This document shows, piece after piece, positions 1 to 64,000 of a stretch of DNA of 64,000 bases (within the stretch, counting starts at the first letter, position 1; every line of letters begins with the position of its first letter). The stretch is taken from the NCBI GenBank assembly GCA_029233925.1, contig JARGOX010000004.1:1-64000 (forward strand), written 5' to 3'. Made by a program: the position numbers and the translations under genes. Origin of the DNA: Rhizobiaceae bacterium. GTDB taxonomy: Bacteria; Pseudomonadota; Alphaproteobacteria; Rhizobiales; Rhizobiaceae. The notes beneath the pieces are model-generated. The model had not been told where the DNA came from, ran no database searches, and saw nothing but the letters and a program-made list of their open reading frames with translations.

Positions 1-331
1 ACTTAAACAACAACGGAATCCCTTCAGGACTCTTATGTCTCGATCAATCCACTAGCCGATAGCATGACGCAACGGAAAACGCTCAACCATCAAAGTTCGG
101 GAGCAAACATCTAGCCTTGGCAGCAAAATACAATTCCAGCACAGAACAGCCCTTTTAGGAAACCTGAAGAAATTTTGAATTGATTCGAATACCAGCGATG
201 GCGGTCAAAAATAATGATAGAATCGAACTTTGTCCGATGTTGAAAGTGCCCTTCATCCTCTGGACAGTTCAGGCATTTTATTGCATTCTCAACCGAATCT
301 AAGCGCAAGCATTTTTACAAGGTACGTATAC
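1..331. other. Upstream region of the peptide cassette, no gene recognised
   Basis: This stretch is more AT-rich than the genes that follow and has no ORF that I can assign to a family. It probably carries the promoter of the downstream cassette. The reading frame of the small peptide stays open back to a TTG at 230, but the ATG at 332 is the better start. Nothing else is seen here. Confidence 0.4.
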
Positions 332-496
332 ATGGCAAATGCTCTGAAAGACGAAAACAACATTGAAGATTTGCACGAATCCGTTGAACAGTCCCGGCGC
401 AAGCTGCTGAAGAAGCTTGCCAATGGCGCCTATGCAGCGCCCGTGGCCCTTGCCATGATGACAACAAAGGCGAGCGCCTGCAGCCTGACCTGCTAG
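332..496 (+). CDS. Small peptide, candidate RiPP precursor (54 aa)
   Basis: The peptide has an acidic, charged N-terminal part (about residues 1-20), an RRKLLKKL segment, a short hydrophobic alanine-rich stretch (GAYAAPVALAMM) and a tiny C-terminal tail ending ASACSLTC with two cysteines. The layout fits a leader plus a short core, or an Arg-rich export-like segment. It ends 9 bases before a PqqD-like/HPr-kinase-like gene, so the two are likely co-translated. PqqD-like domains usually bind RiPP leader peptides; that link is known for the family, while its use here is inferred. The start at ATG 332 is preferred over TTG 230 because it gives a compact precursor. The peptide family itself was not recognised. 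Confidence 0.6.
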   Translation: MANALKDENNIEDLHESVEQSRRKLLKKLANGAYAAPVALAMMTTKASACSLTC

Positions 497-505
497 CCAG
501 GCCAC

Positions 506-1768
506 ATGCTCGATACGGAAACCAATTTCGTTGACTGCGCACGTGCTTACCCCCGGTTTTACTGGCGTCTCGTAGACGAAAGCCTTCTCGTTGTCGAACT
601 GAACACGTTCGAGTTCACATTGCTGAACGGAACGGCTGCCATGCTGTGGTTGTCCCTGCTGGATCAGGAACGTGCCCTCGGGGATCTCACTGCCATCCTG
701 GCAGAGACATCCGATCGGCCGATCGCATCCACAAACCGGGACATCGCCAGGATACTTGCCGAGTGGCGGACACTGGGATGGCTCGTAACCGACGATCATG
801 GCCGCTGCTTCATCAAGTCTCGAACAGACCGGCCGCCCCCGGCGCCCTACAAGATCGTCAGCCGCGACGACCTGGAAAACGCAGTATCCGATGCAACGCT
901 GGAGTGGCGCAAGGACATGGACTTCATGGGCACGCCTGTCGGCGTCCGGTTCCTGTGCGATGCGGGTCATGTGCGCTGCGATGCGTCGGTCAGGTCCGCG
1001 ACCTTTCTTGCTGGCCTGCCGGCTTGCGAGACCAGGTCTGAAAATCCGATCTCCTGCTACATGACCGGGAATGGCCTGTTCCTGAGGCTTGGGTATACCT
1101 GTGTCCAGGCGAGCGACGTGTCAGACGCGCTCAGCCGCATGGTTCTCTGGTGCTTCTATCTCGCCTATGGGGAAACGGATTTCCTGGGGACCTTCCATGC
1201 AGCCGCGATCGGGCGTGCGCAAGGCGCGATCCTCATGCCCGGCGTATCGGGTGTCGGCAAATCGACCTTGACCGCCTATCTTGCTGGCCAGGGTTGGCGC
1301 TATGGCGGCGATGATATCGTCGGCCTGTCCCGCCCCTTTGGCAACGATAAAGGCAATCTTGTTTTGCCCTTTTGCTCTGCAATCAGCGTCAAGGCCGGCG
1401 CTGTTTCACTGCTTGATCCGTTCTATCCTGATCTGGCCGCACTGCCGCAGATCCATTACGACACCAAGTCCGCCCGGTTTCCCGTCGTGCCTCAGGCCTG
1501 GCAAATGAACGGCGACGTTTCCACCCGGCGGATACAGGCGATCGTTTTTCCGCATTTCGGGAAGCATTTGCCAACAGAGCTGACGCCGCTCACCACGAGC
1601 GAGGCGCTACTGGCGCTGGTCGGGGTTGGATACCGGACCGGGGAAAAGATGGATGCGGTGCTGTTGCACAATTTGTTCGACTTCCTTGAGGATACGCCGA
1701 AATACCGACTGGAATTCTGCGACCTGGAAGCCGCGGACGAAACGCTCAGGAGCGTCCTGTGTCCCTGA
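506..1768 (+). CDS. PqqD-like / HPr-kinase-like fusion protein
   Basis: The protein has 420 residues. Residues about 15-100 read like a PqqD/RRE domain, with a segment around 34-53 (NTFEFTLLNGTAAMLW) matching the LN-x-T-x-A-x-x-W core and a following helix-rich half. Residues about 225-400 read like an HPr kinase fold: Walker A GVSGVGKST at about 246-254, then YGGDD at 266-270, the usual nucleotide and metal site. HprK-related kinases next to PqqD proteins and nucleotidyltransferases are known from peptide-modification loci, and one HprK-like enzyme phosphorylates a lasso peptide. Here the recognition and kinase parts are in one chain. It would bind the 54-residue peptide and phosphorylate it or a partner; that is inference. 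It overlaps the next gene by 10 bases. Confidence 0.7.
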   Translation: MLDTETNFVDCARAYPRFYWRLVDESLLVVELNTFEFTLLNGTAAMLWLSLLDQERALGDLTAILAETSDRPIASTNRDIARILAEWRTLGWLVTDDHGRCFIKSRTDRPPPAPYKIVSRDDLENAVSDATLEWRKDMDFMGTPVGVRFLCDAGHVRCDASVRSATFLAGLPACETRSENPISCYMTGNGLFLRLGYTCVQASDVSDALSRMVLWCFYLAYGETDFLGTFHAAAIGRAQGAILMPGVSGVGKSTLTAYLAGQGWRYGGDDIVGLSRPFGNDKGNLVLPFCSAISVKAGAVSLLDPFYPDLAALPQIHYDTKSARFPVVPQAWQMNGDVSTRRIQAIVFPHFGKHLPTELTPLTTSEALLALVGVGYRTGEKMDAVLLHNLFDFLEDTPKYRLEFCDLEAADETLRSVLCP

Positions 1769-2817
1769 CCATGGAAGAACAGGTGCAGGCGCGCGATTGG
1801 CTGTGCAGAACACTTTCGCCCTATTACGCTGATGAGACCCCGCCTGCACCGCCGCAACAGCTCTGGCCGGAAATTGTCAGACTGTCAGACGCCGGGTTGG
1901 TTGCACCGCGCCTTTATCGTCGCACGCGCGATCTGGGATTTCTGCCGGCGGAAGTCGAAGACGTGCTTTCCGCCGTTTTCGAATATGCGACGTTGCGCGC
2001 CAGGGGGATGCGCAGCGAGCTTGAAGGCATCATCCGCTTTTTGAACGATGCAGGACTCGAGCCGGTTCTGTTCAAGGGCGCGGAATGGCTTATGGGGCAT
2101 TATGCGCCGGGATCACTGCGTTTGATCGGTGATATCGACATTTGGTTTCCAACCGGAACGGAGCAGCAGGAAGCTCTGAGAATTTTTCAGTCTGCCGCCT
2201 ATATGCTGCTCACACCCGTTGATCAGCACAATCTGACAAGCAACCATCACTACCCGCCACTCCACAAGGAAAATACGATTGCCCGCGTGGAACTGCACCA
2301 TCAGCTGATCCGGCCAAAACTCGCAGAGATCATGGATCTCACAGGCACCGCCGACCGTCTTCGGCCGGCAAAAATGGACGACCTTCGATATCGCCGCCTG
2401 GCGATGATGGACGGCGTGACCATCGCTTACCTGCAATCGGGACACATGGGGGCGCCACCCTTTGAGACGAGGCGTATCGCCATCGCGAAATGGCTGGACT
2501 TCATGGACCGTTTCGCCGAAACCGGACACACCCATTTGACAGAACCACGGGAAATCGGAATCCTGACCGACCCTGGCGATATCGACGTACAACTGCTCAC
2601 AGCCTTGTCCGTCAAGTTCGGCTTTCCCTACAGGGGCAAAATCGACACCGCCTATACTGACAGCTGGGTCGCCCCGGCATCCAGCTCATCCATCATGGCC
2701 CACAGCCTGAGACGGTCCCTGACCTTAAGAAACCTGCTCTCTCCTTCCGCCTGGTGGCGCTTCGTGAAAAATTTCAGAAAGCGGCTGGAAGCCGTTCTGT
2801 ACGCGAAGTCGCTCTGA
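1759..2817 (+). CDS. Nucleotidyltransferase family protein (NTP_transf_5-like)
   Basis: This 352-residue protein carries FKGAEWL at about 105-111, then R121 and GDIDIW at 124-129, the lysine-glycine and D-x-D pattern of the uncharacterised nucleotidyltransferase family PF14907. The rest is helical and basic at the C-terminus. The GTG at 1759 overlaps the previous gene; an ATG at 1771 is an alternative start. Proteins of this type sit beside HprK-like kinases in lasso-peptide and related loci, so it is taken as the third member of the cassette. It probably transfers a nucleotidyl group, but the substrate is unknown. Confidence 0.65.
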   Translation: MSLTMEEQVQARDWLCRTLSPYYADETPPAPPQQLWPEIVRLSDAGLVAPRLYRRTRDLGFLPAEVEDVLSAVFEYATLRARGMRSELEGIIRFLNDAGLEPVLFKGAEWLMGHYAPGSLRLIGDIDIWFPTGTEQQEALRIFQSAAYMLLTPVDQHNLTSNHHYPPLHKENTIARVELHHQLIRPKLAEIMDLTGTADRLRPAKMDDLRYRRLAMMDGVTIAYLQSGHMGAPPFETRRIAIAKWLDFMDRFAETGHTHLTEPREIGILTDPGDIDVQLLTALSVKFGFPYRGKIDTAYTDSWVAPASSSSIMAHSLRRSLTLRNLLSPSAWWRFVKNFRKRLEAVLYAKSL

Positions 2818-2835
2818 GTTCCGACGATGTGACAG

Positions 2836-3120
2836 GTGAGAACCAGACTTCGTTCAATCCCCGGAAATCAGATCGAATTTGAAGGCTTTGACGGCCGCAA
2901 AGTCGTCGCCGGTTTTGCGGGCGGAGCGATGACCTCGGATGCTGGCGCCATGCTGCTGCGTCACGCCGACAAGGCGACTGGCCCGTTCGACCGGGTCGCG
3001 TCCTGCTTTGTCGATCACCGCAATCGATATCTCACAGTGCATAGCGGTGCGCACATAGGTTGCACGGCGCATCTCGGCAATCAGGTTTATGATCAACCCC
3101 ATCCCCCTCAATTCCCTTGA
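2836..3120 (+). pseudogene. IS1380-family transposase N-terminal remnant
   Basis: About 70 residues match the start of IS1380 DDE transposases: EFEGFDGRKVV, then GGAMTSDAGAMLLR, then VASCFVDHRN. The similarity fades after about residue 70 and the frame ends at 3120, while full transposases have more than 400 residues. The catalytic region is absent. The GTG at 2836 fits the family start. No terminal inverted repeats were seen. The remnant marks an old rearrangement between the peptide cassette and the xdh operon. Confidence 0.75.
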
Positions 3121-3207
3121 AAGTCTTTTTGCACTTGCACAGGTTCTTTTTCTGCCGTTAGCGTTAGGATAGATTGGAACCTTTGTAAGCAGCAGCAGGG
3201 AGACGGC

Positions 3208-4695
3208 ATGAATATGGTGATCCGCGACGAGCTTCGCTTTGTCCTCAATGATGAAGTGGTGGTGCTGAAGAATGTCTCTCCAAATGATACGCTGCTGGAT
3301 TTCCTGCGCCTGAACAGGCGGCTGACCGGGACCAAGGAAGGCTGCGCCGAGGGCGATTGCGGGGCCTGCACTGTTTTGGTCGGGCGGCTTGCCAGTGGCG
3401 GGCTGACCTATGAATCGGTCAATGCCTGTATTCGCTTTGTCGGCTCGCTTGATGCCTGCCATGTGGTGACCATCGAGCATCTGGCTGCTGTCAACGGCAA
3501 TCTGCATCCGATCCAGCAGGCGATGGTGGATCACCATGGCTCGCAATGCGGCTTCTGTACGCCGGGCATTGTCATGTCACTTTATGGCCAATGGCTGGAA
3601 ACGCCGAAATCCGACGCGGCAACCATTGAAAAGGTGCTGCAGGGCAATCTTTGCCGCTGCACCGGCTATGAGGCCATCATGCGCGCGGCGGAAGCGATGG
3701 GCGAAAGCAGCAACGGCGATGACAAGCTGGTCGTCAGCCATGAGGCCATCACCAGGACCCTGGCCGGGCTGAAAGACGGCAGCCGGGTGGAAGTGTCCGG
3801 GCCGGAGGGGACATTCATTGTCCCGGCAAGCGCCGATGATCTTGCCGACGTTCTGGAGGCCCACCCGAAGGCAACCGTGGTCGCCGGTTCGACCGATGTC
3901 GGCCTGTGGGTCACCAAACACATGCGCGATATTTCACCGGCGGTTTTCATCAACAATATTGCTGACCTGCAGACCATAGCTGAGGACGCGCATGGCGTGA
4001 CCTTCGGGGCCGGTGTCACCTATAGCGAAGCGGCGGAATGGATGGCGGCGCATATTCCCACCATGGGCGCCTTCTGGGACCGCATCGGCGGGCAGCAGGT
4101 GCGCAACATGGGCACCGTCGGCGGCAATATTGCCAATGGTTCACCCATCGGCGACACACCGCCACCGCTGATCGCGCTGGGCGCCAGCGTCACCCTGCGC
4201 CAGGGCACGCAAAGCCGCACCATCGCCCTGGAGGATTTTTTCATCGACTATGGCAAGCAGGATCGCAAGCCGGGCGATTTTGTCGCTGCAGTGCATGTGC
4301 CGCGTCTTGGAAAAGGCGAAAAATTTGCCGCCTACAAGGTCTCCAAGCGCCGCGACGAGGATATTTCCGCCGTCTGCGGTGCGTTCCACCTGACACTTGA
4401 TGAGGCCGGCCTTGTACAATCGGTGCGCATTGCCTTTGGCGGCATGGCGGCAACACCCAAACGCGCCAGTGCCGTGGAAAAGGCGCTCATGGGGAACCCA
4501 TGGAATGAAGCAAGCATCGAGGCGGCCGTGGACGCCTTCGAGGCGGATTACAAGCCGCTGACGGACTGGCGCGCTTCGGCGCAATACCGCATGCTGGCAG
4601 CCAAAAACCTGCTCAAACGGTTCTATCTGGAAACCCAGGGCGAAGCGGTGCAGGTGGTCCGGCATTCCAATGCACCCCAGATGGCGGAGGCTTAA
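3208..4695 (+). CDS. xdhA: Xanthine dehydrogenase small subunit
   Basis: XdhA (495 aa) carries the iron-sulfur and FAD parts of the enzyme that oxidises hypoxanthine and xanthine to urate. The first [2Fe-2S] cluster uses Cys46, Cys51, Cys54 and Cys74. The second uses Cys114, Cys117, Cys149 and Cys151 (CGFCTPG and CRCTG). The FAD domain follows, with VVAGSTDVGLW near 225 and GGNIANGSPIGD near 310. Length is typical for the bacterial two-subunit form. The start is preceded by GGGAG at good spacing. The next gene begins 3 bases after the stop, so xdhABC is one operon. Purine catabolic genes continue at 9305 and, beyond the island, at 21212-24576. Confidence 0.97.
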   Translation: MNMVIRDELRFVLNDEVVVLKNVSPNDTLLDFLRLNRRLTGTKEGCAEGDCGACTVLVGRLASGGLTYESVNACIRFVGSLDACHVVTIEHLAAVNGNLHPIQQAMVDHHGSQCGFCTPGIVMSLYGQWLETPKSDAATIEKVLQGNLCRCTGYEAIMRAAEAMGESSNGDDKLVVSHEAITRTLAGLKDGSRVEVSGPEGTFIVPASADDLADVLEAHPKATVVAGSTDVGLWVTKHMRDISPAVFINNIADLQTIAEDAHGVTFGAGVTYSEAAEWMAAHIPTMGAFWDRIGGQQVRNMGTVGGNIANGSPIGDTPPPLIALGASVTLRQGTQSRTIALEDFFIDYGKQDRKPGDFVAAVHVPRLGKGEKFAAYKVSKRRDEDISAVCGAFHLTLDEAGLVQSVRIAFGGMAATPKRASAVEKALMGNPWNEASIEAAVDAFEADYKPLTDWRASAQYRMLAAKNLLKRFYLETQGEAVQVVRHSNAPQMAEA

Positions 4696-4698
4696 GGC

Positions 4699-7029
4699 AT
4701 GAACACACAGGTCAAACCATCCAGCACGGAAATCTCCGGTGGCGTGCACAAGCCGCGCCGGCATGATTCAGCCCATAAACACGTCACCGGCACAGCCGAT
4801 TATCTCGACGATATGAATGCGCCCGTCGGCACATTGCATGGCTGTCTGGGGCTTTCCGAGCGCGCCCATGCGGGCATACGGTCGATGGATCTGGATGCCG
4901 TGCGTGCAGCACCCGGTGTGGTCGATGTTCTGACCGCAAGGGATGTGCCCGGCGTCAATGACATCAGCCCCTCGGCGCGCCACGACGAGCCGGTGCTGGC
5001 CGATGGCCAATGCCAATTTTACGGCCAGCCGCTGTTTGCGGTGATTGCCGAGACCCGCGCGGCGGCCCGCCATGCGACGCAGCTGGCAAAAATAGACTAT
5101 GAGGACAGGCCGTTTGAAAGCGATGTGGTTGCAGCGATGGCGGCGGATTACCCGCATGTCACCGACCCCCTGACGCTGGCCTATGGCGATGCGGCTTCGG
5201 CATTGGATTCCGCCACCAACCGGTTGCAGGGCGAGATGCGCATCGGCGGCCAGGATCACTTCTATCTCGAGGGCCATATCGCCATGGCTATCCCCGGCGA
5301 GGATGACGAGGTGACGGTGTTTTCATCGACACAGCATCCAAGCGAAGTGCAGCACATGGTGGGCCATGCGCTGGGCGTGCCCTCTGCGGCCGTGACGGTG
5401 AAGACCCGCCGCATGGGTGGCGGTTTCGGCGGCAAGGAAACACAGGGCAACCAGTTTGCCGCCATTGCCGCCATCGCCGCCAAGAAACACAATCGTGCGG
5501 TGAAAATCCGGCCAGACCGCGACGACGACATGATCGCCACGGGCAAGCGCCACGATTTTCACGTCGCCTATGATGTGGCCTATGACAATGAGGGGCGGAT
5601 CGAGGGACTTGACGCAACCTTCGCGGCGCGCTGCGGCTTTTCATCGGACCTGTCGGGTCCGGTCACCGACCGGGCGCTGTTTCATGTCGACAATTGTTAT
5701 TTCCTGCCGAATGTGAAACTCGCCTCGCGGCCGATGAAGACCAATACGGTTTCCAACACGGCGTTTCGCGGCTTTGGCGGCCCACAGGGCATGCTCGGCG
5801 GCGAGCGGGTGATCGAAGAGATCGCCTATGCGCTGGGCAAGGACCCGCTGGAAATCCGCAAGATCAATTTCTACGGCGAGAACGAGCGCAATATAACGCC
5901 TTACCACCAGATAGTGGAAGACAATATCATTGCGCGCATTGTCGCCGAGGTGGAAAGGACCTCGGATTATCAGGCGCGGCGCGAAGCGGTCATCGCCTAC
6001 AACAAGACCAGCCCGGTCATTCGCAAGGGTATCGCGCTGACGCCGGTCAAATTCGGCATTTCCTTCACCGCCACCTGGTTCAATCAGGCCGGGGCGCTGG
6101 TGCATATCTACCAGGACGGCTCGATCCACCTCAACCATGGCGGCACAGAAATGGGCCAGGGGCTCAATACCAAGGTGGCGCAGGTTGTGGCCGACGAATT
6201 CCAGGTAGACCAGGAAAATATCCGCATCACCGCGACGACAACCGAAAAAGTGCCCAACACGTCGGCCACGGCGGCCTCGTCCGGCTCCGATCTCAATGGC
6301 ATGGCAGCGGCCAATGCGGCGCAGCAGATCAAGGTGCGGCTGGTCGCCTTTGCCTGTGAACATTATGGCGTACCGGAAGAGCAGGTCAGCTTCGTTCCCA
6401 ACCATGTGCAGGTCGGCAATCAGATGATCCCCTTCCCCGACTTCATCCAGCAGGCCTATTTTGCCCGGGTGCAGCTTTCGGCGGCGGGTTTCTACAAGAC
6501 GCCGGAAATCCACTGGGACCGCGAAAAGGGCCAGGGCCAGCCATTTTTCTACTTCGCCTATGGCGCCTGTGTGTCGGAAGTCTCGATCGATACGCTGACC
6601 GGCGAATATCATGTCGACCGTGCCGACATTCTGCATGACGTCGGCCGCTCGCTCAATCCGGCGATTGATCTGGGACAGGTACAGGGCGCCTTCGTGCAGG
6701 GCATGGGCTGGCTGACGACGGAAGAATTGTGGTGGGACGACAAGGGCCGTTTGAGAACCCACGCGCCCTCCACCTACAAGATCCCGCTGGCCTCCGACAA
6801 GCCGAAGATTTTCAATGTCGAACTGGCCGCCTGGTCGACCAACAGCAAACGCACCATCCGCCGTTCCAAGGCCGTGGGCGAACCGCCCTTCATGCTGGCC
6901 AATTCGGTGCTGGAAGCGCTGTCCATGGCGGTGGCCAGCGTGGCCGAATACAGGGTCTGCCCGCGGCTTGACGCACCGGCCACGCCGGAACGGGTGCTGA
7001 TGGCTGTCGAGCGGATGAAAAAGGCCTGA
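4699..7029 (+). CDS. xdhB: Xanthine dehydrogenase molybdopterin-binding subunit
   Basis: XdhB (776 aa) binds the molybdenum cofactor and carries out hydroxylation of xanthine. Seen in the sequence are GGGFGGKE near residue 238, AFRGFGGPQG near 355, the GTEMGQG segment near 480, and VGEPPFML near 726, which contains the catalytic glutamate. Length matches the family and there is no signal peptide, as expected for a cytoplasmic enzyme. It lies 3 bases after xdhA and 3 bases before xdhC. Confidence 0.97.
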   Translation: MNTQVKPSSTEISGGVHKPRRHDSAHKHVTGTADYLDDMNAPVGTLHGCLGLSERAHAGIRSMDLDAVRAAPGVVDVLTARDVPGVNDISPSARHDEPVLADGQCQFYGQPLFAVIAETRAAARHATQLAKIDYEDRPFESDVVAAMAADYPHVTDPLTLAYGDAASALDSATNRLQGEMRIGGQDHFYLEGHIAMAIPGEDDEVTVFSSTQHPSEVQHMVGHALGVPSAAVTVKTRRMGGGFGGKETQGNQFAAIAAIAAKKHNRAVKIRPDRDDDMIATGKRHDFHVAYDVAYDNEGRIEGLDATFAARCGFSSDLSGPVTDRALFHVDNCYFLPNVKLASRPMKTNTVSNTAFRGFGGPQGMLGGERVIEEIAYALGKDPLEIRKINFYGENERNITPYHQIVEDNIIARIVAEVERTSDYQARREAVIAYNKTSPVIRKGIALTPVKFGISFTATWFNQAGALVHIYQDGSIHLNHGGTEMGQGLNTKVAQVVADEFQVDQENIRITATTTEKVPNTSATAASSGSDLNGMAAANAAQQIKVRLVAFACEHYGVPEEQVSFVPNHVQVGNQMIPFPDFIQQAYFARVQLSAAGFYKTPEIHWDREKGQGQPFFYFAYGACVSEVSIDTLTGEYHVDRADILHDVGRSLNPAIDLGQVQGAFVQGMGWLTTEELWWDDKGRLRTHAPSTYKIPLASDKPKIFNVELAAWSTNSKRTIRRSKAVGEPPFMLANSVLEALSMAVASVAEYRVCPRLDAPATPERVLMAVERMKKA

Positions 7030-7032
7030 CCC

Positions 7033-7836
7033 ATGGCTTTGCAGGCGGAGCAACTGGCGCAATTCCTGGATCGCAAGGCCGCCATCGTGCGGGTGACGGT
7101 CCTCAAGGCGCTGGGCTCAACGCCGCGCGAGGCCGGCACATGGATGCTGGTGTCAGCCGATGGCCTGTTCGGCACAATCGGCGGCGGCCAGCTTGAACTG
7201 ATGGCCATCAAAGAGGCGCGCGCGCTGCTTGCCGCCGGCGAGAACGAAGCGACGATGGATATTCCGCTCGGACCGGATATCGGCCAGTGCTGCGGCGGAC
7301 GGGTGACGCTGGTGCTCGACCGGCTGGACAAGGGCGCCGTGCAGGATCTTGTCGACGCGATGCGCCGGCAGGACGAGGCGCTGCCACAAGTGCTGATATT
7401 TGGCGCAGGCCATGTGGGCAAGGCGCTATGCGCCGCGTTCAACTTGCTGCCGGTCAGGATCATTCTGGTGGAGACGCGCCAGGCGGAACTGGATGGCGCG
7501 CCGCCCGGAATCGAAAAACACCTGACCGCCATGCCCGAAAGCCTGGTCGGGCAAGCCCCGCCCCATTCCGCCTTTGTGGTGACGACACATGATCATGCGC
7601 TTGATTTTCTCATCGTCAGCCAGGCGCTGGCCCGCGACGATGCTGCCTATGTCGGCATGATCGGCTCAAAGACAAAACGCGCCACCTTTGCCAGCTGGCA
7701 CGAGAAGGAAGGCGGCAAGAGATCCGACAGTGACCGGCTGATCTGTCCGATTGGCGGCGGCACTGTGCGCGACAAGCGCCCGCAGGTCATTGCCGCGCTG
7801 GTGGCCGCAGAAATCATGACGGCCTTTGCCGTTTGA
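7033..7836 (+). CDS. xdhC: Xanthine dehydrogenase accessory protein XdhC
   Basis: XdhC (267 aa) binds sulfurated molybdenum cofactor and inserts it into XdhB. The N-terminal part contains GSTPREAGTWM and FGTIGGGQLE; the C-terminal Rossmann-like part contains LIFGAGHVGKAL near 120 and YVGMIGSKTKR near 208, all typical of the family. It is the last gene of the xdhABC operon and is followed after 9 bases by a convergent gene. Confidence 0.95.
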   Translation: MALQAEQLAQFLDRKAAIVRVTVLKALGSTPREAGTWMLVSADGLFGTIGGGQLELMAIKEARALLAAGENEATMDIPLGPDIGQCCGGRVTLVLDRLDKGAVQDLVDAMRRQDEALPQVLIFGAGHVGKALCAAFNLLPVRIILVETRQAELDGAPPGIEKHLTAMPESLVGQAPPHSAFVVTTHDHALDFLIVSQALARDDAAYVGMIGSKTKRATFASWHEKEGGKRSDSDRLICPIGGGTVRDKRPQVIAALVAAEIMTAFAV

Positions 7837-7845
7837 CACCGAAGA

Positions 7846-8253
7846 TCACATTGGTGCGTTGTTGATCTCGACAACATTGAGATCGGGGTCGTTCAGATAG
7901 ACCTGGATGAAACCGGTGGGACTGTCGCGGAACAGCACCATCCGCTTTGGATCGCCCTCTTCGGCCGTTTCGCTGTACCCAAGCTGGGTCAGATCGGCCA
8001 GCACTGCATCCATATCATCGGTGCGGAAGGCAAAATGCGCATCCGCGATATCAACCGCCGGATTGCTGCGGTGGGTTCCGGGCGGGTGATCGATGATGTG
8101 GATCTGGCGGTCGCCGCAGGCAAACCAGGCGCCGTCGAAGGCAAAATTGGGTCTTTTCAAAAGCTCCAGTCCGATCACATCCCTGTAGAAGGTGACGGAG
8201 CGGGCGACATCGCGCGCCAGTATCGATACGTGGTGCAGGATCAAATTCTGCAT
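7846..8253 (-). CDS. VOC family (glyoxalase/bleomycin-resistance-like) protein
   Basis: This 135-residue protein starts with HHVSILARDVARSVTFYRDVIG, the usual VOC-domain opening, and ends with VYLNDPDLNVVEINN, which holds the glutamate of the metal site. Two beta-alpha-beta-beta-beta units fit the length. VOC proteins are metal-dependent lyases, dioxygenases or binding proteins; the substrate cannot be read from the sequence. It sits 28 bases downstream of a LysR gene on the same strand and converges on xdhC. Confidence 0.8.
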   Translation of the reverse strand: MQNLILHHVSILARDVARSVTFYRDVIGLELLKRPNFAFDGAWFACGDRQIHIIDHPPGTHRSNPAVDIADAHFAFRTDDMDAVLADLTQLGYSETAEEGDPKRMVLFRDSPTGFIQVYLNDPDLNVVEINNAPM

Positions 8254-8281
8254 GGTGTTTTTCCCTTTATTCTCTGGCGCG

Positions 8282-9196
8282 CTACTGCAGGGCAGCGCGG
8301 ATCATCTTCTGGCAGCGGGCCGCCATGAAATCAATGAACAGCCGCAATTTCGGATCCTGAAAATCCTTGTGCGGAAAGATCACCGCCAGTTTCGCCTCCA
8401 CCGGCGGTGTGTCTGGCAGAACTTCGACAAGCTGGCCGGATTTCAGATATTTATGCACCTCGAAGCGCGGCCGGTTGGCAATGCCGTGGCCGTTGAGCGC
8501 CCATTCCAGCAGCACATCGCCATCATCGGAATCGAAAGCGCCGCTGACCTCGATTTTGCGCACACCGTCCGGCGTCTGCAAGGTCCAGACATATTCATTG
8601 GAGCCCGGAAAGCGCAACAGCAGGCAATTGTGATTGCCGTGGATCAGATCATCGATGCTCTTCGGCATGGTATTTTTGGCGAAATAGTCCGGCGCGGCGC
8701 ATAGCACCCGTTCACAATCCATCAGGCCGCGCATGCGCAGGCTGGAATCCTCGATCACCCCCAGCCGGAAAGCCAGATCGATGCTTTCCTTCAGCATGTC
8801 GACATTGTGGTCCGACAGGCGCAGGCGCACCATGATATCGGGATATTGATCATGAAATTCCGGAATGCCCGAAGCAATGAACCTGCGGCCAAAGCCCAGC
8901 GGCGCAGTCACCCGGATGGTGCCCTTCGGCTGGCCGGAGACCGATGCGATCGACGCCTCGGCATCTTCCACGGCCTTGACGATGCGCCCGGCGCCAACAT
9001 AGAAAATCTTGCCCTGTTCCGTCGGTGTCAACTGGCGTGTGGTGCGGTTGAACAGGCGCACACCCAGGTATTTTTCCAGTTCCTTCACCCGATTGCTGGC
9101 GACCGCCGGCGACAGGCGCATATCGCGCCCGGCGGCAGAAAGATTGCCCAGTTCGACCACCCGAAGGAAGACCTTTATATTTTCAAAATATGACAT
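8282..9196 (-). CDS. LysR family transcriptional regulator
   Basis: This 304-residue protein has an N-terminal winged helix (FLRVVELGNLSAAGRDMRLS, then VKELEKYLGVRLFNRTTRQL) and a periplasmic-binding-protein-like effector domain from about 90 onward. Sequence style is that of the CrgA/DhcR-like LysR branch. It is divergent from puuD, with 108 bases between them that hold a strong inverted repeat. The position suggests control of puuD-guaD and perhaps xdhABC; this is inferred from context. Confidence 0.85.
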   Translation of the reverse strand: MSYFENIKVFLRVVELGNLSAAGRDMRLSPAVASNRVKELEKYLGVRLFNRTTRQLTPTEQGKIFYVGAGRIVKAVEDAEASIASVSGQPKGTIRVTAPLGFGRRFIASGIPEFHDQYPDIMVRLRLSDHNVDMLKESIDLAFRLGVIEDSSLRMRGLMDCERVLCAAPDYFAKNTMPKSIDDLIHGNHNCLLLRFPGSNEYVWTLQTPDGVRKIEVSGAFDSDDGDVLLEWALNGHGIANRPRFEVHKYLKSGQLVEVLPDTPPVEAKLAVIFPHKDFQDPKLRLFIDFMAARCQKMIRAALQ

Positions 9197-9221
9197 GGGT
9201 CATTCCTATTATTATTTAGTT

Positions 9222-9261
9222 TTTTTTGAAAGTCATCCGGTGAGTTTTCGCTTTCAAAAAA
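9222..9261. promoter_or_regulatory. Inverted repeat between lysR and puuD, likely operator
   Basis: TTTTTTGAAAG at 9222-9232 is repeated as its exact reverse complement at 9251-9261, with an 18-base spacer. It lies in the divergent promoter region between the LysR gene and puuD, where LysR proteins normally bind. The 9-mer TTGAAAGTC within it also occurs upstream of xdhA at 3117-3125. Confidence 0.5.
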
Positions 9262-9304
9262 TGCCCGCGCCCTGCAAAATGGCGCAAACCAAAGGGGAAG
9301 CCGC

Positions 9305-10558
9305 ATGTATGAATTTGCCATTGCCTGGGACTGGCTGTCTTTTGCCGCGCGCTGGCTGCACGTTGTGACGGCCATCGCCTGGATCGGCTCGTCCTTCTAT
9401 TTCATTGCGGTGGATCTGGGCCTGCGCCAGCGCCCCGGATTGCCCGAAGGCGTCCATGGCGAGGAATGGCAGGTGCACGGCGGTGGTTTCTACCATATCC
9501 AGAAATATCTGGTGGCCCCGGCCGAGATGCCGGAGCATCTGACCTGGTTCAAATGGGAATCCTATGCCACCTGGATGTCCGGCTTTGCGATGATGTGCAT
9601 CGTCTATTATGCCGGCGCCGACCTCTATCTGATCAATCCGGAGGTGCTGGATATTTCAGCCCCCGTGGCGATCATCATCTCGCTGGCATCCATCGTCTTT
9701 GGCTGGATCGCCTATAATTTTCTGTGCAAGGCCTCGCTCGGCTACTCCGACACCTTCCTGATGGTGTTCCTGTATCTTGTGCTCGTTGCCATGGCCTGGG
9801 GGTTTACGCAGGTATTCACAGGCCGCGCGTCCTTCGTCCACCTGGGGGCCATTACGGCGACGATCATGTCGGCCAATGTGCTGCTGATCATCATTCCCAA
9901 CCAGAAGATTGTCGTTGCCGACCTGGTTGCCGGGCGCAAGCCCGATCCGAAATACGGCAAGATTGCCAAGCAGCGCTCGACCCACAACAATTACCTCACC
10001 CTGCCGGTGATCTTCCTGATGCTGTCGAACCATTATCCGCTGGCCTTTGCCACCGAATACAATTGGTTGATTGCATCGCTGGTCTTCCTGATGGGCGTCA
10101 CCATCCGCCACTGGTTCAACACACGCCATGCCCGCAAAGGCAATCCCACCTGGACATGGCTGGTCACGCTGGTGCTGTTCATCCTCATCATGTGGCTGTC
10201 GACAGTGCCGAAAATTCTGACCGGTGAAAGCGAAGAGGCCTCCATGCAGGTCGCACCGGCGTTTGCGCGTTTTACAGCCGATGCGCATTACCCGGCGGCA
10301 AAAGACGTAATCGTGTCGCGCTGCTCCATGTGCCACGCGCAGGAGCCCGTCTGGGAAGGCATTATCGCCGCGCCCAAGGGCGTCATGCTGGAAGAGGATG
10401 CACAGATTGCCTCTCATGCGCTCGAAATCTACCTGCAGGCCGGGCGCAGCCACGCCATGCCACCGGCCAATATCACGCGGATCGCGCCTGAAGAACGGAA
10501 GTTGCTGGTGGCCTGGTTTGAAAGCGCCGCAGCCTCCAAAGCGGAGAATGCCCAGTGA
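9305..10558 (+). CDS. puuD: Urate hydroxylase PuuD (membrane protein with cytochrome c domain)
   Basis: PuuD (417 aa) oxidises urate to 5-hydroxyisourate and passes electrons through its haem. The first 310 residues are a membrane domain with about eight helices, starting with WLHVVTAIAWIGSSFYFIA and containing GGGFYHIQKY. The C-terminal domain carries one haem c motif, CSMCH, at about residue 340, and MPPAN near the end as the likely methionine ligand. It takes the place of a soluble urate oxidase; none is seen in the window. It overlaps guaD by 4 bases (GTGA). Confidence 0.93.
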   Translation: MYEFAIAWDWLSFAARWLHVVTAIAWIGSSFYFIAVDLGLRQRPGLPEGVHGEEWQVHGGGFYHIQKYLVAPAEMPEHLTWFKWESYATWMSGFAMMCIVYYAGADLYLINPEVLDISAPVAIIISLASIVFGWIAYNFLCKASLGYSDTFLMVFLYLVLVAMAWGFTQVFTGRASFVHLGAITATIMSANVLLIIIPNQKIVVADLVAGRKPDPKYGKIAKQRSTHNNYLTLPVIFLMLSNHYPLAFATEYNWLIASLVFLMGVTIRHWFNTRHARKGNPTWTWLVTLVLFILIMWLSTVPKILTGESEEASMQVAPAFARFTADAHYPAAKDVIVSRCSMCHAQEPVWEGIIAAPKGVMLEEDAQIASHALEIYLQAGRSHAMPPANITRIAPEERKLLVAWFESAAASKAENAQ

Positions 10559-11862
10559 CATCACGGCTGATCAGGGGAAGGCTTCTGTCCTTCAAGGATG
10601 TGCCCCGGGACATCGATGACACATCATCCTACAGCTATGAGGAAGATGGCGCGGTGCTGACCACGGACGGCGTGATCATCGCCTCGGGCGATTATGCCAG
10701 CGTGAAACAACAGGCACCGGCGGAGGCCATCGCGATTGATCACCGGCCCCATCTGATCATGCCCGGCTTCATCGACACCCATCTGCACTTTCCGCAAATG
10801 CAGGTGATCGGCTCCTATGCGGCAGCGCTGCTCGAATGGCTCAATACCTATACATTCGTCGAGGAGCAGAAATTTGTTGATCCGGTTCACGCGGCGCGCA
10901 TAGCCACGGCCTTTTTCGACGAGCTTGTGCGCCACGGCACAACCAGCGCCGTGGCCTATTGCTCCGTTCACAAGAGCTCCGCCGAGGCGTTTTTCACCGA
11001 AAGCCACAGGCGCAATTTCCGCATGATCGCCGGCAAGGTGATGATGGACCGCAATGCGCCGCCTGCCCTGCTCGACACGCCGCAATCGGGCTATGACGAC
11101 ACCAAGGCCATCATCGAGGAATGGCATGGCAAGGGCCGTCAGATGGTGGCCATCACGCCGCGTTTCGCCATTACCTCCAGCCCCGAACAGCTGGACATGG
11201 CCGGCGCGCTGATGCGCGAATTCCCCGACCTGCACATGCAGACGCATCTGTCGGAAAACCACGCCGAAATCGAATTTACCAAAGAGCTCTATCCGCAGCA
11301 CCATGACTATGTGGCGGTCTATGACCATTACGGCCTGCTGGGACCCAAAAGCCTGTTCGGCCACTCCATTCACCTCAGCGACCGCGAGGCCGATGCCATG
11401 TCGGCCAGCGGCTCGGTCGCGGTCTTCTGCCCGACCTCCAATCTGTTTCTGGGCAGCGGTCTCTTCGACCTCAAGAATCTGGACGAACGCGACGACCCGG
11501 TGCGCATCGCCATCGCCACCGATATTGGCGGCGGCTCCAGCTATTCAATGCTGCGGACATTGGATGAGGGCTACAAGATCCTGCAATTGCAGGGCCAGCG
11601 CATGACGCCGCTGGAAAGCTTCTACCGCATCACCCTCGGCAATGCCCGGGCGCTGTCGCTGGAAGACAGGATCGGCACCATCGAACCTGGCCGCGAGGCC
11701 GACATGGTGGTGCTCAATGCCGGCGCCACACCGGCCATGGCGCTGAGAATGGAAACAGTGACGAAGCTGAGCGAGGAACTCTTCCTGCTGCAAACGATGG
11801 GCGACGACCGGGCCATCGTCGAGACCTATATCGCGGGCGAACCGGCGAAGAGTGTTTTGTAG
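10555..11862 (+). CDS. guaD: Guanine deaminase
   Basis: GuaD (435 aa) converts guanine to xanthine. It is an amidohydrolase: GFIDTHLHFPQMQ holds the HxH metal ligands, YTFVEEQKF, QTHLSEN and GHSIHLSD follow, and TDIGGGSSYSML carries the late aspartate. Length matches the family. The GTG start overlaps the puuD stop, so both are cotranslated. It supplies xanthine to XdhAB. The gene ends 22 bases before the tRNA-like fragment that marks the island edge. Confidence 0.94.
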   Translation: MTSRLIRGRLLSFKDVPRDIDDTSSYSYEEDGAVLTTDGVIIASGDYASVKQQAPAEAIAIDHRPHLIMPGFIDTHLHFPQMQVIGSYAAALLEWLNTYTFVEEQKFVDPVHAARIATAFFDELVRHGTTSAVAYCSVHKSSAEAFFTESHRRNFRMIAGKVMMDRNAPPALLDTPQSGYDDTKAIIEEWHGKGRQMVAITPRFAITSSPEQLDMAGALMREFPDLHMQTHLSENHAEIEFTKELYPQHHDYVAVYDHYGLLGPKSLFGHSIHLSDREADAMSASGSVAVFCPTSNLFLGSGLFDLKNLDERDDPVRIAIATDIGGGSSYSMLRTLDEGYKILQLQGQRMTPLESFYRITLGNARALSLEDRIGTIEPGREADMVVLNAGATPAMALRMETVTKLSEELFLLQTMGDDRAIVETYIAGEPAKSVL

Positions 11863-11884
11863 GGGGGGCCGCACCGGAAACACT

Positions 11885-11932
11885 GATTGAAAATCCTCGT
11901 GTCGGCGGTTCGATTCCGCCTCCGGGACGCCA
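11885..11932 (+). other. 3' fragment of a tRNA-Phe-like gene, likely attachment site
   Basis: From the GATTGAAAATC anticodon arm (GAA anticodon) through the variable region GTGTC, the T arm GGCGG-TTCGATT-CCGCC and an acceptor-like TCCGGG segment ending in CCA, the sequence follows bacterial tRNA-Phe. The 5' half (acceptor strand, D arm and 5' anticodon stem) is missing, and the end GGGACGCCA does not match the normal acceptor exactly. Such anticodon-to-3' fragments are typical att sites left by tRNA-targeting integrases. It sits exactly where the purine genes stop and the defence island begins. No second copy and no integrase were found in the window. Confidence 0.6.
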
Positions 11933-12040
11933 CTTTTAAGTAGTAATATCAGTGGATTAAATGCGAGCACGGTATGCGTCATGACCGTGGATAGTCATGG
12001 GGTATCAATCTGCACCGGTTCAATTTCAACCAATCCACGC

Positions 12041-13786
12041 CTACGGGGTTCCAGTAGTTCCGGATGGTGCCGCCACGGTCATGACCGTCTTGTAGTGCGT
12101 CAAGCATTGATCGATACGAGACAAAAGGTCTGAGAAACCTGAAAAATCTACGGTTGAGGCGTTTGCGCGTACAACTTTCTCGGCAAAGACAACTTTTCCG
12201 TAGGCCGTTTCATCTCCATGATCCTTCTTTTTGTCGAAGGGTTTTCCGTCGAGAACAGTTGCCAGCAGCGCTGGCAGAAATAGATCTTCAATATCCCTAT
12301 CCATCGGAGGCGTAACTTCGGGCACTTTAACCAAATAGAGGTTTTCGCCGAGATGATAGAACGGCTCGGTCGTTATTTTTGAGATCTTCTTCCCGCATTT
12401 TTTGGCCGCGTTTTTAAAGACTTTGTCTGGTCCTCCATCGTTATCGCACAGGATTATAACTGGGTGTTCCATCGGTCTGTAGACATACTTTTTAAGTATG
12501 TTTGAGTATTGCGAAACAAGAGACGCTTGCCCCGACGCACCATGCCCCAAGTTCAATACATCACGGGTCGTTCCGGTAGGGCGAAGGAAATTGACTGAAT
12601 GTGTTGTCTGTCCATCTTTCTCCTCCACCAAAGCAGGAAATGATTTGGCCAGGGACCTGATCGCACATTTTAGGTAGGTGATATCAGAAATTCCTTCTGT
12701 CACGATCACGGGAGCCAACGGTGCTGCAAAATGTTTGTACAGAAGGAATTTTCGATAGAGATCGACAGGCGCATGAGGCGGCTCAAACTCTCCCGCTCTG
12801 GTGGCGAGACGATTTACTTGTGGCTTTCGATCTCTTCGTGCTTTCACAAAATAGATGTGTGACAGCATCCCTTCCAAAGGGTTGAGACTGTCAATTGGTT
12901 CTGGCGCATCCCCGGACTTCTTGTAGTAGGAGCCAGTACGGAACAGTGAGTTACACATCGAACGAGCGGTTCGATAATAGTCAATATTAACATTTGCTTT
13001 TGCATTGACGACCAAGCCTGTCACTGTTTGTCGAGACCGGCGTAACGACATTCTTGTCTTACTTTCGTTCAGTGTGAAACCAGCGCGTTCGATTTGTTTG
13101 CTTAATCGCTTTCCTGCTATCCAATCGCTGCCGTGGACGTTAATGGCAATCTCCGTGGGGAAAAGTTTTTCATTCGTTGAGAAGGTTAAGTCATCAGCAT
13201 AGCGAGTATATGTACACCTTGTGTCACGCGCCATAGCCAGCAACCGAAGATCAAGAATGTTACCAATAAGATTTGAAATTACAGGAGAGCAAGGACTCCC
13301 TTGGGGAAGCGCATTATCGTGGCAGGCAATTTGCGCGATGATGGTCGCGATAGCGGGATCAAGAGTGAAAGCTTTGTCGTGAATGAAAAAGCCTCGCACT
13401 CGTCCAAAATTCAACGTACCAAAGAAATTCTCTATATCCACATTGAAGACAAATCGGCGACGACGATGCACCTCCGCATTAGAGATAATTGTGCGATTTT
13501 TCTGAAATCCATGCGATGCATGCCAAAATCTCGGGTGAATCTTTTGATGTTCGGTCACGCACTCGTAGAGCAGTTCACCCATCCGCCTTTGTAACAACGA
13601 AAGAGATTTTTCTGGTGCATTGATCGTTCGTGTACCGCCGTTCTTTTTCGGGATTTCAAACTTTCGGTATTTATGGGCGGTGGGAAGTTTGTAGAGGACA
13701 TAGCTTGCGCCCTTGGGGGTAAAACCAAGAAGTTTGGCAAGGTCAGTTAAGTTTTTTGCGTTCTGTAATTTTTCTAAGGAACTCAA
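12041..13786 (-). CDS. Retron reverse transcriptase with C-terminal TOPRIM domain
   Basis: This 581-residue protein makes msDNA and carries its own effector. The RT part shows VDIENFF (116-122), PQGSPCSP (161-168) and the YADD active site (196-199). It has both retron-specific marks: NAEVH (103-107, the NAxxH motif) and VTG (255-257). Residues about 358-460 form a TOPRIM domain, with VTEG (Glu364) and the CDND pair (Asp448, Asp450). RT-TOPRIM fusions are known from retron Ec67 (Eco2) relatives, and the length is similar. The TTG start at 13786 is the only one that keeps the full N-terminus; an ATG 11 bases upstream is out of frame and stops at once. The msr-msd RNA lies just upstream. Confidence 0.88.
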
Positions 13787-13807
13787 GATAAACTCATGTT
13801 GTTAGGT

Positions 13808-13939
13808 GCTTACGGGCACTCTTAAGCGAGGTTTACCGATCATCAGAAAATCGAAAATACCGAAAGGAACTGAAGGTAGCAGCCTACCTACCGTTGTTGT
13901 CATTTGCCGCGATGCGCAGCAGAAAGTCTGCCCGTAAGC
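13808..13939 (-). ncRNA. Retron msr-msd non-coding RNA
   Basis: An 11-base perfect inverted repeat (13808-13818 and 13929-13939; GCTTACGGGCA on the transcript's 5' side) brackets 110 bases and ends 22 bases before the RT start. This is the a1/a2 architecture of retron RNAs. Inside are a six-pair hairpin at 13906-13920 (GCTGCG-CAT-CGCGGC, one G-U pair) and a five-pair hairpin at 13875-13888 (GGTAG-CAGC-CTACC). The 3' part is an A/T-rich stretch that would be the msd template. The branching G and exact msd ends cannot be fixed by eye. Confidence 0.75.
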
Positions 13940-14006
13940 TCGTATGAACTTGAATGAAAAACGCTCAAATTGCAAGGCTATCCGATTGATTTTGTGCCAA
14001 TATTCT

Positions 14007-15419
14007 TTACATAAAGAATCGGAAATCATAAACACGATCGACCATATCTGGGTTCTGCTGAAGAATCTCAGCGAATGCCTTTGAGTATCCAAGTGTCACG
14101 GGCAAATTCTTGTAAAGCGTGTTGTTGTTCCAGTCCATCTTGGTTAATCCAAGAACCCCTGAACAGGTTTCATGCCACCCCCCTTCACCTGAGTAGCGAC
14201 GTAGAAGAATCGGAGATGGCGTCGGTTTGAGGCCGCCTTCTTTGTAGACATTATAGCGTGGGTTATCGACGTGAACTCCTTGCACGCTGCCTTGTGTCCA
14301 AAGCAAAGCTTCGTTTTCGCTGAGGGGAACATACGTGCCCCGATCTACTGGGTATCCATGAGCAGCGAGTGGCGCCCCCTCGAAACGAACACCCTTCCAG
14401 CCCGTGCCTTTAACAATCTGTACAAGCTCGACTTCTGTGCCATCCCGAAAACTATCAAGCGCGCCAAGAATCTCATCTTCCTTGAACGGTGTGTTCTTGT
14501 GAATTGTAACTTTTTTCGGAATCGCACCTAAGTGGCCGCGCTGGTATATTTCGAGGCTGCGGGTCAACACAGACTGGATTTCATAATATGACAGGTAGGG
14601 ATTTCGCTGCTGATCTTGCGTGAATTCTTGCGCATCATAGGCAACGAACTTGAACCCTGTGCCATCAGGATCAAAGACTTGGCTGCAGCATGTACTGTAC
14701 TGAGTTCCAGTTTCTTTGTCGGTTTTCATGGCATAGCTGATGCCGATGAAAGCCTCATCCACACTAAGACCGGCTAGTTTCCATGGGATTCCCCCGGCTT
14801 TTGCATAGATGGCGACACTTAACCCCCACATGACGTTCGCGCGGCATTGCCTTTTGAAGCTGGCCTCCCGAACGATTTGGATGGGAATGTTTGAAGGCGC
14901 GCAATACGCCTTCAAATAGTCATGGAAGTCGAAATTATCGCCGTCAAAGCAAGCCGCCCAGCTATCTGGTAGGTACACCAGAGCAACATCAAAATTGCTA
15001 GCTTGCTTTTGCAAAGTAGCAATATGTTGGAAAAGGCCCTGAGCTAAACCAACCTTGTCTCGCTTTTGGGAAAATGCGTCGAGTTCCTGAGGGAACGCCA
15101 AAATCAAAGCATCATCTTGGGTGGCAATTGGTACTCTGAAGAGAGTGTTGAAACCCGGGTATTCGGGGTAATAGTTTTTTGCTTCTCGCGGGCGAACTGT
15201 TCGGTTCATCTCCATTGTAAGACCTCGAAGCCGATCCATATCAGCCCGTGGAGCAAGAAGAGCAAAACGAACAGATGCCGGAAATCCAAGCTTTAACCCG
15301 TAGGGGCCGTGTTGAATTAGGCCAAGTAGGGGGTGTTTGTGTTGCCTGCCGTCGTTGAAAATGAGTTCAGGCTCAGCAATGCGTGAGTATCCCCCAAGGG
15401 CGCTGTCTGATGCAGCCAT
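14007..15419 (-). CDS. Short prokaryotic Argonaute (MID-PIWI)
   Basis: This 470-residue protein fits a short pAgo made of MID and PIWI domains only. The MID region holds [12 protein letters not shown], with the lysine and glutamine expected in the guide 5'-phosphate pocket. The PIWI part starts at [13 protein letters not shown] and contains IGISYA and later [22 protein letters not shown] near the C-terminus. The catalytic aspartate tetrad of slicing Argonautes is not evident, as is usual for short pAgos. Its ATG shares one base with the stop of the SIR2-APAZ gene (TAATG), so the two are translated together. In the known SPARSA systems this protein senses foreign DNA by a guide and switches on the SIR2 partner. 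Confidence 0.87.
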
Positions 15420-17182
15420 TACACCAACCTCTTTGCAAAAGCGGTGCGTGTTCCAATCAAGAACTCTGGGTTCTCCGCTTGGCTGCCACCGTCAAAAGCA
15501 GTTAGTTTAACCTCAGTGTCCCGCTCATTCGTACCTAAAGCAATACGAACCCAAGCATCGAGAAGCGCGTTAAATGTCTTATTAAAACGATTGGAGCGGC
15601 GCTTATCCAAAATCGGAATAGCATCCCGTCTTGCCCTCGGTGGCCAGACCCAGATATCAGGGTCTATTTGCAACCAAGCCCGCCCACCTTTGACCTCCAA
15701 AGAGACGCGTGCGGCTTCTGCCCACCTTACCTGTTCTTGATGGGGATGGTCGTCGGTCACTTCTGTAAAAAGCCCCGAAATCTTCGCAGAGAAACTTCCT
15801 ACGACTGCCTTTAAGGGATCAAGCTGATCCAAATCGTCACTGTGGGGGTCAACGATCAGCCAAGACGCGTAGCGAGTCGACCTTGAAAGAAGCGGCTTAT
15901 CTTTGGCAAGGGCCTTACAAAGAGCCGCTTCAATGAAACCTTTTACATGTAGGCTCTCTGGCGCGGTTGGATCGCTAGGCAACTCAACATCACCAATAGA
16001 GGAAATCTCGTGTCCAAAACACTCCTGCACTAGTGATCGCCGCCCCCAACACCATACATTCTCGGCCTTGGTGAAAATGAGATTCCCCTCCGCGTCACCC
16101 TGCGACTTGCGGAGATCGGACCAGTCCTTCGGGTTTTTGAAATCTAGTGACAGACAAGTCTTCGGAAGTGTTTTGATGGGAAGAGCATTAAAGCGCACCA
16201 ACGGGTTCGCTGTTCCAACTGGCGGCACGGGAATAGAAACCGTCGCGGCGCTAGATTTCCTGACTTGGAGGTCCAATTTCGCCGTTTTGCCTTCTATGTT
16301 CCGCCAAATACGTGAAAGCAATGAATCAAAAGTTTCAACCGGAACGTAATTGGCTCTAACGCCCTTTTCGGTCGCTTGATCTAGCAAACTTTGAACAGCG
16401 GGAAGCGGACGGCTCCCTTTCATGCCGGTCCAGAGTAAGCCATGAGGAAAAGGATTAGACCCGTCGAGTGCAGAACGAAATAGCGCCATGACACTCTCAT
16501 CACGGCCACTATATCCCGTAACAACGAACCCAAAACGGCTACTTGCATTCTCGAAACAACGCGATAGGTGCCTGTTTTGGCTTGCGAGATCAGCCGACAA
16601 ATTCTTCAGATTGTCGTAGCGAAAATCGCCATGGAGCTTGCAGTAAACGGGGTATTCTTCATTGTTGAGAGCGTCGATTGCGGAACGAGAACCTTCCAAA
16701 TGGAATGCGGACAACGACATGGCTCCAACATCGGCCACCGCTTTTTCGATTACACTGTCAAAGTTCGTGGTGAAAACAGCACGTGTCATCCCAGATGAAA
16801 GCATTGCGCCAAAAACGCGGTGTCCAACGGACAGTGATACTTTTTCTTCCGATAGCTTCGCTTTTAAATATCTTCGCTGCCGTTCTCTGTCCTCACCAAA
16901 TATTTTTTCAAAGCACATAGAGTATTCTTTATCATCCCAAAGAGGCGGAAACCCTCTAGTCAATAAAAATGATTGGATCTTTTCTTGGACTGCTCCCAGC
17001 TGCATGTCTTGATGAGATATTTCTTGGTTTTCTTCCCTACAATAATAACGTCTCTTCATGTCCCACAGCAGGTCGGTAGCGGTCGGAAGACCTGCCGAAC
17101 GAGATGAGCCTGCTCCTAGAAACCAAGCGAAGTTTTCTGGGCGTTCACATATTGATGCTGTTAATTGTGCTTGATCGATCAA
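15419..17182 (-). CDS. SIR2-APAZ effector of a SPARSA-type Argonaute system
   Basis: This 587-residue protein has an N-terminal SIR2 NADase domain: [13 protein letters not shown] at 21-33, TTNFD at 138-142, KLHGD (histidine 184) at 182-186 and GYSGRD at 223-228. The remaining 300 or so residues would be the APAZ domain that contacts the short Argonaute. Together the pair matches SPARSA systems, which deplete NAD and stop growth when plasmid or phage DNA is sensed. The gene is first in a minus-strand series followed by pAgo and the retron. An 8-base inverted repeat (CTACCGCA, 17193-17200 and 17264-17271) lies in its upstream region. Confidence 0.87.
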
Positions 17183-17288
17183 ATTACTGCTTCTACCGCA
17201 ATGTTAGTTAGTCACTCGTTAGTGTTAGCATAGATTGTATCCGCCGATGTTTCCACAACAAGGTGCGGTAGTATTGAAAGTGGAAAGC

Positions 17289-17492
17289 CTATTTGATTGT
17301 CACTGCCTTCTTCGCCTCATCTAATGCCGCAGACCCCTTCACCTACTGCCAAGGTGTCCTTGGCTTCCGTGTTTTCGCCAGTTCTGGGAATCCCTTTGTA
17401 TCAGTGGCGGCAGCGCGCAGGCGTTCGTGGGCCTCGCGTGGGTCGACCTTCAGTTCGTCACAGATAGTCTTCAACGTCACGATATCAGCCAT
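17289..17492 (-). pseudogene. Small conserved hypothetical protein interrupted by an in-frame TAG
   Basis: From ATG 17492, with a clear AAGGAG six bases upstream, 49 residues run MADIVTLKTICDELKVD to KPRTPWQ. A TAG at 17343-17345 follows, and then the same frame goes on for 17 more residues (VKGSAALDEAKKAVTIK) to a TAG at 17289. As I recall, rhizobial homologues have PWEWVKGS at this place, so the TAG stands where tryptophan is expected (TGG to TAG). Function is unknown; the family looks like a small helical DNA-binding-type protein. It may be a decayed gene or a readthrough product. Confidence 0.6.
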
Positions 17493-17961
17493 GTCGGTCT
17501 CCTTTGGTTCTGATGAAGATCGATAAGACGAGGTCAACTGGAATGTCAGGGACACGCCCAAACAAATCCCTAGAGCATACGGCGTTAATCGCGCGCGGCC
17601 GCGCTACGTTGAGCCAGAGGGCCTCGTGGCCGTGACAAAAACATCCTGTTGCGACGAACGTGCCGTCGATGGGAGTAGCGGCCCCTAATTGCCGCGTTAA
17701 GGCGCTCATGGGCTGCGCCGGATAGTTGGAAGGCCGATGGGGATCAGACTGGCCACTTGTGCCTCGGAAAAGCCGACCCAATTTCCTAGATTCGCCTCCC
17801 GGCACTGCGCCTTCTAAAACGCTGTTTGTGGATGCTCGTCTGCCTGAGGCATGCCAACCTGCACCTGTGGTCTCACCGCGCCCCTGCAGGATTCGCCCTG
17901 ACAAGAAGCAGCCCCGAATCTTATCGCACTTGCGACGAACTCGAAATCAAGGAGGTGAGAA
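17493..17961. other. Intergenic stretch, nothing recognised
   Basis: Several frames are open here on both strands, but none shows a family motif or a convincing start. The region is GC-rich and looks like decayed coding DNA. The last bases contain the strong ribosome-binding site of the next small gene (AAGGAGGTGAG at 17949-17959). Confidence 0.4.
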
Positions 17962-18192
17962 ATGACGATACGCGCGACATGGGCCTTTAATGGCCAAATG
18001 AAAACTATTGTGGGGAATTGGCACCTGCTCTGGTGCCTGCTGTTTGGCCCGCTCTATTACCTGTTCAAGGGGATGTGGTGGTAGGCGATATTATCGCTGA
18101 TTACGGCCAACGGTCTGTGGGTGGGCTTCCCGCTGTACAATCGTGCCATCGTCCTCCGCCACCTTCACCGCAAGGGCTGGGTGCAAGAATGA
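17962..18192 (+). pseudogene. DUF2628-like small membrane protein interrupted by an in-frame TAG
   Basis: ATG 17962 follows an almost perfect Shine-Dalgarno sequence. Forty residues (MTIRATWAFNG through FGPLYYLFKGMWW) lead to TAG at 18082-18084. The same frame then continues for 35 residues (AILSLITANGLWVGF, then RHLHRKGWVQE) to TGA at 18192. Joined, the product is a membrane protein of about 76 residues with two helices and the FGP-x-Y...GMWWW pattern of DUF2628-like proteins. As in the small gene at 17289-17492, the TAG stands next to tryptophans, where TGG would be expected. Decay is the simplest reading. Confidence 0.6.
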
Positions 18193-18793
18193 CCATGAAG
18201 GCACCCAAGCAGTTTGTTACCCGAGTGGAACCCAGCGGGTGATGCTGGAATATATCACCAATGCGGACTGCATGAAAAGGCTCGGTAATTTGGCTCCGAC
18301 TCGAAACCGACAGACTGATACATGAACCTCGTGTCGTCTGGGCGGGTGTTGAAGGGCGCAGGCCCGGTCGCCGTCGCAAGGTGGCCAAAGGGGATGGGGA
18401 AGGCGTTTTTTTGAAGCGCGCGCCATGTGGGCAGACAAGGCGAAATGCATACTGCCGAGAATTCAGGGCCTGAGCCGCTAGTTCATGATGCAGTTTGAGA
18501 CGCCGAGGCATTGCCTCGTTTTGGCCGGTGCCTCCACTTTTTCGACCGAGCAGCCAGCGCTTCGGGGCTTTCAGGTAATGTGCTTTGTTAAATGACTCAA
18601 GCACCAGCATTGCGGTATGGTCTCGCCCTTGAAGGAGTGAATTGAACCAAGACGCACGGAAACAGTAGGCTCGTGATCCGAGTCATACGGACGCTGATTT
18701 GGACTTGTCACGGTTTGGTTCGCTGCCCTCATTGGGCTTAGCTCCCGTTCTCGTATCAATGGGAGGATTGGGCGCAGAGTGTTGAGCGAATAT
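18193..18793. other. Gene-poor stretch of about 600 bases, nothing recognised
   Basis: There are long open frames on the minus strand, but their products are low-complexity and rich in Pro, Arg and Ser, without family motifs. No tRNA, terminal repeats or CRISPR-type repeats were seen. It most likely holds remnants of mobile DNA between the broken small gene and the HigBA pair. Confidence 0.4.
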
Positions 18794-19114
18794 CTAGGCG
18801 GTGTCCTGGGTCAGCGAAAAACTCACGCCTTCGCGCTGCTTCAAACGCGAAACCATCGCCAGCAAATTATCCGCGCGCGGATTGCCTTTCGCGCTGAGCA
18901 TACGCATCAGGCTCTTGGGGTCCTTGTCCATGTCCTGGGCCAAGGCCTCGAACCCTACGGTGGCGTTCACGTAGTCGCGCAAAAGCACCTTTCCGGTCTC
19001 CAGATCGTCGCTGAGCATTGCTTCAATTGCCTCGCGGAACAACCCCACACGAAACTCAGGATCCCGCTCAGCGCGTGCTTTGATCGTGTCTTTGAAGTCT
19101 TTGGTCAATGGCAT
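18794..19114 (-). CDS. HigA-like antitoxin (addiction module antidote)
   Basis: This 106-residue protein starts MPLTKDFKDTIKARA and has a helix-turn-helix in its C-terminal half (ALAQDMDKDPKSLMRMLSAKGNP). The N-terminal part, FRVGLFREAIEAMLSDDLETGKVLLRDYV, is typical of antidotes paired with HigB/RelE-type killers. It would neutralise the toxin encoded upstream and repress the shared promoter. The toxin stop and this ATG are one base apart. The longer frame back to 19207 is the toxin gene read in another frame and was not used. Confidence 0.82.
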   Translation of the reverse strand: MPLTKDFKDTIKARAERDPEFRVGLFREAIEAMLSDDLETGKVLLRDYVNATVGFEALAQDMDKDPKSLMRMLSAKGNPRADNLLAMVSRLKQREGVSFSLTQDTA

Positions 19115-19115
19115 G

Positions 19116-19475
19116 TCAGTCTCCTTTCCGTTTACGGGCCTTGTAATCGTCCCAAAAAGCTTTGGCCTGTTCGATGTCCTTTGATTGGCGCCTTTTCGTC
19201 CCGCCACATAGCAGGATCACGAGCGTATCGCCGTCCTTGCCGAAATAGACGCGGTAGCCCGGGCCAAAGGTGATCCGCCGTTCGGACACGCCTTGCCCGA
19301 CAGACTTCACGTCACCCAAGTTGCCAGCCTCGATCCGCGCAAGGGCGGTTCTTACCTTCAGGGCGGCGGCTGTATCGAGACGATTGAACCAATCGCCAAA
19401 CGGCGTTTTTCCCACCTCGGTAACGTAGACACAAGTTTGATCATTGGAAATATTGGTAACATATACGTTACCCAT
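19116..19475 (-). CDS. HigB/RelE-like toxin (addiction module killer protein)
   Basis: The conserved core runs FGDWFNRLDTAAALKVRTALARIE, then GVSERRITFGPGYRVYFGK, then LLCGGTKRRQSKDIEQAKAFW, the pattern of HigB-type mRNA interferases. Toxin-first order with the antitoxin downstream is the usual HigBA layout. The start is uncertain: ATG 19475 gives 119 residues, but a TTGACA (-35-like) at 19476-19481 and a palindrome overlap it. A GTG at 19415, which gives about 99 residues, is therefore a serious alternative and closer to normal family length. Confidence 0.8.
   Translation of the reverse strand: MGNVYVTNISNDQTCVYVTEVGKTPFGDWFNRLDTAAALKVRTALARIEAGNLGDVKSVGQGVSERRITFGPGYRVYFGKDGDTLVILLCGGTKRRQSKDIEQAKAFWDDYKARKRKGD
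19455..19472. promoter_or_regulatory. Palindrome at the higBA promoter, likely autoregulatory operator
   Basis: GGTAAC at 19455-19460 and GTTACC at 19467-19472 form a perfect inverted repeat with a 6-base spacer. A third related half-site (GGTAACGTA) lies near 19419-19427. The repeat directly follows TTGACA on the minus strand, so antitoxin binding there would block RNA polymerase. This is inferred from position and symmetry. Confidence 0.5.
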
Positions 19476-19518
19476 TGTCAATTTTTCTGCCTTTGCACCG
19501 CGAACCGCGCTTGATGCG

Positions 19519-19772
19519 TCAGCCCCCGACCCAACTCGACCTGCCGCGCTTCCAGTTCTGTTCTTCTTCGGCTGGCGATGTGTTCCCGATGGGCCCAAGC
19601 AGGCGCCAATTATTGAACCTATCGACCCAGCCGAGGGAGCTATTTCCAGGTGCTGCCTGTTGCGCCACGCCCCCTGGCGATAGACCCGTTCGGTTTTGAA
19701 CAGGCCATCGATCGCCTTGGCAAAGGCATTGTTGTAGGAGCCGCCAACGCTTCCGACCGACGGCTCGATGCC
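19519..19772 (-). pseudogene. IS3-family transposase C-terminal remnant, frameshifted
   Basis: Read on the minus strand, one frame gives EPSVGSVGGSYNNAFAKAI and GLFKTERVYRQGAWRN. After a frameshift near 19650 the next frame gives WVDRFNNWRLLGPIGNTSPAE. Together these match the end of IS3-family OrfB integrase (SVGDSYDNALAE ... FNNRRLLEPIGNIPPAEAE in intact copies). The catalytic glutamate region and N-terminal part are missing. It marks the right side of the accessory island, just before the Hsp70-like gene. Confidence 0.8.
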
Positions 19773-19934
19773 AGCTTGAAGCCCCCTGCGCAGTTGCCAA
19801 TCGCCAATACTCCATCGTCAAGCAATGGCGCATCAAACCGAAACAAACCATGCCATATCACCGTAAACCCGGTTGACGGCATTGCCGGACACTCATAGAG
19901 CTTCGCCTTTCATTTCACTTTGGAAGGATCGGGC

Positions 19935-21185
19935 ATGGCGCAGCGTGGCCACGCGTTGGGTGTGGATTTCGGCACCTCAAATTCGGCAGCGGGCTATCTT
20001 TGCGATGGCAAGCCGCGGCGCATCGAAATGGCGCCCGGTCAGACCAACCTGCCAACCACATTTTTTTTCGATTTCGATACGAAGCAAACGCTGATCGGCG
20101 AACCGGCGAACCAGGCCTTGCTTGACGGCGCCCATGGGCGTTTCATGCGGGCGCTCAAGCGTGTGCTTGGCACGACATTGATGCACGAGAAGCGCCAGAT
20201 CCTCAATGAGCGCGTGACCTTCGTCGAGATTATCGGGCGCTTTCTGCGCGAAATCAAAATGCGTGCAGAGATCCAGACCGGTCTGGTCTTTGACCGTGCC
20301 CTGTCGGGCCGTCCGGTTGTGTTTCATGGTCTTGGGGACAAGCGGGAGGATCAGGCCGAGGCAGACCTGCGCGCCTGCTATCTGGCTGCGGGCTTCCGGG
20401 AGGTGGATTTCATGCCCGAACCGGAAGCCGCCGCCATCGCCAGCGATGCAACCGGGCAGTCGCGGACGATCGGTTTGATCGTCGATGTTGGTGGGGGCAC
20501 CTCGGATTTTTCGCTGTTCCGCTCCGGCGATAGGGATGTTGAAATCCTGGCCAATCACGGCATTCGCATTGGCGGCACCGATTTCGACCGCTCGGTCAGT
20601 ATCGATCGCGTGATGCCGCTTCTCGGGCGGGGCTCACAGTTGCGCAAGCTGATTGGTCCGGACCTTGTCGCTGCGCCCAACGCGATATTCTACGATCTGG
20701 CGACCTGGGAAAAAATTCCCTTCCTCTATTCCGCCGAGAAACTCCGGATGGTCGAAGACATGAGGCGGGTCGCGCAGGAGCCAGATAAAATCGATCGCCT
20801 CGTCACCGTATTGCAGGACCGGCTCGGGCATGATCTGGCCTTTGCCGTCGAACGCGGCAAGATCAAGGTCAATAGCGGCGAGCAGCAGGTTGAAATCGCG
20901 CTTGAAAAGATCGAGTCGGGCCTTTTCGCGCTGCTGCAGAAGGCGGCGCTGCAGGAAATTCTGCGGCCCTACAGCAATGACCTGAGCACCGGCGCACTTG
21001 AGACAGTGCAGATGGCAGGCCTTGATCCCTCACAGGTCGAACGGGTGATCTATGTCGGCGGCTCCAGCCTGATGACGATGGTTTCCGAGACAATGACAGC
21101 GCTCTTCCCGAACGCCGATCATTCATTCTCCGAGGTCTTCACAGCCGTGACGGATGGCCTCGCACTGGCGGCGGGGCGCACGTAG
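19935..21185 (+). CDS. Hsp70 family protein (YegD-like)
   Basis: This 416-residue protein has the actin/Hsp70 ATPase fold: GVDFGTSNSA near the N-terminus (phosphate 1), GLIVDVGGGTSDFSLF around 180-195 (phosphate 2) and VIYVGGSSLM near 375 (adenosine site). It lacks the substrate-binding and lid domains of DnaK, so it resembles YegD-type proteins of unknown role. ATG 19935 is preferred over the ATG 15 bases upstream because MAQRGHALGVDFG fits the family start. It converges on uraH. Confidence 0.85.
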   Translation: MAQRGHALGVDFGTSNSAAGYLCDGKPRRIEMAPGQTNLPTTFFFDFDTKQTLIGEPANQALLDGAHGRFMRALKRVLGTTLMHEKRQILNERVTFVEIIGRFLREIKMRAEIQTGLVFDRALSGRPVVFHGLGDKREDQAEADLRACYLAAGFREVDFMPEPEAAAIASDATGQSRTIGLIVDVGGGTSDFSLFRSGDRDVEILANHGIRIGGTDFDRSVSIDRVMPLLGRGSQLRKLIGPDLVAAPNAIFYDLATWEKIPFLYSAEKLRMVEDMRRVAQEPDKIDRLVTVLQDRLGHDLAFAVERGKIKVNSGEQQVEIALEKIESGLFALLQKAALQEILRPYSNDLSTGALETVQMAGLDPSQVERVIYVGGSSLMTMVSETMTALFPNADHSFSEVFTAVTDGLALAAGRT

Positions 21186-21211
21186 CGACCCGCCTGTCAT
21201 GAACAGTGCGA

Positions 21212-21589
21212 TCAACTGCCCCGATAGGTCGAATAGCCATAGGGCGAGATCAGCAGGGGCACGTGGTAATGGGCGTTCTTGTCTGCGATGCCGAAGCGGA
21301 TGGGGATGATGTCGAGGAAGGCGGGTTTTTGCAGCCGGATGCCTTCAAGCCGCAGATAGTCGCCGGCATGGAACACCAGTTCATAGGTGCCCGCAGCCAT
21401 TAACTCATCGGCCAGCAAAGGCGCGTCGCAGCGGCCGTCCGCATTTGTGGTGACCGTCTTGATCAGCGTGCGATTTTCTCCGCTGAGGCCATATAGTTCG
21501 ATGACAAGGCCTGCAGCCGGATTGCCCGAAGCGGTGTCCAGAACATGGGTCGTCAATCGCCCAGTGGGGACGTTAGCGGGTGCGGTCAT
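21212..21589 (-). CDS. uraH: 5-hydroxyisourate hydrolase
   Basis: UraH (125 aa) hydrolyses 5-hydroxyisourate, the PuuD product, to OHCU. It is a transthyretin-like protein: [15 protein letters not shown] near the start holds the first active-site histidine, then VFHAGDYLR, and the ending [18 protein letters not shown] is the family signature YRGS. ATG 21589 is the start that fits family length. It is last in the minus-strand operon puuE-uraD-alc-allA-uraH. Confidence 0.95.
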
Positions 21590-21611
21590 GCCTGTACTCC
21601 CTGATGCATGG

Positions 21612-22112
21612 CTATGTCTGTTCCTGCGGCTCGATGCGATAGGCCGAAGGATAGGTTGATTCCTCAAGATTAATGCCGCTACCAACCCTGTCAACCACGA
21701 TGAACGAAGTCGGCTCGCACAGAGCCATCAGCGGGTGGTGCCAGATATTGGGGCGGTAGTTCACACCCTGCAGGCCGGTGGCTGAAAAAACCTTCGGGCG
21801 ACCGGGTCTGCCGTTGTCGTCATCGGCGACAATGACCAGCCAGGGCCTCTCGCTGAGGGGATAAAAGGACTGGCTGCCCAGCGGATGGCGCTCCATCATC
21901 TCGACGACATAGGGAAAACGCCGGGGCTGGCCGCGGAAAATGCTGATGCCGGCCTTGCCATCGCCATGGATCTCGGCCTGCGACAGGGCATGGAAGCGCT
22001 CGGTCGTGCCGCCATTGATCAGTTTGACCTCGGCGCCCTCCATTTCCAGCACATCGCCATAGGGGGCAAAATCCTGTCGGGTCAAAGGTTTCACTGTGAG
22101 AATGTCAGACAT
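21612..22112 (-). CDS. allA: Ureidoglycolate lyase
   Basis: AllA (166 aa) splits ureidoglycolate to glyoxylate and urea, the last step of the pathway. Family segments seen are FAPYGDVLE near residue 15, [24 protein letters not shown] and [13 protein letters not shown], which contains the active-site histidines. ATG 22112 lies one base from the alc stop (22114), so translation is coupled. Confidence 0.93.
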
Positions 22113-22113
22113 G

Positions 22114-23163
22114 TCAGGCCTTGTATCCGAAAATCCGCAGGCGGGAAACACCACCATCGGGATGGATGTTCAAGCGAATATGGGTGAAGGAACGGTCCGT
22201 CTCGATCGCATCCCCGGTAAATTCATGGATGTGATCCATCTGCAATTTCTGACGGGTCAATATCGGGGTCCAGTCTTTCGAAGCATCAACCTGCGCATCA
22301 TCGAGTACGCCGGTTACACCGGGAATATTGGCGCCCAGCAGGTCGCAATGGCTGGGGTAATTTCCCTTGAAATGGGCCGTATCGACCACAACCCGGCTGA
22401 TCGTGCCGGCGTGTCCGAGCCGAATGATTGCCCAGTCATGGCCGGGGCCACGGCGGCGGGCGGTTTCCCATCCATCGCCCATGTTGACGCCGCGTCCCGG
22501 ACCCAGCATCCGATCGGGCGAACCGAAATGGGCATCGGACCAGGCCAGCGCCCGGCCCCCATGAAACACATAGGCCAGATCGACTTCCTGATCGGCGGCA
22601 ATTCTGTCCCAGTCAAAATGCGCTGAACCATAAACGCGCAGACGGGCAATGCCGCCATCGGGATAAATATGCAGGCGCAGATGCGTCCACACGCGCGTGG
22701 CCATGGCATGGTCAGCGATTGCACAGAAATGATGCGCGCCAGGCCCCAGATCCGTCGCGGCCAGGATCTCCGTCCAATCGGAATTGTCATCCGGCTCGCC
22801 CTCTTCCAGACAGATGGCCTCGATGCTGGCGCGGGGCGGATAATTGCCGGTGAAATGGCTGGTATCAATATCAAAACCGGCAATGCGCCCGGCCATGGCC
22901 AGTTTGATGACGCCCCAGTCATGACCGGCGACCCGCTTTCGGCGCGATTCCCAGCCATCCATCCATTTGCCATGATCGTCGAACTTGTCGGCAATGAAGA
23001 CCGGCGCGTCGTCGCTCAGCATGCGCTCCAGCGGTGCGAAGAACTCGTCCGTTGAATAGAGCGCCTTGGCGCCCAGACGGGCGGAGGCCAGATTGATGGC
23101 TCCATGGGTGAAGTCCGGCAATGCGTCGGCCTGTTCGTCCGGCTTTACAAGTGTGTTCATCAT
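22114..23163 (-). CDS. alc: Allantoicase
   Basis: Allantoicase (349 aa) converts allantoate to ureidoglycolate and urea. It has two similar halves, each with a WMDGWESRRKR / MGDGWETARRR type segment followed by HDW-x-I-x-(R/K)LG. TSHFTGNYPP and TAHFKGNYPS are the matching pair further on. The doubled jelly-roll arrangement and length fit the family. The start at 23163 is next to the uraD stop (23164). Confidence 0.94.
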   Translation of the reverse strand: MMNTLVKPDEQADALPDFTHGAINLASARLGAKALYSTDEFFAPLERMLSDDAPVFIADKFDDHGKWMDGWESRRKRVAGHDWGVIKLAMAGRIAGFDIDTSHFTGNYPPRASIEAICLEEGEPDDNSDWTEILAATDLGPGAHHFCAIADHAMATRVWTHLRLHIYPDGGIARLRVYGSAHFDWDRIAADQEVDLAYVFHGGRALAWSDAHFGSPDRMLGPGRGVNMGDGWETARRRGPGHDWAIIRLGHAGTISRVVVDTAHFKGNYPSHCDLLGANIPGVTGVLDDAQVDASKDWTPILTRQKLQMDHIHEFTGDAIETDRSFTHIRLNIHPDGGVSRLRIFGYKA

Positions 23164-23658
23164 CTACTCCGTCAAAATGGCAGCAAGCCGCAGCCCGGCA
23201 ATCTTTTCCACCTGCCCGCAGGCAGTTTCAAATTCTTCTTCCGCCGTATTGGCGATGCGCGCACGAAATGCGGCGAGGATGTCGTCCTTGCCAAGCCCCT
23301 TCACCGCGATGATGAAGGGAAAGCCAAAGCGGCCCTGGTATTGTTCGTTGAGACGGGTGAATTCCGCATGTTCGGAAACACTCAGCCGATCCAGCCCGGC
23401 GCCAGCCTGCTCGGATTTTGAGTCTTCTGTGAGGTCGCCGGAAATGGCGATTTTTCCCGCAAGGTCCGGGTGCGCCAGCAATACGGCAAGTCTTTCATCA
23501 TGGCTTGCCTGCCGGAAGACCTGGCACAGGGCTTTGTGAACGGCATCGAGGCTCGCATGGTCGACGATAGCACCGCTGTCGAAGGCGCGTTCCGCCACCC
23601 ATTGGGAATGTTCAAAAACGCCGCCGCATCGGGCGAGAAAATCGTCACGCGCACGCAT
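23164..23658 (-). CDS. uraD: OHCU decarboxylase
   Basis: UraD (164 aa) decarboxylates OHCU to S-allantoin. Signature parts are LARCGGVFEHSQWVAERA at the start (active-site histidine), LLAHPDLAGK in the middle and FPFIIAVKGLGKDDIL near 115, all standard for the family. Its ATG directly follows the puuE stop (TAGATG), so it is cotranslated with puuE. Confidence 0.94.
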   Translation of the reverse strand: MRARDDFLARCGGVFEHSQWVAERAFDSGAIVDHASLDAVHKALCQVFRQASHDERLAVLLAHPDLAGKIAISGDLTEDSKSEQAGAGLDRLSVSEHAEFTRLNEQYQGRFGFPFIIAVKGLGKDDILAAFRARIANTAEEEFETACGQVEKIAGLRLAAILTE

Positions 23659-24576
23659 CTAAAGCGCTCCATCCGGCTGGTGGTTGTCATGCCAGTGGCG
23701 GGCAATATCAATGCGCCGTGCAACCCATGCATCCTCGTGGGAGGCGACATAGTCGAGAAAGCGCGCCAGCGCTGCAGCCCTGCCGGGGCGACCGACCAGG
23801 CGACAGTGCAGGCCGACCGACATCATCTTTGGCGCACCCTGCCGGCCCTCTTCCAGAAGCGTGTCGAAACTGTCCTTCAGATAGGTATAAAACTGGTCGC
23901 CGGAATTGAAGCCCTGCGGGGTGGCAAAGCGCATATCGTTGGCATCCAGCGTATAGGGAACGATCAGATGCGGCGCTTTGGGGCCCTTGACCCAATAGGG
24001 CAGATCATCCGCATAGGAATCAGAGGAATAGACAAAGCCGCCCTCCTCTATGGCCAGATCGACGGAATGCAGAGAACTGCGCCCGGTATACCAGCCATCG
24101 GGGCGTTTGCCGGTTACCTGTGTGTGGACCCGGATGGCTTCATCGACGAGAGCCTTTTCCTGTTCGCGCGTGTAGTCGCGGTGTTCAATCCATCTGAGCC
24201 CATGGGAGGCGATTTCCCAATCGGCTTCCTGCATGGCAGCAACGGCATCGGGATTGCGCTGGATGGCCATGCCGACGGCAAAGACGGTCACCGGCATCTG
24301 CCGTGCGGTGAACATGCGCCACAGACGCCAGAACCCGGCACGCGATCCATACTCATAGATCGATTCCATGTTCATGTGGCGTTGCCCCGGCCAGGGCGCG
24401 GCGCCGACGATTTCCGACAGGAAGGCTTCTGAGGCCGCATCGCCGTGCAGAATATTGTTCTCGCCGCCTTCTTCGTAATTGATGACGAACTGGACAGCCA
24501 CCTTGGCATCATTGGGCCATTGCGGATCCGGTGTGTTGCGGCCGTAACCGATCATGTCGCGCGGATATTCTGACAA
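23659..24576 (-). CDS. puuE: Allantoinase PuuE (polysaccharide-deacetylase type)
   Basis: PuuE (305 aa) opens the allantoin ring to give allantoate. It belongs to the polysaccharide deacetylase superfamily and not to the amidohydrolase-type allantoinases. Seen are YPRDMIGYGR at the start, FVINYEEGGENN, WEIASHGLRWI and the late SVGLHCRLVGRPGR. A TTG start at 24576 is chosen because AGGAG lies 7 bases upstream and because the family begins with SxYPRDxIGYGR. An ATG start further in would cut this conserved part. First gene of the minus-strand purine operon. Confidence 0.92.
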   Translation of the reverse strand: MSEYPRDMIGYGRNTPDPQWPNDAKVAVQFVINYEEGGENNILHGDAASEAFLSEIVGAAPWPGQRHMNMESIYEYGSRAGFWRLWRMFTARQMPVTVFAVGMAIQRNPDAVAAMQEADWEIASHGLRWIEHRDYTREQEKALVDEAIRVHTQVTGKRPDGWYTGRSSLHSVDLAIEEGGFVYSSDSYADDLPYWVKGPKAPHLIVPYTLDANDMRFATPQGFNSGDQFYTYLKDSFDTLLEEGRQGAPKMMSVGLHCRLVGRPGRAAALARFLDYVASHEDAWVARRIDIARHWHDNHQPDGAL

Positions 24577-24690
24577 GTCTCTGCTCCTGATTTTGCAAAC
24601 AGGACCATAACACCTGAGGCGTGAATACTCGACGGCCAACAGGCGCAATTTTTATTGAAACTGTTTCACTGTCCGCACGCCCCGGATCCC

Positions 24691-25302
24691 TCACCGGGCG
24701 GATTTTCCGGCAGAGACAATCGCCTCGACAAGCGCCCTGCCTGCCGTTTCCACTGCCCCGCTGTTGTCGATGACGATGGCATCGGACAATTGGGCATCCA
24801 GCTCTCTGCCGCGATCAAGCCGTTGCAGGATCTGGTCGCGATCTTCACGCCCGCGTGCGGCAAGACGGCTGGCCAGCACGTCCCGGCGGGCGGTGATATT
24901 GATCACCACGAAATTGGCGTAACGCTGTTTCAGACCGGCCAGGGCTGCCCGCGAGCCATTGCATACGGCTGTCTTGCCATCGGCAATCAGGGCATCGATT
25001 TCGGCGGGCAGGCCATACATCAGGCCATGGGCCTGCCAGGCAAAGGCAAAATGCCCGTCTTGCGCGAGATCCTCAAAGCCTGCATCTGTCGCCGGAATAT
25101 GATCCTCGGTGGCTCCGTCCGTCGGCCGGGTGATGACCCGCTGCACAAAAAAAACATCCTCGCGGTCCTTCAGCGCGTCGCGGGCAAAATTCATCAGCGT
25201 ATCCTTGCCGGCGCCGCTGGCGCCGACAATGGCGATGAATGTTCCGTTTTCGACCGGCTTGAGTACTGACCTGGCGGCGATTTTTTCAACAAGAAGCGAC
25301 AT
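24691..25302 (-). CDS. phnN: Ribose 1,5-bisphosphate phosphokinase PhnN
   Basis: PhnN (203 aa) phosphorylates ribose 1,5-bisphosphate to PRPP and so links phosphonate breakdown to nucleotide metabolism. It looks like a guanylate-kinase relative: P-loop GASGAGKDTL near 27-36, then VQRVITRPTD and FAFAWQAHGLMYG. It overlaps phnM by one base and is the last gene of the second phn block. Confidence 0.93.
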   Translation of the reverse strand: MSLLVEKIAARSVLKPVENGTFIAIVGASGAGKDTLMNFARDALKDREDVFFVQRVITRPTDGATEDHIPATDAGFEDLAQDGHFAFAWQAHGLMYGLPAEIDALIADGKTAVCNGSRAALAGLKQRYANFVVINITARRDVLASRLAARGREDRDQILQRLDRGRELDAQLSDAIVIDNSGAVETAGRALVEAIVSAGKSAR

Positions 25303-26441
25303 CAGACCACCCGGCGGCCTTCACGCCAGACCGTGCGCACAATGGGGATCTGGTGATCGACAGCCACACGCACCAGGTCACCACGCTTGCCGACGGAGAT
25401 TGCACCGCGATCGTCGAGACCGCTGGATCTGGCCGGGTTGGTCGAGACCATTTTGATGGCTTGCGGCAGGCTGATGCCTTCAACCATGTCGCCAAGGCAG
25501 AAGGCCGACTGAATCAGGCTGAAGGGGATATAGTCGGAAGAGAGAATATCCAGCAGGCCATGGCTGGCCAATTCGCTGGCCGCCACATTGCCCGAATGGG
25601 AACTGCCGCGCACCACATTGGGTGCGCCCATCAAAACGGCCAGCCCTGCCTCTTTCGAGGCTTTCGCCGCTTCGAATGTGGTCGGGAACTCGGCCACTTC
25701 AATGCCCTGTTCAATGGCTTCATCGACATGTTGCAGCGTGGCATCATCATGGCTGGCCAACACGATGCCGCGTTTTCGGCAGGCCTCGGACAGGATGATC
25801 CTGTGACGGTTGGAATTGGCCTCGGATTCGGCAATGCGCCTTTCGCAGAAAGCGCGGAAAACCGTATCACTCATTTTCAGTTTGCCCTGATAATAGGTGC
25901 TGTAGGCTTCCATCCTGGCAAATTGGCGCTGGCCCGGCGCGTGGTCCATCAGGGACACCAGACGCACCCGGTCATAGTCATCAAAGGCGACAAATCCCTC
26001 ATGGCAGTCGGGAGCGGAGACTTCACAGCGCAGATGCAGATAATGATCGGCGCGCAGACGGTTGCTGCGACAGCCGTCATTGATCGCATCAGCCAGCAGG
26101 ATCATGTCTTCGCTTCGCATGTCCTGTTCATCGTCCATGCCGATGCGCAGGGCATCAAGCACGGTGGTAATGCCCGAGGCGCATATCTGTGCATCATGGG
26201 CCTGGACCGCCGCATAGGGGTTCCAGCGGACCTTCGGACGCGGGGCATAATGGCCTTCCAGATGGTCGGTGTGCAATTCGACCAGACCGGGAATGACATA
26301 GTCCCCTTCCATGTCATCGCCCGCAGTGACAGCGGTATTGCCTCCGATATCAACAATCAGACCATCGCGGATCAGGACAGAGCCTTCCACAATCTCGTCT
26401 TCCAGGACAATGCGGGCATTTTTCAAAAGCAATTCAGTCAT
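25302..26441 (-). CDS. phnM: Alpha-D-ribose 1-methylphosphonate 5-triphosphate diphosphatase PhnM
   Basis: PhnM (379 aa) removes pyrophosphate from the ribose triphosphate intermediate. It is an amidohydrolase: VELHTDHLEGHYAPRP carries metal-binding histidines, ICASGITTVLDALR and LASHDDATLQHVDEA follow, and LSSDYIPFSL lies near the end. ATG 26441 gives the family start MTELLLKNARIV; the upstream part of the frame is not conserved in style. Next gene is phnN, overlapping by one base. Confidence 0.93.
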   Translation of the reverse strand: MTELLLKNARIVLEDEIVEGSVLIRDGLIVDIGGNTAVTAGDDMEGDYVIPGLVELHTDHLEGHYAPRPKVRWNPYAAVQAHDAQICASGITTVLDALRIGMDDEQDMRSEDMILLADAINDGCRSNRLRADHYLHLRCEVSAPDCHEGFVAFDDYDRVRLVSLMDHAPGQRQFARMEAYSTYYQGKLKMSDTVFRAFCERRIAESEANSNRHRIILSEACRKRGIVLASHDDATLQHVDEAIEQGIEVAEFPTTFEAAKASKEAGLAVLMGAPNVVRGSSHSGNVAASELASHGLLDILSSDYIPFSLIQSAFCLGDMVEGISLPQAIKMVSTNPARSSGLDDRGAISVGKRGDLVRVAVDHQIPIVRTVWREGRRVV

Positions 26442-26561
26442 TCTGTTTCCGTGTTCAATCTCTGTCTCGTCAGGCAAGCATGATACCAGATGGCCATGGG
26501 CTTGCCCCGAAATTGTGTCTCAAGCCGGCATGCGGGGCCATAAATTGCATGCAGACCATGT

Positions 26562-27269
26562 TCATGCCGTGCGGCGCTGCTCCACCTCACCCAGTGAAAA
26601 CAGCGAATGGACCTGAAAGGGTGCGCCGGGTTCTTCTTCGATAAAGAGTGCGAGGTTGCGCACCTCGACCGGCTCACTGAGAACCGGATCAAAAAATGTA
26701 TGCAATGCCTGTTCGATGCGCATCACATCGCTGTCCTCGACAGGCCCTGTCAGGGTCATGTGAAAACGAAATTCCTCGAATACATAGGGGTAGCCCCAGC
26801 GATGCAGGTTGGCCAATTGCGCAGGTTTGAGTTTTTGCGGGTTGCGGCGCTCGATATCGGCATCGCTCATCGGCGCACGGAACCGGTCAAAATCGCGAAC
26901 GACACGGGCGGCAAGATCATTCAATGGGGCGACCGGGCCTGTGGGAACCAGCGCAAAAAAGGGTCCTATCCGTCTGATGTCCATTTGCGGGATTTCAAAG
27001 CGTTGCGTTGCATGAGAGAAGGTTTCCATCTCACTGAGCAATTCGTCATCGCTGGTGTCCTCTGAAAGATAAAAGGGGGCCTTCAGCGTGCCGTGGAAAC
27101 CATAGCGTCGCGGCGCTGCCGTGTGGAACGCAATCTCCGCATCATTCAAGCCGGTAATCGCCGGTGCCTCGATGATTTCACCCGAAAACGCATTGCGCCC
27201 CAGCCAATTGGTGGCAACCCGGCTCAACGGGTCATTGTCGGAGGGGGTAAAATATATCGCGTAGCGCAT
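26562..27269 (-). CDS. DUF1045 phosphonate-operon protein (2H phosphoesterase-like)
   Basis: This 235-residue protein belongs to a family that occurs in phosphonate operons (DUF1045). Two HxT motifs are present: YGFHGTLKAPF near residue 55 and FRFHMTLTGPV near 170, the pattern of 2H phosphoesterases, which open cyclic phosphates. The opening MRYAIYFTPSDNDPL is typical. C-P lyase leaves a cyclic ribose phosphate that PhnP opens in Escherichia coli. No phnP is seen in this cluster, so this protein may fill that place; this is inference. It lies between phnE and phnM. Confidence 0.82.
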   Translation of the reverse strand: MRYAIYFTPSDNDPLSRVATNWLGRNAFSGEIIEAPAITGLNDAEIAFHTAAPRRYGFHGTLKAPFYLSEDTSDDELLSEMETFSHATQRFEIPQMDIRRIGPFFALVPTGPVAPLNDLAARVVRDFDRFRAPMSDADIERRNPQKLKPAQLANLHRWGYPYVFEEFRFHMTLTGPVEDSDVMRIEQALHTFFDPVLSEPVEVRNLALFIEEEPGAPFQVHSLFSLGEVEQRRTA

Positions 27270-27354
27270 TCATCTTCCTCGATTCTTCAGAATCATCTGA
27301 CCGTCTGTATAGAATGTTTATGCGACGACTTTATGCACCAAAAGAAAAGTCGGT

Positions 27355-28932
27355 TCAGTGCGATCTGTTGTCATTGCCCATCAGGCGTTTGCGGATAGCA
27401 TTCGATATATTGTCAAAAATGAAAACCGTCGCCAGGATCAGCAAAACCATATAGGCGACATTTTCCCAATCTGCGTTGGTCCGCATGGCTTCCCATAGTT
27501 TCAGGCCGATGCCGCCCGCGCCAACCGCGCCGATTATGGTGGCGGAACGGGTATTGGATTCCCAGAAATACAGCGACTGGCTGGCAAACAGCGGCAGCAC
27601 CTGCGGCACCACGCCATAGCGCTGAACCAGCACCGGCGACGCACCGACAGAACGTATGCCTTCGCGCTGCCTGTCGTCAATGTTCTCCAGCGACTCGGCG
27701 TAAAGTTTGCCGAGTGTTCCCGTATCGGTAAAGAAGATGGCGGAGATGCCGGCGAGCGGTCCCGGGCCGAAGGCCCGGGTGAAAAACAGTGCCCAGATCA
27801 GCATGTCGACGCAACGCAGGAAATCGAACAGGCGCTTGAGGAACTGATTGAGAAAACGGTTCGGCGTGATGTTGCGGGCAGCCATGAAGGCCAGCGGAAA
27901 GGCCAGAATGGAGGCAAACAAAGTGCCGACAAAGGCCATGACAATGGTCTGCAGCAGTTTCAACCAGACATCGGCGTGCTGCCATTCGGCATTGTTGAGG
28001 AAATTGCTCCAGGCGAGCGCCAGATTGGACCGGTCCGGATCGATCCGTTCGCCCGAAGTAATCAGACCAAATATCTCCGAAAAGTTCTTGTTCCAATAGG
28101 GTGATCTTGTGTCGAACCAGAAGTTTTCCCAGCCAAGAAACCGCTGGCGGATTTTGACTTCGTCGCTTTCAACCTCAAGGCTGCCGGCAAAGCCGAAGCG
28201 CATCAGGATGTCGCCATCGGCGACTTTCTGCACGGCCCATGCCGGCAGGTCGCCGCGCGCAATGACGCTTTGTTCAGGGATGACATCGATGAGCAGTTCC
28301 TCATCGCGGTAATTGACACGCACCAAGCCGGGAAGGATTTCCACCTTTGCAGGTCCGATACCCAGATTGACGCTTGTAACCACCTTTTCAGACAGCATTT
28401 CCCCTTCGGCCTGTGTGGTAGGCGCTGCCGGCGCTTCTGTGGTGACGTCAGCCTGAGGCGCCATGAAACTGCCGCCGGAGGACACACCGCTGCCACCGGC
28501 CTGGGTGCCCGGCGCTCCGGGCGCCATGAAGCTGCCGCCCGATTGCGTGCTGTTTTCGGTGCCGATACCGCCGCCGGTCTCGGTGACGGCCAGCCGTTCA
28601 ACCTGCGCCGTGGTTTTTTGCAGCCAGGCGGGGTCCGGATTGTCACCAAGCGGTGAGAACCGCGGAAATTCGACTTTCAGATAATCGCCGTCATATTCGA
28701 CATCCGGACGCACCTCATAGCTGATCCAGTCGGCCAGATAGGTGCCGGCGATGTCCCAATTGCCATTGGAAATGGTTGACCCGATGGCGAACAGGAACCA
28801 GGCGAATATGACATAAAGAACCAGACCTGCCGCAATGAGCGGCGCGCGTAATCGTTCCATCAAAGGCCGGTGAAAGACATCGTGATGGCGTGACATGATC
28901 TCTTCGATCGACTGGGCCGTAAGCGTTGTCAT
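27355..28932 (-). CDS. phnE: Phosphonate ABC transporter permease PhnE (long form)
   Basis: This 525-residue permease has one helix near residues 30-55, a long periplasmic insert, then the usual permease core from about 330 (TIVMAFVGTLFASILAFPLAF) with the EAA-like loop ESLENIDDRQREGIRSVGA and the late GAVGAGGIGLKL. A normal PhnE has under 300 residues, so about 200 extra residues lie between helices 1 and 2. The insert contains a low-complexity Gly/Ser/Ala/Pro part with the octapeptide SGGSFMAP twice. Paired with a second permease gene 3 bases upstream. Confidence 0.9.
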   Translation of the reverse strand: MTTLTAQSIEEIMSRHHDVFHRPLMERLRAPLIAAGLVLYVIFAWFLFAIGSTISNGNWDIAGTYLADWISYEVRPDVEYDGDYLKVEFPRFSPLGDNPDPAWLQKTTAQVERLAVTETGGGIGTENSTQSGGSFMAPGAPGTQAGGSGVSSGGSFMAPQADVTTEAPAAPTTQAEGEMLSEKVVTSVNLGIGPAKVEILPGLVRVNYRDEELLIDVIPEQSVIARGDLPAWAVQKVADGDILMRFGFAGSLEVESDEVKIRQRFLGWENFWFDTRSPYWNKNFSEIFGLITSGERIDPDRSNLALAWSNFLNNAEWQHADVWLKLLQTIVMAFVGTLFASILAFPLAFMAARNITPNRFLNQFLKRLFDFLRCVDMLIWALFFTRAFGPGPLAGISAIFFTDTGTLGKLYAESLENIDDRQREGIRSVGASPVLVQRYGVVPQVLPLFASQSLYFWESNTRSATIIGAVGAGGIGLKLWEAMRTNADWENVAYMVLLILATVFIFDNISNAIRKRLMGNDNRSH

Positions 28933-28935
28933 GGG

Positions 28936-29904
28936 TCAGTCTCCACTGCCGAAGGCGAAGGCCTGATTGCCGACAATGCGTTTGCGCAGGGTGGCGGAAA
29001 GCTGATCGACAGCCACGATGGTGGTGAATAGCAGGATGACGATGGCCAAAGTCTTGGCCTCATGGCCCCGGCTGATGGACAGCCGCAGGGATTCCCCGAT
29101 CCCGCCGCCGCCAACGGCGCCGATAATGGTCGAGGCGCGCACATTGATCTCCATGCGCAGCAATGTGTAGGAGAGAAAATTGGGCATGACCTGCGGCACG
29201 ATGCCGAACCAGACCCGCTCGACCCAATTGCCGCCAACAGCGCGCAGGCCTTCCTCGGCCCGCATATCGGCATTTTCCACGACCTCGAAGAACATTTTAC
29301 CCAATGATCCGATCGTGTGAATGGCAACGGCCATGATCGCCGGAATGGGACCCAGCGACAGGATGGCGAGGAAAAATCCGGCTATGACGATTTCAGGAAA
29401 AGCGCGCAGCACTTCCATAAATCGCCGCACGAAGAACCGCAGCCAGCGGCGGGTGGTCAGATTGGATGCGGCAAGAAAACACAGCACAAATCCGAAGGCA
29501 AAACCGACAAGGGTCGCAAGCAGCGCAATGTTGATGGTTTCCACCATCTTGTAGACATATTCCGGCACATAGAAATTGTCGGTCAGGTACATGCGCCCGT
29601 CGGGATAATTGTATTTCAGGCTGCCATCGGCATAGGGGGTCGGCAGATCAAACAGGGCGCGCCAGATTTCCCAACCGTCGCGCGGAATCAGGTCGCCGAC
29701 AAAATCAAACAGGTGCGGCAGGCGATCAAAAAACTTGCCGGCATTTGATTCATTGGCAAACCAAAGAGACGCCGCGAGAACCGCCAACAGGGCCAGGCCC
29801 CCACCCCAGGTGTAGAAACGCCGCGTGCGCAACATCTCCTGCCAATGGCGCTCGATGAGCTGTCCTTGTGGCGACAGGCCAACCTTGGGTCGTGCAGTGC
29901 TCAT
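28936..29904 (-). CDS. phnE: Phosphonate ABC transporter permease PhnE
   Basis: This 322-residue membrane subunit pairs with the long PhnE that follows. One helix lies near 35-50, then a periplasmic part, then the core from about 130 (ALLATLVGFAFGFVLCFLAA) with the cytoplasmic loop VVENADMRAEEGLRAVGG that touches the ATPase PhnC and GAVGGGGIGESL near 265. It follows phnD after a strong stem-loop that may lower its expression relative to the binding protein. Confidence 0.93.
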   Translation of the reverse strand: MSTARPKVGLSPQGQLIERHWQEMLRTRRFYTWGGGLALLAVLAASLWFANESNAGKFFDRLPHLFDFVGDLIPRDGWEIWRALFDLPTPYADGSLKYNYPDGRMYLTDNFYVPEYVYKMVETINIALLATLVGFAFGFVLCFLAASNLTTRRWLRFFVRRFMEVLRAFPEIVIAGFFLAILSLGPIPAIMAVAIHTIGSLGKMFFEVVENADMRAEEGLRAVGGNWVERVWFGIVPQVMPNFLSYTLLRMEINVRASTIIGAVGGGGIGESLRLSISRGHEAKTLAIVILLFTTIVAVDQLSATLRKRIVGNQAFAFGSGD

Positions 29905-29933
29905 GCAGAATATTCCATGGGAAACAGATAAAG

Positions 29934-29962
29934 GCGTCGCGACCTTTCAAGGGTCGCGACGC
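29934..29962 (-). terminator. Intercistronic stem-loop between phnD and phnE
   Basis: GCGTCGCGACC at 29934-29944 pairs perfectly over 11 bases with GGTCGCGACGC at 29952-29962, with a 7-base loop. On the minus strand it is followed only by CCTTT, so it is a weak terminator or an RNA-stabilising hairpin. It would favour phnD over the downstream permeases. Confidence 0.65.
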
Positions 29963-29978
29963 AATTACGATCAGTCGA

Positions 29979-30887
29979 TCAGCTGCCGATTTTGGCTTTG
30001 CGGGCTGCAATGATGGTCTTGTAGAAGTTGACATCAACTTCCGTGAAACCCTTGTAGTCTCCGCCCTGGATCGCGCTGAAGCATTCAGCGTCCTTTTCCG
30101 GCAGTGCCAGCATGAATTCCTTGAATTTGGTCTTCATGTCCGGGTCCATGGAAGAGCGAACAACAATCGGGCCATTGGGAATCTGCGGCGATTGCCAGAC
30201 CTGCACCAGGTCGCCCATGTCGAGGATACCCTTGTCGACCATCTTGCGCAGGTTGCCGGATGTGTAACCATCTTCGAACTTGCCAACACCGGAAGACCAG
30301 GTCGTGCCCGCATCAAAATTGCCTTTGACAACTTCCAGAACAAGATTTTCATGACCGCCACCGAAGCCGGAGCCGCCAAAATACTCATCAATGGTCGTGC
30401 CGATATCGCCTGGCAGCGATACGCTTGGGACCAGGAAGCCCGATGTGGAATCCGGATCGGCAAAGCCGATTTTTCTGCCCTTCATGTCGGCCAGCGTCTT
30501 GATGCCGGAATCCTTGCGGGCAACCATGACGGAATAATAGCCAGTTGAACCGTCCGTCTGAATGGTTGTCAGGATCGGCTCAACGGCGGCAGGATCAGCC
30601 AGGTAGACTTTTGCATAGGCGGAAGCGCCGAGCTCGGCATAGTCAAGTGTACCACCAAGAAGACCCTGCACGACGCCATCATAGTCAGCGGCTGGAAACA
30701 GCGACACTTTTTCAACACCAAGCGCTTCGGGGAGTATATCCTCCATGCACTGGAAGTTGCGCAGACGGTCGGCTTCGTTTTCGCCACCGAGGATGCCGAT
30801 GCGGAAATCCTTCAATTCTTCAGCCTGTACCATACCGGTCAGCATGGCCGTAATGGCCACCGCACCGAGAAGTGTTTTCTTGAACAT
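29979..30887 (-). CDS. phnD: Phosphonate-binding periplasmic protein PhnD
   Basis: PhnD (302 aa) captures phosphonates in the periplasm for PhnC/PhnE. A signal peptide covers residues 1 to about 22 (KKTLLGAVAITAMLTGMVQA). The mature protein shows RIGILGGENEADRL, ELGASAYAKVY, GRKIGFADPDSTSGFLVP and TTWSSGVGKF, standard for the family. It is downstream of phnC with an 88-base gap, and a stem-loop follows it. Confidence 0.94.
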   Translation of the reverse strand: MFKKTLLGAVAITAMLTGMVQAEELKDFRIGILGGENEADRLRNFQCMEDILPEALGVEKVSLFPAADYDGVVQGLLGGTLDYAELGASAYAKVYLADPAAVEPILTTIQTDGSTGYYSVMVARKDSGIKTLADMKGRKIGFADPDSTSGFLVPSVSLPGDIGTTIDEYFGGSGFGGGHENLVLEVVKGNFDAGTTWSSGVGKFEDGYTSGNLRKMVDKGILDMGDLVQVWQSPQIPNGPIVVRSSMDPDMKTKFKEFMLALPEKDAECFSAIQGGDYKGFTEVDVNFYKTIIAARKAKIGS

Positions 30888-30975
30888 GGGTTTCTCCTGT
30901 TTTGTCCCAGTCAGATTCAGTTTTGCAACAATTTGCCCTTTACGCGGGCGCTACGATCATGATCCCGGCCCGCAA

Positions 30976-31803
30976 TCACGCGGCAGGCACAAGCGGACCC
31001 ACAGATTCCTTCTCCACGCCAAGCACCGCGCCGAGACTCGTTGATGTGATATCTTCAGACAATTCGTCGCCATCGGCGCCGTAAATCATCTTCACGGCGG
31101 CCCGCGTCAGTTCGCTGGCCGGACCGTCAAAAACGACCTCTCCGGCGAACATGCCGATCACCCGTTCGCAATAGGCCCGGGCAGTATCCAGCGTGTGGAG
31201 ATTGGTGATGACGGTGATGCCCTCTTCCTCGTTGATGCTGCGCAGGGAATCCATGACGATCTTGGCGTTCATCGGATCAAGCGAAGCAATGGGCTCGTCG
31301 GCCAGCAGCATTTTGGGCTGCTGCATGAGCGCCCGGGCAATGGCAACGCGCTGCTGCTGTCCGCCGGACAGGGTCCCGGCCCGCTGCAACGCCGTCTGGG
31401 CGATACCAAGGCGCTCCAGCGATGCGATCGCCATGGCGCGTTCCTCAATGGAAAACGAGCCGATCAGGTTGAGCAGGGTCGAGCGATGGTTCAGCCGTCC
31501 CAGCAGAACATTGGTCAGAACATTCAGTCTTGGAACGAGATTGAACTGCTGAAAGATCATGGCGCAGTCGCGCTGCCAGTTGCGCAGTCCCGCACCGCTG
31601 AGAGATGATACAAGGGTCTCATTGAAGCGGATGATGCCGTCACTGGGATCGATCAACCGGTTGAGCATGCGCAGCAATGTCGATTTGCCGGCGCCCGAGC
31701 GGCCGATCACGCCAACCATCTGTCCCTGCGGAATGGTCAGGGACACGTTTTTGACTGCGGTAAAATCACCGAACCGTCGCGACACATCTTCAAGCTTCAG
31801 CAT
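30976..31803 (-). CDS. phnC: Phosphonate ABC transporter ATP-binding protein PhnC
   Basis: PhnC (275 aa) is the ATPase of the phosphonate importer. It has Walker [10 protein letters not shown] near 38-46, the Q-loop in [16 protein letters not shown], the signature [15 protein letters not shown] near 150 and Walker [15 protein letters not shown] 31803 ([12 protein letters not shown]) is chosen over the longer frame to 31902 because it gives normal family length. First gene of the block phnCDEE-DUF1045-phnMN, downstream of a terminator that ends the phnG-L block. Confidence 0.94.
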
Positions 31804-31966
31804 CTCAATCCCGGGCCATCTGGCCATTGCTCGTGGGTAATCGGTTAGAGGCTGTGCATGAAGGTCCAACGACAGTTTCATGTCACTATTGTTACAATCC
31901 ACAGTGCCGGGGCTTTTTCCACATCAGGGGTATGATCGCGCCCTGTTGCCGAGGCTTGCAGAAACG

Positions 31967-31993
31967 AAAAACCCGCCAGCGGAACCAGCGGGT
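31967..31993 (-). terminator. Rho-independent terminator after the phnG-to-transferase block
   Basis: On the minus strand ACCCGC (31993-31988) pairs with GCGGGT (31976-31971) around a loop that could add TGG/CTG contacts, and TTTTTCG follows directly. It sits 30 bases after the stop of the hexapeptide transferase gene. It separates the C-P lyase block from the transport block. Confidence 0.75.
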
Positions 31994-32022
31994 CAGGCAT
32001 CGAAAAATATTGATTGTTGGCC

Positions 32023-32637
32023 CTATTGAACGGAGTATTGTTCGACAAATTGCTCGGCGTCCAGATTGCGAAAATCCTCCAGTGCCGCATGAATGCGCTG
32101 GTGATCCCAGTCCCACCAGGCAAGGGCATCCATGGCGGCAGCGGTTGCATCGGAAAATCGCTTGCGGATCAATTTGGCCGCCACGCCGCCGACAATCGTA
32201 TAGGCTTCCACATCCTTCGACACGACAGCCCCGGCGCCGATGACGGCGCCATTGCCGATTGTCACACCCGGCAACAAGGTGGCGCCGTGGCCGATCCAGA
32301 CGTCGTGGCCAATGCTAATGGCGTGCTGGCGACGCCAGTCAAAAAATGCCGTTTCATGGGCTTCACCCTCGAAATAATCTCCTGCCCGATAGGTGAAATG
32401 ATGCTGGGTTGCCCGCCATGTGGGATGATTGGTCGCATTGATGCGGACGTGGCTGGCGATATTGACAAATTTGCCGATCGTCGCTGCCCAGATTTCACTG
32501 TCGCGCATGACGTAGGAGTAATCGCCCAATGCACATTCGGCCACCTGGCAGCGTTCGTCTATTTCCGTGTAGCGGCCAAGTGTGCTGTCACGCACCAGTG
32601 CGCTTTCATGGATGAGCGGATTTTCTGACAGCTTCAT
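32023..32637 (-). CDS. Hexapeptide-repeat transferase of the phosphonate operon
   Basis: This 204-residue protein has left-handed beta-helix repeats: [20 protein letters not shown] at the start, then [20 protein letters not shown] and [21 protein letters not shown]. It fits the acetyltransferase family linked to phosphonate metabolism. Proteins of this kind acetylate small molecules, perhaps an aminoalkylphosphonate, in the role that PhnO has in enterics; this is inference. Its ATG shares one base with the phnL stop. Confidence 0.85.
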
Positions 32638-33344
32638 CAGGCAGCGTCCTTCCTGGCACGAAAACCGGACACATCGATGATGCGATCGGCGATTTCAGCG
32701 CGCACATCATTGTCGTGAAAGATACCCAGAAGCGCCACGCCCGCCGCCTTCTTTGCACGGATCAACTCGACCACAACGGCCCTGTTGGCCGCATCCAGCG
32801 ACGCGGTCGGTTCATCAAGCAGCAGCAATGGATGGTTGGTTATGAATCCACGGGCAATATTGACCCGCTGCTGTTCTCCGCCGGAAAAGGTTGCCGGGGG
32901 AAGCGACCAGAGGCGTTCGGGCAGATTGAGTTTCTCCAGCAGTTCGACTGCGCGCGCCCGCGCCTCGCCGTGCGAAACACCCCGGGCAACCAGCGGTTCG
33001 GCGACGACATCAACGGCTGCCACACGCGGCACTGTGCGCAGAAACTGGCTGACATAGCCGATCACGTCGCGGCGAAGCGCCAGAACCGTGCGCGGATCGG
33101 CACTGGCAATATCGACGGTCAGCTGATCATGGGTGATCAATATCTGTCCCGCATCAACGCCATAATTCCCGTAGAGCATTTTCAGAATGGAGCTTTTTCC
33201 AATGCCGGAAGGACCGCCGAGCACGGCGCATTCCCCGGAAGCGACCGCAAAGGTCACATTCTCGACAACGGGCAATTGGATCCCGTCACGCAGGTGCATG
33301 GTGAAACTCTTGGAGACTTCGGAGACGACCAGTGGCGTAGGCAT
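32637..33344 (-). CDS. phnL: C-P lyase system ABC-type protein PhnL
   Basis: PhnL (235 aa) is an ABC-type ATPase attached to the C-P lyase core, not a transporter. Walker [12 protein letters not shown], signature [15 protein letters not shown] and Walker [12 protein letters not shown] are present, along with the family opening [20 protein letters not shown] 33344 gives the usual start ([14 protein letters not shown]). It lies 13 bases after phnK. Confidence 0.94.
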
Positions 33345-33357
33345 GGCAGATTTCCCT

Positions 33358-34134
33358 CTAGACTTGCAGGATGGAAGAGACGAGCAATTGGGTGTAGGGC
33401 TCGCGCGGGTCATCGAGAACGCGGTCTGTCAGACCATGTTCAATCACTCTGCCCTCCTTCATCACCATCATGCGATGGGACAGAAGCCGCGCGACCGCCA
33501 GATCATGGGTCACGACAATGGCGGACAGCCCCAGATCGTTGACAAGCCCGCGCACCAGATCAAGCAATCGCGCCTGAACAGAGACATCAAGCCCGCCGGT
33601 CGGTTCATCCATGAACACCAGCCTGGGGCCTGTCACCAGATTGCGCGCAATCTGCAGGCGCTGGCGCATGCCGCCGGAAAAGTCACGTGGCTGGTCGTCG
33701 ATCCGGTCAGCATCGATTTCCACGCGGCCCAGCCATTGGGTGGCCTCCTGACGAATGTTGCCGTAGTGCCTGTTGCCGATGGCCATCAACCGTTCGCCGA
33801 CATTGGCGCCGGCGGACACCGTCATGCGCAAACCGTCGGCGGGGTTCTGATGCACAAATCCCCAGTCCGTGCGCATCAAGAAGCGCCGCTCGGCCTCGCC
33901 CATGCGATAGAGATCGCGAAATTGCCCATCACGCATCCGATATTCCACCGTGCCGGAAGTCGGCATCAGATTGGTCGAAATGGCGTTCAGCAGGGTGGTT
34001 TTTCCCGAGCCGGATTCTCCCACGATGGCGAGGACCTCGCCCGGCCACAGATTGAAGGATACATCCGTGCAGCCGACACGGCTGCCGTAATATTTGGTGA
34101 CTGCGTTCACACGCAACAGCGGATGATCATTCAT
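33358..34134 (-). CDS. phnK: C-P lyase system ABC-type protein PhnK
   Basis: PhnK (258 aa) is the ATPase that docks on PhnJ in the C-P lyase complex. It shows Walker A GESGSGKTTL, the Q-loop region GFVHQNPADGLRM, signature FSGGMRQRLQIARNL and Walker B VFMDEPTGGLD. It overlaps phnJ by 4 bases (ATGA). Confidence 0.94.
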   Translation of the reverse strand: MNDHPLLRVNAVTKYYGSRVGCTDVSFNLWPGEVLAIVGESGSGKTTLLNAISTNLMPTSGTVEYRMRDGQFRDLYRMGEAERRFLMRTDWGFVHQNPADGLRMTVSAGANVGERLMAIGNRHYGNIRQEATQWLGRVEIDADRIDDQPRDFSGGMRQRLQIARNLVTGPRLVFMDEPTGGLDVSVQARLLDLVRGLVNDLGLSAIVVTHDLAVARLLSHRMMVMKEGRVIEHGLTDRVLDDPREPYTQLLVSSILQV

Positions 34135-35021
34135 TTTGCAGCTCCCGCAGTCTCGCCGTTGAGATGACCCCTATGGCCATTTTCCCGGCGCTTTTCGCAA
34201 TAATCGGTATCGGAACAGACAAACATCCGGCCGCCCCTGTCATCCAGAACAACCTCGTCGAGATAGACGCCGCTTGCTGCACAAAGGGCGCAGGGTTCCT
34301 CGAATTGCTGCACCTCGAACGGATGGTCCTCAAAATCAAGGCTGACCACATCGGTGTAGGGCGGAATGGCATAGATGCGTTTTTCGCGGCCCGCCCCGAA
34401 CAATTGCAGGGCCTGCGACCTGTGCATCTTGGGATTGTCGAATTTGGGTGTCGGTGACGGATCCATCACGTAGCGCCCCTCGACCTTGACCGGATAGGCA
34501 TAGGTGGTGGCGATATGGCCGTTGCGGGCAATGTCCTCATAGAGTTTGACATGCATCAGGCCGTATTCTTCCAGCGCATGCATTTTCCGGGTTTCCGTCT
34601 CACGCGGCTCCAGAAAGCGCAATGGTTCGGGGATCGGCACCTGATAGACAAGCACCTGGTTGTCCTGGAGCGTCTCTTCCGGAATGCGGTGGCGGGTCTG
34701 GATGATGGTCGCCTGCGCGGTTTTTGTCGTCACCGCAACATGCGCCACCTTCTGGAAAAAGGCGCGGATCGATACGGCATTGGTCGTATCATCAGCGCCC
34801 TGGTCGATCACCTTGAGCGTATCATCAGGCCCCAGAATGGACGCCGTGACCTGCACACCGCCGGTCCCCCAGCCATAGGGCATGGGCATTTCGCGGCTGG
34901 CGAAGGGCACCTGATAGCCCGGTATGGCGATGGCCTTGAGAATGGCCCGGCGGATCATTCTTTTGGTCTGTTCGTCCAGATAGGCGAAATTATAGACTGC
35001 AAGTTCCGAATGCTTGTTCAT
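34131..35021 (-). CDS. phnJ: C-P lyase radical SAM subunit PhnJ
   Basis: PhnJ (296 aa) breaks the carbon-phosphorus bond by radical SAM chemistry. The unusual cysteine set is visible in the C-terminal part: CALCAASG, then FVCSDTDYCEKR, which supplies the [4Fe-4S] ligands and the catalytic cysteine. The opening YNFAYLDEQTKRMIRRAILKA and MPMPYGWGTGGVQ are typical. Overlaps phnI and phnK by 4 bases each. Confidence 0.96.
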   Translation of the reverse strand: MNKHSELAVYNFAYLDEQTKRMIRRAILKAIAIPGYQVPFASREMPMPYGWGTGGVQVTASILGPDDTLKVIDQGADDTTNAVSIRAFFQKVAHVAVTTKTAQATIIQTRHRIPEETLQDNQVLVYQVPIPEPLRFLEPRETETRKMHALEEYGLMHVKLYEDIARNGHIATTYAYPVKVEGRYVMDPSPTPKFDNPKMHRSQALQLFGAGREKRIYAIPPYTDVVSLDFEDHPFEVQQFEEPCALCAASGVYLDEVVLDDRGGRMFVCSDTDYCEKRRENGHRGHLNGETAGAAK

Positions 35022-36142
35022 TCTGCCGCCTCCAGCTTGTCATTTGGCGTTTCACCGGCATTGCCGTCGGGGCGGTTGCGGTCATGTTCTGCGCGCATAC
35101 GGCGCACAAGTTCGAGTTCAGCCTGAAAATCCACATAATGCGGCAGTTTGAGATGCTCGACAAAGCCGGTAGCCTGAACGTTGTCGGAATGGGAGATGAC
35201 AAATTCCTCGTCCTGCGCGGGCGCCGTGATATCCTCACCCAGTTCCCTTGCCCGGAGCGAGCGATCAACCAACGCCATGGCCATGGCCTTGCGTTCGCTC
35301 TGGCCGAAGACAAGACCATAACCACGGGTGAACTGCGGTGGCGACTTGGCTGATCCGGAGAACTGGTTGACCATCTGGCACTCCGTCACCCGGATCCTGC
35401 CAAGGTTGATCGCAAAGCCGAGCTCCGGGACATCAATTTCCACATCCACTTCGCCAATGCGGATTTCACCGGCAAAGGGATGGCTGCGGGCAAAACCGCG
35501 CTGGGTCGAATATCCGAGCGCCAGAAGGAACCCTTCGTCCCCGCGTGACAGGGCCTGAAGGCGCACGTCGCGGGACATGGGAAACTCTGTTGGCTCGCGC
35601 GTCAGGTCACCGGTCTGATGGTCATCCGGCAGATCGCCGTCATTTTCGATGAGACCTTCCTGCGCCAGGATTTCAGATACACGCGGTGCCTGCCCGGTTT
35701 CGGCTTCACGGGTCTTTGGTGCGTCTACCGGCAGATCCTGCATCAATTCGGGATCAAGCAGGCGGTGGGTATAGTCAAAGGTCGGCCCAAGCAATTGCCC
35801 GCCGGGCAGGTCCTTGTAGGTAGCCGATATCCGCCGCTCGATCAGCATCTTCCCGGTGTCGATCGGGTTGGAATAGCCAAACCTCGGCAGGGTCGTGCGA
35901 TAGGCCCGCAACAGGAATATGGCTTCGATCATGTCGCCGCGCGCCTGCTTGAAGGCGAGCGCGGCCAGATCGCAATCGTAAAGCGAGCCTTCGGCCATGA
36001 TCCGGTCGATGCCAAGACCCAGTTGCCCGATGATCTGCTCAAGATGCATGGCCGGAACGGACCGGTCTGCGCGCCGACGATCAGCCAGCAATTGGTGGGC
36101 ATTGTTGATGGCGGCTTCCCCGCCCTTTACGGCTACATACAT
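35018..36142 (-). CDS. phnI: C-P lyase core subunit PhnI
   Basis: PhnI (374 aa) joins ATP and phosphonate, with PhnG, PhnH and PhnL, to form the ribose phosphonate triphosphate. The family opening MYVAVKGGEAAINNAHQLL, YDCDLAALAFKQARGD and RGFARSHPFAGEIR are seen, and HVDFQAELELVRRMR lies near the C-terminus. It lies 22 bases after phnH and overlaps phnJ. Confidence 0.96.
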   Translation of the reverse strand: MYVAVKGGEAAINNAHQLLADRRRADRSVPAMHLEQIIGQLGLGIDRIMAEGSLYDCDLAALAFKQARGDMIEAIFLLRAYRTTLPRFGYSNPIDTGKMLIERRISATYKDLPGGQLLGPTFDYTHRLLDPELMQDLPVDAPKTREAETGQAPRVSEILAQEGLIENDGDLPDDHQTGDLTREPTEFPMSRDVRLQALSRGDEGFLLALGYSTQRGFARSHPFAGEIRIGEVDVEIDVPELGFAINLGRIRVTECQMVNQFSGSAKSPPQFTRGYGLVFGQSERKAMAMALVDRSLRARELGEDITAPAQDEEFVISHSDNVQATGFVEHLKLPHYVDFQAELELVRRMRAEHDRNRPDGNAGETPNDKLEAAE

Positions 36143-36164
36143 GATGGATATTTCCCTGGCTGGT

Positions 36165-36782
36165 TCATCCGATGGCTATCTTGACTGTGCGTGGCAGCGC
36201 GATCACGCCCTCAGGTGCCACCAGCATCAGATCAACCCCGCGCGGAAACCGCTGGCCGTTGGCAGCCCATTGTTCGCAAAAGAGGCGCGGCAGGCCGGCG
36301 GGCGTGATGCATGCCTGATCCCTGATCCCCGGACCGCTCAATTGCAGTGGCGGACCACCCAGAAGACTGTCGATCTGCAACAGGATCGTGGTGGAGCGAT
36401 CGGGATATTCCTGGGTCCCCTGCGCATGATTTTCGAAAGATGAAAGCGCCTTTGCATCGGCAAATATCGCGAAGTCAGCTTCGAAAGCCTGCGTCGTCAG
36501 CGGTGCCGATGTGTGGAATGTCAGCCAATTGACCACATCTCTGCTGGCGCTCAGGGCCGGTTCGAGCCAGATTGTCGTATCCTGGTCAAACAGGGTTGCC
36601 GCAATGCTGCCCATGGCCGCAAGTAGCGGCGCAGGTGGGCTCGTCAAAGGCGCGAATGCTGCGATTGTGCCGGGCCGGGCCATGGCGTTCATGATCTGCC
36701 GGAACACGGTTTGCGCATCGAATACCGGTTCGGAAAATCCGCCCTGGAAGGTTGATGCCGGAGCGCTTTGCATGGTGGTCAT
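36165..36782 (-). CDS. phnH: C-P lyase core subunit PhnH
   Basis: PhnH (205 aa) is a structural and catalytic member of the PhnGHIJ core. Recognisable parts are FSEPVFDAQTVFRQIMNAMARPGTI near the start, LTLFDQDTTIWL-like ATLFDQDTTIWLEPAL, and LSGPGIRDQACI with GVDLMLVA near the end. ATG 36782 overlaps the phnG stop by one base. Confidence 0.93.
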   Translation of the reverse strand: MTTMQSAPASTFQGGFSEPVFDAQTVFRQIMNAMARPGTIAAFAPLTSPPAPLLAAMGSIAATLFDQDTTIWLEPALSASRDVVNWLTFHTSAPLTTQAFEADFAIFADAKALSSFENHAQGTQEYPDRSTTILLQIDSLLGGPPLQLSGPGIRDQACITPAGLPRLFCEQWAANGQRFPRGVDLMLVAPEGVIALPRTVKIAIG

Positions 36783-37288
36783 CAGTCTTCTCCGCGAACC
36801 ATGGTGAAAAAATCGACACGCGTGGCCGCTGTTTCCTCGCGGCATTGTTTGTCCTGTGCATCCAGTCTCTGGCGAATGGGCGCAACCACGTGTTCTTCCA
36901 CCGCGCGCCGTGTCCCTTCATCCTGCCAGAGCGCATCAAATATGGCTGCGTGGCGCACCTTGTCCTTGTCAGTGCCAAGCGCATAGGCGTGACCGACCTG
37001 GCCATTTGACAAGCTGACCGTTGCCCGCGTCACCGTTGCTTCACCGAAATTGAAAGGCGCGCCGCCACCGCCCATTCGCCCACGAATCATCACCAGCCCC
37101 GTTTCGGGGCCACGCAGCGGGGCAACATCCGGCCTGTCGGTCCAGCTTTCCCAGGCATCCGCCAATTCATTTGCGTTGGCACTGGCCAGCACATCCATGG
37201 CCTGTTTACGCGCCACCTCATCAGGATGTGCCTCAACATCGTTTGAATTCGTTTTGCCCTGACTCCGGGCAGCAGACGCACCACTCAT
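36782..37288 (-). CDS. phnG: C-P lyase core subunit PhnG
   Basis: PhnG (168 aa) is the first gene of the C-P lyase block. The conserved segments are ARKQAMDVLASANANELADAW, GLVMIRGRMGGGGAPFNFGEATVTR and GHAYALGTDKDKVRHAAIFDALWQD. The first 25 or so residues are poorly conserved, so a later start is possible. It is divergent from phnF, with 100 bases between them. Confidence 0.93.
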   Translation of the reverse strand: MSGASAARSQGKTNSNDVEAHPDEVARKQAMDVLASANANELADAWESWTDRPDVAPLRGPETGLVMIRGRMGGGGAPFNFGEATVTRATVSLSNGQVGHAYALGTDKDKVRHAAIFDALWQDEGTRRAVEEHVVAPIRQRLDAQDKQCREETAATRVDFFTMVRGED

Positions 37289-37304
37289 GAATTCATTCCT
37301 TACC

Positions 37305-37322
37305 TGTCTATTTCCCTAGACA
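37305..37322. promoter_or_regulatory. Inverted repeat in the phnG-phnF divergent promoter, likely PhnF operator
   Basis: TGTCTA at 37305-37310 and TAGACA at 37317-37322 form a perfect inverted repeat with a 6-base spacer, between the divergent phnG and phnF starts. GntR/HutC regulators bind such short palindromes in their own control regions. The link to PhnF is inferred from position. Confidence 0.55.
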
Positions 37323-37388
37323 ACTATACATCTTGAGGTTATCTCTAATATTCAAAAGTGACGCCCATATGACAGGAGCACCGATCCG

Positions 37389-38132
37389 ATGGATTTTATC
37401 GAGCGACGCAGCGGGATTTCCCTGTGGCGACAGATTGCCGATCAGATCCGCATTGCCATCAGCAATGGTGAATTTGACGACAGTCACAGGCTTCCAGGCG
37501 AAGTGGCACTGGCAAAACGCTTCGCGGTCAACCGGCATACGGTGCGCAGTGCGATCGCCTCGCTTGCCCAGGAAGGTGTGCTGCGGGTGGAACAGGGCCG
37601 CGGCACATTCATCGAGCGCCATGCGCGGTTGCAATATCCGATCGGGCGACGAACACGCTTTTCAGAAGGGCTGGCCGGGCAGACACGCAAACAAGCAGGT
37701 TTGCTGAAGGATCACGCCGTGGAAAAGGCGCCTGCAAAGGTGTCCAAGGCGCTTGGGCTGAAGCCGGGATCACCGGTGGTGCGGCTTGAGACAGTCAATG
37801 CGGCAGACGGCGTGCCGGTATCAAGAGCAAAGGCATGGTTTCCGGCGGAACGCTTTGCTGATTTTGCAGAACGCTACAAAAAGCTCGGTTCCGTCACGGC
37901 CATTTTCAAATCCTATGGAATCTCTGACTACCTGCGCGTCTCAACGCGCATTTCAGCCCATCACGCCGATCCCTCGACGCTCAGCGACCTGCAGCTTTCG
38001 CCCGGTGCCATTGTGCTGGAAACGGAAGCCATCAACGCAGAGTTGGATGGCACGCCCATTGAATTTTCAACGAGCTTTTTCGCCGCTGACCGGATCGAAC
38101 TCGATATCGACCACGGCGATTCCATTCGGTAG
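37389..38132 (+). CDS. phnF: GntR/HutC family phosphonate regulator PhnF
   Basis: PhnF (247 aa) has a GntR winged helix at residues about 8-75 (GISLWRQIADQIRIAI, LPGEVALAKRFAVNRHTVRSAI, VEQGRGTFI) and a UTRA effector domain after it (VVRLETVNAADGVPVSRAKAWF). UTRA domains sense small ligands. It is divergent from the C-P lyase genes and most likely represses them. Confidence 0.92.
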   Translation: MDFIERRSGISLWRQIADQIRIAISNGEFDDSHRLPGEVALAKRFAVNRHTVRSAIASLAQEGVLRVEQGRGTFIERHARLQYPIGRRTRFSEGLAGQTRKQAGLLKDHAVEKAPAKVSKALGLKPGSPVVRLETVNAADGVPVSRAKAWFPAERFADFAERYKKLGSVTAIFKSYGISDYLRVSTRISAHHADPSTLSDLQLSPGAIVLETEAINAELDGTPIEFSTSFFAADRIELDIDHGDSIR

Positions 38133-38134
38133 AG

Positions 38135-38167
38135 CGTTCGGGTAAAACGCTGCGCCTTCCCCGAACG
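38135..38167 (+). terminator. Stem-loop after phnF
   Basis: CGTTCGGG at 38135-38142 and CCCGAACG at 38160-38167 form an 8-pair stem with a 17-base loop, followed by TTTAATC. It begins 3 bases after the phnF stop and lies between convergent genes. The T-run is short, so termination strength is uncertain. Confidence 0.5.
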
Positions 38168-38214
38168 TTTAATCAAGACAGATCGTTCATTTGATCCGTC
38201 ACGCGACGGGCGCG

Positions 38215-38844
38215 TTACTTGACTTCGGTAAAGCGCAGATAAGGACGAATTTCGTCCCAGCCCTGCGGGAAGATATCTTCCGCTTCCGCATTCTTGATCG
38301 AGGGCGGGATGATGACCTTGTCGCCGGGACGCCAGTCGGCAGGTGTCGCAACGCGATATTTGTCTGCCAGTTGCAGGGCGTCGATCACCCGCAGGATCTC
38401 ATCGAAATTACGACCCACATTCATCGGATAGGTGAGCATCAGACGAATTTTCTTGTTCGGGTCGATAATGAAGACCGAACGCACAGCTTCTGTCTTGCTC
38501 TCGCCTGGATGGATCATGTCATAGGTTTTGGAAACGACCAGATCGGCATCCGCAACAATGGGAAATTGCAGGTCGGCATTCTGGGTATCGTTGACATCCG
38601 CGATCCATTTCATGTGCTCGGCAACGGTGTCGGTCGAAAGGCCCAGAGGTTTGACATTGCGGCTGGCGAATTCCTTGGAAAGGCGTGCTGTCTTGCCCAT
38701 CTCGGTTGTGCAGACAGGCGTGAAATCGGCAGGATGGCTGAAGAAGAACACCCAGGAATCACCGCTCCACTTGTGAAAGTCGATCTCGCCCTGGGTGGTC
38801 GCTATGGTGAAGTTCGGTGCTGTATCGCCGATATGAAGTGACAT
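38215..38844 (-). CDS. 1-Cys peroxiredoxin (Prx6 type)
   Basis: This protein of about 209 residues reduces peroxides. It contains FFFSHPADFTPVCTTE, with the peroxidatic cysteine near residue 45, and the Prx6-type DSVxEHxxW-like segment STDTVAEHMKWIADV. The C-terminal dimer part is present with YPMNVGRNFDEILRVIDALQ. No clear resolving cysteine follows. ATG 38844 (MSLHIGDTAPNF) fits the family. No functional link to neighbours is visible. Confidence 0.92.
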   Translation of the reverse strand: MSLHIGDTAPNFTIATTQGEIDFHKWSGDSWVFFFSHPADFTPVCTTEMGKTARLSKEFASRNVKPLGLSTDTVAEHMKWIADVNDTQNADLQFPIVADADLVVSKTYDMIHPGESKTEAVRSVFIIDPNKKIRLMLTYPMNVGRNFDEILRVIDALQLADKYRVATPADWRPGDKVIIPPSIKNAEAEDIFPQGWDEIRPYLRFTEVK

Positions 38845-38954
38845 GTACATTGCTCCTTTTGTCTCGGACGCGAAATTCCCGCCAACTGGATTCTATAAGG
38901 GAAAATGGGCCGAATTTGGTCTCGTTCAAGCCTGTCTACACCCTATGATCACTG

Positions 38955-40130
38955 TCAGGCTTTGACCTCGGTCAAATGCGCTTCCAGATGAAAGGCCTGC
39001 GGCAGATCTGTTGAGCGGCCATCCGATACAAGGTTCAAAATGCACCCGGCCATCCGGTGGGCAATGGCAAAGGTGATCTTGAAACCGGCTGTGGCCACAA
39101 GGACACCCTGATGCCCCGGCACAAAGCCGATCATCGGATCACGCCGCTTGCTTTTCGGCCGAAGCCCGGCCCAGCGCTCCAGCACCGTTGCGCCCTGCAG
39201 TTGCGGACACAGGGCGCTTGCCCGGTCAATCAGCTTTTCCAGCTTGTTGTCCGTATCAAAGCCATTGGCAAACTCATTTTCGCTGGTGGAGCCGACAGCG
39301 ACCTGTCCATCTTCATGCGGGACCACATAGGTGCCGTCTTGAAACACCAGTGGAAGATCGGCCGCTGTACCGGCCTGCAACAGTGCCGCCTGGCCCTTGA
39401 CGGCCTTACCCAAGGCGTCACTGGGCCTGTCAAGCATGTTCCCCAGCAATTGGAAACTTTCATGGCCAGCCGCAAAAACCGTATGGCCACTGACAATACG
39501 CCTGCCCTTTTGAGTATGGACGGCACCGGAGCCTTCCTCAAATTGCTGAAAACCATCCCCTTCGATCACGCTCACATTATGCACGAGACTTGCCGCCAGC
39601 GCGGCGAGATAAAGGCGTGGATTGATCCGCGCGGCCAGGGTTTCCATGAACATGCCGTAAGGCATTGATCGGGCTGATGGCCAGTCTTCCAACTGAGCGG
39701 ATTCCAGAAAATTCCATTCATAGCCCGTCCGGGCGCTCTGCCACTTGTCCTGTGCAAGCGCGTGGCGGGCGTTCTTCATTTCCATATGCTGATCACGTGC
39801 AAGCGGCAGCAGCCGACCACAACGCAGGTAACCGCACGACAGGCCGGTCTCTTGCTCAATGCTGCGCACTTCATCCGACAGACTGTCCAGCGCTTCAAAC
39901 TGAAACTGCTTTTCATTGTCCCATTGCTCGGGAATATGCGGCATCAAGGCGCCGAGAAGTCCGCCGCTGGCGCCAGCGCCGATGCGATGTTTTTCCAGCA
40001 GGATAACCGTAAGTCCGGCCTGCATGGCAAGGCGCGCGATCCACAGGCCGACGACTCCGGCCCCAATGATCAACAGATCACAGGACAATGGTCGATTTTC
40101 ACTGTGAACAGGCGTATGGCTGGGCGGCAT
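38955..40130 (-). CDS. FAD-dependent oxidoreductase (MnmC C-terminal domain-like / DAO family)
   Basis: This 391-residue protein has an N-terminal FAD Rossmann motif, LLIIGAGVVGLWIARLA, then GASGGLLGALMPHIPEQWD and the late AGLRPKSKRRDPMIGFVPG with VLVATAGFKITFA. The ASGG-x-x-GALMPH region resembles the oxidase half of the bifunctional MnmC, which removes the carboxymethyl group from tRNA wobble uridine. It is divergent from mnmD with only 14 bases between starts, so a split MnmC pair is a fair reading. A generic DadA/ThiO-like amine oxidase is the alternative. Confidence 0.75.
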   Translation of the reverse strand: MPPSHTPVHSENRPLSCDLLIIGAGVVGLWIARLAMQAGLTVILLEKHRIGAGASGGLLGALMPHIPEQWDNEKQFQFEALDSLSDEVRSIEQETGLSCGYLRCGRLLPLARDQHMEMKNARHALAQDKWQSARTGYEWNFLESAQLEDWPSARSMPYGMFMETLAARINPRLYLAALAASLVHNVSVIEGDGFQQFEEGSGAVHTQKGRRIVSGHTVFAAGHESFQLLGNMLDRPSDALGKAVKGQAALLQAGTAADLPLVFQDGTYVVPHEDGQVAVGSTSENEFANGFDTDNKLEKLIDRASALCPQLQGATVLERWAGLRPKSKRRDPMIGFVPGHQGVLVATAGFKITFAIAHRMAGCILNLVSDGRSTDLPQAFHLEAHLTEVKA

Positions 40131-40144
40131 CACGGGAGCCGATA

Positions 40145-40882
40145 ATGAATCAAGGAAGCGACGCGACGGACAGCAGTCCGAGTGAAAATACGATTGAATG
40201 GCATGCGGATGATATGCCCTATTCAACCGCATTTGGCGACCATTATTATTCCCGCGCCGACGGACGCGCCGAATGCGCACATGTGTTTGTCAATGGCAAT
40301 GATCTGCTGCAGCGCTGGGCGAAACAGCAGCGTTTCACGATTGGTGAATTGGGTTTTGGAACCGGCCTCAATTTTGTCGAGACATGGCGTCAGTGGCAGG
40401 CATCGAAAATTAACACTGTAGAAACAGACAAAGGCCAATTGCACTTTGTCAGCTTCGAGCGCTTTCCTCTGAAAGCGTCAGACATGGCGCGTGCGCTTGT
40501 TGCCTGGCCCGCGCTTTCCACGCTCAGTGACCAGCTTGTATCCGCATGGCCTGACCAACCAACGGGAGTTGTGCGCATTGCCTTTGATGACAATGTCTCG
40601 CTGGAGGTGCATATCGGTGATGCACTACCATGCATGCAGGCCTGGTCCGGTATGGCCGATGCGTGGTTTCTGGACGGGTTTTCCCCGGCGCGCAACAGCC
40701 AGATGTGGTCATTGGAGCTGATGTCAGAAATCTATCAACATACAAAGGCCGGTGGCAGCTTTGCCACCTATAGCGCCGCTGGCTGGGTTCGCCGCAACCT
40801 GCAGGCAGCCGGGTTCATTGTTGAAAAACGCCCCGGCCACACGGGCAAACGCGACATGTCCATCGGCACGCGTGCACTATGA
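40145..40882 (+). CDS. mnmD: tRNA (5-methylaminomethyl-2-thiouridine) methyltransferase MnmD
   Basis: This 245-residue protein is the stand-alone methyltransferase half of MnmC (DUF752 family). Family signatures are TIEWHADDMPYSTAFGDHYYS near the start, FTIGELGFGTGLNFVETW as the SAM-binding loop, and DAWFLDGFSPARNSQMW with GGSFATYSAAGWVRRNLQAAG later. It methylates nm5U34 to mnm5U34 in certain tRNAs. ATG 40145 with GGGAG upstream is chosen over the longer frame from 40088. Confidence 0.9.
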   Translation: MNQGSDATDSSPSENTIEWHADDMPYSTAFGDHYYSRADGRAECAHVFVNGNDLLQRWAKQQRFTIGELGFGTGLNFVETWRQWQASKINTVETDKGQLHFVSFERFPLKASDMARALVAWPALSTLSDQLVSAWPDQPTGVVRIAFDDNVSLEVHIGDALPCMQAWSGMADAWFLDGFSPARNSQMWSLELMSEIYQHTKAGGSFATYSAAGWVRRNLQAAGFIVEKRPGHTGKRDMSIGTRAL

Positions 40883-40905
40883 AACCTTCAAGAACCGATT
40901 GGCGT

Positions 40906-43509
40906 TCAGCCACGGCCTGTTTCAGCCAGCATGGCATTTTCCAGATCGGGCAAATGTCTTGACAGTTTTTCCAGCAGTTTGCGTCGGCTGACAGGCTTGC
41001 ACAGGCAGTCGTCCATTCCCGCTTCCAGGCACCGTTCATGATCATTCATGAATGTATAGGCCGTGACCCCAACGATGGGAACACGGGCACCCGTGTCGGC
41101 TTCAGCCTGGCGGATCGCCTGCGTTGCTTCAAACCCGTCCATCAGGGGCATGGCGACATCCATCAAAATGACGTCCGGGCGATATTTTTTCCAGTCCTCA
41201 ATCGCCTCGATGCCATTGCTCACAACCTGAAACGTCAGGCCCAATTGCTGCAATATCTGCGAAAAAACGATCTGATTGACGGCATTGTCTTCCGCCACCA
41301 GGACCCGCACGGGATCGTCAGGCCGTTCTCCATCTGACAGATTTTTTTCACTCGGATCACCTGCCACTTCATTCGAATTGGTATGCACGGCGGGAGAGAA
41401 TCCTGTGGCTGGAATTGTCGGCGCGTCATTGCGTGGCCTTCCCGGGGCAACAATGTTCTGGTTGTCGGCTGGCAATAGCCTGTTGCGCAATTTGCCCATT
41501 ACACGAACAGCAGTCGCGCGCAGTTCATCACAACCGCTGTCAGAATGAACGAAAGCGCTGACCCCCAGCTTCTTCATTTCATCCGTACCAAAATGCCGTT
41601 CACCCGACCCCAACAGGATCAATGGCGGGTTCTGGTGTTTTGCGTCATCAAAAAGGCTCTGTACAACCGACAGTCCCGCCCCCATATCCCTTCCGCTGCA
41701 GACAATGACGAGATCGGTCGCAAGGTCCAATTGCCAGTTTGCCCGCAAAACCTTGCGACCCTCGTCAACATCCAAGGCAACACAGCTATCAAATGGCAGG
41801 TCTGTGCTCATTTGCAGCGCCTTTTGTCTGACAGCACTGTCGGCGCAGAGCACCAGGACGCGGGGGCGTGGCGCGTCCATGGGTTCCAGAGGTGACTTGC
41901 CGGCCAATGCGCCGGTTGGAAGGGATAGCGTAAACCGGAAAATGGATCCCTTGTTGATCTGGCTTTCCACTGCAAATTCACCACCCATCAGGGCAATCAG
42001 CCGGGCGCACAAAGCCAGCCCGAGACCGGATCCTTCATGCCGATCGGAAGGTTCCTTCCTTGTCAGCGCAAAGATATCGAACAAGGCTTTCTGTTTCTCA
42101 GGCGAAATACCCTTTCCCGCGTCGTGAACCGAAACGGTGACGGATGCATGGCCATCAGCGCATGGCGTGCATTCAAGCGTGATGCGAACCTGTCCGACAT
42201 CGGTATGTTTGACTGCGTTGCTGACCAGATTGTTGAGCACCTGACGAATCCGAATGGCATCTCCCACCAGAGTTTCCGGGACTTCGTCATCGGCAAGGAC
42301 CGAAATCTCGATATCCTTTTCAGCAATGGGGGCCGCCATGATGGCCGTCACTTCGTTCACGATACCGCGCAGATTGAAGGGTTGACGAGACAGAATCAGA
42401 TTGCCGGTTTCCACACTTGAATAGTCGTGAATGTCATTGAATATGGTCTGGACCGCCTGAGTCGACCGGGCGATAATATTGGCAATGTTTTTGTGTTTTG
42501 GATCGTCGCAAGACCGGGCGAGCATTTCCGCCAGGCCGAAAATACCAGTCATTGGCGTGCGAATTTCATGATTCAGATTCGAAAAGAAATCAGACTCTTC
42601 CCTCTTGTTGCCGGGCACTTGCGTCACCATCCCGGCAATATCGTTGATATCGGTTGCGATGCAGATACGATCGCCGGTTTTGGTTGTTGCATTTCGCCAG
42701 AGCGTGCACGTCCCGTGTGAATGCACAATCGTGAAGGCCTGGTCGATTGCAGCTTTTCTTTCCGCGACAGGCACCCTGATCCAGGCCTGCGGATCCCTTT
42801 CCGCTTCGCCAGCAAGGCCGGCTTCGGCGACCCTTGTCACCAGCTCGGTGAGGCTCTGTCCGGTGCGCCAGTCAGCAACAAGAGGATATTTCTGCACGAA
42901 TGCCTGATTGCAGGCCACGATACGATAATCAGGGTCCCATACGACAATGGCGCCATCGATGGCATCCAGCGCCGTTTGCCAACTCTGCCAGTCGGACAAC
43001 TTGGGCGGCATGTCGCGCACAGGCAGTTGAAAGACGTTTGAAGTGGCGGATTTAGAGTAAAGACAGGCATCCTGGGTTGGCTGCCCTTGCGCCGCGCAAA
43101 GCTGTTGGTCTTCCTGCTGCTTCACGTCACATGCCTCAAAAAGGCCCATGACAAAACTGGCCCCTTCGCCATCGCGGACCGGACGAAGTTCTATGCGGAA
43201 CTGCCTTTGATTGTCCGGATAGATTTGCAATGCCGTCAAGTGTTTCCCGAAATCCAGCACTTGGCGCTCGATTTCTTCCGTATAGGCGCTGTACAGGGCG
43301 GCTGTTACTCGTGCGCTGTCTTTGCAAATCAGCTTCTGCTCACTTGTTCGGGCAAGCGCGCAATAGGCGGCATTGGCCGCCACATAACGCAGGTTTTCAT
43401 CCTTGATATAGGCAGGCCGGACATGCGCGTGTACGGCGGCGCAAGCCGAGGAAAAATCGTCTATCGCCCTGTCTGTCAAACTGCCCGTCAACCGCATTGC
43501 CTTTACCAC
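40906..43509 (-). CDS. Soluble hybrid histidine kinase with two receiver-type domains
   Basis: This 867-residue protein has no membrane segment. Two PAS-like parts come first (about 15-110 and 180-280, the second with AIVVWDPDYRIVACNQAF). The HisKA box NHEIRTPMTGIFG is near residue 312, the N box VLNNLVSNAVKHT and GSGLGLALC follow. A first receiver-like part (about 545-665) lacks the acceptor aspartate (DLVIVCSG in its place). A second, normal receiver has VAEDNAVNQIV, DVILMDVAMPLMDGFEA (Asp near 782) and KPV. It would act in a phosphorelay; no partner regulator or Hpt protein is next to it. The signal is unknown. Confidence 0.87.
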   Translation of the reverse strand: MVKAMRLTGSLTDRAIDDFSSACAAVHAHVRPAYIKDENLRYVAANAAYCALARTSEQKLICKDSARVTAALYSAYTEEIERQVLDFGKHLTALQIYPDNQRQFRIELRPVRDGEGASFVMGLFEACDVKQQEDQQLCAAQGQPTQDACLYSKSATSNVFQLPVRDMPPKLSDWQSWQTALDAIDGAIVVWDPDYRIVACNQAFVQKYPLVADWRTGQSLTELVTRVAEAGLAGEAERDPQAWIRVPVAERKAAIDQAFTIVHSHGTCTLWRNATTKTGDRICIATDINDIAGMVTQVPGNKREESDFFSNLNHEIRTPMTGIFGLAEMLARSCDDPKHKNIANIIARSTQAVQTIFNDIHDYSSVETGNLILSRQPFNLRGIVNEVTAIMAAPIAEKDIEISVLADDEVPETLVGDAIRIRQVLNNLVSNAVKHTDVGQVRITLECTPCADGHASVTVSVHDAGKGISPEKQKALFDIFALTRKEPSDRHEGSGLGLALCARLIALMGGEFAVESQINKGSIFRFTLSLPTGALAGKSPLEPMDAPRPRVLVLCADSAVRQKALQMSTDLPFDSCVALDVDEGRKVLRANWQLDLATDLVIVCSGRDMGAGLSVVQSLFDDAKHQNPPLILLGSGERHFGTDEMKKLGVSAFVHSDSGCDELRATAVRVMGKLRNRLLPADNQNIVAPGRPRNDAPTIPATGFSPAVHTNSNEVAGDPSEKNLSDGERPDDPVRVLVAEDNAVNQIVFSQILQQLGLTFQVVSNGIEAIEDWKKYRPDVILMDVAMPLMDGFEATQAIRQAEADTGARVPIVGVTAYTFMNDHERCLEAGMDDCLCKPVSRRKLLEKLSRHLPDLENAMLAETGRG

Positions 43510-43604
43510 AATCTCCTTTGATCTCTTGATTTGGCATTATGCCGGAAAGAGAGAAAATTATAGTTAACAGGAAACGCACCAGAGCGGTTTCAGATAGAAC
43601 TGCG

Positions 43605-44459
43605 TTAGCCCGGCGAGAGACCGCGCAGTCGTTCCGATCTGCGGCGCAGCAGCTCCAGCGTAGTCAGCAACAAGACGGAAATCGCCACCAGAATGGTCGC
43701 AACCGCCAGAATCGTCGGCGATATCTGCTCGCGAAGACCGGTAAACATCTGCCAGGGCAGTGTTTTCTGAGAGGCGGACCCGAGGAACAGAACCACCACC
43801 ACTTCATCAAAAGAGGTGATGAAGGCAAATAGAGCGCCGGAAATGACACCCGGCAGAATCAATGGCATCTGCACGCGGAAAAAGGTTGTGACCGGGTTGG
43901 CGCCCAGATTGGCCGCCGCCCGCACCAGGCTCTGATCGAACCCGACAAGGGTCGCCGTCACCGTGATGATCACGAAAGGTGTTCCCAGCGCCGCATGCGC
44001 CATCACGACGCCGATATAGGTGCCCTGAAGTCCAATGCGTGAATAGAAGAAATACATGCCGGCAGCAGAAATAATCAGTGGCACGATCATCGGCGAAATG
44101 AGCATCGCCATGACAACAGAGCGGAAAGGCATATGGGACTGAGACAATCCAATCGCTGCCAGGGTACCAAATCCTGTCGCCAGAATGGTGGCGGCAGGCG
44201 CAATGCTGACAGAGTTGCGAAGGGCTGCCTGCCAGTCAGGGCTGGTGAAAAAGTCCATGTAATGCTTGATAGAATAGCCGGCAGGATCAAAGGACAACAT
44301 TTCCGGCGTGAAGGTGAAAAAATTCTCTGCATTGAACGACAATGGAATGATCACCAGAATGGGGAAGATCAGGAAAAAAAAGATCAACCCGCAGAGAAAC
44401 CGGAACGTATAGAACCAGGTGCGCTGGCCGAGGGAAGCATAAGGTGGAAGTGATGACAT
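43605..44459 (-). CDS. ABC transporter permease, polyamine type (PotC-like)
   Basis: This 284-residue permease has six helices and the PotC-type cytoplasmic loop AAANLGANPVTTFFRVQMPLILPG near 180-200, which contacts the ATPase. The opening FLCGLIFFFLIFPILVIIPLSFN is the first helix. It is the last gene of the minus-strand operon ATPase, binding protein, permease, permease, and starts 4 bases after the stop of the other permease. Confidence 0.88.
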   Translation of the reverse strand: MSSLPPYASLGQRTWFYTFRFLCGLIFFFLIFPILVIIPLSFNAENFFTFTPEMLSFDPAGYSIKHYMDFFTSPDWQAALRNSVSIAPAATILATGFGTLAAIGLSQSHMPFRSVVMAMLISPMIVPLIISAAGMYFFYSRIGLQGTYIGVVMAHAALGTPFVIITVTATLVGFDQSLVRAAANLGANPVTTFFRVQMPLILPGVISGALFAFITSFDEVVVVLFLGSASQKTLPWQMFTGLREQISPTILAVATILVAISVLLLTTLELLRRRSERLRGLSPG

Positions 44460-44463
44460 CAGA

Positions 44464-45729
44464 TTATCCCAGCTTCACGTTGTCAATGCCGACAATTCGG
44501 TCATACATCCAGTACAGGACCATGACCATTGCCAGAAGGATGACGCCCAGCGCAGCTGCCAGACCCCAGTTCAAAGAATAGGAGATATGGTAGGCAATCC
44601 GATTGGATATGAAGATACCGGAGGTGCCGCCAACCAGTTCAGGCGTGATGTAGTAGCCGATGGACAGAATGAAAACCAGAATACTGCCGGCGCCGATACC
44701 CGGGATGGTTTGCGGAAAATAAACCCGCCAGAACGAATACCAGTCGGAGGCACCCATGCTTTTCGCCGCACGCATATAGGTCGGCGATATGGTCTTCATG
44801 ACCGAAAACAGCGGCAGGATCATGAATGGCAACAGAATGTGGGTCATGGCAATGATTGTGCCGGTTTGATTGTTGATCAGGGCCAGACGTGAATCATCGC
44901 CAACGATACCCAGCCAGACAAGCGTGTCGTTGATAACCCCCTGTTGCTGCAAGAGAACTTTCCAGGCGGACGTACGCACCAACAATGATGTCCAGAAGGG
45001 CAGCAATACCAGGATCATCAGCATATTGGATGAGCGCAAGGGCAGACTGGAAAGCAGAAAGGCAATGGGATAACCCAGCAGGATACAGGAGGCGGTGATC
45101 GTAATGGACAGGATCATCGTCCGCCCGAAGAGGAAAAGGTAGATCCGTTCATCGTCAGGTTTGAACTGAATTCCATCTTCCGTTCGCTCCGCGTCAGTTG
45201 CGGCGAGGAAATATCCCGCGGTAAAGGGTGAGCTGAAACGTTTGATGACCTGCCATACTTCGACATCACCCCATTTCTTGTCAGCCTTGAGGAATTGTTC
45301 GGTGTAATTGCCGTCTTCGAACTTTCCGACCCGACGGCCGGTTTTGCGAAACAGGCTTGAAATGCCGGGTTTTTCATAATTGAGCCGCGAGCCGACCCGC
45401 GTATGGGTCTTTTCTTTCGTTGCAACCTTGAAGTCCGCGGCAAGGGCGGCAAAAACCTCTTCGGGCGGCAGAGTCCCAGAGTGCTGATCCCACACCTGAA
45501 GGGCAACCACCGTCTTTGGCAACGTGCTGGGCACAAGATCATTTTCGACGGAGCGGAACAACATATCCGCAATAGGCGCCACAAAAGACAGAAGGATGAA
45601 CAGAAACAGAGGTGCGACCAGCAACAACGCGCGAATTTTCTGTCGGCGCAGGGCTCTGGCGATGCTGACTTTCAGCGGAACGCCATCCTGGGTGGTCAAT
45701 ACGGTTTCTGCCTGACTAGTATCACTCAT
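44464..45729 (-). CDS. ABC transporter permease, polyamine type (PotB-like, with long periplasmic loop)
   Basis: This 421-residue permease is about 130 residues longer than PotB. The extra part lies between helix 1 (LLLVAPLFLFILLSFV, about 35-50) and helix 2 (TMILSITITASCILLGYPIAF, about 208), and should be periplasmic. The core has the loop AAKSMGASDWYSFWRVYFPQTIPG near 330-355. Such long loops occur in a known subgroup of PotB-like proteins. The substrate is not readable from the sequence; polyamine or a similar amine is likely. Confidence 0.88.
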   Translation of the reverse strand: MSDTSQAETVLTTQDGVPLKVSIARALRRQKIRALLLVAPLFLFILLSFVAPIADMLFRSVENDLVPSTLPKTVVALQVWDQHSGTLPPEEVFAALAADFKVATKEKTHTRVGSRLNYEKPGISSLFRKTGRRVGKFEDGNYTEQFLKADKKWGDVEVWQVIKRFSSPFTAGYFLAATDAERTEDGIQFKPDDERIYLFLFGRTMILSITITASCILLGYPIAFLLSSLPLRSSNMLMILVLLPFWTSLLVRTSAWKVLLQQQGVINDTLVWLGIVGDDSRLALINNQTGTIIAMTHILLPFMILPLFSVMKTISPTYMRAAKSMGASDWYSFWRVYFPQTIPGIGAGSILVFILSIGYYITPELVGGTSGIFISNRIAYHISYSLNWGLAAALGVILLAMVMVLYWMYDRIVGIDNVKLG

Positions 45730-45772
45730 GGCTTTTGCCCGGATTAGGTTTCACAAGGTAGAAGGGGTTGGA

Positions 45773-45792
45773 ACGGGGCCGAGAGGCCCCGT
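45773..45792 (-). terminator. Intercistronic stem-loop between the binding protein and permease genes
   Basis: ACGGGGCC at 45773-45780 and GGCCCCGT at 45785-45792 form a perfect 8-pair stem with a 4-base loop, between the stop of the binding protein gene and the start of the permease gene. No T-run follows, so RNA stabilisation or partial termination is more likely than full termination. Confidence 0.6.
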
Positions 45793-45812
45793 CCCGAAGT
45801 AACTGGTCTGGC

Positions 45813-46910
45813 TTAATTTTTTGCCAGCCACGCCTGGAACTTGGCGTCCAGATCGTCGCGATTGTCAGCCCACCACTCATAATTGTAGAGGAAGGTGTTT
45901 GTCGCGTTTTTCGGATCGGTTGGCATATGTGGCGCCATATCGATTCCCAGCTCGGCATGCTTGCCGACCAACGGAGCCGATGACTTGCGTGCAGGGCCGT
46001 AGGAGATGTATTTGGCCTGGTCAGCAAGACGCTGTGTATCCGTTGCGAACTTGATGTATTTCTTGGCCGCAGCCAGACGTTCAGGTGAAAGGCCGGTCGG
46101 GATGATCCAGCCATCCAGATCGAAAACCTGTGCATCCCACAACATGGCTACCGGCTGCTTTGCTTCTTCGATCAGTGAGAAGAGACGACCATTGTAGGTG
46201 GATCCCATCACAACTTCGCCGTCAGCAAGGAGCTGTGGTGTTTCTGAGCCTGAAGACCACCAGACGACATCATCCTTGATCGTTTCAAGCTTTGCCAGTG
46301 CCTGATCGACGCCGGCGGGGGTGGAAAGAACATCATAGATATCGTCTTTGGCGACACCGTCACAAAGAAGAGCCCATTCCATATTGTTGATCGGACGTTT
46401 TTCCAGCGCGCGTTTGCCGGGGTATGTTTCCGTATCAAACACGGCGCAGATATCAGTCGGCGGTGTGTCGCCGACCTTGTCCGTGCGATATCCGAAGGTC
46501 GTGGAATAGACGATCTGTGGAATATAGCATTCCGAAACAAGCAGGTCGCCAAAATCATCGGCGGCCGACGTGCCGTCCGGCGCTGGAGCAAGATCCGTAT
46601 CCGGATCGATGACCTCGGCCAGGCCTTCGTCACAAAGGCGGATGGCATCGGAAGCAACCACGTCAACCACATCCCAGGTCACATTGCCCGCTTCGTTCAT
46701 GGCACGCAATTTTGCCACAGCCTCAGCAGATGATTCATCATTGATGATGTTGACGTCCGGATTTTCAGCCATATAGGGCTTGTGGTAGGCATTGTTCTGG
46801 GAGTCGGAATAGGCACCGCCCCAGGATACAATGGTCATATCCGCAGTCATAGCTACCGATGACACCATCGTGAGCGCCGTAGCGGCGATCAATAAAGATC
46901 TTAGTTTCAT
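45813..46910 (-). CDS. Periplasmic substrate-binding protein, spermidine/putrescine type
   Basis: This 365-residue protein has a signal peptide (MKLRSLLIAATALTMVSSVAM, cleaved near residue 22). The mature part begins MTIVSWGGAYSDSQNNAY and later shows WDVVDVVASDAIRLCDEGL, VYSTTFGYRTDK and FDLDGWIIPTGLSPERLAAAKKYI, the pattern of PotD/PotF-like family 1 binding proteins. ATG 46910 gives the shortest proper signal peptide. It would deliver substrate to the two permeases downstream. Confidence 0.9.
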   Translation of the reverse strand: MKLRSLLIAATALTMVSSVAMTADMTIVSWGGAYSDSQNNAYHKPYMAENPDVNIINDESSAEAVAKLRAMNEAGNVTWDVVDVVASDAIRLCDEGLAEVIDPDTDLAPAPDGTSAADDFGDLLVSECYIPQIVYSTTFGYRTDKVGDTPPTDICAVFDTETYPGKRALEKRPINNMEWALLCDGVAKDDIYDVLSTPAGVDQALAKLETIKDDVVWWSSGSETPQLLADGEVVMGSTYNGRLFSLIEEAKQPVAMLWDAQVFDLDGWIIPTGLSPERLAAAKKYIKFATDTQRLADQAKYISYGPARKSSAPLVGKHAELGIDMAPHMPTDPKNATNTFLYNYEWWADNRDDLDAKFQAWLAKN

Positions 46911-47013
46911 GGATAAATTTCCTTTCATTTGTTACCCCGTTCGAAAAATGACCCGAACGGTTTACTTTACGGTGATTCTTCACCGCGTTCTTGCGGCCAA
47001 CCACATGGTGCGG

Positions 47014-48108
47014 TCAGCCAACCGGATCAAGTGCTTTGCAGTCATCTGCAAACCAGCTGATCTGAATATCCTGGCCTCGGGCGAGCTTCTGTTCTCCTGC
47101 CCGGTTGCGCACCTTGACGATGAACTCAGGATTTCCGGCAACGCTCATGCGCACCCGAATATGGTCTCCAAGGTAGATCAATTCTTCAATATGGCCGGTG
47201 ATCTTGTTTTCCATGGCATCATTCACCACGGTTTCAATGCGTTCGGGACGAAGTGAAATCGTCGTTGCATCGCCCACGGCACCGACATTCACCCGATCCG
47301 CCTTGAGCATCGTTCCATCGGCAAGGCGCACATCGCATATATTTCCATTGATGGCGGTGACCGTTCCATTGAGCTTGTTGTTTTCGCCGATGAATTGCGC
47401 AACAAAAGAATTCTGCGGGGCCTCGTAAAGCTCTTCCGGGCTCGACAATTGCTGAATAACGCCATCATTGAAAACCGCGACGCGGTCCGACATGGTCAGC
47501 GCCTCTGTCTGGTCATGGGTGACATAGACCACCGTGACGCCCAGGTTTGCGTGAATATGCTTGATTTCGTATTGCATCTGCTCACGCAATTGCTTGTCAA
47601 GCGCTCCAAGCGGCTCATCCATCAGGATCAGGTCCGGATCAAAAACAAGCGCGCGCGCAACCGCAACGCGCTGTTGCTGGCCACCGGAGAGTTGCGCTGG
47701 CCGACGGGAGCCGAATTGCGGCATCTCCACCATTTCCAGGGCGCGTTTGACCTTTTCTTCCTGCTCCGACTTGCTCATCTTGCGCACCTGCAAGGGAAAA
47801 GCCAGATTTTCCGCAACTGTCATATGGGGAAACAGGGCATAGTTCTGAAACACCATCCCGACGCCGCGCTTGTGCGGGGGCACGTTGTTGATGGGCTTTT
47901 CATTCAGGTAAATCTCTCCATGACTGGCCGGCTCAAAGCCTGCGAGCATCATCAGGCAGGTGGTTTTTCCTGAACCCGATGGCCCCAGCATGGTGAGAAA
48001 TTCACCCTTCTTGATATCAAGATTGAGGTTTTTCACCACGAGGACTTCACCGTCGTAACTCTTTTGAACCTTGTCAAAAACTACGCTTGCGCCGCGCTGG
48101 AGTGTCAT
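47014..48108 (-). CDS. ABC transporter ATP-binding protein, PotA-like
   Basis: This 364-residue ATPase has Walker [10 protein letters not shown] near 43-51, [17 protein letters not shown], signature [17 protein letters not shown] and Walker [15 protein letters not shown]-terminal TOBE-type regulatory part follows ([25 protein letters not shown]). ATG 48108 gives the normal length; the frame stays open 348 bases upstream, but that part shows no domain. First gene of the polyamine-type operon. Confidence 0.92.
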
Positions 48109-48549
48109 CCAATCGTCCTTAAAATTTGTCGTGTTGCAGTCAGTTGAATCGAGTACCGATCGGGGCGCGAAAAAGACCTGTCCGTCAGCATCAGCTGCGA
48201 ACACATCAATACGGTCAGAGCCTCGTCTGACCTCACGTTTGCTGACAGCATATTCGCCAGCGGCATATATTCCCCGATCCGCACCGGCATGGTGCCTGAT
48301 GATCTGCACCTTTGCGGCGCTTATTTGTGAGCATAGCATGAACCTTTTGCCCACGAGATCAACAGCTAATTTCCAAACCGGTTGAATTAATTGTCCTGAT
48401 ACAATCAAGATCGTCCACAGTTGGTAAAGCTGTTGATTTGTGTGCAGACTTTTCAATCAGCCATGTCAATGGTATTGGAACCTTAAAACAAGGTTCGTTG
48501 GCAATCGTCAGGCGACTGCTGCCAATCGCGTAAAAAATAACGGGGAATT
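48109..48549. promoter_or_regulatory. Divergent control region between the polyamine-type and liv operons
   Basis: These 441 bases hold no convincing gene and must contain both divergent promoters. The clearest element is ATTGT at 48390-48394 with ACAAT at 48401-48405, a perfect inverted repeat with a 6-base spacer, of the sort bound by GntR-family repressors. No regulator gene lies next to it. Confidence 0.5.
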
Positions 48550-49371
48550 ATGAACGCAATTATCGACGTGCGCAGTGTTACCAAACGCTTCGGCGGCTTC
48601 CATGCCGTAGACGAGTGCACCCTGAGCGTCCAGAAAGGGTCCATTACCGGTCTTATCGGGCCGAACGGCGCCGGAAAAACAACACTTTTCAATATGGTAG
48701 CAGGCACCTATGTGCCGACATCGGGACAGATCCTGCTTGATGGCAAGGATGTCACCGGCCTGCCTGCCCATGAATTGTTCAGACGTGGACTCTTGCGCAC
48801 GTTCCAGATTGCGCACGAGTTTTCGCATATGACTGTCACCGAGAATCTGATGATGGTTCCGGACAGGCAGAGCGGCGAAAACCTGACCTCCGCCTGGTTT
48901 CAACCGGCACGGGTAGCGCGCGAGGAAACCGCTGTGCGGCGCAAAGCGGAAGAAGTCCTCGATTTTCTGAAGATCACCCAGGTAAAGAATGAACTGGCAG
49001 GCAATCTGTCCGGTGGTCAGAAAAAACTGCTGGAACTGGGTCGCACGATGATGGTCGATGCCAAGGTCGTTCTGCTCGACGAAATCGCCGCCGGTGTGAA
49101 CCGCACCTTGCTCAATGACCTGGTCTTCAATATCGAACGGCTCAATTCCGAACTCGGCTATACATTTTTCGTGATAGAGCATGACATGGACATGATCGCA
49201 CGGCTTTGCGACCCGGTTATTGTGATGGCGGCCGGATCCGTCATGACGCAGGGACATATCGAGGAAATTCAGAAGAATGAAGCTGTGATAGAGGCCTATT
49301 TTGGCGGATCACCCACCGGCAATGCCACAAGCCCACCTGCAGAGCAACCCGTATCGGAGGCGCAGCCTTGA
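48550..49371 (+). CDS. livG: Branched-chain amino acid/amide type ABC transporter ATPase LivG
   Basis: LivG-type ATPase of 273 residues: Walker A GPNGAGKTTLFNMVAG near 38-53, a long helical insert typical of LivG, signature LSGGQKKLLELGRTMM and Walker B VVLLDEIAAGVN. Note that the Walker B glutamate is followed by IAAGV instead of the more common PAAGL. It overlaps livF by 4 bases (TTGA). First gene of livGFHM. Confidence 0.9.
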   Translation: MNAIIDVRSVTKRFGGFHAVDECTLSVQKGSITGLIGPNGAGKTTLFNMVAGTYVPTSGQILLDGKDVTGLPAHELFRRGLLRTFQIAHEFSHMTVTENLMMVPDRQSGENLTSAWFQPARVAREETAVRRKAEEVLDFLKITQVKNELAGNLSGGQKKLLELGRTMMVDAKVVLLDEIAAGVNRTLLNDLVFNIERLNSELGYTFFVIEHDMDMIARLCDPVIVMAAGSVMTQGHIEEIQKNEAVIEAYFGGSPTGNATSPPAEQPVSEAQP

Positions 49372-50072
49372 GCCTTCTCGACATCAAGGATCTTCACGCC
49401 GGATACGGCGCCATGAGCATCCTCAAGGGCGTCAACCTGAGCCTGGAAGCAGGCGAGATCGGCGTTATTGTCGGTCCAAACGGCGCCGGCAAATCCACAA
49501 CCCTCAAAGCCATTTTCGGCATGCTGAACATAACGGAAGGGTCCATCCATTTCGATGGTGAGGACATCACCGGCATCGGGTCCGAACAACTGGCCAGTCA
49601 TCGCATTTCCTTTGTGCCGCAGGAAAACAATGTTTTTCCCACACTGTCGGTGCATGAAAATCTCGAAATGGGCGCCTATATCCGGCGGGACGATTTCAGC
49701 AGGGTCATGGATCATGTCTACGAAATATTCCCACCGCTGAAGGAAAAGCGCCATCAGCCGGCAGGAGAATTGTCCGGCGGTCAACGACAGATGGTCGCCT
49801 TCGGCAGAGCTCTGATGATCGAGCCAAAACTTATCCTGCTGGATGAACCGACCGCCGGCCTTTCGCCGATGTTCATGTCGCAGATTTTCGACCGGGTCAT
49901 TGCCATCAACCAGACGGGCGTCACCGTCGCCATGGTGGAACAGAACGCCAAACAGGCGCTGGCAATCGCACACAAGGGTTTCGTGCTTGCCGGTGGCCAG
50001 AATTCCTACACCGATACCGGGCAAAACCTTTTGAACAACCCCGACGTCGCCAAAAGCTTTCTGGGCGGATAG
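49368..50072 (+). CDS. livF: Branched-chain amino acid/amide type ABC transporter ATPase LivF
   Basis: LivF-type ATPase of 234 residues: Walker A GPNGAGKSTTLKAIFG near 36-51, FVPQENNVFPTLSVHENL, signature LSGGQRQMVAFGRALM and Walker B LILLDEPTAGLSP. A TTG start at 49368 overlaps the livG stop. It lacks the long insert of LivG. Next gene livH begins 11 bases later. Confidence 0.92.
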   Translation: MSLLDIKDLHAGYGAMSILKGVNLSLEAGEIGVIVGPNGAGKSTTLKAIFGMLNITEGSIHFDGEDITGIGSEQLASHRISFVPQENNVFPTLSVHENLEMGAYIRRDDFSRVMDHVYEIFPPLKEKRHQPAGELSGGQRQMVAFGRALMIEPKLILLDEPTAGLSPMFMSQIFDRVIAINQTGVTVAMVEQNAKQALAIAHKGFVLAGGQNSYTDTGQNLLNNPDVAKSFLGG

Positions 50073-50083
50073 GGAGAAACACC

Positions 50084-51076
50084 GTGAACGATCTCGTCTT
50101 TTTTCTGAACAAGGGTATTACCTCAGGGCTGATCATCGGGTCCATATATGCTCTGGGCGCCATTGGGCTGACGTTGATATTCGGCATTTTGCGGTTTGCG
50201 CATTTTGCCCATGGCGATCTGATGACATTGGGGGCCTTTGTGACGCTCATCCTGGCGGCAGCACTGGCAGCCCTTGGCGTTACATTGCCGCTGCCTCTGG
50301 CCTTTGTCGTCATGTTTCCGGCGATGGCCATCACGGCAGTCCTGGCCATCGGTCTCGACAAGATGTTCTACAAGCCGTTACGGCAGGCCGGCGCGCGACC
50401 CGTTGTGCTGGTCATGGCTTCGGTTGGCGTCACCTTGATGTTGCAAGGTGTCATTCGATTGTTTGCGGGTGTGCGTTCCCGTGACATGTTCGTGGAGGCA
50501 CCAAAGGAAATCTATCGCATCCCCATTCCAGGCGCGACGCGCAAACTGGTTGTTACTGAACCGCAAATTTTGCTGATGTTGTTCACCATAGTCGCGGTGA
50601 TCGCACTGCATTTTTTCCTGACGCGAGCACGTTTGGGAAAGGCCATGCGCGCCGTATCGGACAATCCGGACCTTGCCAGGATCACCGGCATCAATACGGA
50701 GCACGTGGTCTGGGCAACCTGGATCATCGGCGGCTCACTGGCCTGCGCTGCGGGCACCATGTTGTCGATGGATGTTACTTTGAAACCCGACCTGTCGTTC
50801 AATATCCTGCTGCCGATCTTTGCCGCAACCATCGTTGGCGGCATCGGCCAGCCCTATGGCGCGATCGCCGGTGGATTTCTCGTCGGGTTTTGCGAAACGC
50901 TGGCAGTGTTCAACTGGTCCATCGTTCTTCGTCCTTTCAAGGATGAATTGTGGTTTGACTTGCCATCCAACATGTCTCTGGTTCCAACCGAGTACAAGCT
51001 GATGGTGCCATTCCTCATACTGATCATCGTGCTGATTTATCGGCCGACGGGCATCTTCAAGGGGAGGGTTCTGTAA
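50084..51076 (+). CDS. livH: Branched-chain amino acid/amide type ABC permease LivH
   Basis: LivH-type permease of 330 residues with about eight helices. Family segments are GSIYALGAIGLTLIFGILRFAHFAHGD near the start, ARLGKAMRAVSDNPDLARITGI (ATPase-contact loop near 185-205) and ATIVGGIGQPYGAIAGGFLVG. GTG start after GGAGAAAC. Its last base overlaps the livM start. Confidence 0.92.
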   Translation: MNDLVFFLNKGITSGLIIGSIYALGAIGLTLIFGILRFAHFAHGDLMTLGAFVTLILAAALAALGVTLPLPLAFVVMFPAMAITAVLAIGLDKMFYKPLRQAGARPVVLVMASVGVTLMLQGVIRLFAGVRSRDMFVEAPKEIYRIPIPGATRKLVVTEPQILLMLFTIVAVIALHFFLTRARLGKAMRAVSDNPDLARITGINTEHVVWATWIIGGSLACAAGTMLSMDVTLKPDLSFNILLPIFAATIVGGIGQPYGAIAGGFLVGFCETLAVFNWSIVLRPFKDELWFDLPSNMSLVPTEYKLMVPFLILIIVLIYRPTGIFKGRVL

Positions 51077-52353
51077 TGAGCAGTCAAACACAGAATCCAA
51101 TCATGCGCGACATCGCTCTGTTTGCAGCGCTTGGCGTTCTGGTTCTTGTCATCTTTGTCAGTCAGGGGGCTGTTTACTCGGTCCGCATGCTGGTTGAAGC
51201 CGGATGTTATGGCATCATTGCCCTTGGCCTGACGATCCAGTGGGGCTACGCCGGATTGTTCAACGTCGGCATCATGGGCTTTATTGCGGCAGGCGCAGCC
51301 TCATCCATGCTGATGACCTTTCCGCGCAATCCGGACTTCTGGAATTCCGGCGGTCCGGAGCTGGCAGGCCTGTTCATAGTCAAACTGATTGCCTGCGCCC
51401 TTGCACTCTGGCTTGCCAACAATTCCAATCGCTGGGGCGTCGGTCCAAGGCTGCGCGCCCTGCTGATCACCATAGCTATTGCCGTATCCTATCTGGTCCT
51501 GTCGTTTCACATGACCGTCATGTCGGAGGAGATTGAAAAGGCCAGCGGCTGGATGGGCGGCCTTGGTCTGCCGGTGTTCTTTGGCTGGATCATCGCTGGC
51601 GTCATTGCCGGAATCATCGCATGGTTCGTTGGTAAAATCTGTCTGGGCCTGCGTTCGGACTATCTGGCGATTGCCACACTGGGCATCGCACAGATCATCA
51701 AACATTTCCTCAAGAATGCCGACTGGCTGACCAATGGGACGCTGACCGTTTCTCCCATGCCATGGCCGGTTCCCTCGCCTGCAGACGGCGAATTTCTGTT
51801 CGCCCGTGCTGCTTACCTCAGTGTCGTCGCCGTGGCGCTGCTGATCACCTATCTGTTGCTGCAGCGCGCCTATCATTCCCCCTGGGGACGCATGATGCGG
51901 GCCATCCGCGACAATGAGGAAGCCGCCGGCGCAATGGGCAAGAATGTCAACCGGCGCCGGTTGGAGATTTTCATTCTGGGCTGCGTGCTGATGGGTATCG
52001 GCGGGGCCATGCTGATCCATTTCACGTCCATCTACGACCCGTCCGGATTTCTTGACCTCAATCATACGTTCCTGATCTGGGTCATGGTTATTCTGGGGGG
52101 ATCAGGCAACAACCGCGGCGCCATCTTCGGCGCGATCTTTGTCTATATCGTATGGGTGATGTCCGAACCCTTGGCCGTTATGCTTTTTGCCACAATCGCC
52201 ACCTATGGGGATCAGTGGCTCGGATGGGAAGCACCAAGTGACTTCCTCAGCAGAGCGCTGCAGATGCGCGTATTTGTCATTGGACTGACCATCACTCTGG
52301 TCCTTCGCCTCGCCCCTCAAGGGCTGTTGCCGGAACGTCAGGCACGTCACTGA
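51076..52353 (+). CDS. livM: Branched-chain amino acid/amide type ABC permease LivM
   Basis: LivM-type permease of 425 residues. Seen are GLTIQWGYAGLFNVGIMGF, LRSDYLAIATLGIAQIIKHF, the loop GRMMRAIRDNEEAAGAMGKNVN and WVMVILGGSGNNRGAIFGA. It is longer than the 300-residue minimal form because of extra helices and a loop in the first half. Last gene of livGFHM; a terminator follows. Confidence 0.92.
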   Translation: MSSQTQNPIMRDIALFAALGVLVLVIFVSQGAVYSVRMLVEAGCYGIIALGLTIQWGYAGLFNVGIMGFIAAGAASSMLMTFPRNPDFWNSGGPELAGLFIVKLIACALALWLANNSNRWGVGPRLRALLITIAIAVSYLVLSFHMTVMSEEIEKASGWMGGLGLPVFFGWIIAGVIAGIIAWFVGKICLGLRSDYLAIATLGIAQIIKHFLKNADWLTNGTLTVSPMPWPVPSPADGEFLFARAAYLSVVAVALLITYLLLQRAYHSPWGRMMRAIRDNEEAAGAMGKNVNRRRLEIFILGCVLMGIGGAMLIHFTSIYDPSGFLDLNHTFLIWVMVILGGSGNNRGAIFGAIFVYIVWVMSEPLAVMLFATIATYGDQWLGWEAPSDFLSRALQMRVFVIGLTITLVLRLAPQGLLPERQARH

Positions 52354-52425
52354 GACGGCGGCTCAAGAAGGGTGCTGCGGCAATACCCCCACGGGATGCT
52401 CGCCCCATTTAATCTGTCACCATGC

Positions 52426-52454
52426 AAAAAGGCCCGGATCGCTCCGGGCCTTTT
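52426..52454. terminator. Bidirectional terminator between livM and livK
   Basis: GGCCCGGA at 52431-52438 and TCCGGGCC at 52443-52450 pair perfectly around a 4-base loop, with TTTT on the right and AAAAA on the left. It serves both convergent genes. Confidence 0.9.
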
Positions 52455-52478
52455 CATTGCTTGGGTTCTTTGAAGTGT

Positions 52479-53684
52479 TTACTCAGCCGGTCCGGTGTCG
52501 ACGACCTTGCCGTCAATATATTCGGTGACTGAATAGGTGCCCGCAACATCGCCATTGCTGTCGAATTCCTGGCTGCCTGCAGCGCCTTCATAATTGACGT
52601 CTTTGCCGGCCGCAATTGCCGCTTTCGCCTTTGCCCATTCACCCGGCAGGATCACTTCGCCTGGCGCACTTGCAACATCACGAATGGCGCCGGCAATGGC
52701 AGCACGATCAGTGCTTCCAGCCTTTTCAGCAGCAAGCGCCAGGATGAATGCAGCATCATAGCTGTTGGCCGCATAGGTTCCGTTGCCATTCACACCCGCC
52801 GCAGTAGCGGCAGCCATGAATACACTGGTTCCAGGCAGTTCCGGAGTCGTTGATCGGGTCATGAGGATTTTGCCGTTCGCGGCAGGTACGTTGTCGATCA
52901 AGGCCTGAGAAACCATGCCGTCACCGCCGTAGTAGGAATCAAAATCACCACCTTCAAGGGCCTGGCGCAGGATTGTCTGGCCCGAACCATCGGCATAGGC
53001 GAGAATGACAAGCGCATCGGCGCCTGTTGAAGACAGGGAGCCGATTTCCGCACGGTAGTCCGCCTTGCCATCCTCATGGGCTTCAGAAGCGGCGATTGTC
53101 CCGCCTTCAGCTTCGAATGCCGGGCCGAAGGCATCGGCGAAGGCCTTGCCATAGTCATTATTGACATAGGATACGGCAACATTCGTCTTGCCGCCTGCTA
53201 TTATAAGGCGGGCCAGAACGCCAACCTGATAAGCGTCGGAAGCAGCGGTCCTGAAGACCAGATCCTTGTCGTCAAGGGTGGTCAGCGATGGTGACGTCGC
53301 TGCAGGCGATACCATGGCGACGCCACCAGGAATGCCGGCATTGTTTGCCGCTGAAATCGTTGCACCGGAACACAGGGCGCCGACAATGGCTGCAACCTTG
53401 TCGACATTGACGGCACGGTCAGCTGCGTCAGCAGCTTTCGTTGCATCGGCACAGGTCGTATCTCCAACAACAAGTTCAATTGTCTTGCCGTCCATCAATC
53501 CGCCCTGTTCATTGACATGCGTCAATGCGAGTTGGGCTGCACCAAGTATTGGCGGTGCAAGGCTTTCGATCGGGCCGGTTATGCCACCGAGGAAACCGAA
53601 TTTCACATCGGCGGCCTGGGCCACACCACTCAGTCCTGCCAGTGCGACACCGGCGGCAAGCGCCATTTTCAATTTTGGCAACAT
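52479..53684 (-). CDS. livK: Branched-chain amino acid/amide type binding protein LivK
   Basis: This 401-residue protein has a signal peptide (KMALAAGVALAGLSGVAQA, cleaved near 24). The mature part starts DVKFGFLGGITGPIESLAPP and shows LVVGDTTCADATKAADAADRAV, AIVGALCSGATISAANN and YVNNDYGKAFADAF, standard for family 5 binding proteins. It is the likely binding partner of LivGFHM, though transcribed toward them. A leader hairpin and palindrome lie upstream. Ligand could be an amino acid, an amide or urea-like compound. Confidence 0.91.
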   Translation of the reverse strand: MLPKLKMALAAGVALAGLSGVAQAADVKFGFLGGITGPIESLAPPILGAAQLALTHVNEQGGLMDGKTIELVVGDTTCADATKAADAADRAVNVDKVAAIVGALCSGATISAANNAGIPGGVAMVSPAATSPSLTTLDDKDLVFRTAASDAYQVGVLARLIIAGGKTNVAVSYVNNDYGKAFADAFGPAFEAEGGTIAASEAHEDGKADYRAEIGSLSSTGADALVILAYADGSGQTILRQALEGGDFDSYYGGDGMVSQALIDNVPAANGKILMTRSTTPELPGTSVFMAAATAAGVNGNGTYAANSYDAAFILALAAEKAGSTDRAAIAGAIRDVASAPGEVILPGEWAKAKAAIAAGKDVNYEGAAGSQEFDSNGDVAGTYSVTEYIDGKVVDTGPAE

Positions 53685-53707
53685 TAATTTTTACTCCCTA
53701 AGTAGTC

Positions 53708-53742
53708 GGGCCGATTTTTCGGCCCATCTTCCGTATATACGG
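53708..53742 (-). promoter_or_regulatory. livK leader: hairpin and palindrome
   Basis: GGGCCGA (53708-53714) pairs with TCGGCCC (53719-53725) around TTTT, 24 bases before the livK start. Just upstream on the minus strand is the perfect 12-base palindrome CCGTATATACGG at 53731-53742. The first could act in the mRNA leader and the second as an operator; both roles are inferred. Confidence 0.5.
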
Positions 53743-53947
53743 TCTCCTTCCCGCAGTCCCACGGGAAGTTGACTGCAATCATAGCGAAACAATTGTGGCT
53801 TGAAAGCTGAAAATTCAAAATTGACCGACAAGGCATCGGATGATGGTATGTGCCGCGCCGAAACATGCGTCGTTCCTGCCGCTGGAATGTTCAAATTCAA
53901 GCAAATAACAGCATTTGAAATGCGAAACCCGGGCCGCTGAACCGGCG

Positions 53948-54862
53948 TTACTTTACTGCAGGGACAATGTTATCCGACCGCCGGTTGGTCAGATACACAC
54001 CCAGAACGACAATCAATGTTCCGACAACCATCGGGAGCGTCAATTGTTCGCCGAAAAAGAAGAAGGCCTGGATCGCAATTGTGGGCGGGACCAGATAGAT
54101 CAGTGATGCTGCACGTGACACCTGTCCACGTCTGATCAGATAGAGGAGCAAGGCAATTGCTCCGATCGAGATACCGAACACGGACCAGATCAACGCGAAA
54201 ATCAACTCTGCGTTCCAACTGATGCGCATGTCCTCCATCAACATTGCAAATGGAAGTGTGAACGCCAGTGCCCCGACATATTGCAGCGTTGCCGTTGTTC
54301 TCAAATCGCTGATTTGCAGGTATCGCTTCTGATAAATTGTCCCGGCCGTCACGGCCGCCATCGACACAACATTCACAAAAAGCGGGACCATTGCCGTGGC
54401 GATTTCGGACCATTGCAGGATCACCAGCCGCGGAACTATGGCAATCAGCAGGCCGGACAATCCGCAAACGATGCCAATCCATTGCTTGCTGGTCAGTCGC
54501 TCTCCAATCAGAAATGGCGCTGACATTGCCGTCAATATCGGCTGCAGAGCAGCGATCAATCCGGAAAGCGCGGTTGGCAGTCCAGCGGCGATTGCCCACC
54601 AGATGCCGCCGAGATAAATGCCGTGCAGCAGGACCCCGGAAAAAATGGCATGTACCCATTGTGCCCGTGACGTGGGCCAAGTGGCCCGAAATGCCAGGCA
54701 GACAATCAACAGGACCAGTGCTGCGACGCCATAGCGAACCACAAGGAAAACCAGCGGATCGGCATGCGGGGTGGCAAAACCCGCGACAATCCAGCCGGTG
54801 GACCACAGCAAAACAAACAGCACTGGCGCCAGGCGATCTAGCAGCATGAATGGAAAACCCAA
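53948..54862 (-). CDS. EamA/DMT superfamily transporter
   Basis: This 304-residue membrane protein has ten helices in two EamA repeats, with FVLLWSTGWIVAGFATPHADPLVFLVVRY at the start (split here in helix 1-2) and ILTAMSAPFLIGERLTSKQWIGI ending the first repeat. The second repeat ends with FFFGEQLTLPMVVGTLIVVLGVYL. Such proteins export amino acids or metabolites; the substrate is unknown. An ATG at 54847 is an alternative start. It follows soeC at a distance of 27 bases on the same strand. Confidence 0.88.
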   Translation of the reverse strand: MGFPFMLLDRLAPVLFVLLWSTGWIVAGFATPHADPLVFLVVRYGVAALVLLIVCLAFRATWPTSRAQWVHAIFSGVLLHGIYLGGIWWAIAAGLPTALSGLIAALQPILTAMSAPFLIGERLTSKQWIGIVCGLSGLLIAIVPRLVILQWSEIATAMVPLFVNVVSMAAVTAGTIYQKRYLQISDLRTTATLQYVGALAFTLPFAMLMEDMRISWNAELIFALIWSVFGISIGAIALLLYLIRRGQVSRAASLIYLVPPTIAIQAFFFFGEQLTLPMVVGTLIVVLGVYLTNRRSDNIVPAVK

Positions 54863-54889
54863 AGAGGTGCGGAAAATGTCGACCGGAGA

Positions 54890-55819
54890 CTAATCTTCGC
54901 GCCCACCATAGTAAAGCGAAACGGCATGCTCGGCTTCAGCAAAGAACAGCCAGCGCTCGACAAACAACCCGGCCATCAGTGACACAAAGGCAAACACCAG
55001 CCAAACCGTCGAAGCAGAAAGTATCCAAACACCAAAGGCGATCAAAAGCGGCAAGCCTGCCCCAAGAAAAACAGCAATGGTCCTGAGTTTGGATGCGTGC
55101 TTGCGCCCGATGACATGGACCATTTCACGGGTCAGATAATTTTCGCCGGTATGGGGCCGTTCCAAAAGCCTGACCTTGCCGATCGCGCCAAGCCCTGTCG
55201 CCGTTTCCATCGTGGAACCGAAGGCTGAAAGGCTGGCTCCATGCGCCCGCTTCCACCAGAGATATTTGACAAGCCAGGCGATCAGGATGGCGAAAAAGGA
55301 AAGCCGCGCCGCCAGAGATCCAGGCTGCAGGTGCCCCCCCAGACTGCCCGCCAGGACAAGGCCGCAGGCCAGAGAGAATGCCAGGTAAGACAGCGGCGTC
55401 AGGCCGGTATGCCAATGGGGGACGGTCTTCAACTGCGCATAGATCATGGCCGTCGTGTAGACTGTCAGCAGGGCGCAGATGGCCAGGGGCAGACCCAGCC
55501 AAAATAGCCTTTCACCGGTCACCATCCAGATCAGAGTATAGATCGCGAAGAGAACCAGCGTTGTGACGGCGAGAACACCCTCACGTGAAAGCCATGATGA
55601 CCGCCATTGCGAGAACGCCCGCCAGGCGCGCTCCGGGCGTCCCAGATGGAAGGTCGAGGCGACCAGACCGGCAATCGCCATTCCACCTGCCAGCGCAGGT
55701 ATGAGAAAAGCTGACAGCAGGCCGCCCGGCAGCGGCATGCCCGCCCCGATCATGGCGATCAGGCCAAAGCCTGCGCCGGAGGTCACTGTGAAAAAAATGA
55801 CTGAAATGGCTGGATGCAT
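54890..55819 (-). CDS. soeC: Membrane anchor subunit, DmsC/SoeC-like
   Basis: This 309-residue protein has about eight helices and the DmsC-family look (MHPAISVIFFTVTSGAGFGL at the start, FHLGRPERAWRAFSQWRSSWLSREG in the first loop). It anchors the two catalytic subunits to the membrane and passes electrons to or from quinone. ATG 55819 lies one base after the soeB stop. Family assignment as SoeC rests on the lack of a Tat signal in the large subunit. Confidence 0.8.
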   Translation of the reverse strand: MHPAISVIFFTVTSGAGFGLIAMIGAGMPLPGGLLSAFLIPALAGGMAIAGLVASTFHLGRPERAWRAFSQWRSSWLSREGVLAVTTLVLFAIYTLIWMVTGERLFWLGLPLAICALLTVYTTAMIYAQLKTVPHWHTGLTPLSYLAFSLACGLVLAGSLGGHLQPGSLAARLSFFAILIAWLVKYLWWKRAHGASLSAFGSTMETATGLGAIGKVRLLERPHTGENYLTREMVHVIGRKHASKLRTIAVFLGAGLPLLIAFGVWILSASTVWLVFAFVSLMAGLFVERWLFFAEAEHAVSLYYGGRED

Positions 55820-55820
55820 G

Positions 55821-56570
55821 TCAGTCCTTCCCCAATTTTTCCAGCGCCCGGTCAAGCCAGCCGAGAAAACCACCGACCTCGGCCTGCACTGAAGCCGGTG
55901 TTGTTGTCGTTGCGCATTCCGGCTTTGCCTTGGGTCGGGGCGGCAGATATTTGTTGACCGGCGCCGTGCCCATTTCCGGCATCAGATCGAAGCCACCACG
56001 TTCTGCAACGAGTTGCGAGACATTCGACTGGGGATCGGAAAAATCACCAAAATGCCGCGCGCCGGATGGACAGGTGCGCACGCAGGCAGGCACCCGGTCT
56101 TCTTCCGGAATATTGTCGTTGTAAATGCGATCCACGCACAGGGTGCATTTCTTCATGACATTTTCCACCGGATCCATCTCGCGCGCACCATAGGGACAGG
56201 ACCAGGCACACAGTCCGCAGCCGATACACATGGATTCATCCACCAGCACGATGCCGTCCTCGGAGCGCTTGTAACTCGCACCGGTCGGGCAGACCGTCAC
56301 ACAGGGCGCATCGGCGCAATGCAGGCAGGATTTCGGGAAATGCACAATGGAGGCCGGTGCATCCACAGGACTGACTTCAAATGTATGGATCCGATTCAGC
56401 CAGGCCCCTTCCGGCTCCGCGCCATAGGGATTCATATCCGCCAGCGGCGCGCCATAGCCGCCGGTATTCCATTCCTTGCAATTGACAACACAGGCATGAC
56501 AGCCAACACAGGTATCCAGATCAATGACCAGGCCAAGCGCTCTTTCGGTTGTTTCGGGCAGGCTGGTCAT
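55821..56570 (-). CDS. soeB: Four-cluster ferredoxin subunit, DmsB/SoeB-like
   Basis: This 249-residue protein has four cysteine groups for [4Fe-4S] clusters: CVGCHACVVNCKEWN near 20-34, CLHCADAPCVTVCPTGA near 90, CIGCGLCAWSCPYGAR near 122, and CTLC with CVRTCPSGA near 147-173. It moves electrons between the molybdenum subunit and the membrane anchor. ATG 56570 overlaps the soeA stop (ATGA). It has no signal sequence, so it stays in the cytoplasm. Confidence 0.88.
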   Translation of the reverse strand: MTSLPETTERALGLVIDLDTCVGCHACVVNCKEWNTGGYGAPLADMNPYGAEPEGAWLNRIHTFEVSPVDAPASIVHFPKSCLHCADAPCVTVCPTGASYKRSEDGIVLVDESMCIGCGLCAWSCPYGAREMDPVENVMKKCTLCVDRIYNDNIPEEDRVPACVRTCPSGARHFGDFSDPQSNVSQLVAERGGFDLMPEMGTAPVNKYLPPRPKAKPECATTTTPASVQAEVGGFLGWLDRALEKLGKD

Positions 56571-59464
56571 GTCCCCTCTCCCCATTCGCGGCCGTATGTC
56601 AATTGGTCGGCAGGCTGTTCCAGACCATCCTCCTGTGGTTCGAACTGCGGCAAGGAGACAGGATGGTCCTGTGGGTCCGCCTTTTCAATGCGCACACGCA
56701 GATCGAACCATGCGGCCTGGCCAGTGATCGGGTCGGAGTTCGACCAGCGCAGACCATCGGCTTTGGGTGGCAGCAATTCATGGATGAGATGGTTCAACAG
56801 GAAGCCCTTTTTGGCTTCCGGTGCATCATCATCCAGGTTCCAGGCACCCGAACGTTTGCCGATGGCATTCCATGTCCAAAGGGTCTTTTCATTGACCGCC
56901 TCCATCCGCCGCACGGGAACCTTGATCCGGCCGTGATGCGACGTCACAAAGGCCCAGTCTCCATCGACCAGTCCGGCCTCATCGCAAATCGCACCGGGCA
57001 CATAGAGGGGATTTGCGCCGTGAATCTGGCGCAGCCAAGCATTTTGCGAGCCCCATGAATGGTACATGGCGGCAGGTCGCTGGGTGATCGCATGATAGGG
57101 GAATTCATTCTCGTCAAGCTGCTGGCCTTCAAACGGCGGATACCAGATCGGCAGAGGATCGAAGGTCGCCTTTATCCGGACGCGGTGACTTTCCGGCGGC
57201 AGGCGTTTGCCATGGCCTTCGGCTGCAAGCTGAAACTTGCGCAAGGGTTCGAGATAGAGCTGAAAGACATTTTCAACCGGCCCGTCCTGCAGGCCCATTT
57301 CAATGGCCCAGTCTGTCCATGCCCTGTTGGCATGTTTGAAATAGTGCGCTTCATCCGGAACATGCGCTTCAAAGAAACTGCCATTTTCGATGTAACGCGT
57401 GATCTGTTCTGGGTTGGGTTCGCCACGGCCGTGCTGGTCACCGTTTTTGCCACGCCATCCGGCGAGCGGTCCAACGCCGGGGCGACGCTGGTGATTGACC
57501 ATGTAATCGGCATAGTCCTTGTAAATTGCGCTGCCATCTTCCCTGACCATGCCGGGCAGCCCCAGCCGTCCGCCCAGATCAAGCAGTACCGACTGGAAAC
57601 CACGGACATCACGCCCCTCTCCCTGTGTTGCCGGGTCAACGACCGGCCAGCGCAGTGAATCGGCCAAGGCCTCCGGCTCAGAAATAGGTCGGTCCAGGGT
57701 CGATATGCAATCATGGCGCTCCAGGTAGGTCGTGTCCGGCAGGACAAGATCGGCAAAGGCCACCATCTCGGAATTATAGGCATCCGAATAGATAATCTTG
57801 GGAATGCGATAGTCGCCGTTTTCATCCTTTTCCTGCAGCATCTTCATGACGCCGCCGGAATTCATCGAGGAGTTCCACGACATGTTGGCCATATACATGA
57901 ACAGAACATCCACCGGATAGGGATCACCGGCACAGGCATTGGAGATGACCATGTGCATCAGTCCATGCGAGGACATGGGGGCATCCCAGCTGAATGCCTT
58001 GTCTATGCGTTGCGGTGTGACGCCATCGTCTTCCAGCAGCAGATCTTCGGGTCCACGCAAAAAGCCCAGGTGTGGCCCGGCAAGCGGTTCGCCGGGCTTG
58101 CAGCCCCCGTGCGGTTTGGGCTGACCATCGATGGGCCTTGGATAGGGCGGCTTGAAGCGAAATCCGCCGGGACTGTCGATGGAGCCAAGCAGAATCTGCA
58201 GCAGATGCAGAGCCCGGCATGTCTGAAACCCATTGGAATGGGCCGATATGCCGCGCATTGCGTGAAATGACACCGGGCGTCCGACCATCTTTTCGTGACG
58301 CTCACCCTTCATGTCGGTCCAGGGCTGATCGATGACGACCTCCCTTTCAAACGCTGCCTGGGCAATTTCGCCGGCCAGACGGCGTATCTGCGATGCCGAA
58401 ACACCGGTCCGTTCTGAAACGGCTTCCGGCGCATACTCGTCGCTGAGGTATTTTTGTGCGAGCAATTCAAATGCCGGTCGCGCCTTGCGTCCGTCCGGCA
58501 GGGTGACCTGTCCCTTGAGCGCCGGTTTTACTGCCTTGTCCTTTGAGGAAACGCAAATCTCCTCCTGCCGATCGAAAACCAGTGGTTCCCCGGCTTCATT
58601 GCGGGCAAACAATCCATGGTCTGCGGCCCCTTCGTTTTCCACCACGAGCCAGGGCGCATTTGTATAACGCAGCAGATAGTCAAGATCGATGCTGCCGGCT
58701 TTCAGGAGTTCATGCACAAGGGCCAGGATGAACAATCCGTCGGTGCCGGGCGTAATGCCAACCCATTCGTCAGCAATGGCATTGTAGCCTGTGCGCACGG
58801 GATTGACGCCAATGATCTTGACACCACGATCCTTGAGTTTGGCCAGCCCCATCTTGATCGGGTTTGAATCATGGTCCTCGGCCACACCGAAGATCATGAA
58901 CAGTTCCGTTCTGTCCCAATCGGGTGCGCCAAATTCCCAGAAGGCACCACCAAATGTGTAAATTCCACCGGCTGCCATATTGACCGAGCAGAACCCGCCA
59001 TGGGCGGCGAAATTCGGTGTTCCGTATTGCTGTGCCCACCAGCCTGTCAGCGACTGGCTTTGATCACGACCGGTAAAGAAAGCCAGTTTTTTGGGGTCGC
59101 GCTGACGCACCTCTCCCAGCCATTCACTCGCCAGCGTGAGGGCTTCTTCCCACTCGATTTCCCGGAACGCACCCTTGCCACGCTCACCCACCCGCAGCAG
59201 CGGCTTTTTCAGCCGGGCGGGTGAATAGTGTTGCATGATGCCGGCCGAACCCTTTGCACACAGAACCCCGCGGTTGATCGGATGATCGCGGTTGCCCTCA
59301 ATGTAGCGGATTTTCGGCTGACCATCTTCGCCTTTGCGAAGATGGACATTGATACCGCAGCGACAGGCACACATGTAACAGGTGGTTTTGCGAATCTCGT
59401 CAGATACATGCGGTGACAGTTCCAGATTGTGTCCATCACCGCCCATATACACATTCCCTTGCAT
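56567..59464 (-). CDS. soeA: Molybdopterin oxidoreductase large subunit, probable sulfite dehydrogenase SoeA
   Basis: This 965-residue protein of the DMSO reductase family binds one [4Fe-4S] cluster through Cys29, Cys32, Cys36 (CYMCACRCG) and Cys69 (GVLCAKG), and bis-MGD. TGRDQSQSLTGWWAQQYG, HGGFCSVNMAAGG and GVNPVRTGYNAIADEW follow. No Tat signal is present, so the complex faces the cytoplasm, as in SoeABC, which oxidises sulfite to sulfate. DMSO reductase and polysulfide reductase have Tat signals, which argues against them. Other cytoplasmic members of the family cannot be excluded. First gene of soeABC; an AT-rich tract near 59496-59520 probably holds its promoter. Confidence 0.78.
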   Translation of the reverse strand: MQGNVYMGGDGHNLELSPHVSDEIRKTTCYMCACRCGINVHLRKGEDGQPKIRYIEGNRDHPINRGVLCAKGSAGIMQHYSPARLKKPLLRVGERGKGAFREIEWEEALTLASEWLGEVRQRDPKKLAFFTGRDQSQSLTGWWAQQYGTPNFAAHGGFCSVNMAAGGIYTFGGAFWEFGAPDWDRTELFMIFGVAEDHDSNPIKMGLAKLKDRGVKIIGVNPVRTGYNAIADEWVGITPGTDGLFILALVHELLKAGSIDLDYLLRYTNAPWLVVENEGAADHGLFARNEAGEPLVFDRQEEICVSSKDKAVKPALKGQVTLPDGRKARPAFELLAQKYLSDEYAPEAVSERTGVSASQIRRLAGEIAQAAFEREVVIDQPWTDMKGERHEKMVGRPVSFHAMRGISAHSNGFQTCRALHLLQILLGSIDSPGGFRFKPPYPRPIDGQPKPHGGCKPGEPLAGPHLGFLRGPEDLLLEDDGVTPQRIDKAFSWDAPMSSHGLMHMVISNACAGDPYPVDVLFMYMANMSWNSSMNSGGVMKMLQEKDENGDYRIPKIIYSDAYNSEMVAFADLVLPDTTYLERHDCISTLDRPISEPEALADSLRWPVVDPATQGEGRDVRGFQSVLLDLGGRLGLPGMVREDGSAIYKDYADYMVNHQRRPGVGPLAGWRGKNGDQHGRGEPNPEQITRYIENGSFFEAHVPDEAHYFKHANRAWTDWAIEMGLQDGPVENVFQLYLEPLRKFQLAAEGHGKRLPPESHRVRIKATFDPLPIWYPPFEGQQLDENEFPYHAITQRPAAMYHSWGSQNAWLRQIHGANPLYVPGAICDEAGLVDGDWAFVTSHHGRIKVPVRRMEAVNEKTLWTWNAIGKRSGAWNLDDDAPEAKKGFLLNHLIHELLPPKADGLRWSNSDPITGQAAWFDLRVRIEKADPQDHPVSLPQFEPQEDGLEQPADQLTYGREWGEGT

Positions 59465-59653
59465 GCATTCACAACGCCGCAGTTGATCCCCGTCCCATAT
59501 ATATATTCATATATTTATAGAACCGTCATCACCTCACGGACACTTGTTTACAAAAATCATCCCTTTGCGGGCAGGGCCAGCGCCGAAGAACACAGGGGAC
59601 CAGCGGCTTGGATTTGCAACAGGTCATCAGCCGGCCCATTGCCAATCCGACGA

Positions 59654-61588
59654 TCAGTCGAATTCATCGGGATGGCTTCCCGGCGGCAACCAGGCGCGCT
59701 TGACCCGGTCATGGACATCGGGTGTATGGGAGGAGAGCGCGGCATCGGTTTCAGCCTGAATTTCCTTCATCAACTTCATATAAGGTTGGTTTTCTGTGAT
59801 CGGCAGGTCCGGATCATAAAGCCGCGCCAGACGCCTGATGGCATCACGGTCATGGTCGACATAGACCGTGACCAGCTTTTCAGCCTCATGCGGATGAACG
59901 CCGAAAGCTTCCAGTGAATAACGCGACGCACGCACCGCACTGTCGAATGTTTCACGCACAATGTCATTTGCCCCCGCCTTGTAGAGTGCATAGACATGCT
60001 CCCGGTTGCGGGCGCGCGCGACAATATGAATATCGGGCCGCTCGCGACGCGCATGGCTGACAATTTCGACTGCCCGATCCACATCATCAATGGCCACCAC
60101 GAGCAGTTTTGCCTCCTGAAGGCCGGCTGAATTGAGCAGATCAGGACGTGACGCATCACCATAATAGGTCTGGATGCCGAATTTGCGGAACATGTCGATC
60201 ATGTCTGCACTGACATCAAGCACCACAGTCTGGTATCCATTGCCTTTCAGGACGCGATTGATGACCTGACCGAAGCGCCCGATACCGGCAATGATTGCCG
60301 TTCCGTGTTCGGTGATCTCATCAGCCGGGCGTTGTTGTCCCTTGTCGAGTCGCGGCAGAATGACCCGGTCGAACAGAATGAACAATGCCGGGGTCAGCAA
60401 CATGGAAAGCGCAACGACAAGCAGCAGAAGATCGGCAACCTGCGGTGGGATGACAGCATTCTTGGTGGTGAAGGAAAGCAGGACGAAACCAAATTCACCG
60501 GCCTGGGCAAGTGCCAGCGTGAACAGCCAGCGGTCTGCCCAGCGCATGGAGAAAAGCACAGACAGACAGAACAGAACCGCAGCCTTCAAAAGGATCAGTT
60601 CGACGGTCAGGCCGAGGACAAACCACAAATTGTCAAACAACAGGGCGAAATTGATACCCGCTCCCACGGTGATGAAAAACAGACCAAGCAAGAGGCCCTT
60701 GAAGGGTTCAATGTCACTTTCCAGTTCGTGGCGGAACTCGCTGTTTGCCAAAACGACTCCGGCCAGAAACGTTCCCAGCGCCGGAGAGAGCCCGACCAGC
60801 GTCATCAGGAAGGCAATGGCGACCACCAGCAGCAAGGCTGCTGCGGTGAATATTTCCCGCAATTTGGCCGCGGCAATATAACGAAAGAGTGGCCGTGTCA
60901 GAAAATGTCCGCCGGCCACAACCGCGGCAACCGCAGCTATGTTGACCAGGGCAATCTGCCATCCGACAAGCCCCGTCACCAGGCTCATTTCCGCACCATG
61001 ATGCTCAGCGCCTGCCCCTGTACCTGCCCCTGCACCTGCCAATGCCACTGCGTCAGACGTATGATTCATAAGTTCCGGCAGTGCCAGAAGCGGGATCAGC
61101 GCCAGCATCGGAATGACCGCGATATCCTGAAACAGCAGAACGGAAAAGCCGGACTGGCCGCCAACGCTTTTCATCAGTCCCTTTTCATTCAAGGTCTGCA
61201 GAACAATGGCCGTTGAGGAAAGCGAAAAGACCAGGCCGATGGCCAGCGAAACGCTCCATGGCTGGCCGAGCGCCATGCTTGCGGCCATCACCAGCACGAT
61301 GGTGACCGTCACCTGCAGGCCACCAAGACCAAGCAGCCTGCCACGCATGTTCCACAGGCTGCGCGGTTCCAGTTCCAGCCCGACCAGAAACAACATCATC
61401 ACGACACCGAATTCGGCGATATGCTGAATGCCCTGGGTCTCCGACCCGACCAACCCGAGAAGCGGTCCGATGACAATCCCGGCAATCAGGTATCCAAGCA
61501 CCGAGCCCAGACCGAGACGTTTGGCAAGGGGCACGGCAACCACAGCGGCGCACAGATAGACAAAGACCTGAAACAGCAAGCCGGTCAT
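59654..61588 (-). CDS. Kef-type K+/H+ antiporter (CPA2 family with TrkA-N domain)
   Basis: This 644-residue protein has an N-terminal exchanger domain with about 12 helices (LGYLIAGIVIGPLLGLVGS near 35-50, FLVGLELEPRSLW near 85) and a cytoplasmic RCK/TrkA-N NAD-binding domain from about 425 (IIAGIGRFGQVINRVL, then YYGDASRPDLLNSAG). It matches KefB/KefC, which open in response to glutathione adducts. A stretch of alternating Ala-Gly near residue 190 (ALAGAGAGTGAGAE) comes from a short DNA repeat. It overlaps the flavoprotein gene by 4 bases. Confidence 0.9.
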   Translation of the reverse strand: MTGLLFQVFVYLCAAVVAVPLAKRLGLGSVLGYLIAGIVIGPLLGLVGSETQGIQHIAEFGVVMMLFLVGLELEPRSLWNMRGRLLGLGGLQVTVTIVLVMAASMALGQPWSVSLAIGLVFSLSSTAIVLQTLNEKGLMKSVGGQSGFSVLLFQDIAVIPMLALIPLLALPELMNHTSDAVALAGAGAGTGAGAEHHGAEMSLVTGLVGWQIALVNIAAVAAVVAGGHFLTRPLFRYIAAAKLREIFTAAALLLVVAIAFLMTLVGLSPALGTFLAGVVLANSEFRHELESDIEPFKGLLLGLFFITVGAGINFALLFDNLWFVLGLTVELILLKAAVLFCLSVLFSMRWADRWLFTLALAQAGEFGFVLLSFTTKNAVIPPQVADLLLLVVALSMLLTPALFILFDRVILPRLDKGQQRPADEITEHGTAIIAGIGRFGQVINRVLKGNGYQTVVLDVSADMIDMFRKFGIQTYYGDASRPDLLNSAGLQEAKLLVVAIDDVDRAVEIVSHARRERPDIHIVARARNREHVYALYKAGANDIVRETFDSAVRASRYSLEAFGVHPHEAEKLVTVYVDHDRDAIRRLARLYDPDLPITENQPYMKLMKEIQAETDAALSSHTPDVHDRVKRAWLPPGSHPDEFD

Positions 61589-62223
61589 CGCTTCACCTCG
61601 GTTTGCGCGGTGCGGCGCATGGGCAATGTTTCTGCCGAAAGCAGGCGCATCTGGTCGGCTGCCTCCATATCCAGCCGGTCATCGCGCAGCGCTTCAAGAA
61701 GGCGCCTATAGCCATCCACGTGGCGTGGCAGACGATCATCGCCTGCGGCGCTGTGGGCGGCGAACAGGGCATAGGGCGGCACGAAACGCAGACCACAAAG
61801 TCTGGCCGTTTGTTCAATCGGCGCCAACAGGTCGCGAAGCGGGAAATTGTTGCGCCCGCCAACTCTGTAAAACTCTTCCGGCCCGCCGGTTGTTACAACG
61901 CAGGTGAAACACTTTCCTGCCAATTTGTCGCCGCCCTCGCCATAGGCAAAACCATATTCAAGCACCAGATCCTGCCACTCCTTCAACAGGGCGGGCACCG
62001 AGTACCACAGGAGGGGGAACTGAAACACGATCACATCGTGATCCAGCAGGCGCTGTTGCTCGACTTCTATGTTTATCTTGAAACGCGGATACAGGGCGTA
62101 AAGGTCAATCAATGTTACATTGTCAACGCCGCTTGCGGCCTTTGAAAGGTCCCTGTTCGCCCGGGAATAGCGTTGCCCCGGATGGGCAAAAAGTACGAGT
62201 ATCCTTTGGTCTGGCCGCACCAC
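61585..62223 (-). CDS. KefF/KefG-like NAD(P)H quinone oxidoreductase
   Basis: This 212-residue flavodoxin-like protein carries LVLFAHPGQRYSRANRDL near 10-27, VFQFPLLWYSVPALLKEW near 70 and TTGGPEEFYRVGG near 115, the pattern of Kef ancillary proteins that bind FMN and activate the antiporter. A GTG at 62223 starts the frame; a second GTG follows directly. ATGA overlap with the antiporter gene supports one functional unit. Confidence 0.9.
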   Translation of the reverse strand: MVRPDQRILVLFAHPGQRYSRANRDLSKAASGVDNVTLIDLYALYPRFKINIEVEQQRLLDHDVIVFQFPLLWYSVPALLKEWQDLVLEYGFAYGEGGDKLAGKCFTCVVTTGGPEEFYRVGGRNNFPLRDLLAPIEQTARLCGLRFVPPYALFAAHSAAGDDRLPRHVDGYRRLLEALRDDRLDMEAADQMRLLSAETLPMRRTAQTEVKR

Positions 62224-62446
62224 AGTTTCCCTGTTCCGCTGGAACCTGTCCTGATTTCATTCATTGACGAGAGGTTCCAGGTTCGTGTTTTACGCGCGCT
62301 CTCAACGAAAATTGCTTCACACTGTTGCCGAAGCGTTCTAAAACACGGACTATCTTGTCCGTACCAGACCTTGTCAACAACGGGTAGTGCCGGAACAATC
62401 AATGCGCCTGTCAAAAGAGACAGACCTGTCAGAAAAGGAAGAACCA

Positions 62447-63340
62447 ATGTGGCGCGGCGTCATTCCAGCAGTAACAACCAAATTCAAAGAGGATTTCAGC
62501 CTTGACCATGCGGAAATGGAGCGTTGCTTTGCCCTGCAGATGGACGCTGGTTGTCATGGACTGATCGCCTGCGGCACCCTGGGGGAAGGCAATATGCTTT
62601 CTCACGAGGAGCGCATTGACGTATTGCGCCTGTGCAAGAGCGCCACGGGGACCAAACCAGCCCTGCTGACCATATCCGAGGCTGGAACAAGAGAAGCCTG
62701 TGAACTGGCGAAAATGGCCGCATCGGCCGGAGCGGATGGCCTGATGGTCGTGCCTTCACCGATCTACCATACGGACCGCGATGAAACGATCGCCAATCTG
62801 AGGGCCATTGCCCAGGCAGGCGGCCTGCCGGTGATGATCTATTCCAACCGGGTCGGATATCGTGTCGATATCACCCCTGAGATGATGGTTGAACTGGCAG
62901 AAGAGCCGCTTTTCGTGGCCATCAAGGAAAGTTCGGACGATATCCGTCGCGCAACGGAAATCTTCAATATGCTGAGTGACCGTTACGACGTTCTGACCGG
63001 TGTGGACAATCTGGCCTATGAGGCTCTGGCGGTTGGTGCTGTCGGCTGGGTCGCCGGTCTGGTCGTCGCTTTTCCGCGTGAAACTGTGGCGATCTATGAA
63101 TTGATGCAGCAGAACCGCCACGCTGAAGCGCTGAAAATCTATCGCTGGTTCCGCCCTCTGCTGGATCTGGATGTCTCCACCTATCTGGTTCAGCAGATCA
63201 AACTGGCTGAACTGATTGAAATCAACAGCAATGACCGGGTCAGGATGCCGCGCCAACCGCTGAAGGGCGACCACCGCGCCCGTGTGGAGCGCATCATTCG
63301 CGATGCCATCGCCTGCCGCCCAGACCTCCCGCAATATTGA
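62447..63340 (+). CDS. Dihydrodipicolinate synthase family protein, probable pyrroline-4-hydroxy-2-carboxylate deaminase
   Basis: This 297-residue class I aldolase-fold protein has CGTLGEGNML (the GTTGE site in DapA), LMVVPSPIYHTDRDE and the Schiff-base lysine in FVAIKESSDD near 164. Its neighbour is a 4-hydroxyproline epimerase, so a role in hydroxyproline breakdown is more likely than lysine synthesis. ATG 62447 has GGAAG upstream; the first part of the longer frame has no family similarity. The next gene starts 7 bases later. Confidence 0.85.
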   Translation: MWRGVIPAVTTKFKEDFSLDHAEMERCFALQMDAGCHGLIACGTLGEGNMLSHEERIDVLRLCKSATGTKPALLTISEAGTREACELAKMAASAGADGLMVVPSPIYHTDRDETIANLRAIAQAGGLPVMIYSNRVGYRVDITPEMMVELAEEPLFVAIKESSDDIRRATEIFNMLSDRYDVLTGVDNLAYEALAVGAVGWVAGLVVAFPRETVAIYELMQQNRHAEALKIYRWFRPLLDLDVSTYLVQQIKLAELIEINSNDRVRMPRQPLKGDHRARVERIIRDAIACRPDLPQY

Positions 63341-63347
63341 GCGCCCC

Positions 63348-64000
63348 ATGGCACAGCACAGCTTCTTTTGCATTGATGGCCACACCTGTGGTAATCCGGT
63401 GCGTGTCGTGGCGGGCGGAGGCCCTCAGCTCGATGGCAACAGCATGCTTGAACGCCGGGCTCATTTCCTCGCCGACTATGACTGGATCCGAACCGGCCTG
63501 ATGTTTGAGCCGCGTGGCCATGACTTGATGTCCGGTTCAATTCTCTATCCGCCGACACGCGCCGATTGCGATGTCGGCGTGCTGTTCATAGAAACATCCG
63601 GATGCCTGCCGATGTGCGGCCATGGAACGATTGGTACCGTCACAATGGCCATTGAGCACGGGCTTGTCACACCGAAGACACCAGGTATTTTGCGGCTGGA
63701 TACGCCAGCCGGGCTGGTCATTGCGGAATATCGGCAGGACGGTCGCTTTGTCGAAGAGGTGCGACTGACCAACGTGCCATCCTTTGTGCATTCCACCGGC
63801 TTGAGCGTTGAATGCCCGGGTCTTGGCGAACTCACCGTCGATATTGCCTATGGCGGCAATTTTTACGCCATTGTCGAACCACAGGCGGGTTTTCGCGACA
63901 TTGCCGATCACCGCGCCATCGACCTGATCGGATGGAGCCCCGGCCTGCGCGCTGCCCTCAATGAAAAATATCGGTTCATTCACCCCGAACATCCCGAAAT
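63348..64000 (+). CDS. 4-hydroxyproline epimerase (proline racemase family), cut by window end
   Basis: The first 217 residues are present. MAQHSFFCIDGHTCGNPVR at the start, FEPRGHDLMSGSILYPPTRAD and ETSGCLPMCGHGTIG follow; the last holds the first catalytic cysteine near 89. The second catalytic cysteine lies beyond the window, so a trans-3-hydroxyproline dehydratase cannot be ruled out. It would convert trans-4-hydroxy-L-proline to cis-4-hydroxy-D-proline. No stop codon is reached. Confidence 0.88.
   Translation, partial: MAQHSFFCIDGHTCGNPVRVVAGGGPQLDGNSMLERRAHFLADYDWIRTGLMFEPRGHDLMSGSILYPPTRADCDVGVLFIETSGCLPMCGHGTIGTVTMAIEHGLVTPKTPGILRLDTPAGLVIAEYRQDGRFVEEVRLTNVPSFVHSTGLSVECPGLGELTVDIAYGGNFYAIVEPQAGFRDIADHRAIDLIGWSPGLRAALNEKYRFIHPEHPE

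Follow-up and report, generated by a model that had tools for sequence, protein, structure and literature searches.

The window analyzed here is the whole 64-kb stretch of DNA at the start of contig C14, its position 1 being the first base of the contig, in a genome of 6.1 Mb and 43 contigs. It opens on a repeat and three genes on the plus strand, followed by a transposase remnant. The coordinates, lengths, and reading frames that a preliminary description had given for the peptide, the 9-nt gap behind it, and the fused gene were all borne out.

1 to 55, no strand assigned: 55-mer common to the ends of contigs C15 and C6 (upstream edge).
332 to 496, plus strand: micro-precursor peptide, 54 aa, with a possible ribosome site (AAGG) upstream of its ATG.
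479 to 493, plus strand: peptide tail CSLTC, five residues, the presumed modification site (Ser51, possibly Thr53).
506 to 1768, plus strand: fused PqqD/B1-like and HprK/PEPCK-fold kinase protein (P0002), 420 aa.
548 to 814, plus strand: PqqD/B1-like leader-binding domain, about residues 15 to 103 of the fusion.
1178 to 1759, plus strand: HprK-related kinase domain, about residues 225 to 418, with H231, G246, G249, G251, K252, S253, D269, and D270.
1759 to 2817, plus strand: NTP_transf_5 nucleotidyltransferase (P0003), 352 aa, with a possible true start at ATG 1771.
2836 to 3120, plus strand: transposase remnant (DDE_Tnp_1_4; PF13701, E 7.5e-10, only profile positions 5 to 59 of 435; downstream edge).

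The fused gene and the nucleotidyltransferase gene had also been described as overlapping. This holds, by 10 nt, if the latter starts at GTG 1759, but not if it starts at ATG 1771, which leaves the two genes 2 nt apart. As the near-invariant first methionine in an alignment of 20 nucleotidyltransferase rows corresponds to M5 of the window protein (ATG 1771), the gene may start there. At the upstream edge, the identity of bases 1 to 55 with the ends of C15 and C6 means that the assembly breaks at a repeat, so the true upstream genes lie outside the data. At the downstream edge, xanthine dehydrogenase–like genes were recognized by eye after the transposase remnant. The DNA of the fused gene (506 to 1500) has no long match in seven other genomes of the genus, the matches being limited to 29-base pieces in two of them, and the cassette therefore looks acquired. 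The repeat-borne break and transposase remnant that flank it, the missing long match, and a nucleotidyltransferase C terminus shorter than in most alignment rows would also fit a decaying remnant that is functionless in this strain. However, the three frames are open, the catalytic residues are kept, and the nucleotidyltransferase of a Methylobacter relative is also short, which makes decay improbable.

Neither P0002 nor P0003 had a PADLOC match at E 0.001, and an anti-phage defence role for the cassette was rejected on this basis. Elsewhere in the window, a short prokaryotic Argonaute (pAgo_I, E 5e-192) lies beside a SIR2-type partner (Aga_SIR2-PNTD1-PNTD2, E 2.5e-190) at 14007 to 17182 on the minus strand, forming a candidate SIR2-pAgo defence pair. 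Beside this pair, at 12041 to 13786 on the minus strand, a reverse transcriptase with a Toprim domain (RT-Toprim_I-C, E 2e-218) is a candidate single-gene anti-phage system.

The joining of a PqqD-like part and an HPr-kinase-like part in one chain was confirmed by profile matches to both. PF05402 (PqqD) scored 23.5 bits, narrowly over its cut-off of 23.4; the match is stronger in several relatives and absent from the related locus L190. In the structural model, the N-terminal domain consists of three strands followed by three helices, as in B1/PqqD structures, so the leader-binding fold proposed for this part is predicted. The kinase part matched TIGR04352 with E 3.8e-21 but below its cut-off (75.4 of 200 bits); by sequence, it is related to the TIGR04352 family but lies outside the family as defined. 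The protein was rejected as a canonical HPr-rel-A member on this score, and its PqqD domain is fused, with no separate TIGR04353 chaperone gene; TIGR04353 itself gave no match to P0002 among those listed up to E 10. A bifunctional HPr kinase/phosphatase (TIGR00679) was likewise rejected, at 11.7 bits against a cut-off of 240. Among 23 aligned kinase rows, H231, G249, G251, K252, and D269 are invariant, and the H-G-G-G-K-S-D-D residues follow the same spacings (15, 3, 2, 1, 1, 16, 1) in the fusion and in BsfK.

The fold proposed for the kinase part, that of HprK, stood only in its wider form. The model has an HprK/PEPCK fold, and the fold matches are dominated by PEPCK, with only PEPCK chains among the 50 listed; the sequence profile of the kinase does find HprK (3tqf, E 3.7e-5). 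HprK and PEPCK have a common fold, and the PEPCK matches therefore do not discriminate between them. One could read the fusion as an activating enzyme, in which PEPCK-like chemistry, carried out with the leader bound, spends ATP on ligating, amidating, or extending the peptide C terminus and the tail becomes a small metabolite. The PEPCK matches give this reading no particular weight, and the eight active-site residues are those of peptide Ser kinases that have been tested, so we regard it as very unlikely.

The single-chain arrangement is not unique. Although a first scan of the genome contigs returned no close relatives of the fused protein, a second, alignment-based scan recovered 46 loci, and a PqqD part is detectable in 34 of the 84 kinases placed on a tree; one relative is already annotated as a "PqqD family peptide modification chaperone." The fusion state changes 11 times on this tree, at least 6 of the changes being forced by well-supported branches; the fusion must therefore have been gained or lost more than once, on several occasions. 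In L147 (2685 to 4739, minus strand), the domain order is reversed, with the kinase first, and the gene adjoins that of a leader protein whose tail is rich in Gly and Arg. By eye, the PqqD part seems to lie at the C-terminal end in L057 and L064 too.

The third gene does encode a nucleotidyltransferase, as first proposed. PF14907 (NTP_transf_5) matched with E 5.9e-21 and 75.6 bits against a cut-off of 31.2, and K106, G107, R121, D125, and D127 are invariant in the 20 rows. The preliminary description expected a phosphorylated or nucleotidylated peptide. Phosphorylation is the best reading; for the nucleotidyltransferase, the only in vivo precedent found is hexose transfer to phosphate, not nucleotidylation. 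In the available part of the pseudomycoidin report, the phosphate receives one or two hexoses in vivo through the action of a nucleotidyltransferase (PMC8498205).

The 54-residue peptide has a hydrophilic N-terminal part, an SRRKLLK segment with the arginine pair at residues 22 and 23, a hydrophobic stretch containing YAAP (34 to 37), and then ASA (47 to 49) and CSLTC (50 to 54). No Pfam or NCBIfam model matched it over cut-off. The Tat signal model TIGR01409 narrowly missed, at 15.6 bits against 16.7, and both the RR and the AxA are visible in the sequence. Scored with a leave-group-out leader profile, the ORF reached 35.7 bits, whereas the next best of the 697 window ORFs of up to 260 aa reached 5.4, and a chance ORF was rejected on this difference. 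The Cys-bearing C-terminal tail noted at the outset is indeed there (…ASACSLTC), but Cys was dropped as the main signal, many short tails having none. In sequence, the relatives share the Tat-like leader, and the closest of them also share a very short tail that bears Ser; Cys is no general feature.

The closest relatives come from the tree of 84 kinase domains, on which L189 and L190 are the nearest neighbors of the window (100/90), joined next by L069, a Methylobacter metagenome-assembled genome (100/85), the bootstrap values being not fully settled. L189 carries three tandem peptides followed by the fused protein and the nucleotidyltransferase, in the same order as in the window. In L069, the fused protein and the nucleotidyltransferase precede six tandem peptides (8436 to 9804), which are paralogous, with nearly identical leaders and tails of 2 to 7 residues that all differ except for one pair; five are read from GTG starts, and four of these five lie behind an AAGGA or GAGGA site. 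In L190, three peptides were seen by eye, and the N terminus of the kinase protein looks alike by eye; Pfam PqqD did not match that protein at E 0.01, and no nucleotidyltransferase match was found in the stretch examined. At E 0.001, the eight flanking ORFs each of L069 and L189 matched either no family or one such as homoserine succinyltransferase, AIR synthase, deaminase, hydantoinase, or dehydrogenase. As no protease, cyclase, or exporter, and no B2, is among them, the two cassettes look complete as they stand.

Leaders are alike across this clade while tails differ. The window tail is CSLTC; those of L069 are RPS, RPS, GAGSAID, GS, TSAFG, and TSLTC, so that the SLTC ending recurs in one Methylobacter peptide; those of L189 are SA, Y, and S, and those of L190 are DS, R, and VS. 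Ser is present in 11 of these 13 tails and absent from two. At a Ser frequency of 6.5%, the chance of this on the last five residues is about 4e-5, or 1.3e-4 for unique endings, tandem copies not being independent. With tails cut by eye, the value is about 7e-8, for boundaries set after the data were seen and copies that are again not independent. A general C-terminal Ser rule was not supported beyond the clade: among 72 leader proteins, Ser is last in 13 and within the last five residues in 34.

Around related kinases, ORFs read by eye include small and medium proteins with a similar pattern of RR..L, AP, and AxA. In 54 leader cores gathered by eye, the second arginine is kept in 52 and the proline in 45, and Tyr, Trp, or Phe lies three residues before the leader proline in 23 of the 72 leader proteins. 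None of the Tat-like leader proteins tested was over the cut-off of any Pfam or NCBIfam model. For the leave-group-out test, the profile for each group of related loci was built without that group, and a linked match was an ORF of up to 260 aa, no more than 2.5 kb from the kinase, with at least 10 bits. A small peptide beside homologous kinase genes had been anticipated, and a leader protein proved usual there, being found in 43 of 69 loci (43 of 68 distinct loci, L052 and L113 being one contig and both misses). Twenty-three of the 43 proteins are at most 135 aa, and 20 are longer. Loci with a detectable fusion had a match in 17 of 24 cases, the other seven being among the 26 loci with no leader protein at 10 bits or more; an evident peptide was seen by eye in the misses L047, L048, L057, and L058, and none in other misses. 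Beyond 3 kb, none of 3092 ORFs reached 8 bits. With the profile fixed beforehand, a leader peptide was found at 12 of 15 later loci, including L203, which has much DNA in common with the seed locus L092. Candidates were seen by eye in L190 and L191; L198 and L068 had no leader peptide even by eye.

The search was also run from the peptide. In 41 relatives, it gave 16 matches, three of them in the window's genome, and ten of the other 13 regions were examined. A kinase was present in L147, L150, and L151; in L145, L148, and L149, there is a leader peptide with no kinase found in the stretch examined, so a leader protein need not be linked to, or depend on, the kinase. The leader scan recovered no peptide in L146, and L152 to L154 hold, by eye, longer proteins of a secreted type. 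On sequence, the leader profile is one that shades into ordinary Tat signals.

The window's genome holds a second, richer cassette on C7 (L061, G000:C7:356000-375000, 7081 to 15744). It consists of a Pro/Thr/Ser-rich leader protein with an AWAAPV leader, a PqqD-containing protein of 427 aa, a 219-aa protein that matches nothing in Pfam, a 732-aa protein that has an HprK-like part and matches O-FucT below threshold, a 2OG-Fe(II) oxygenase, and an NTP_transf_5 protein, a composition suggestive of a Pro-rich peptide that becomes hydroxylated and glycosylated. Similar sets occur in G066 (L058), G203 (L150), and G201 (L151). A third leader protein, on C3 (L130, G000:C3:128500-147500, 8881 to 9243), has 120 aa and a Pro/Thr-rich tail and is a paralogue of the C7 leader; no kinase, PqqD, or nucleotidyltransferase profile matched within the 19 kb examined around it.

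This unlinked protein bears on a further explanation, that the peptide is no more than a Tat-type signal or anchor of the usual kind, the fusion and the nucleotidyltransferase act on another, larger secreted protein, and the small ORF is a relic or decoy substrate. It would agree with this that leader proteins of split systems often extend further C-terminally, to totals of 171 to 242 aa (L048, L065 to L067, L078, L082, and L103), and that profile matches near 25 bits include ordinary longer Tat-type proteins. However, only very short-tailed peptides were found in the four loci of the window clade, in tandem in three of them, and the three strong leader matches in the window's genome are all small leader proteins. 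We therefore consider a larger substrate unlikely.

C12 carries a lasso-type set (L131, G000:C12:50000-68000, 6923 to 9777) with PqqD (B1), Transglut_core3 (B2), and an HprK-like kinase, and NTP_transf_5 on the other strand. Lasso peptides are tailored by proteins of the B1, K, and N types, and with such a B1-B2-K-N set in the genome and an assembly break at the upstream edge, the cassette could be a lasso tailoring module severed by an insertion element, its real precursor, protease, and cyclase lying elsewhere. Against this, the only match in the genome to the B2 protease model PF13471 (E ≤ 0.001) lies mid-contig on C12, another contig than the window's, and the relatives L189 and L069 have neither B2 nor cyclase among their flanking ORFs. 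Lasso rings comprise 7 to 9 residues, and the five residues after ASA are too short for one; with no linked B2 either, a lasso peptide was rejected, and a severed module is highly improbable.

We favor, with a probability of roughly 0.6, a leader-guided peptide-modification cassette formed by the three genes. The genes, the conserved active-site residues, and the pattern of leader and tail were read from sequence and the domain folds from models; from these, we infer each chemical and transport step. The B1-like domain of the fusion would bind the hydrophobic, YxxP-type part of the Tat-like leader, which would bring CSLTC, the short tail, into the HprK-fold kinase of the same chain. The kinase would then phosphorylate Ser51, Thr53 being less likely, and the NTP_transf_5 enzyme may subsequently move a sugar or a nucleotide onto the phosphate. 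Finally, the RR signal would insert the peptide into the membrane or export it across, leaving an anchored stub modified at its tip or, if it is cut after ASA, releasing a tiny modified peptide.

At slightly less than even odds, the cassette would also represent a widespread, undescribed class of ribosomal peptides. Here, the leader would double as export signal and as the site where a leader-binding kinase docks, and the kinase and nucleotidyltransferase would load a phosphate-linked sugar or nucleotide on Ser in a tail of 1 to 7 residues, which tandem copies vary. The product may be a modified stub displayed on the membrane or a tiny phospho-conjugate that is secreted, and might serve as a signal or a cofactor; the peptide or peptides, fused kinase, and nucleotidyltransferase would suffice without a dedicated protease, cyclase, or exporter. 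The parts are already known, related sets are present in many bacteria, and NCBI annotation names the split version of kinase, PqqD, and nucleotidyltransferase. In the open-access literature, we found no account of the function of such sets and no paper on HPr-rel-A, HprK-related kinase, PF14907/NTP_transf_5, PqqD with HprK, or PqqD with a precursor peptide and twin-arginine. The same literature, with subscription journals and most preprints outside it, gave no account of a Tat-like precursor family, of tandem precursors with tails of 1 to 7 residues, or of a fused leader-binder kinase; a description of this peptide family elsewhere is possible. The locus and its relatives offer the NCBI-named sets a candidate substrate in the Tat-like leader proteins, as well as a compact three-gene set with which to probe, outside lasso peptides, how a leader guides Ser phosphorylation and the transfer that follows it. 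The natural single-chain leader-binder/kinase is in addition a potential tool enzyme.

Compared with the phosphorylated lasso systems of paeninodin, pseudomycoidin, and BsfA, the window has a B1-like leader binder, a nucleotidyltransferase gene, an HprK-type peptide kinase in which the eight residues and their spacing are identical, and a YxxP in its leader. However, binder and kinase form one chain, no linked B2 protease was found, and the peptide combines an RR-type export leader with a tail too short for a ring. The lasso leader motif is YxxPxL, whereas in most leaders of the window clade, the hydrophobic residue follows the proline at +3 and not at +2. Since replacing the YxxPxL residues of BsfA did not stop phosphorylation, YxxP serves here as a hint only and, by analogy, need not be the contact point of the leader.

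The HPr-rel-A sets (TIGR04352 kinase, TIGR04353 PqqD chaperone, and nucleotidyltransferase) share with the window the three functions in the same order and the Tat-like leader protein that precedes them; L048, whose genes bear the NCBI HPr-rel-A names, is arranged as leader protein, PqqD, kinase, and nucleotidyltransferase. On TIGR04352, by contrast, the fused types (the window and four relatives) score 68 to 88 bits and two members that exceed the cut-off of 200 score 228 and 394, and the leader proteins of many split loci have 92 to 190 residues beyond the core. The available main text of the RRE-Finder paper makes no mention of HPr, kinase, or nucleotidyltransferase. The PqqD/RRE domains of other ribosomal peptide pathways share fold and Pfam family with the window domain, whereas the latter is fused to an HprK-fold kinase.
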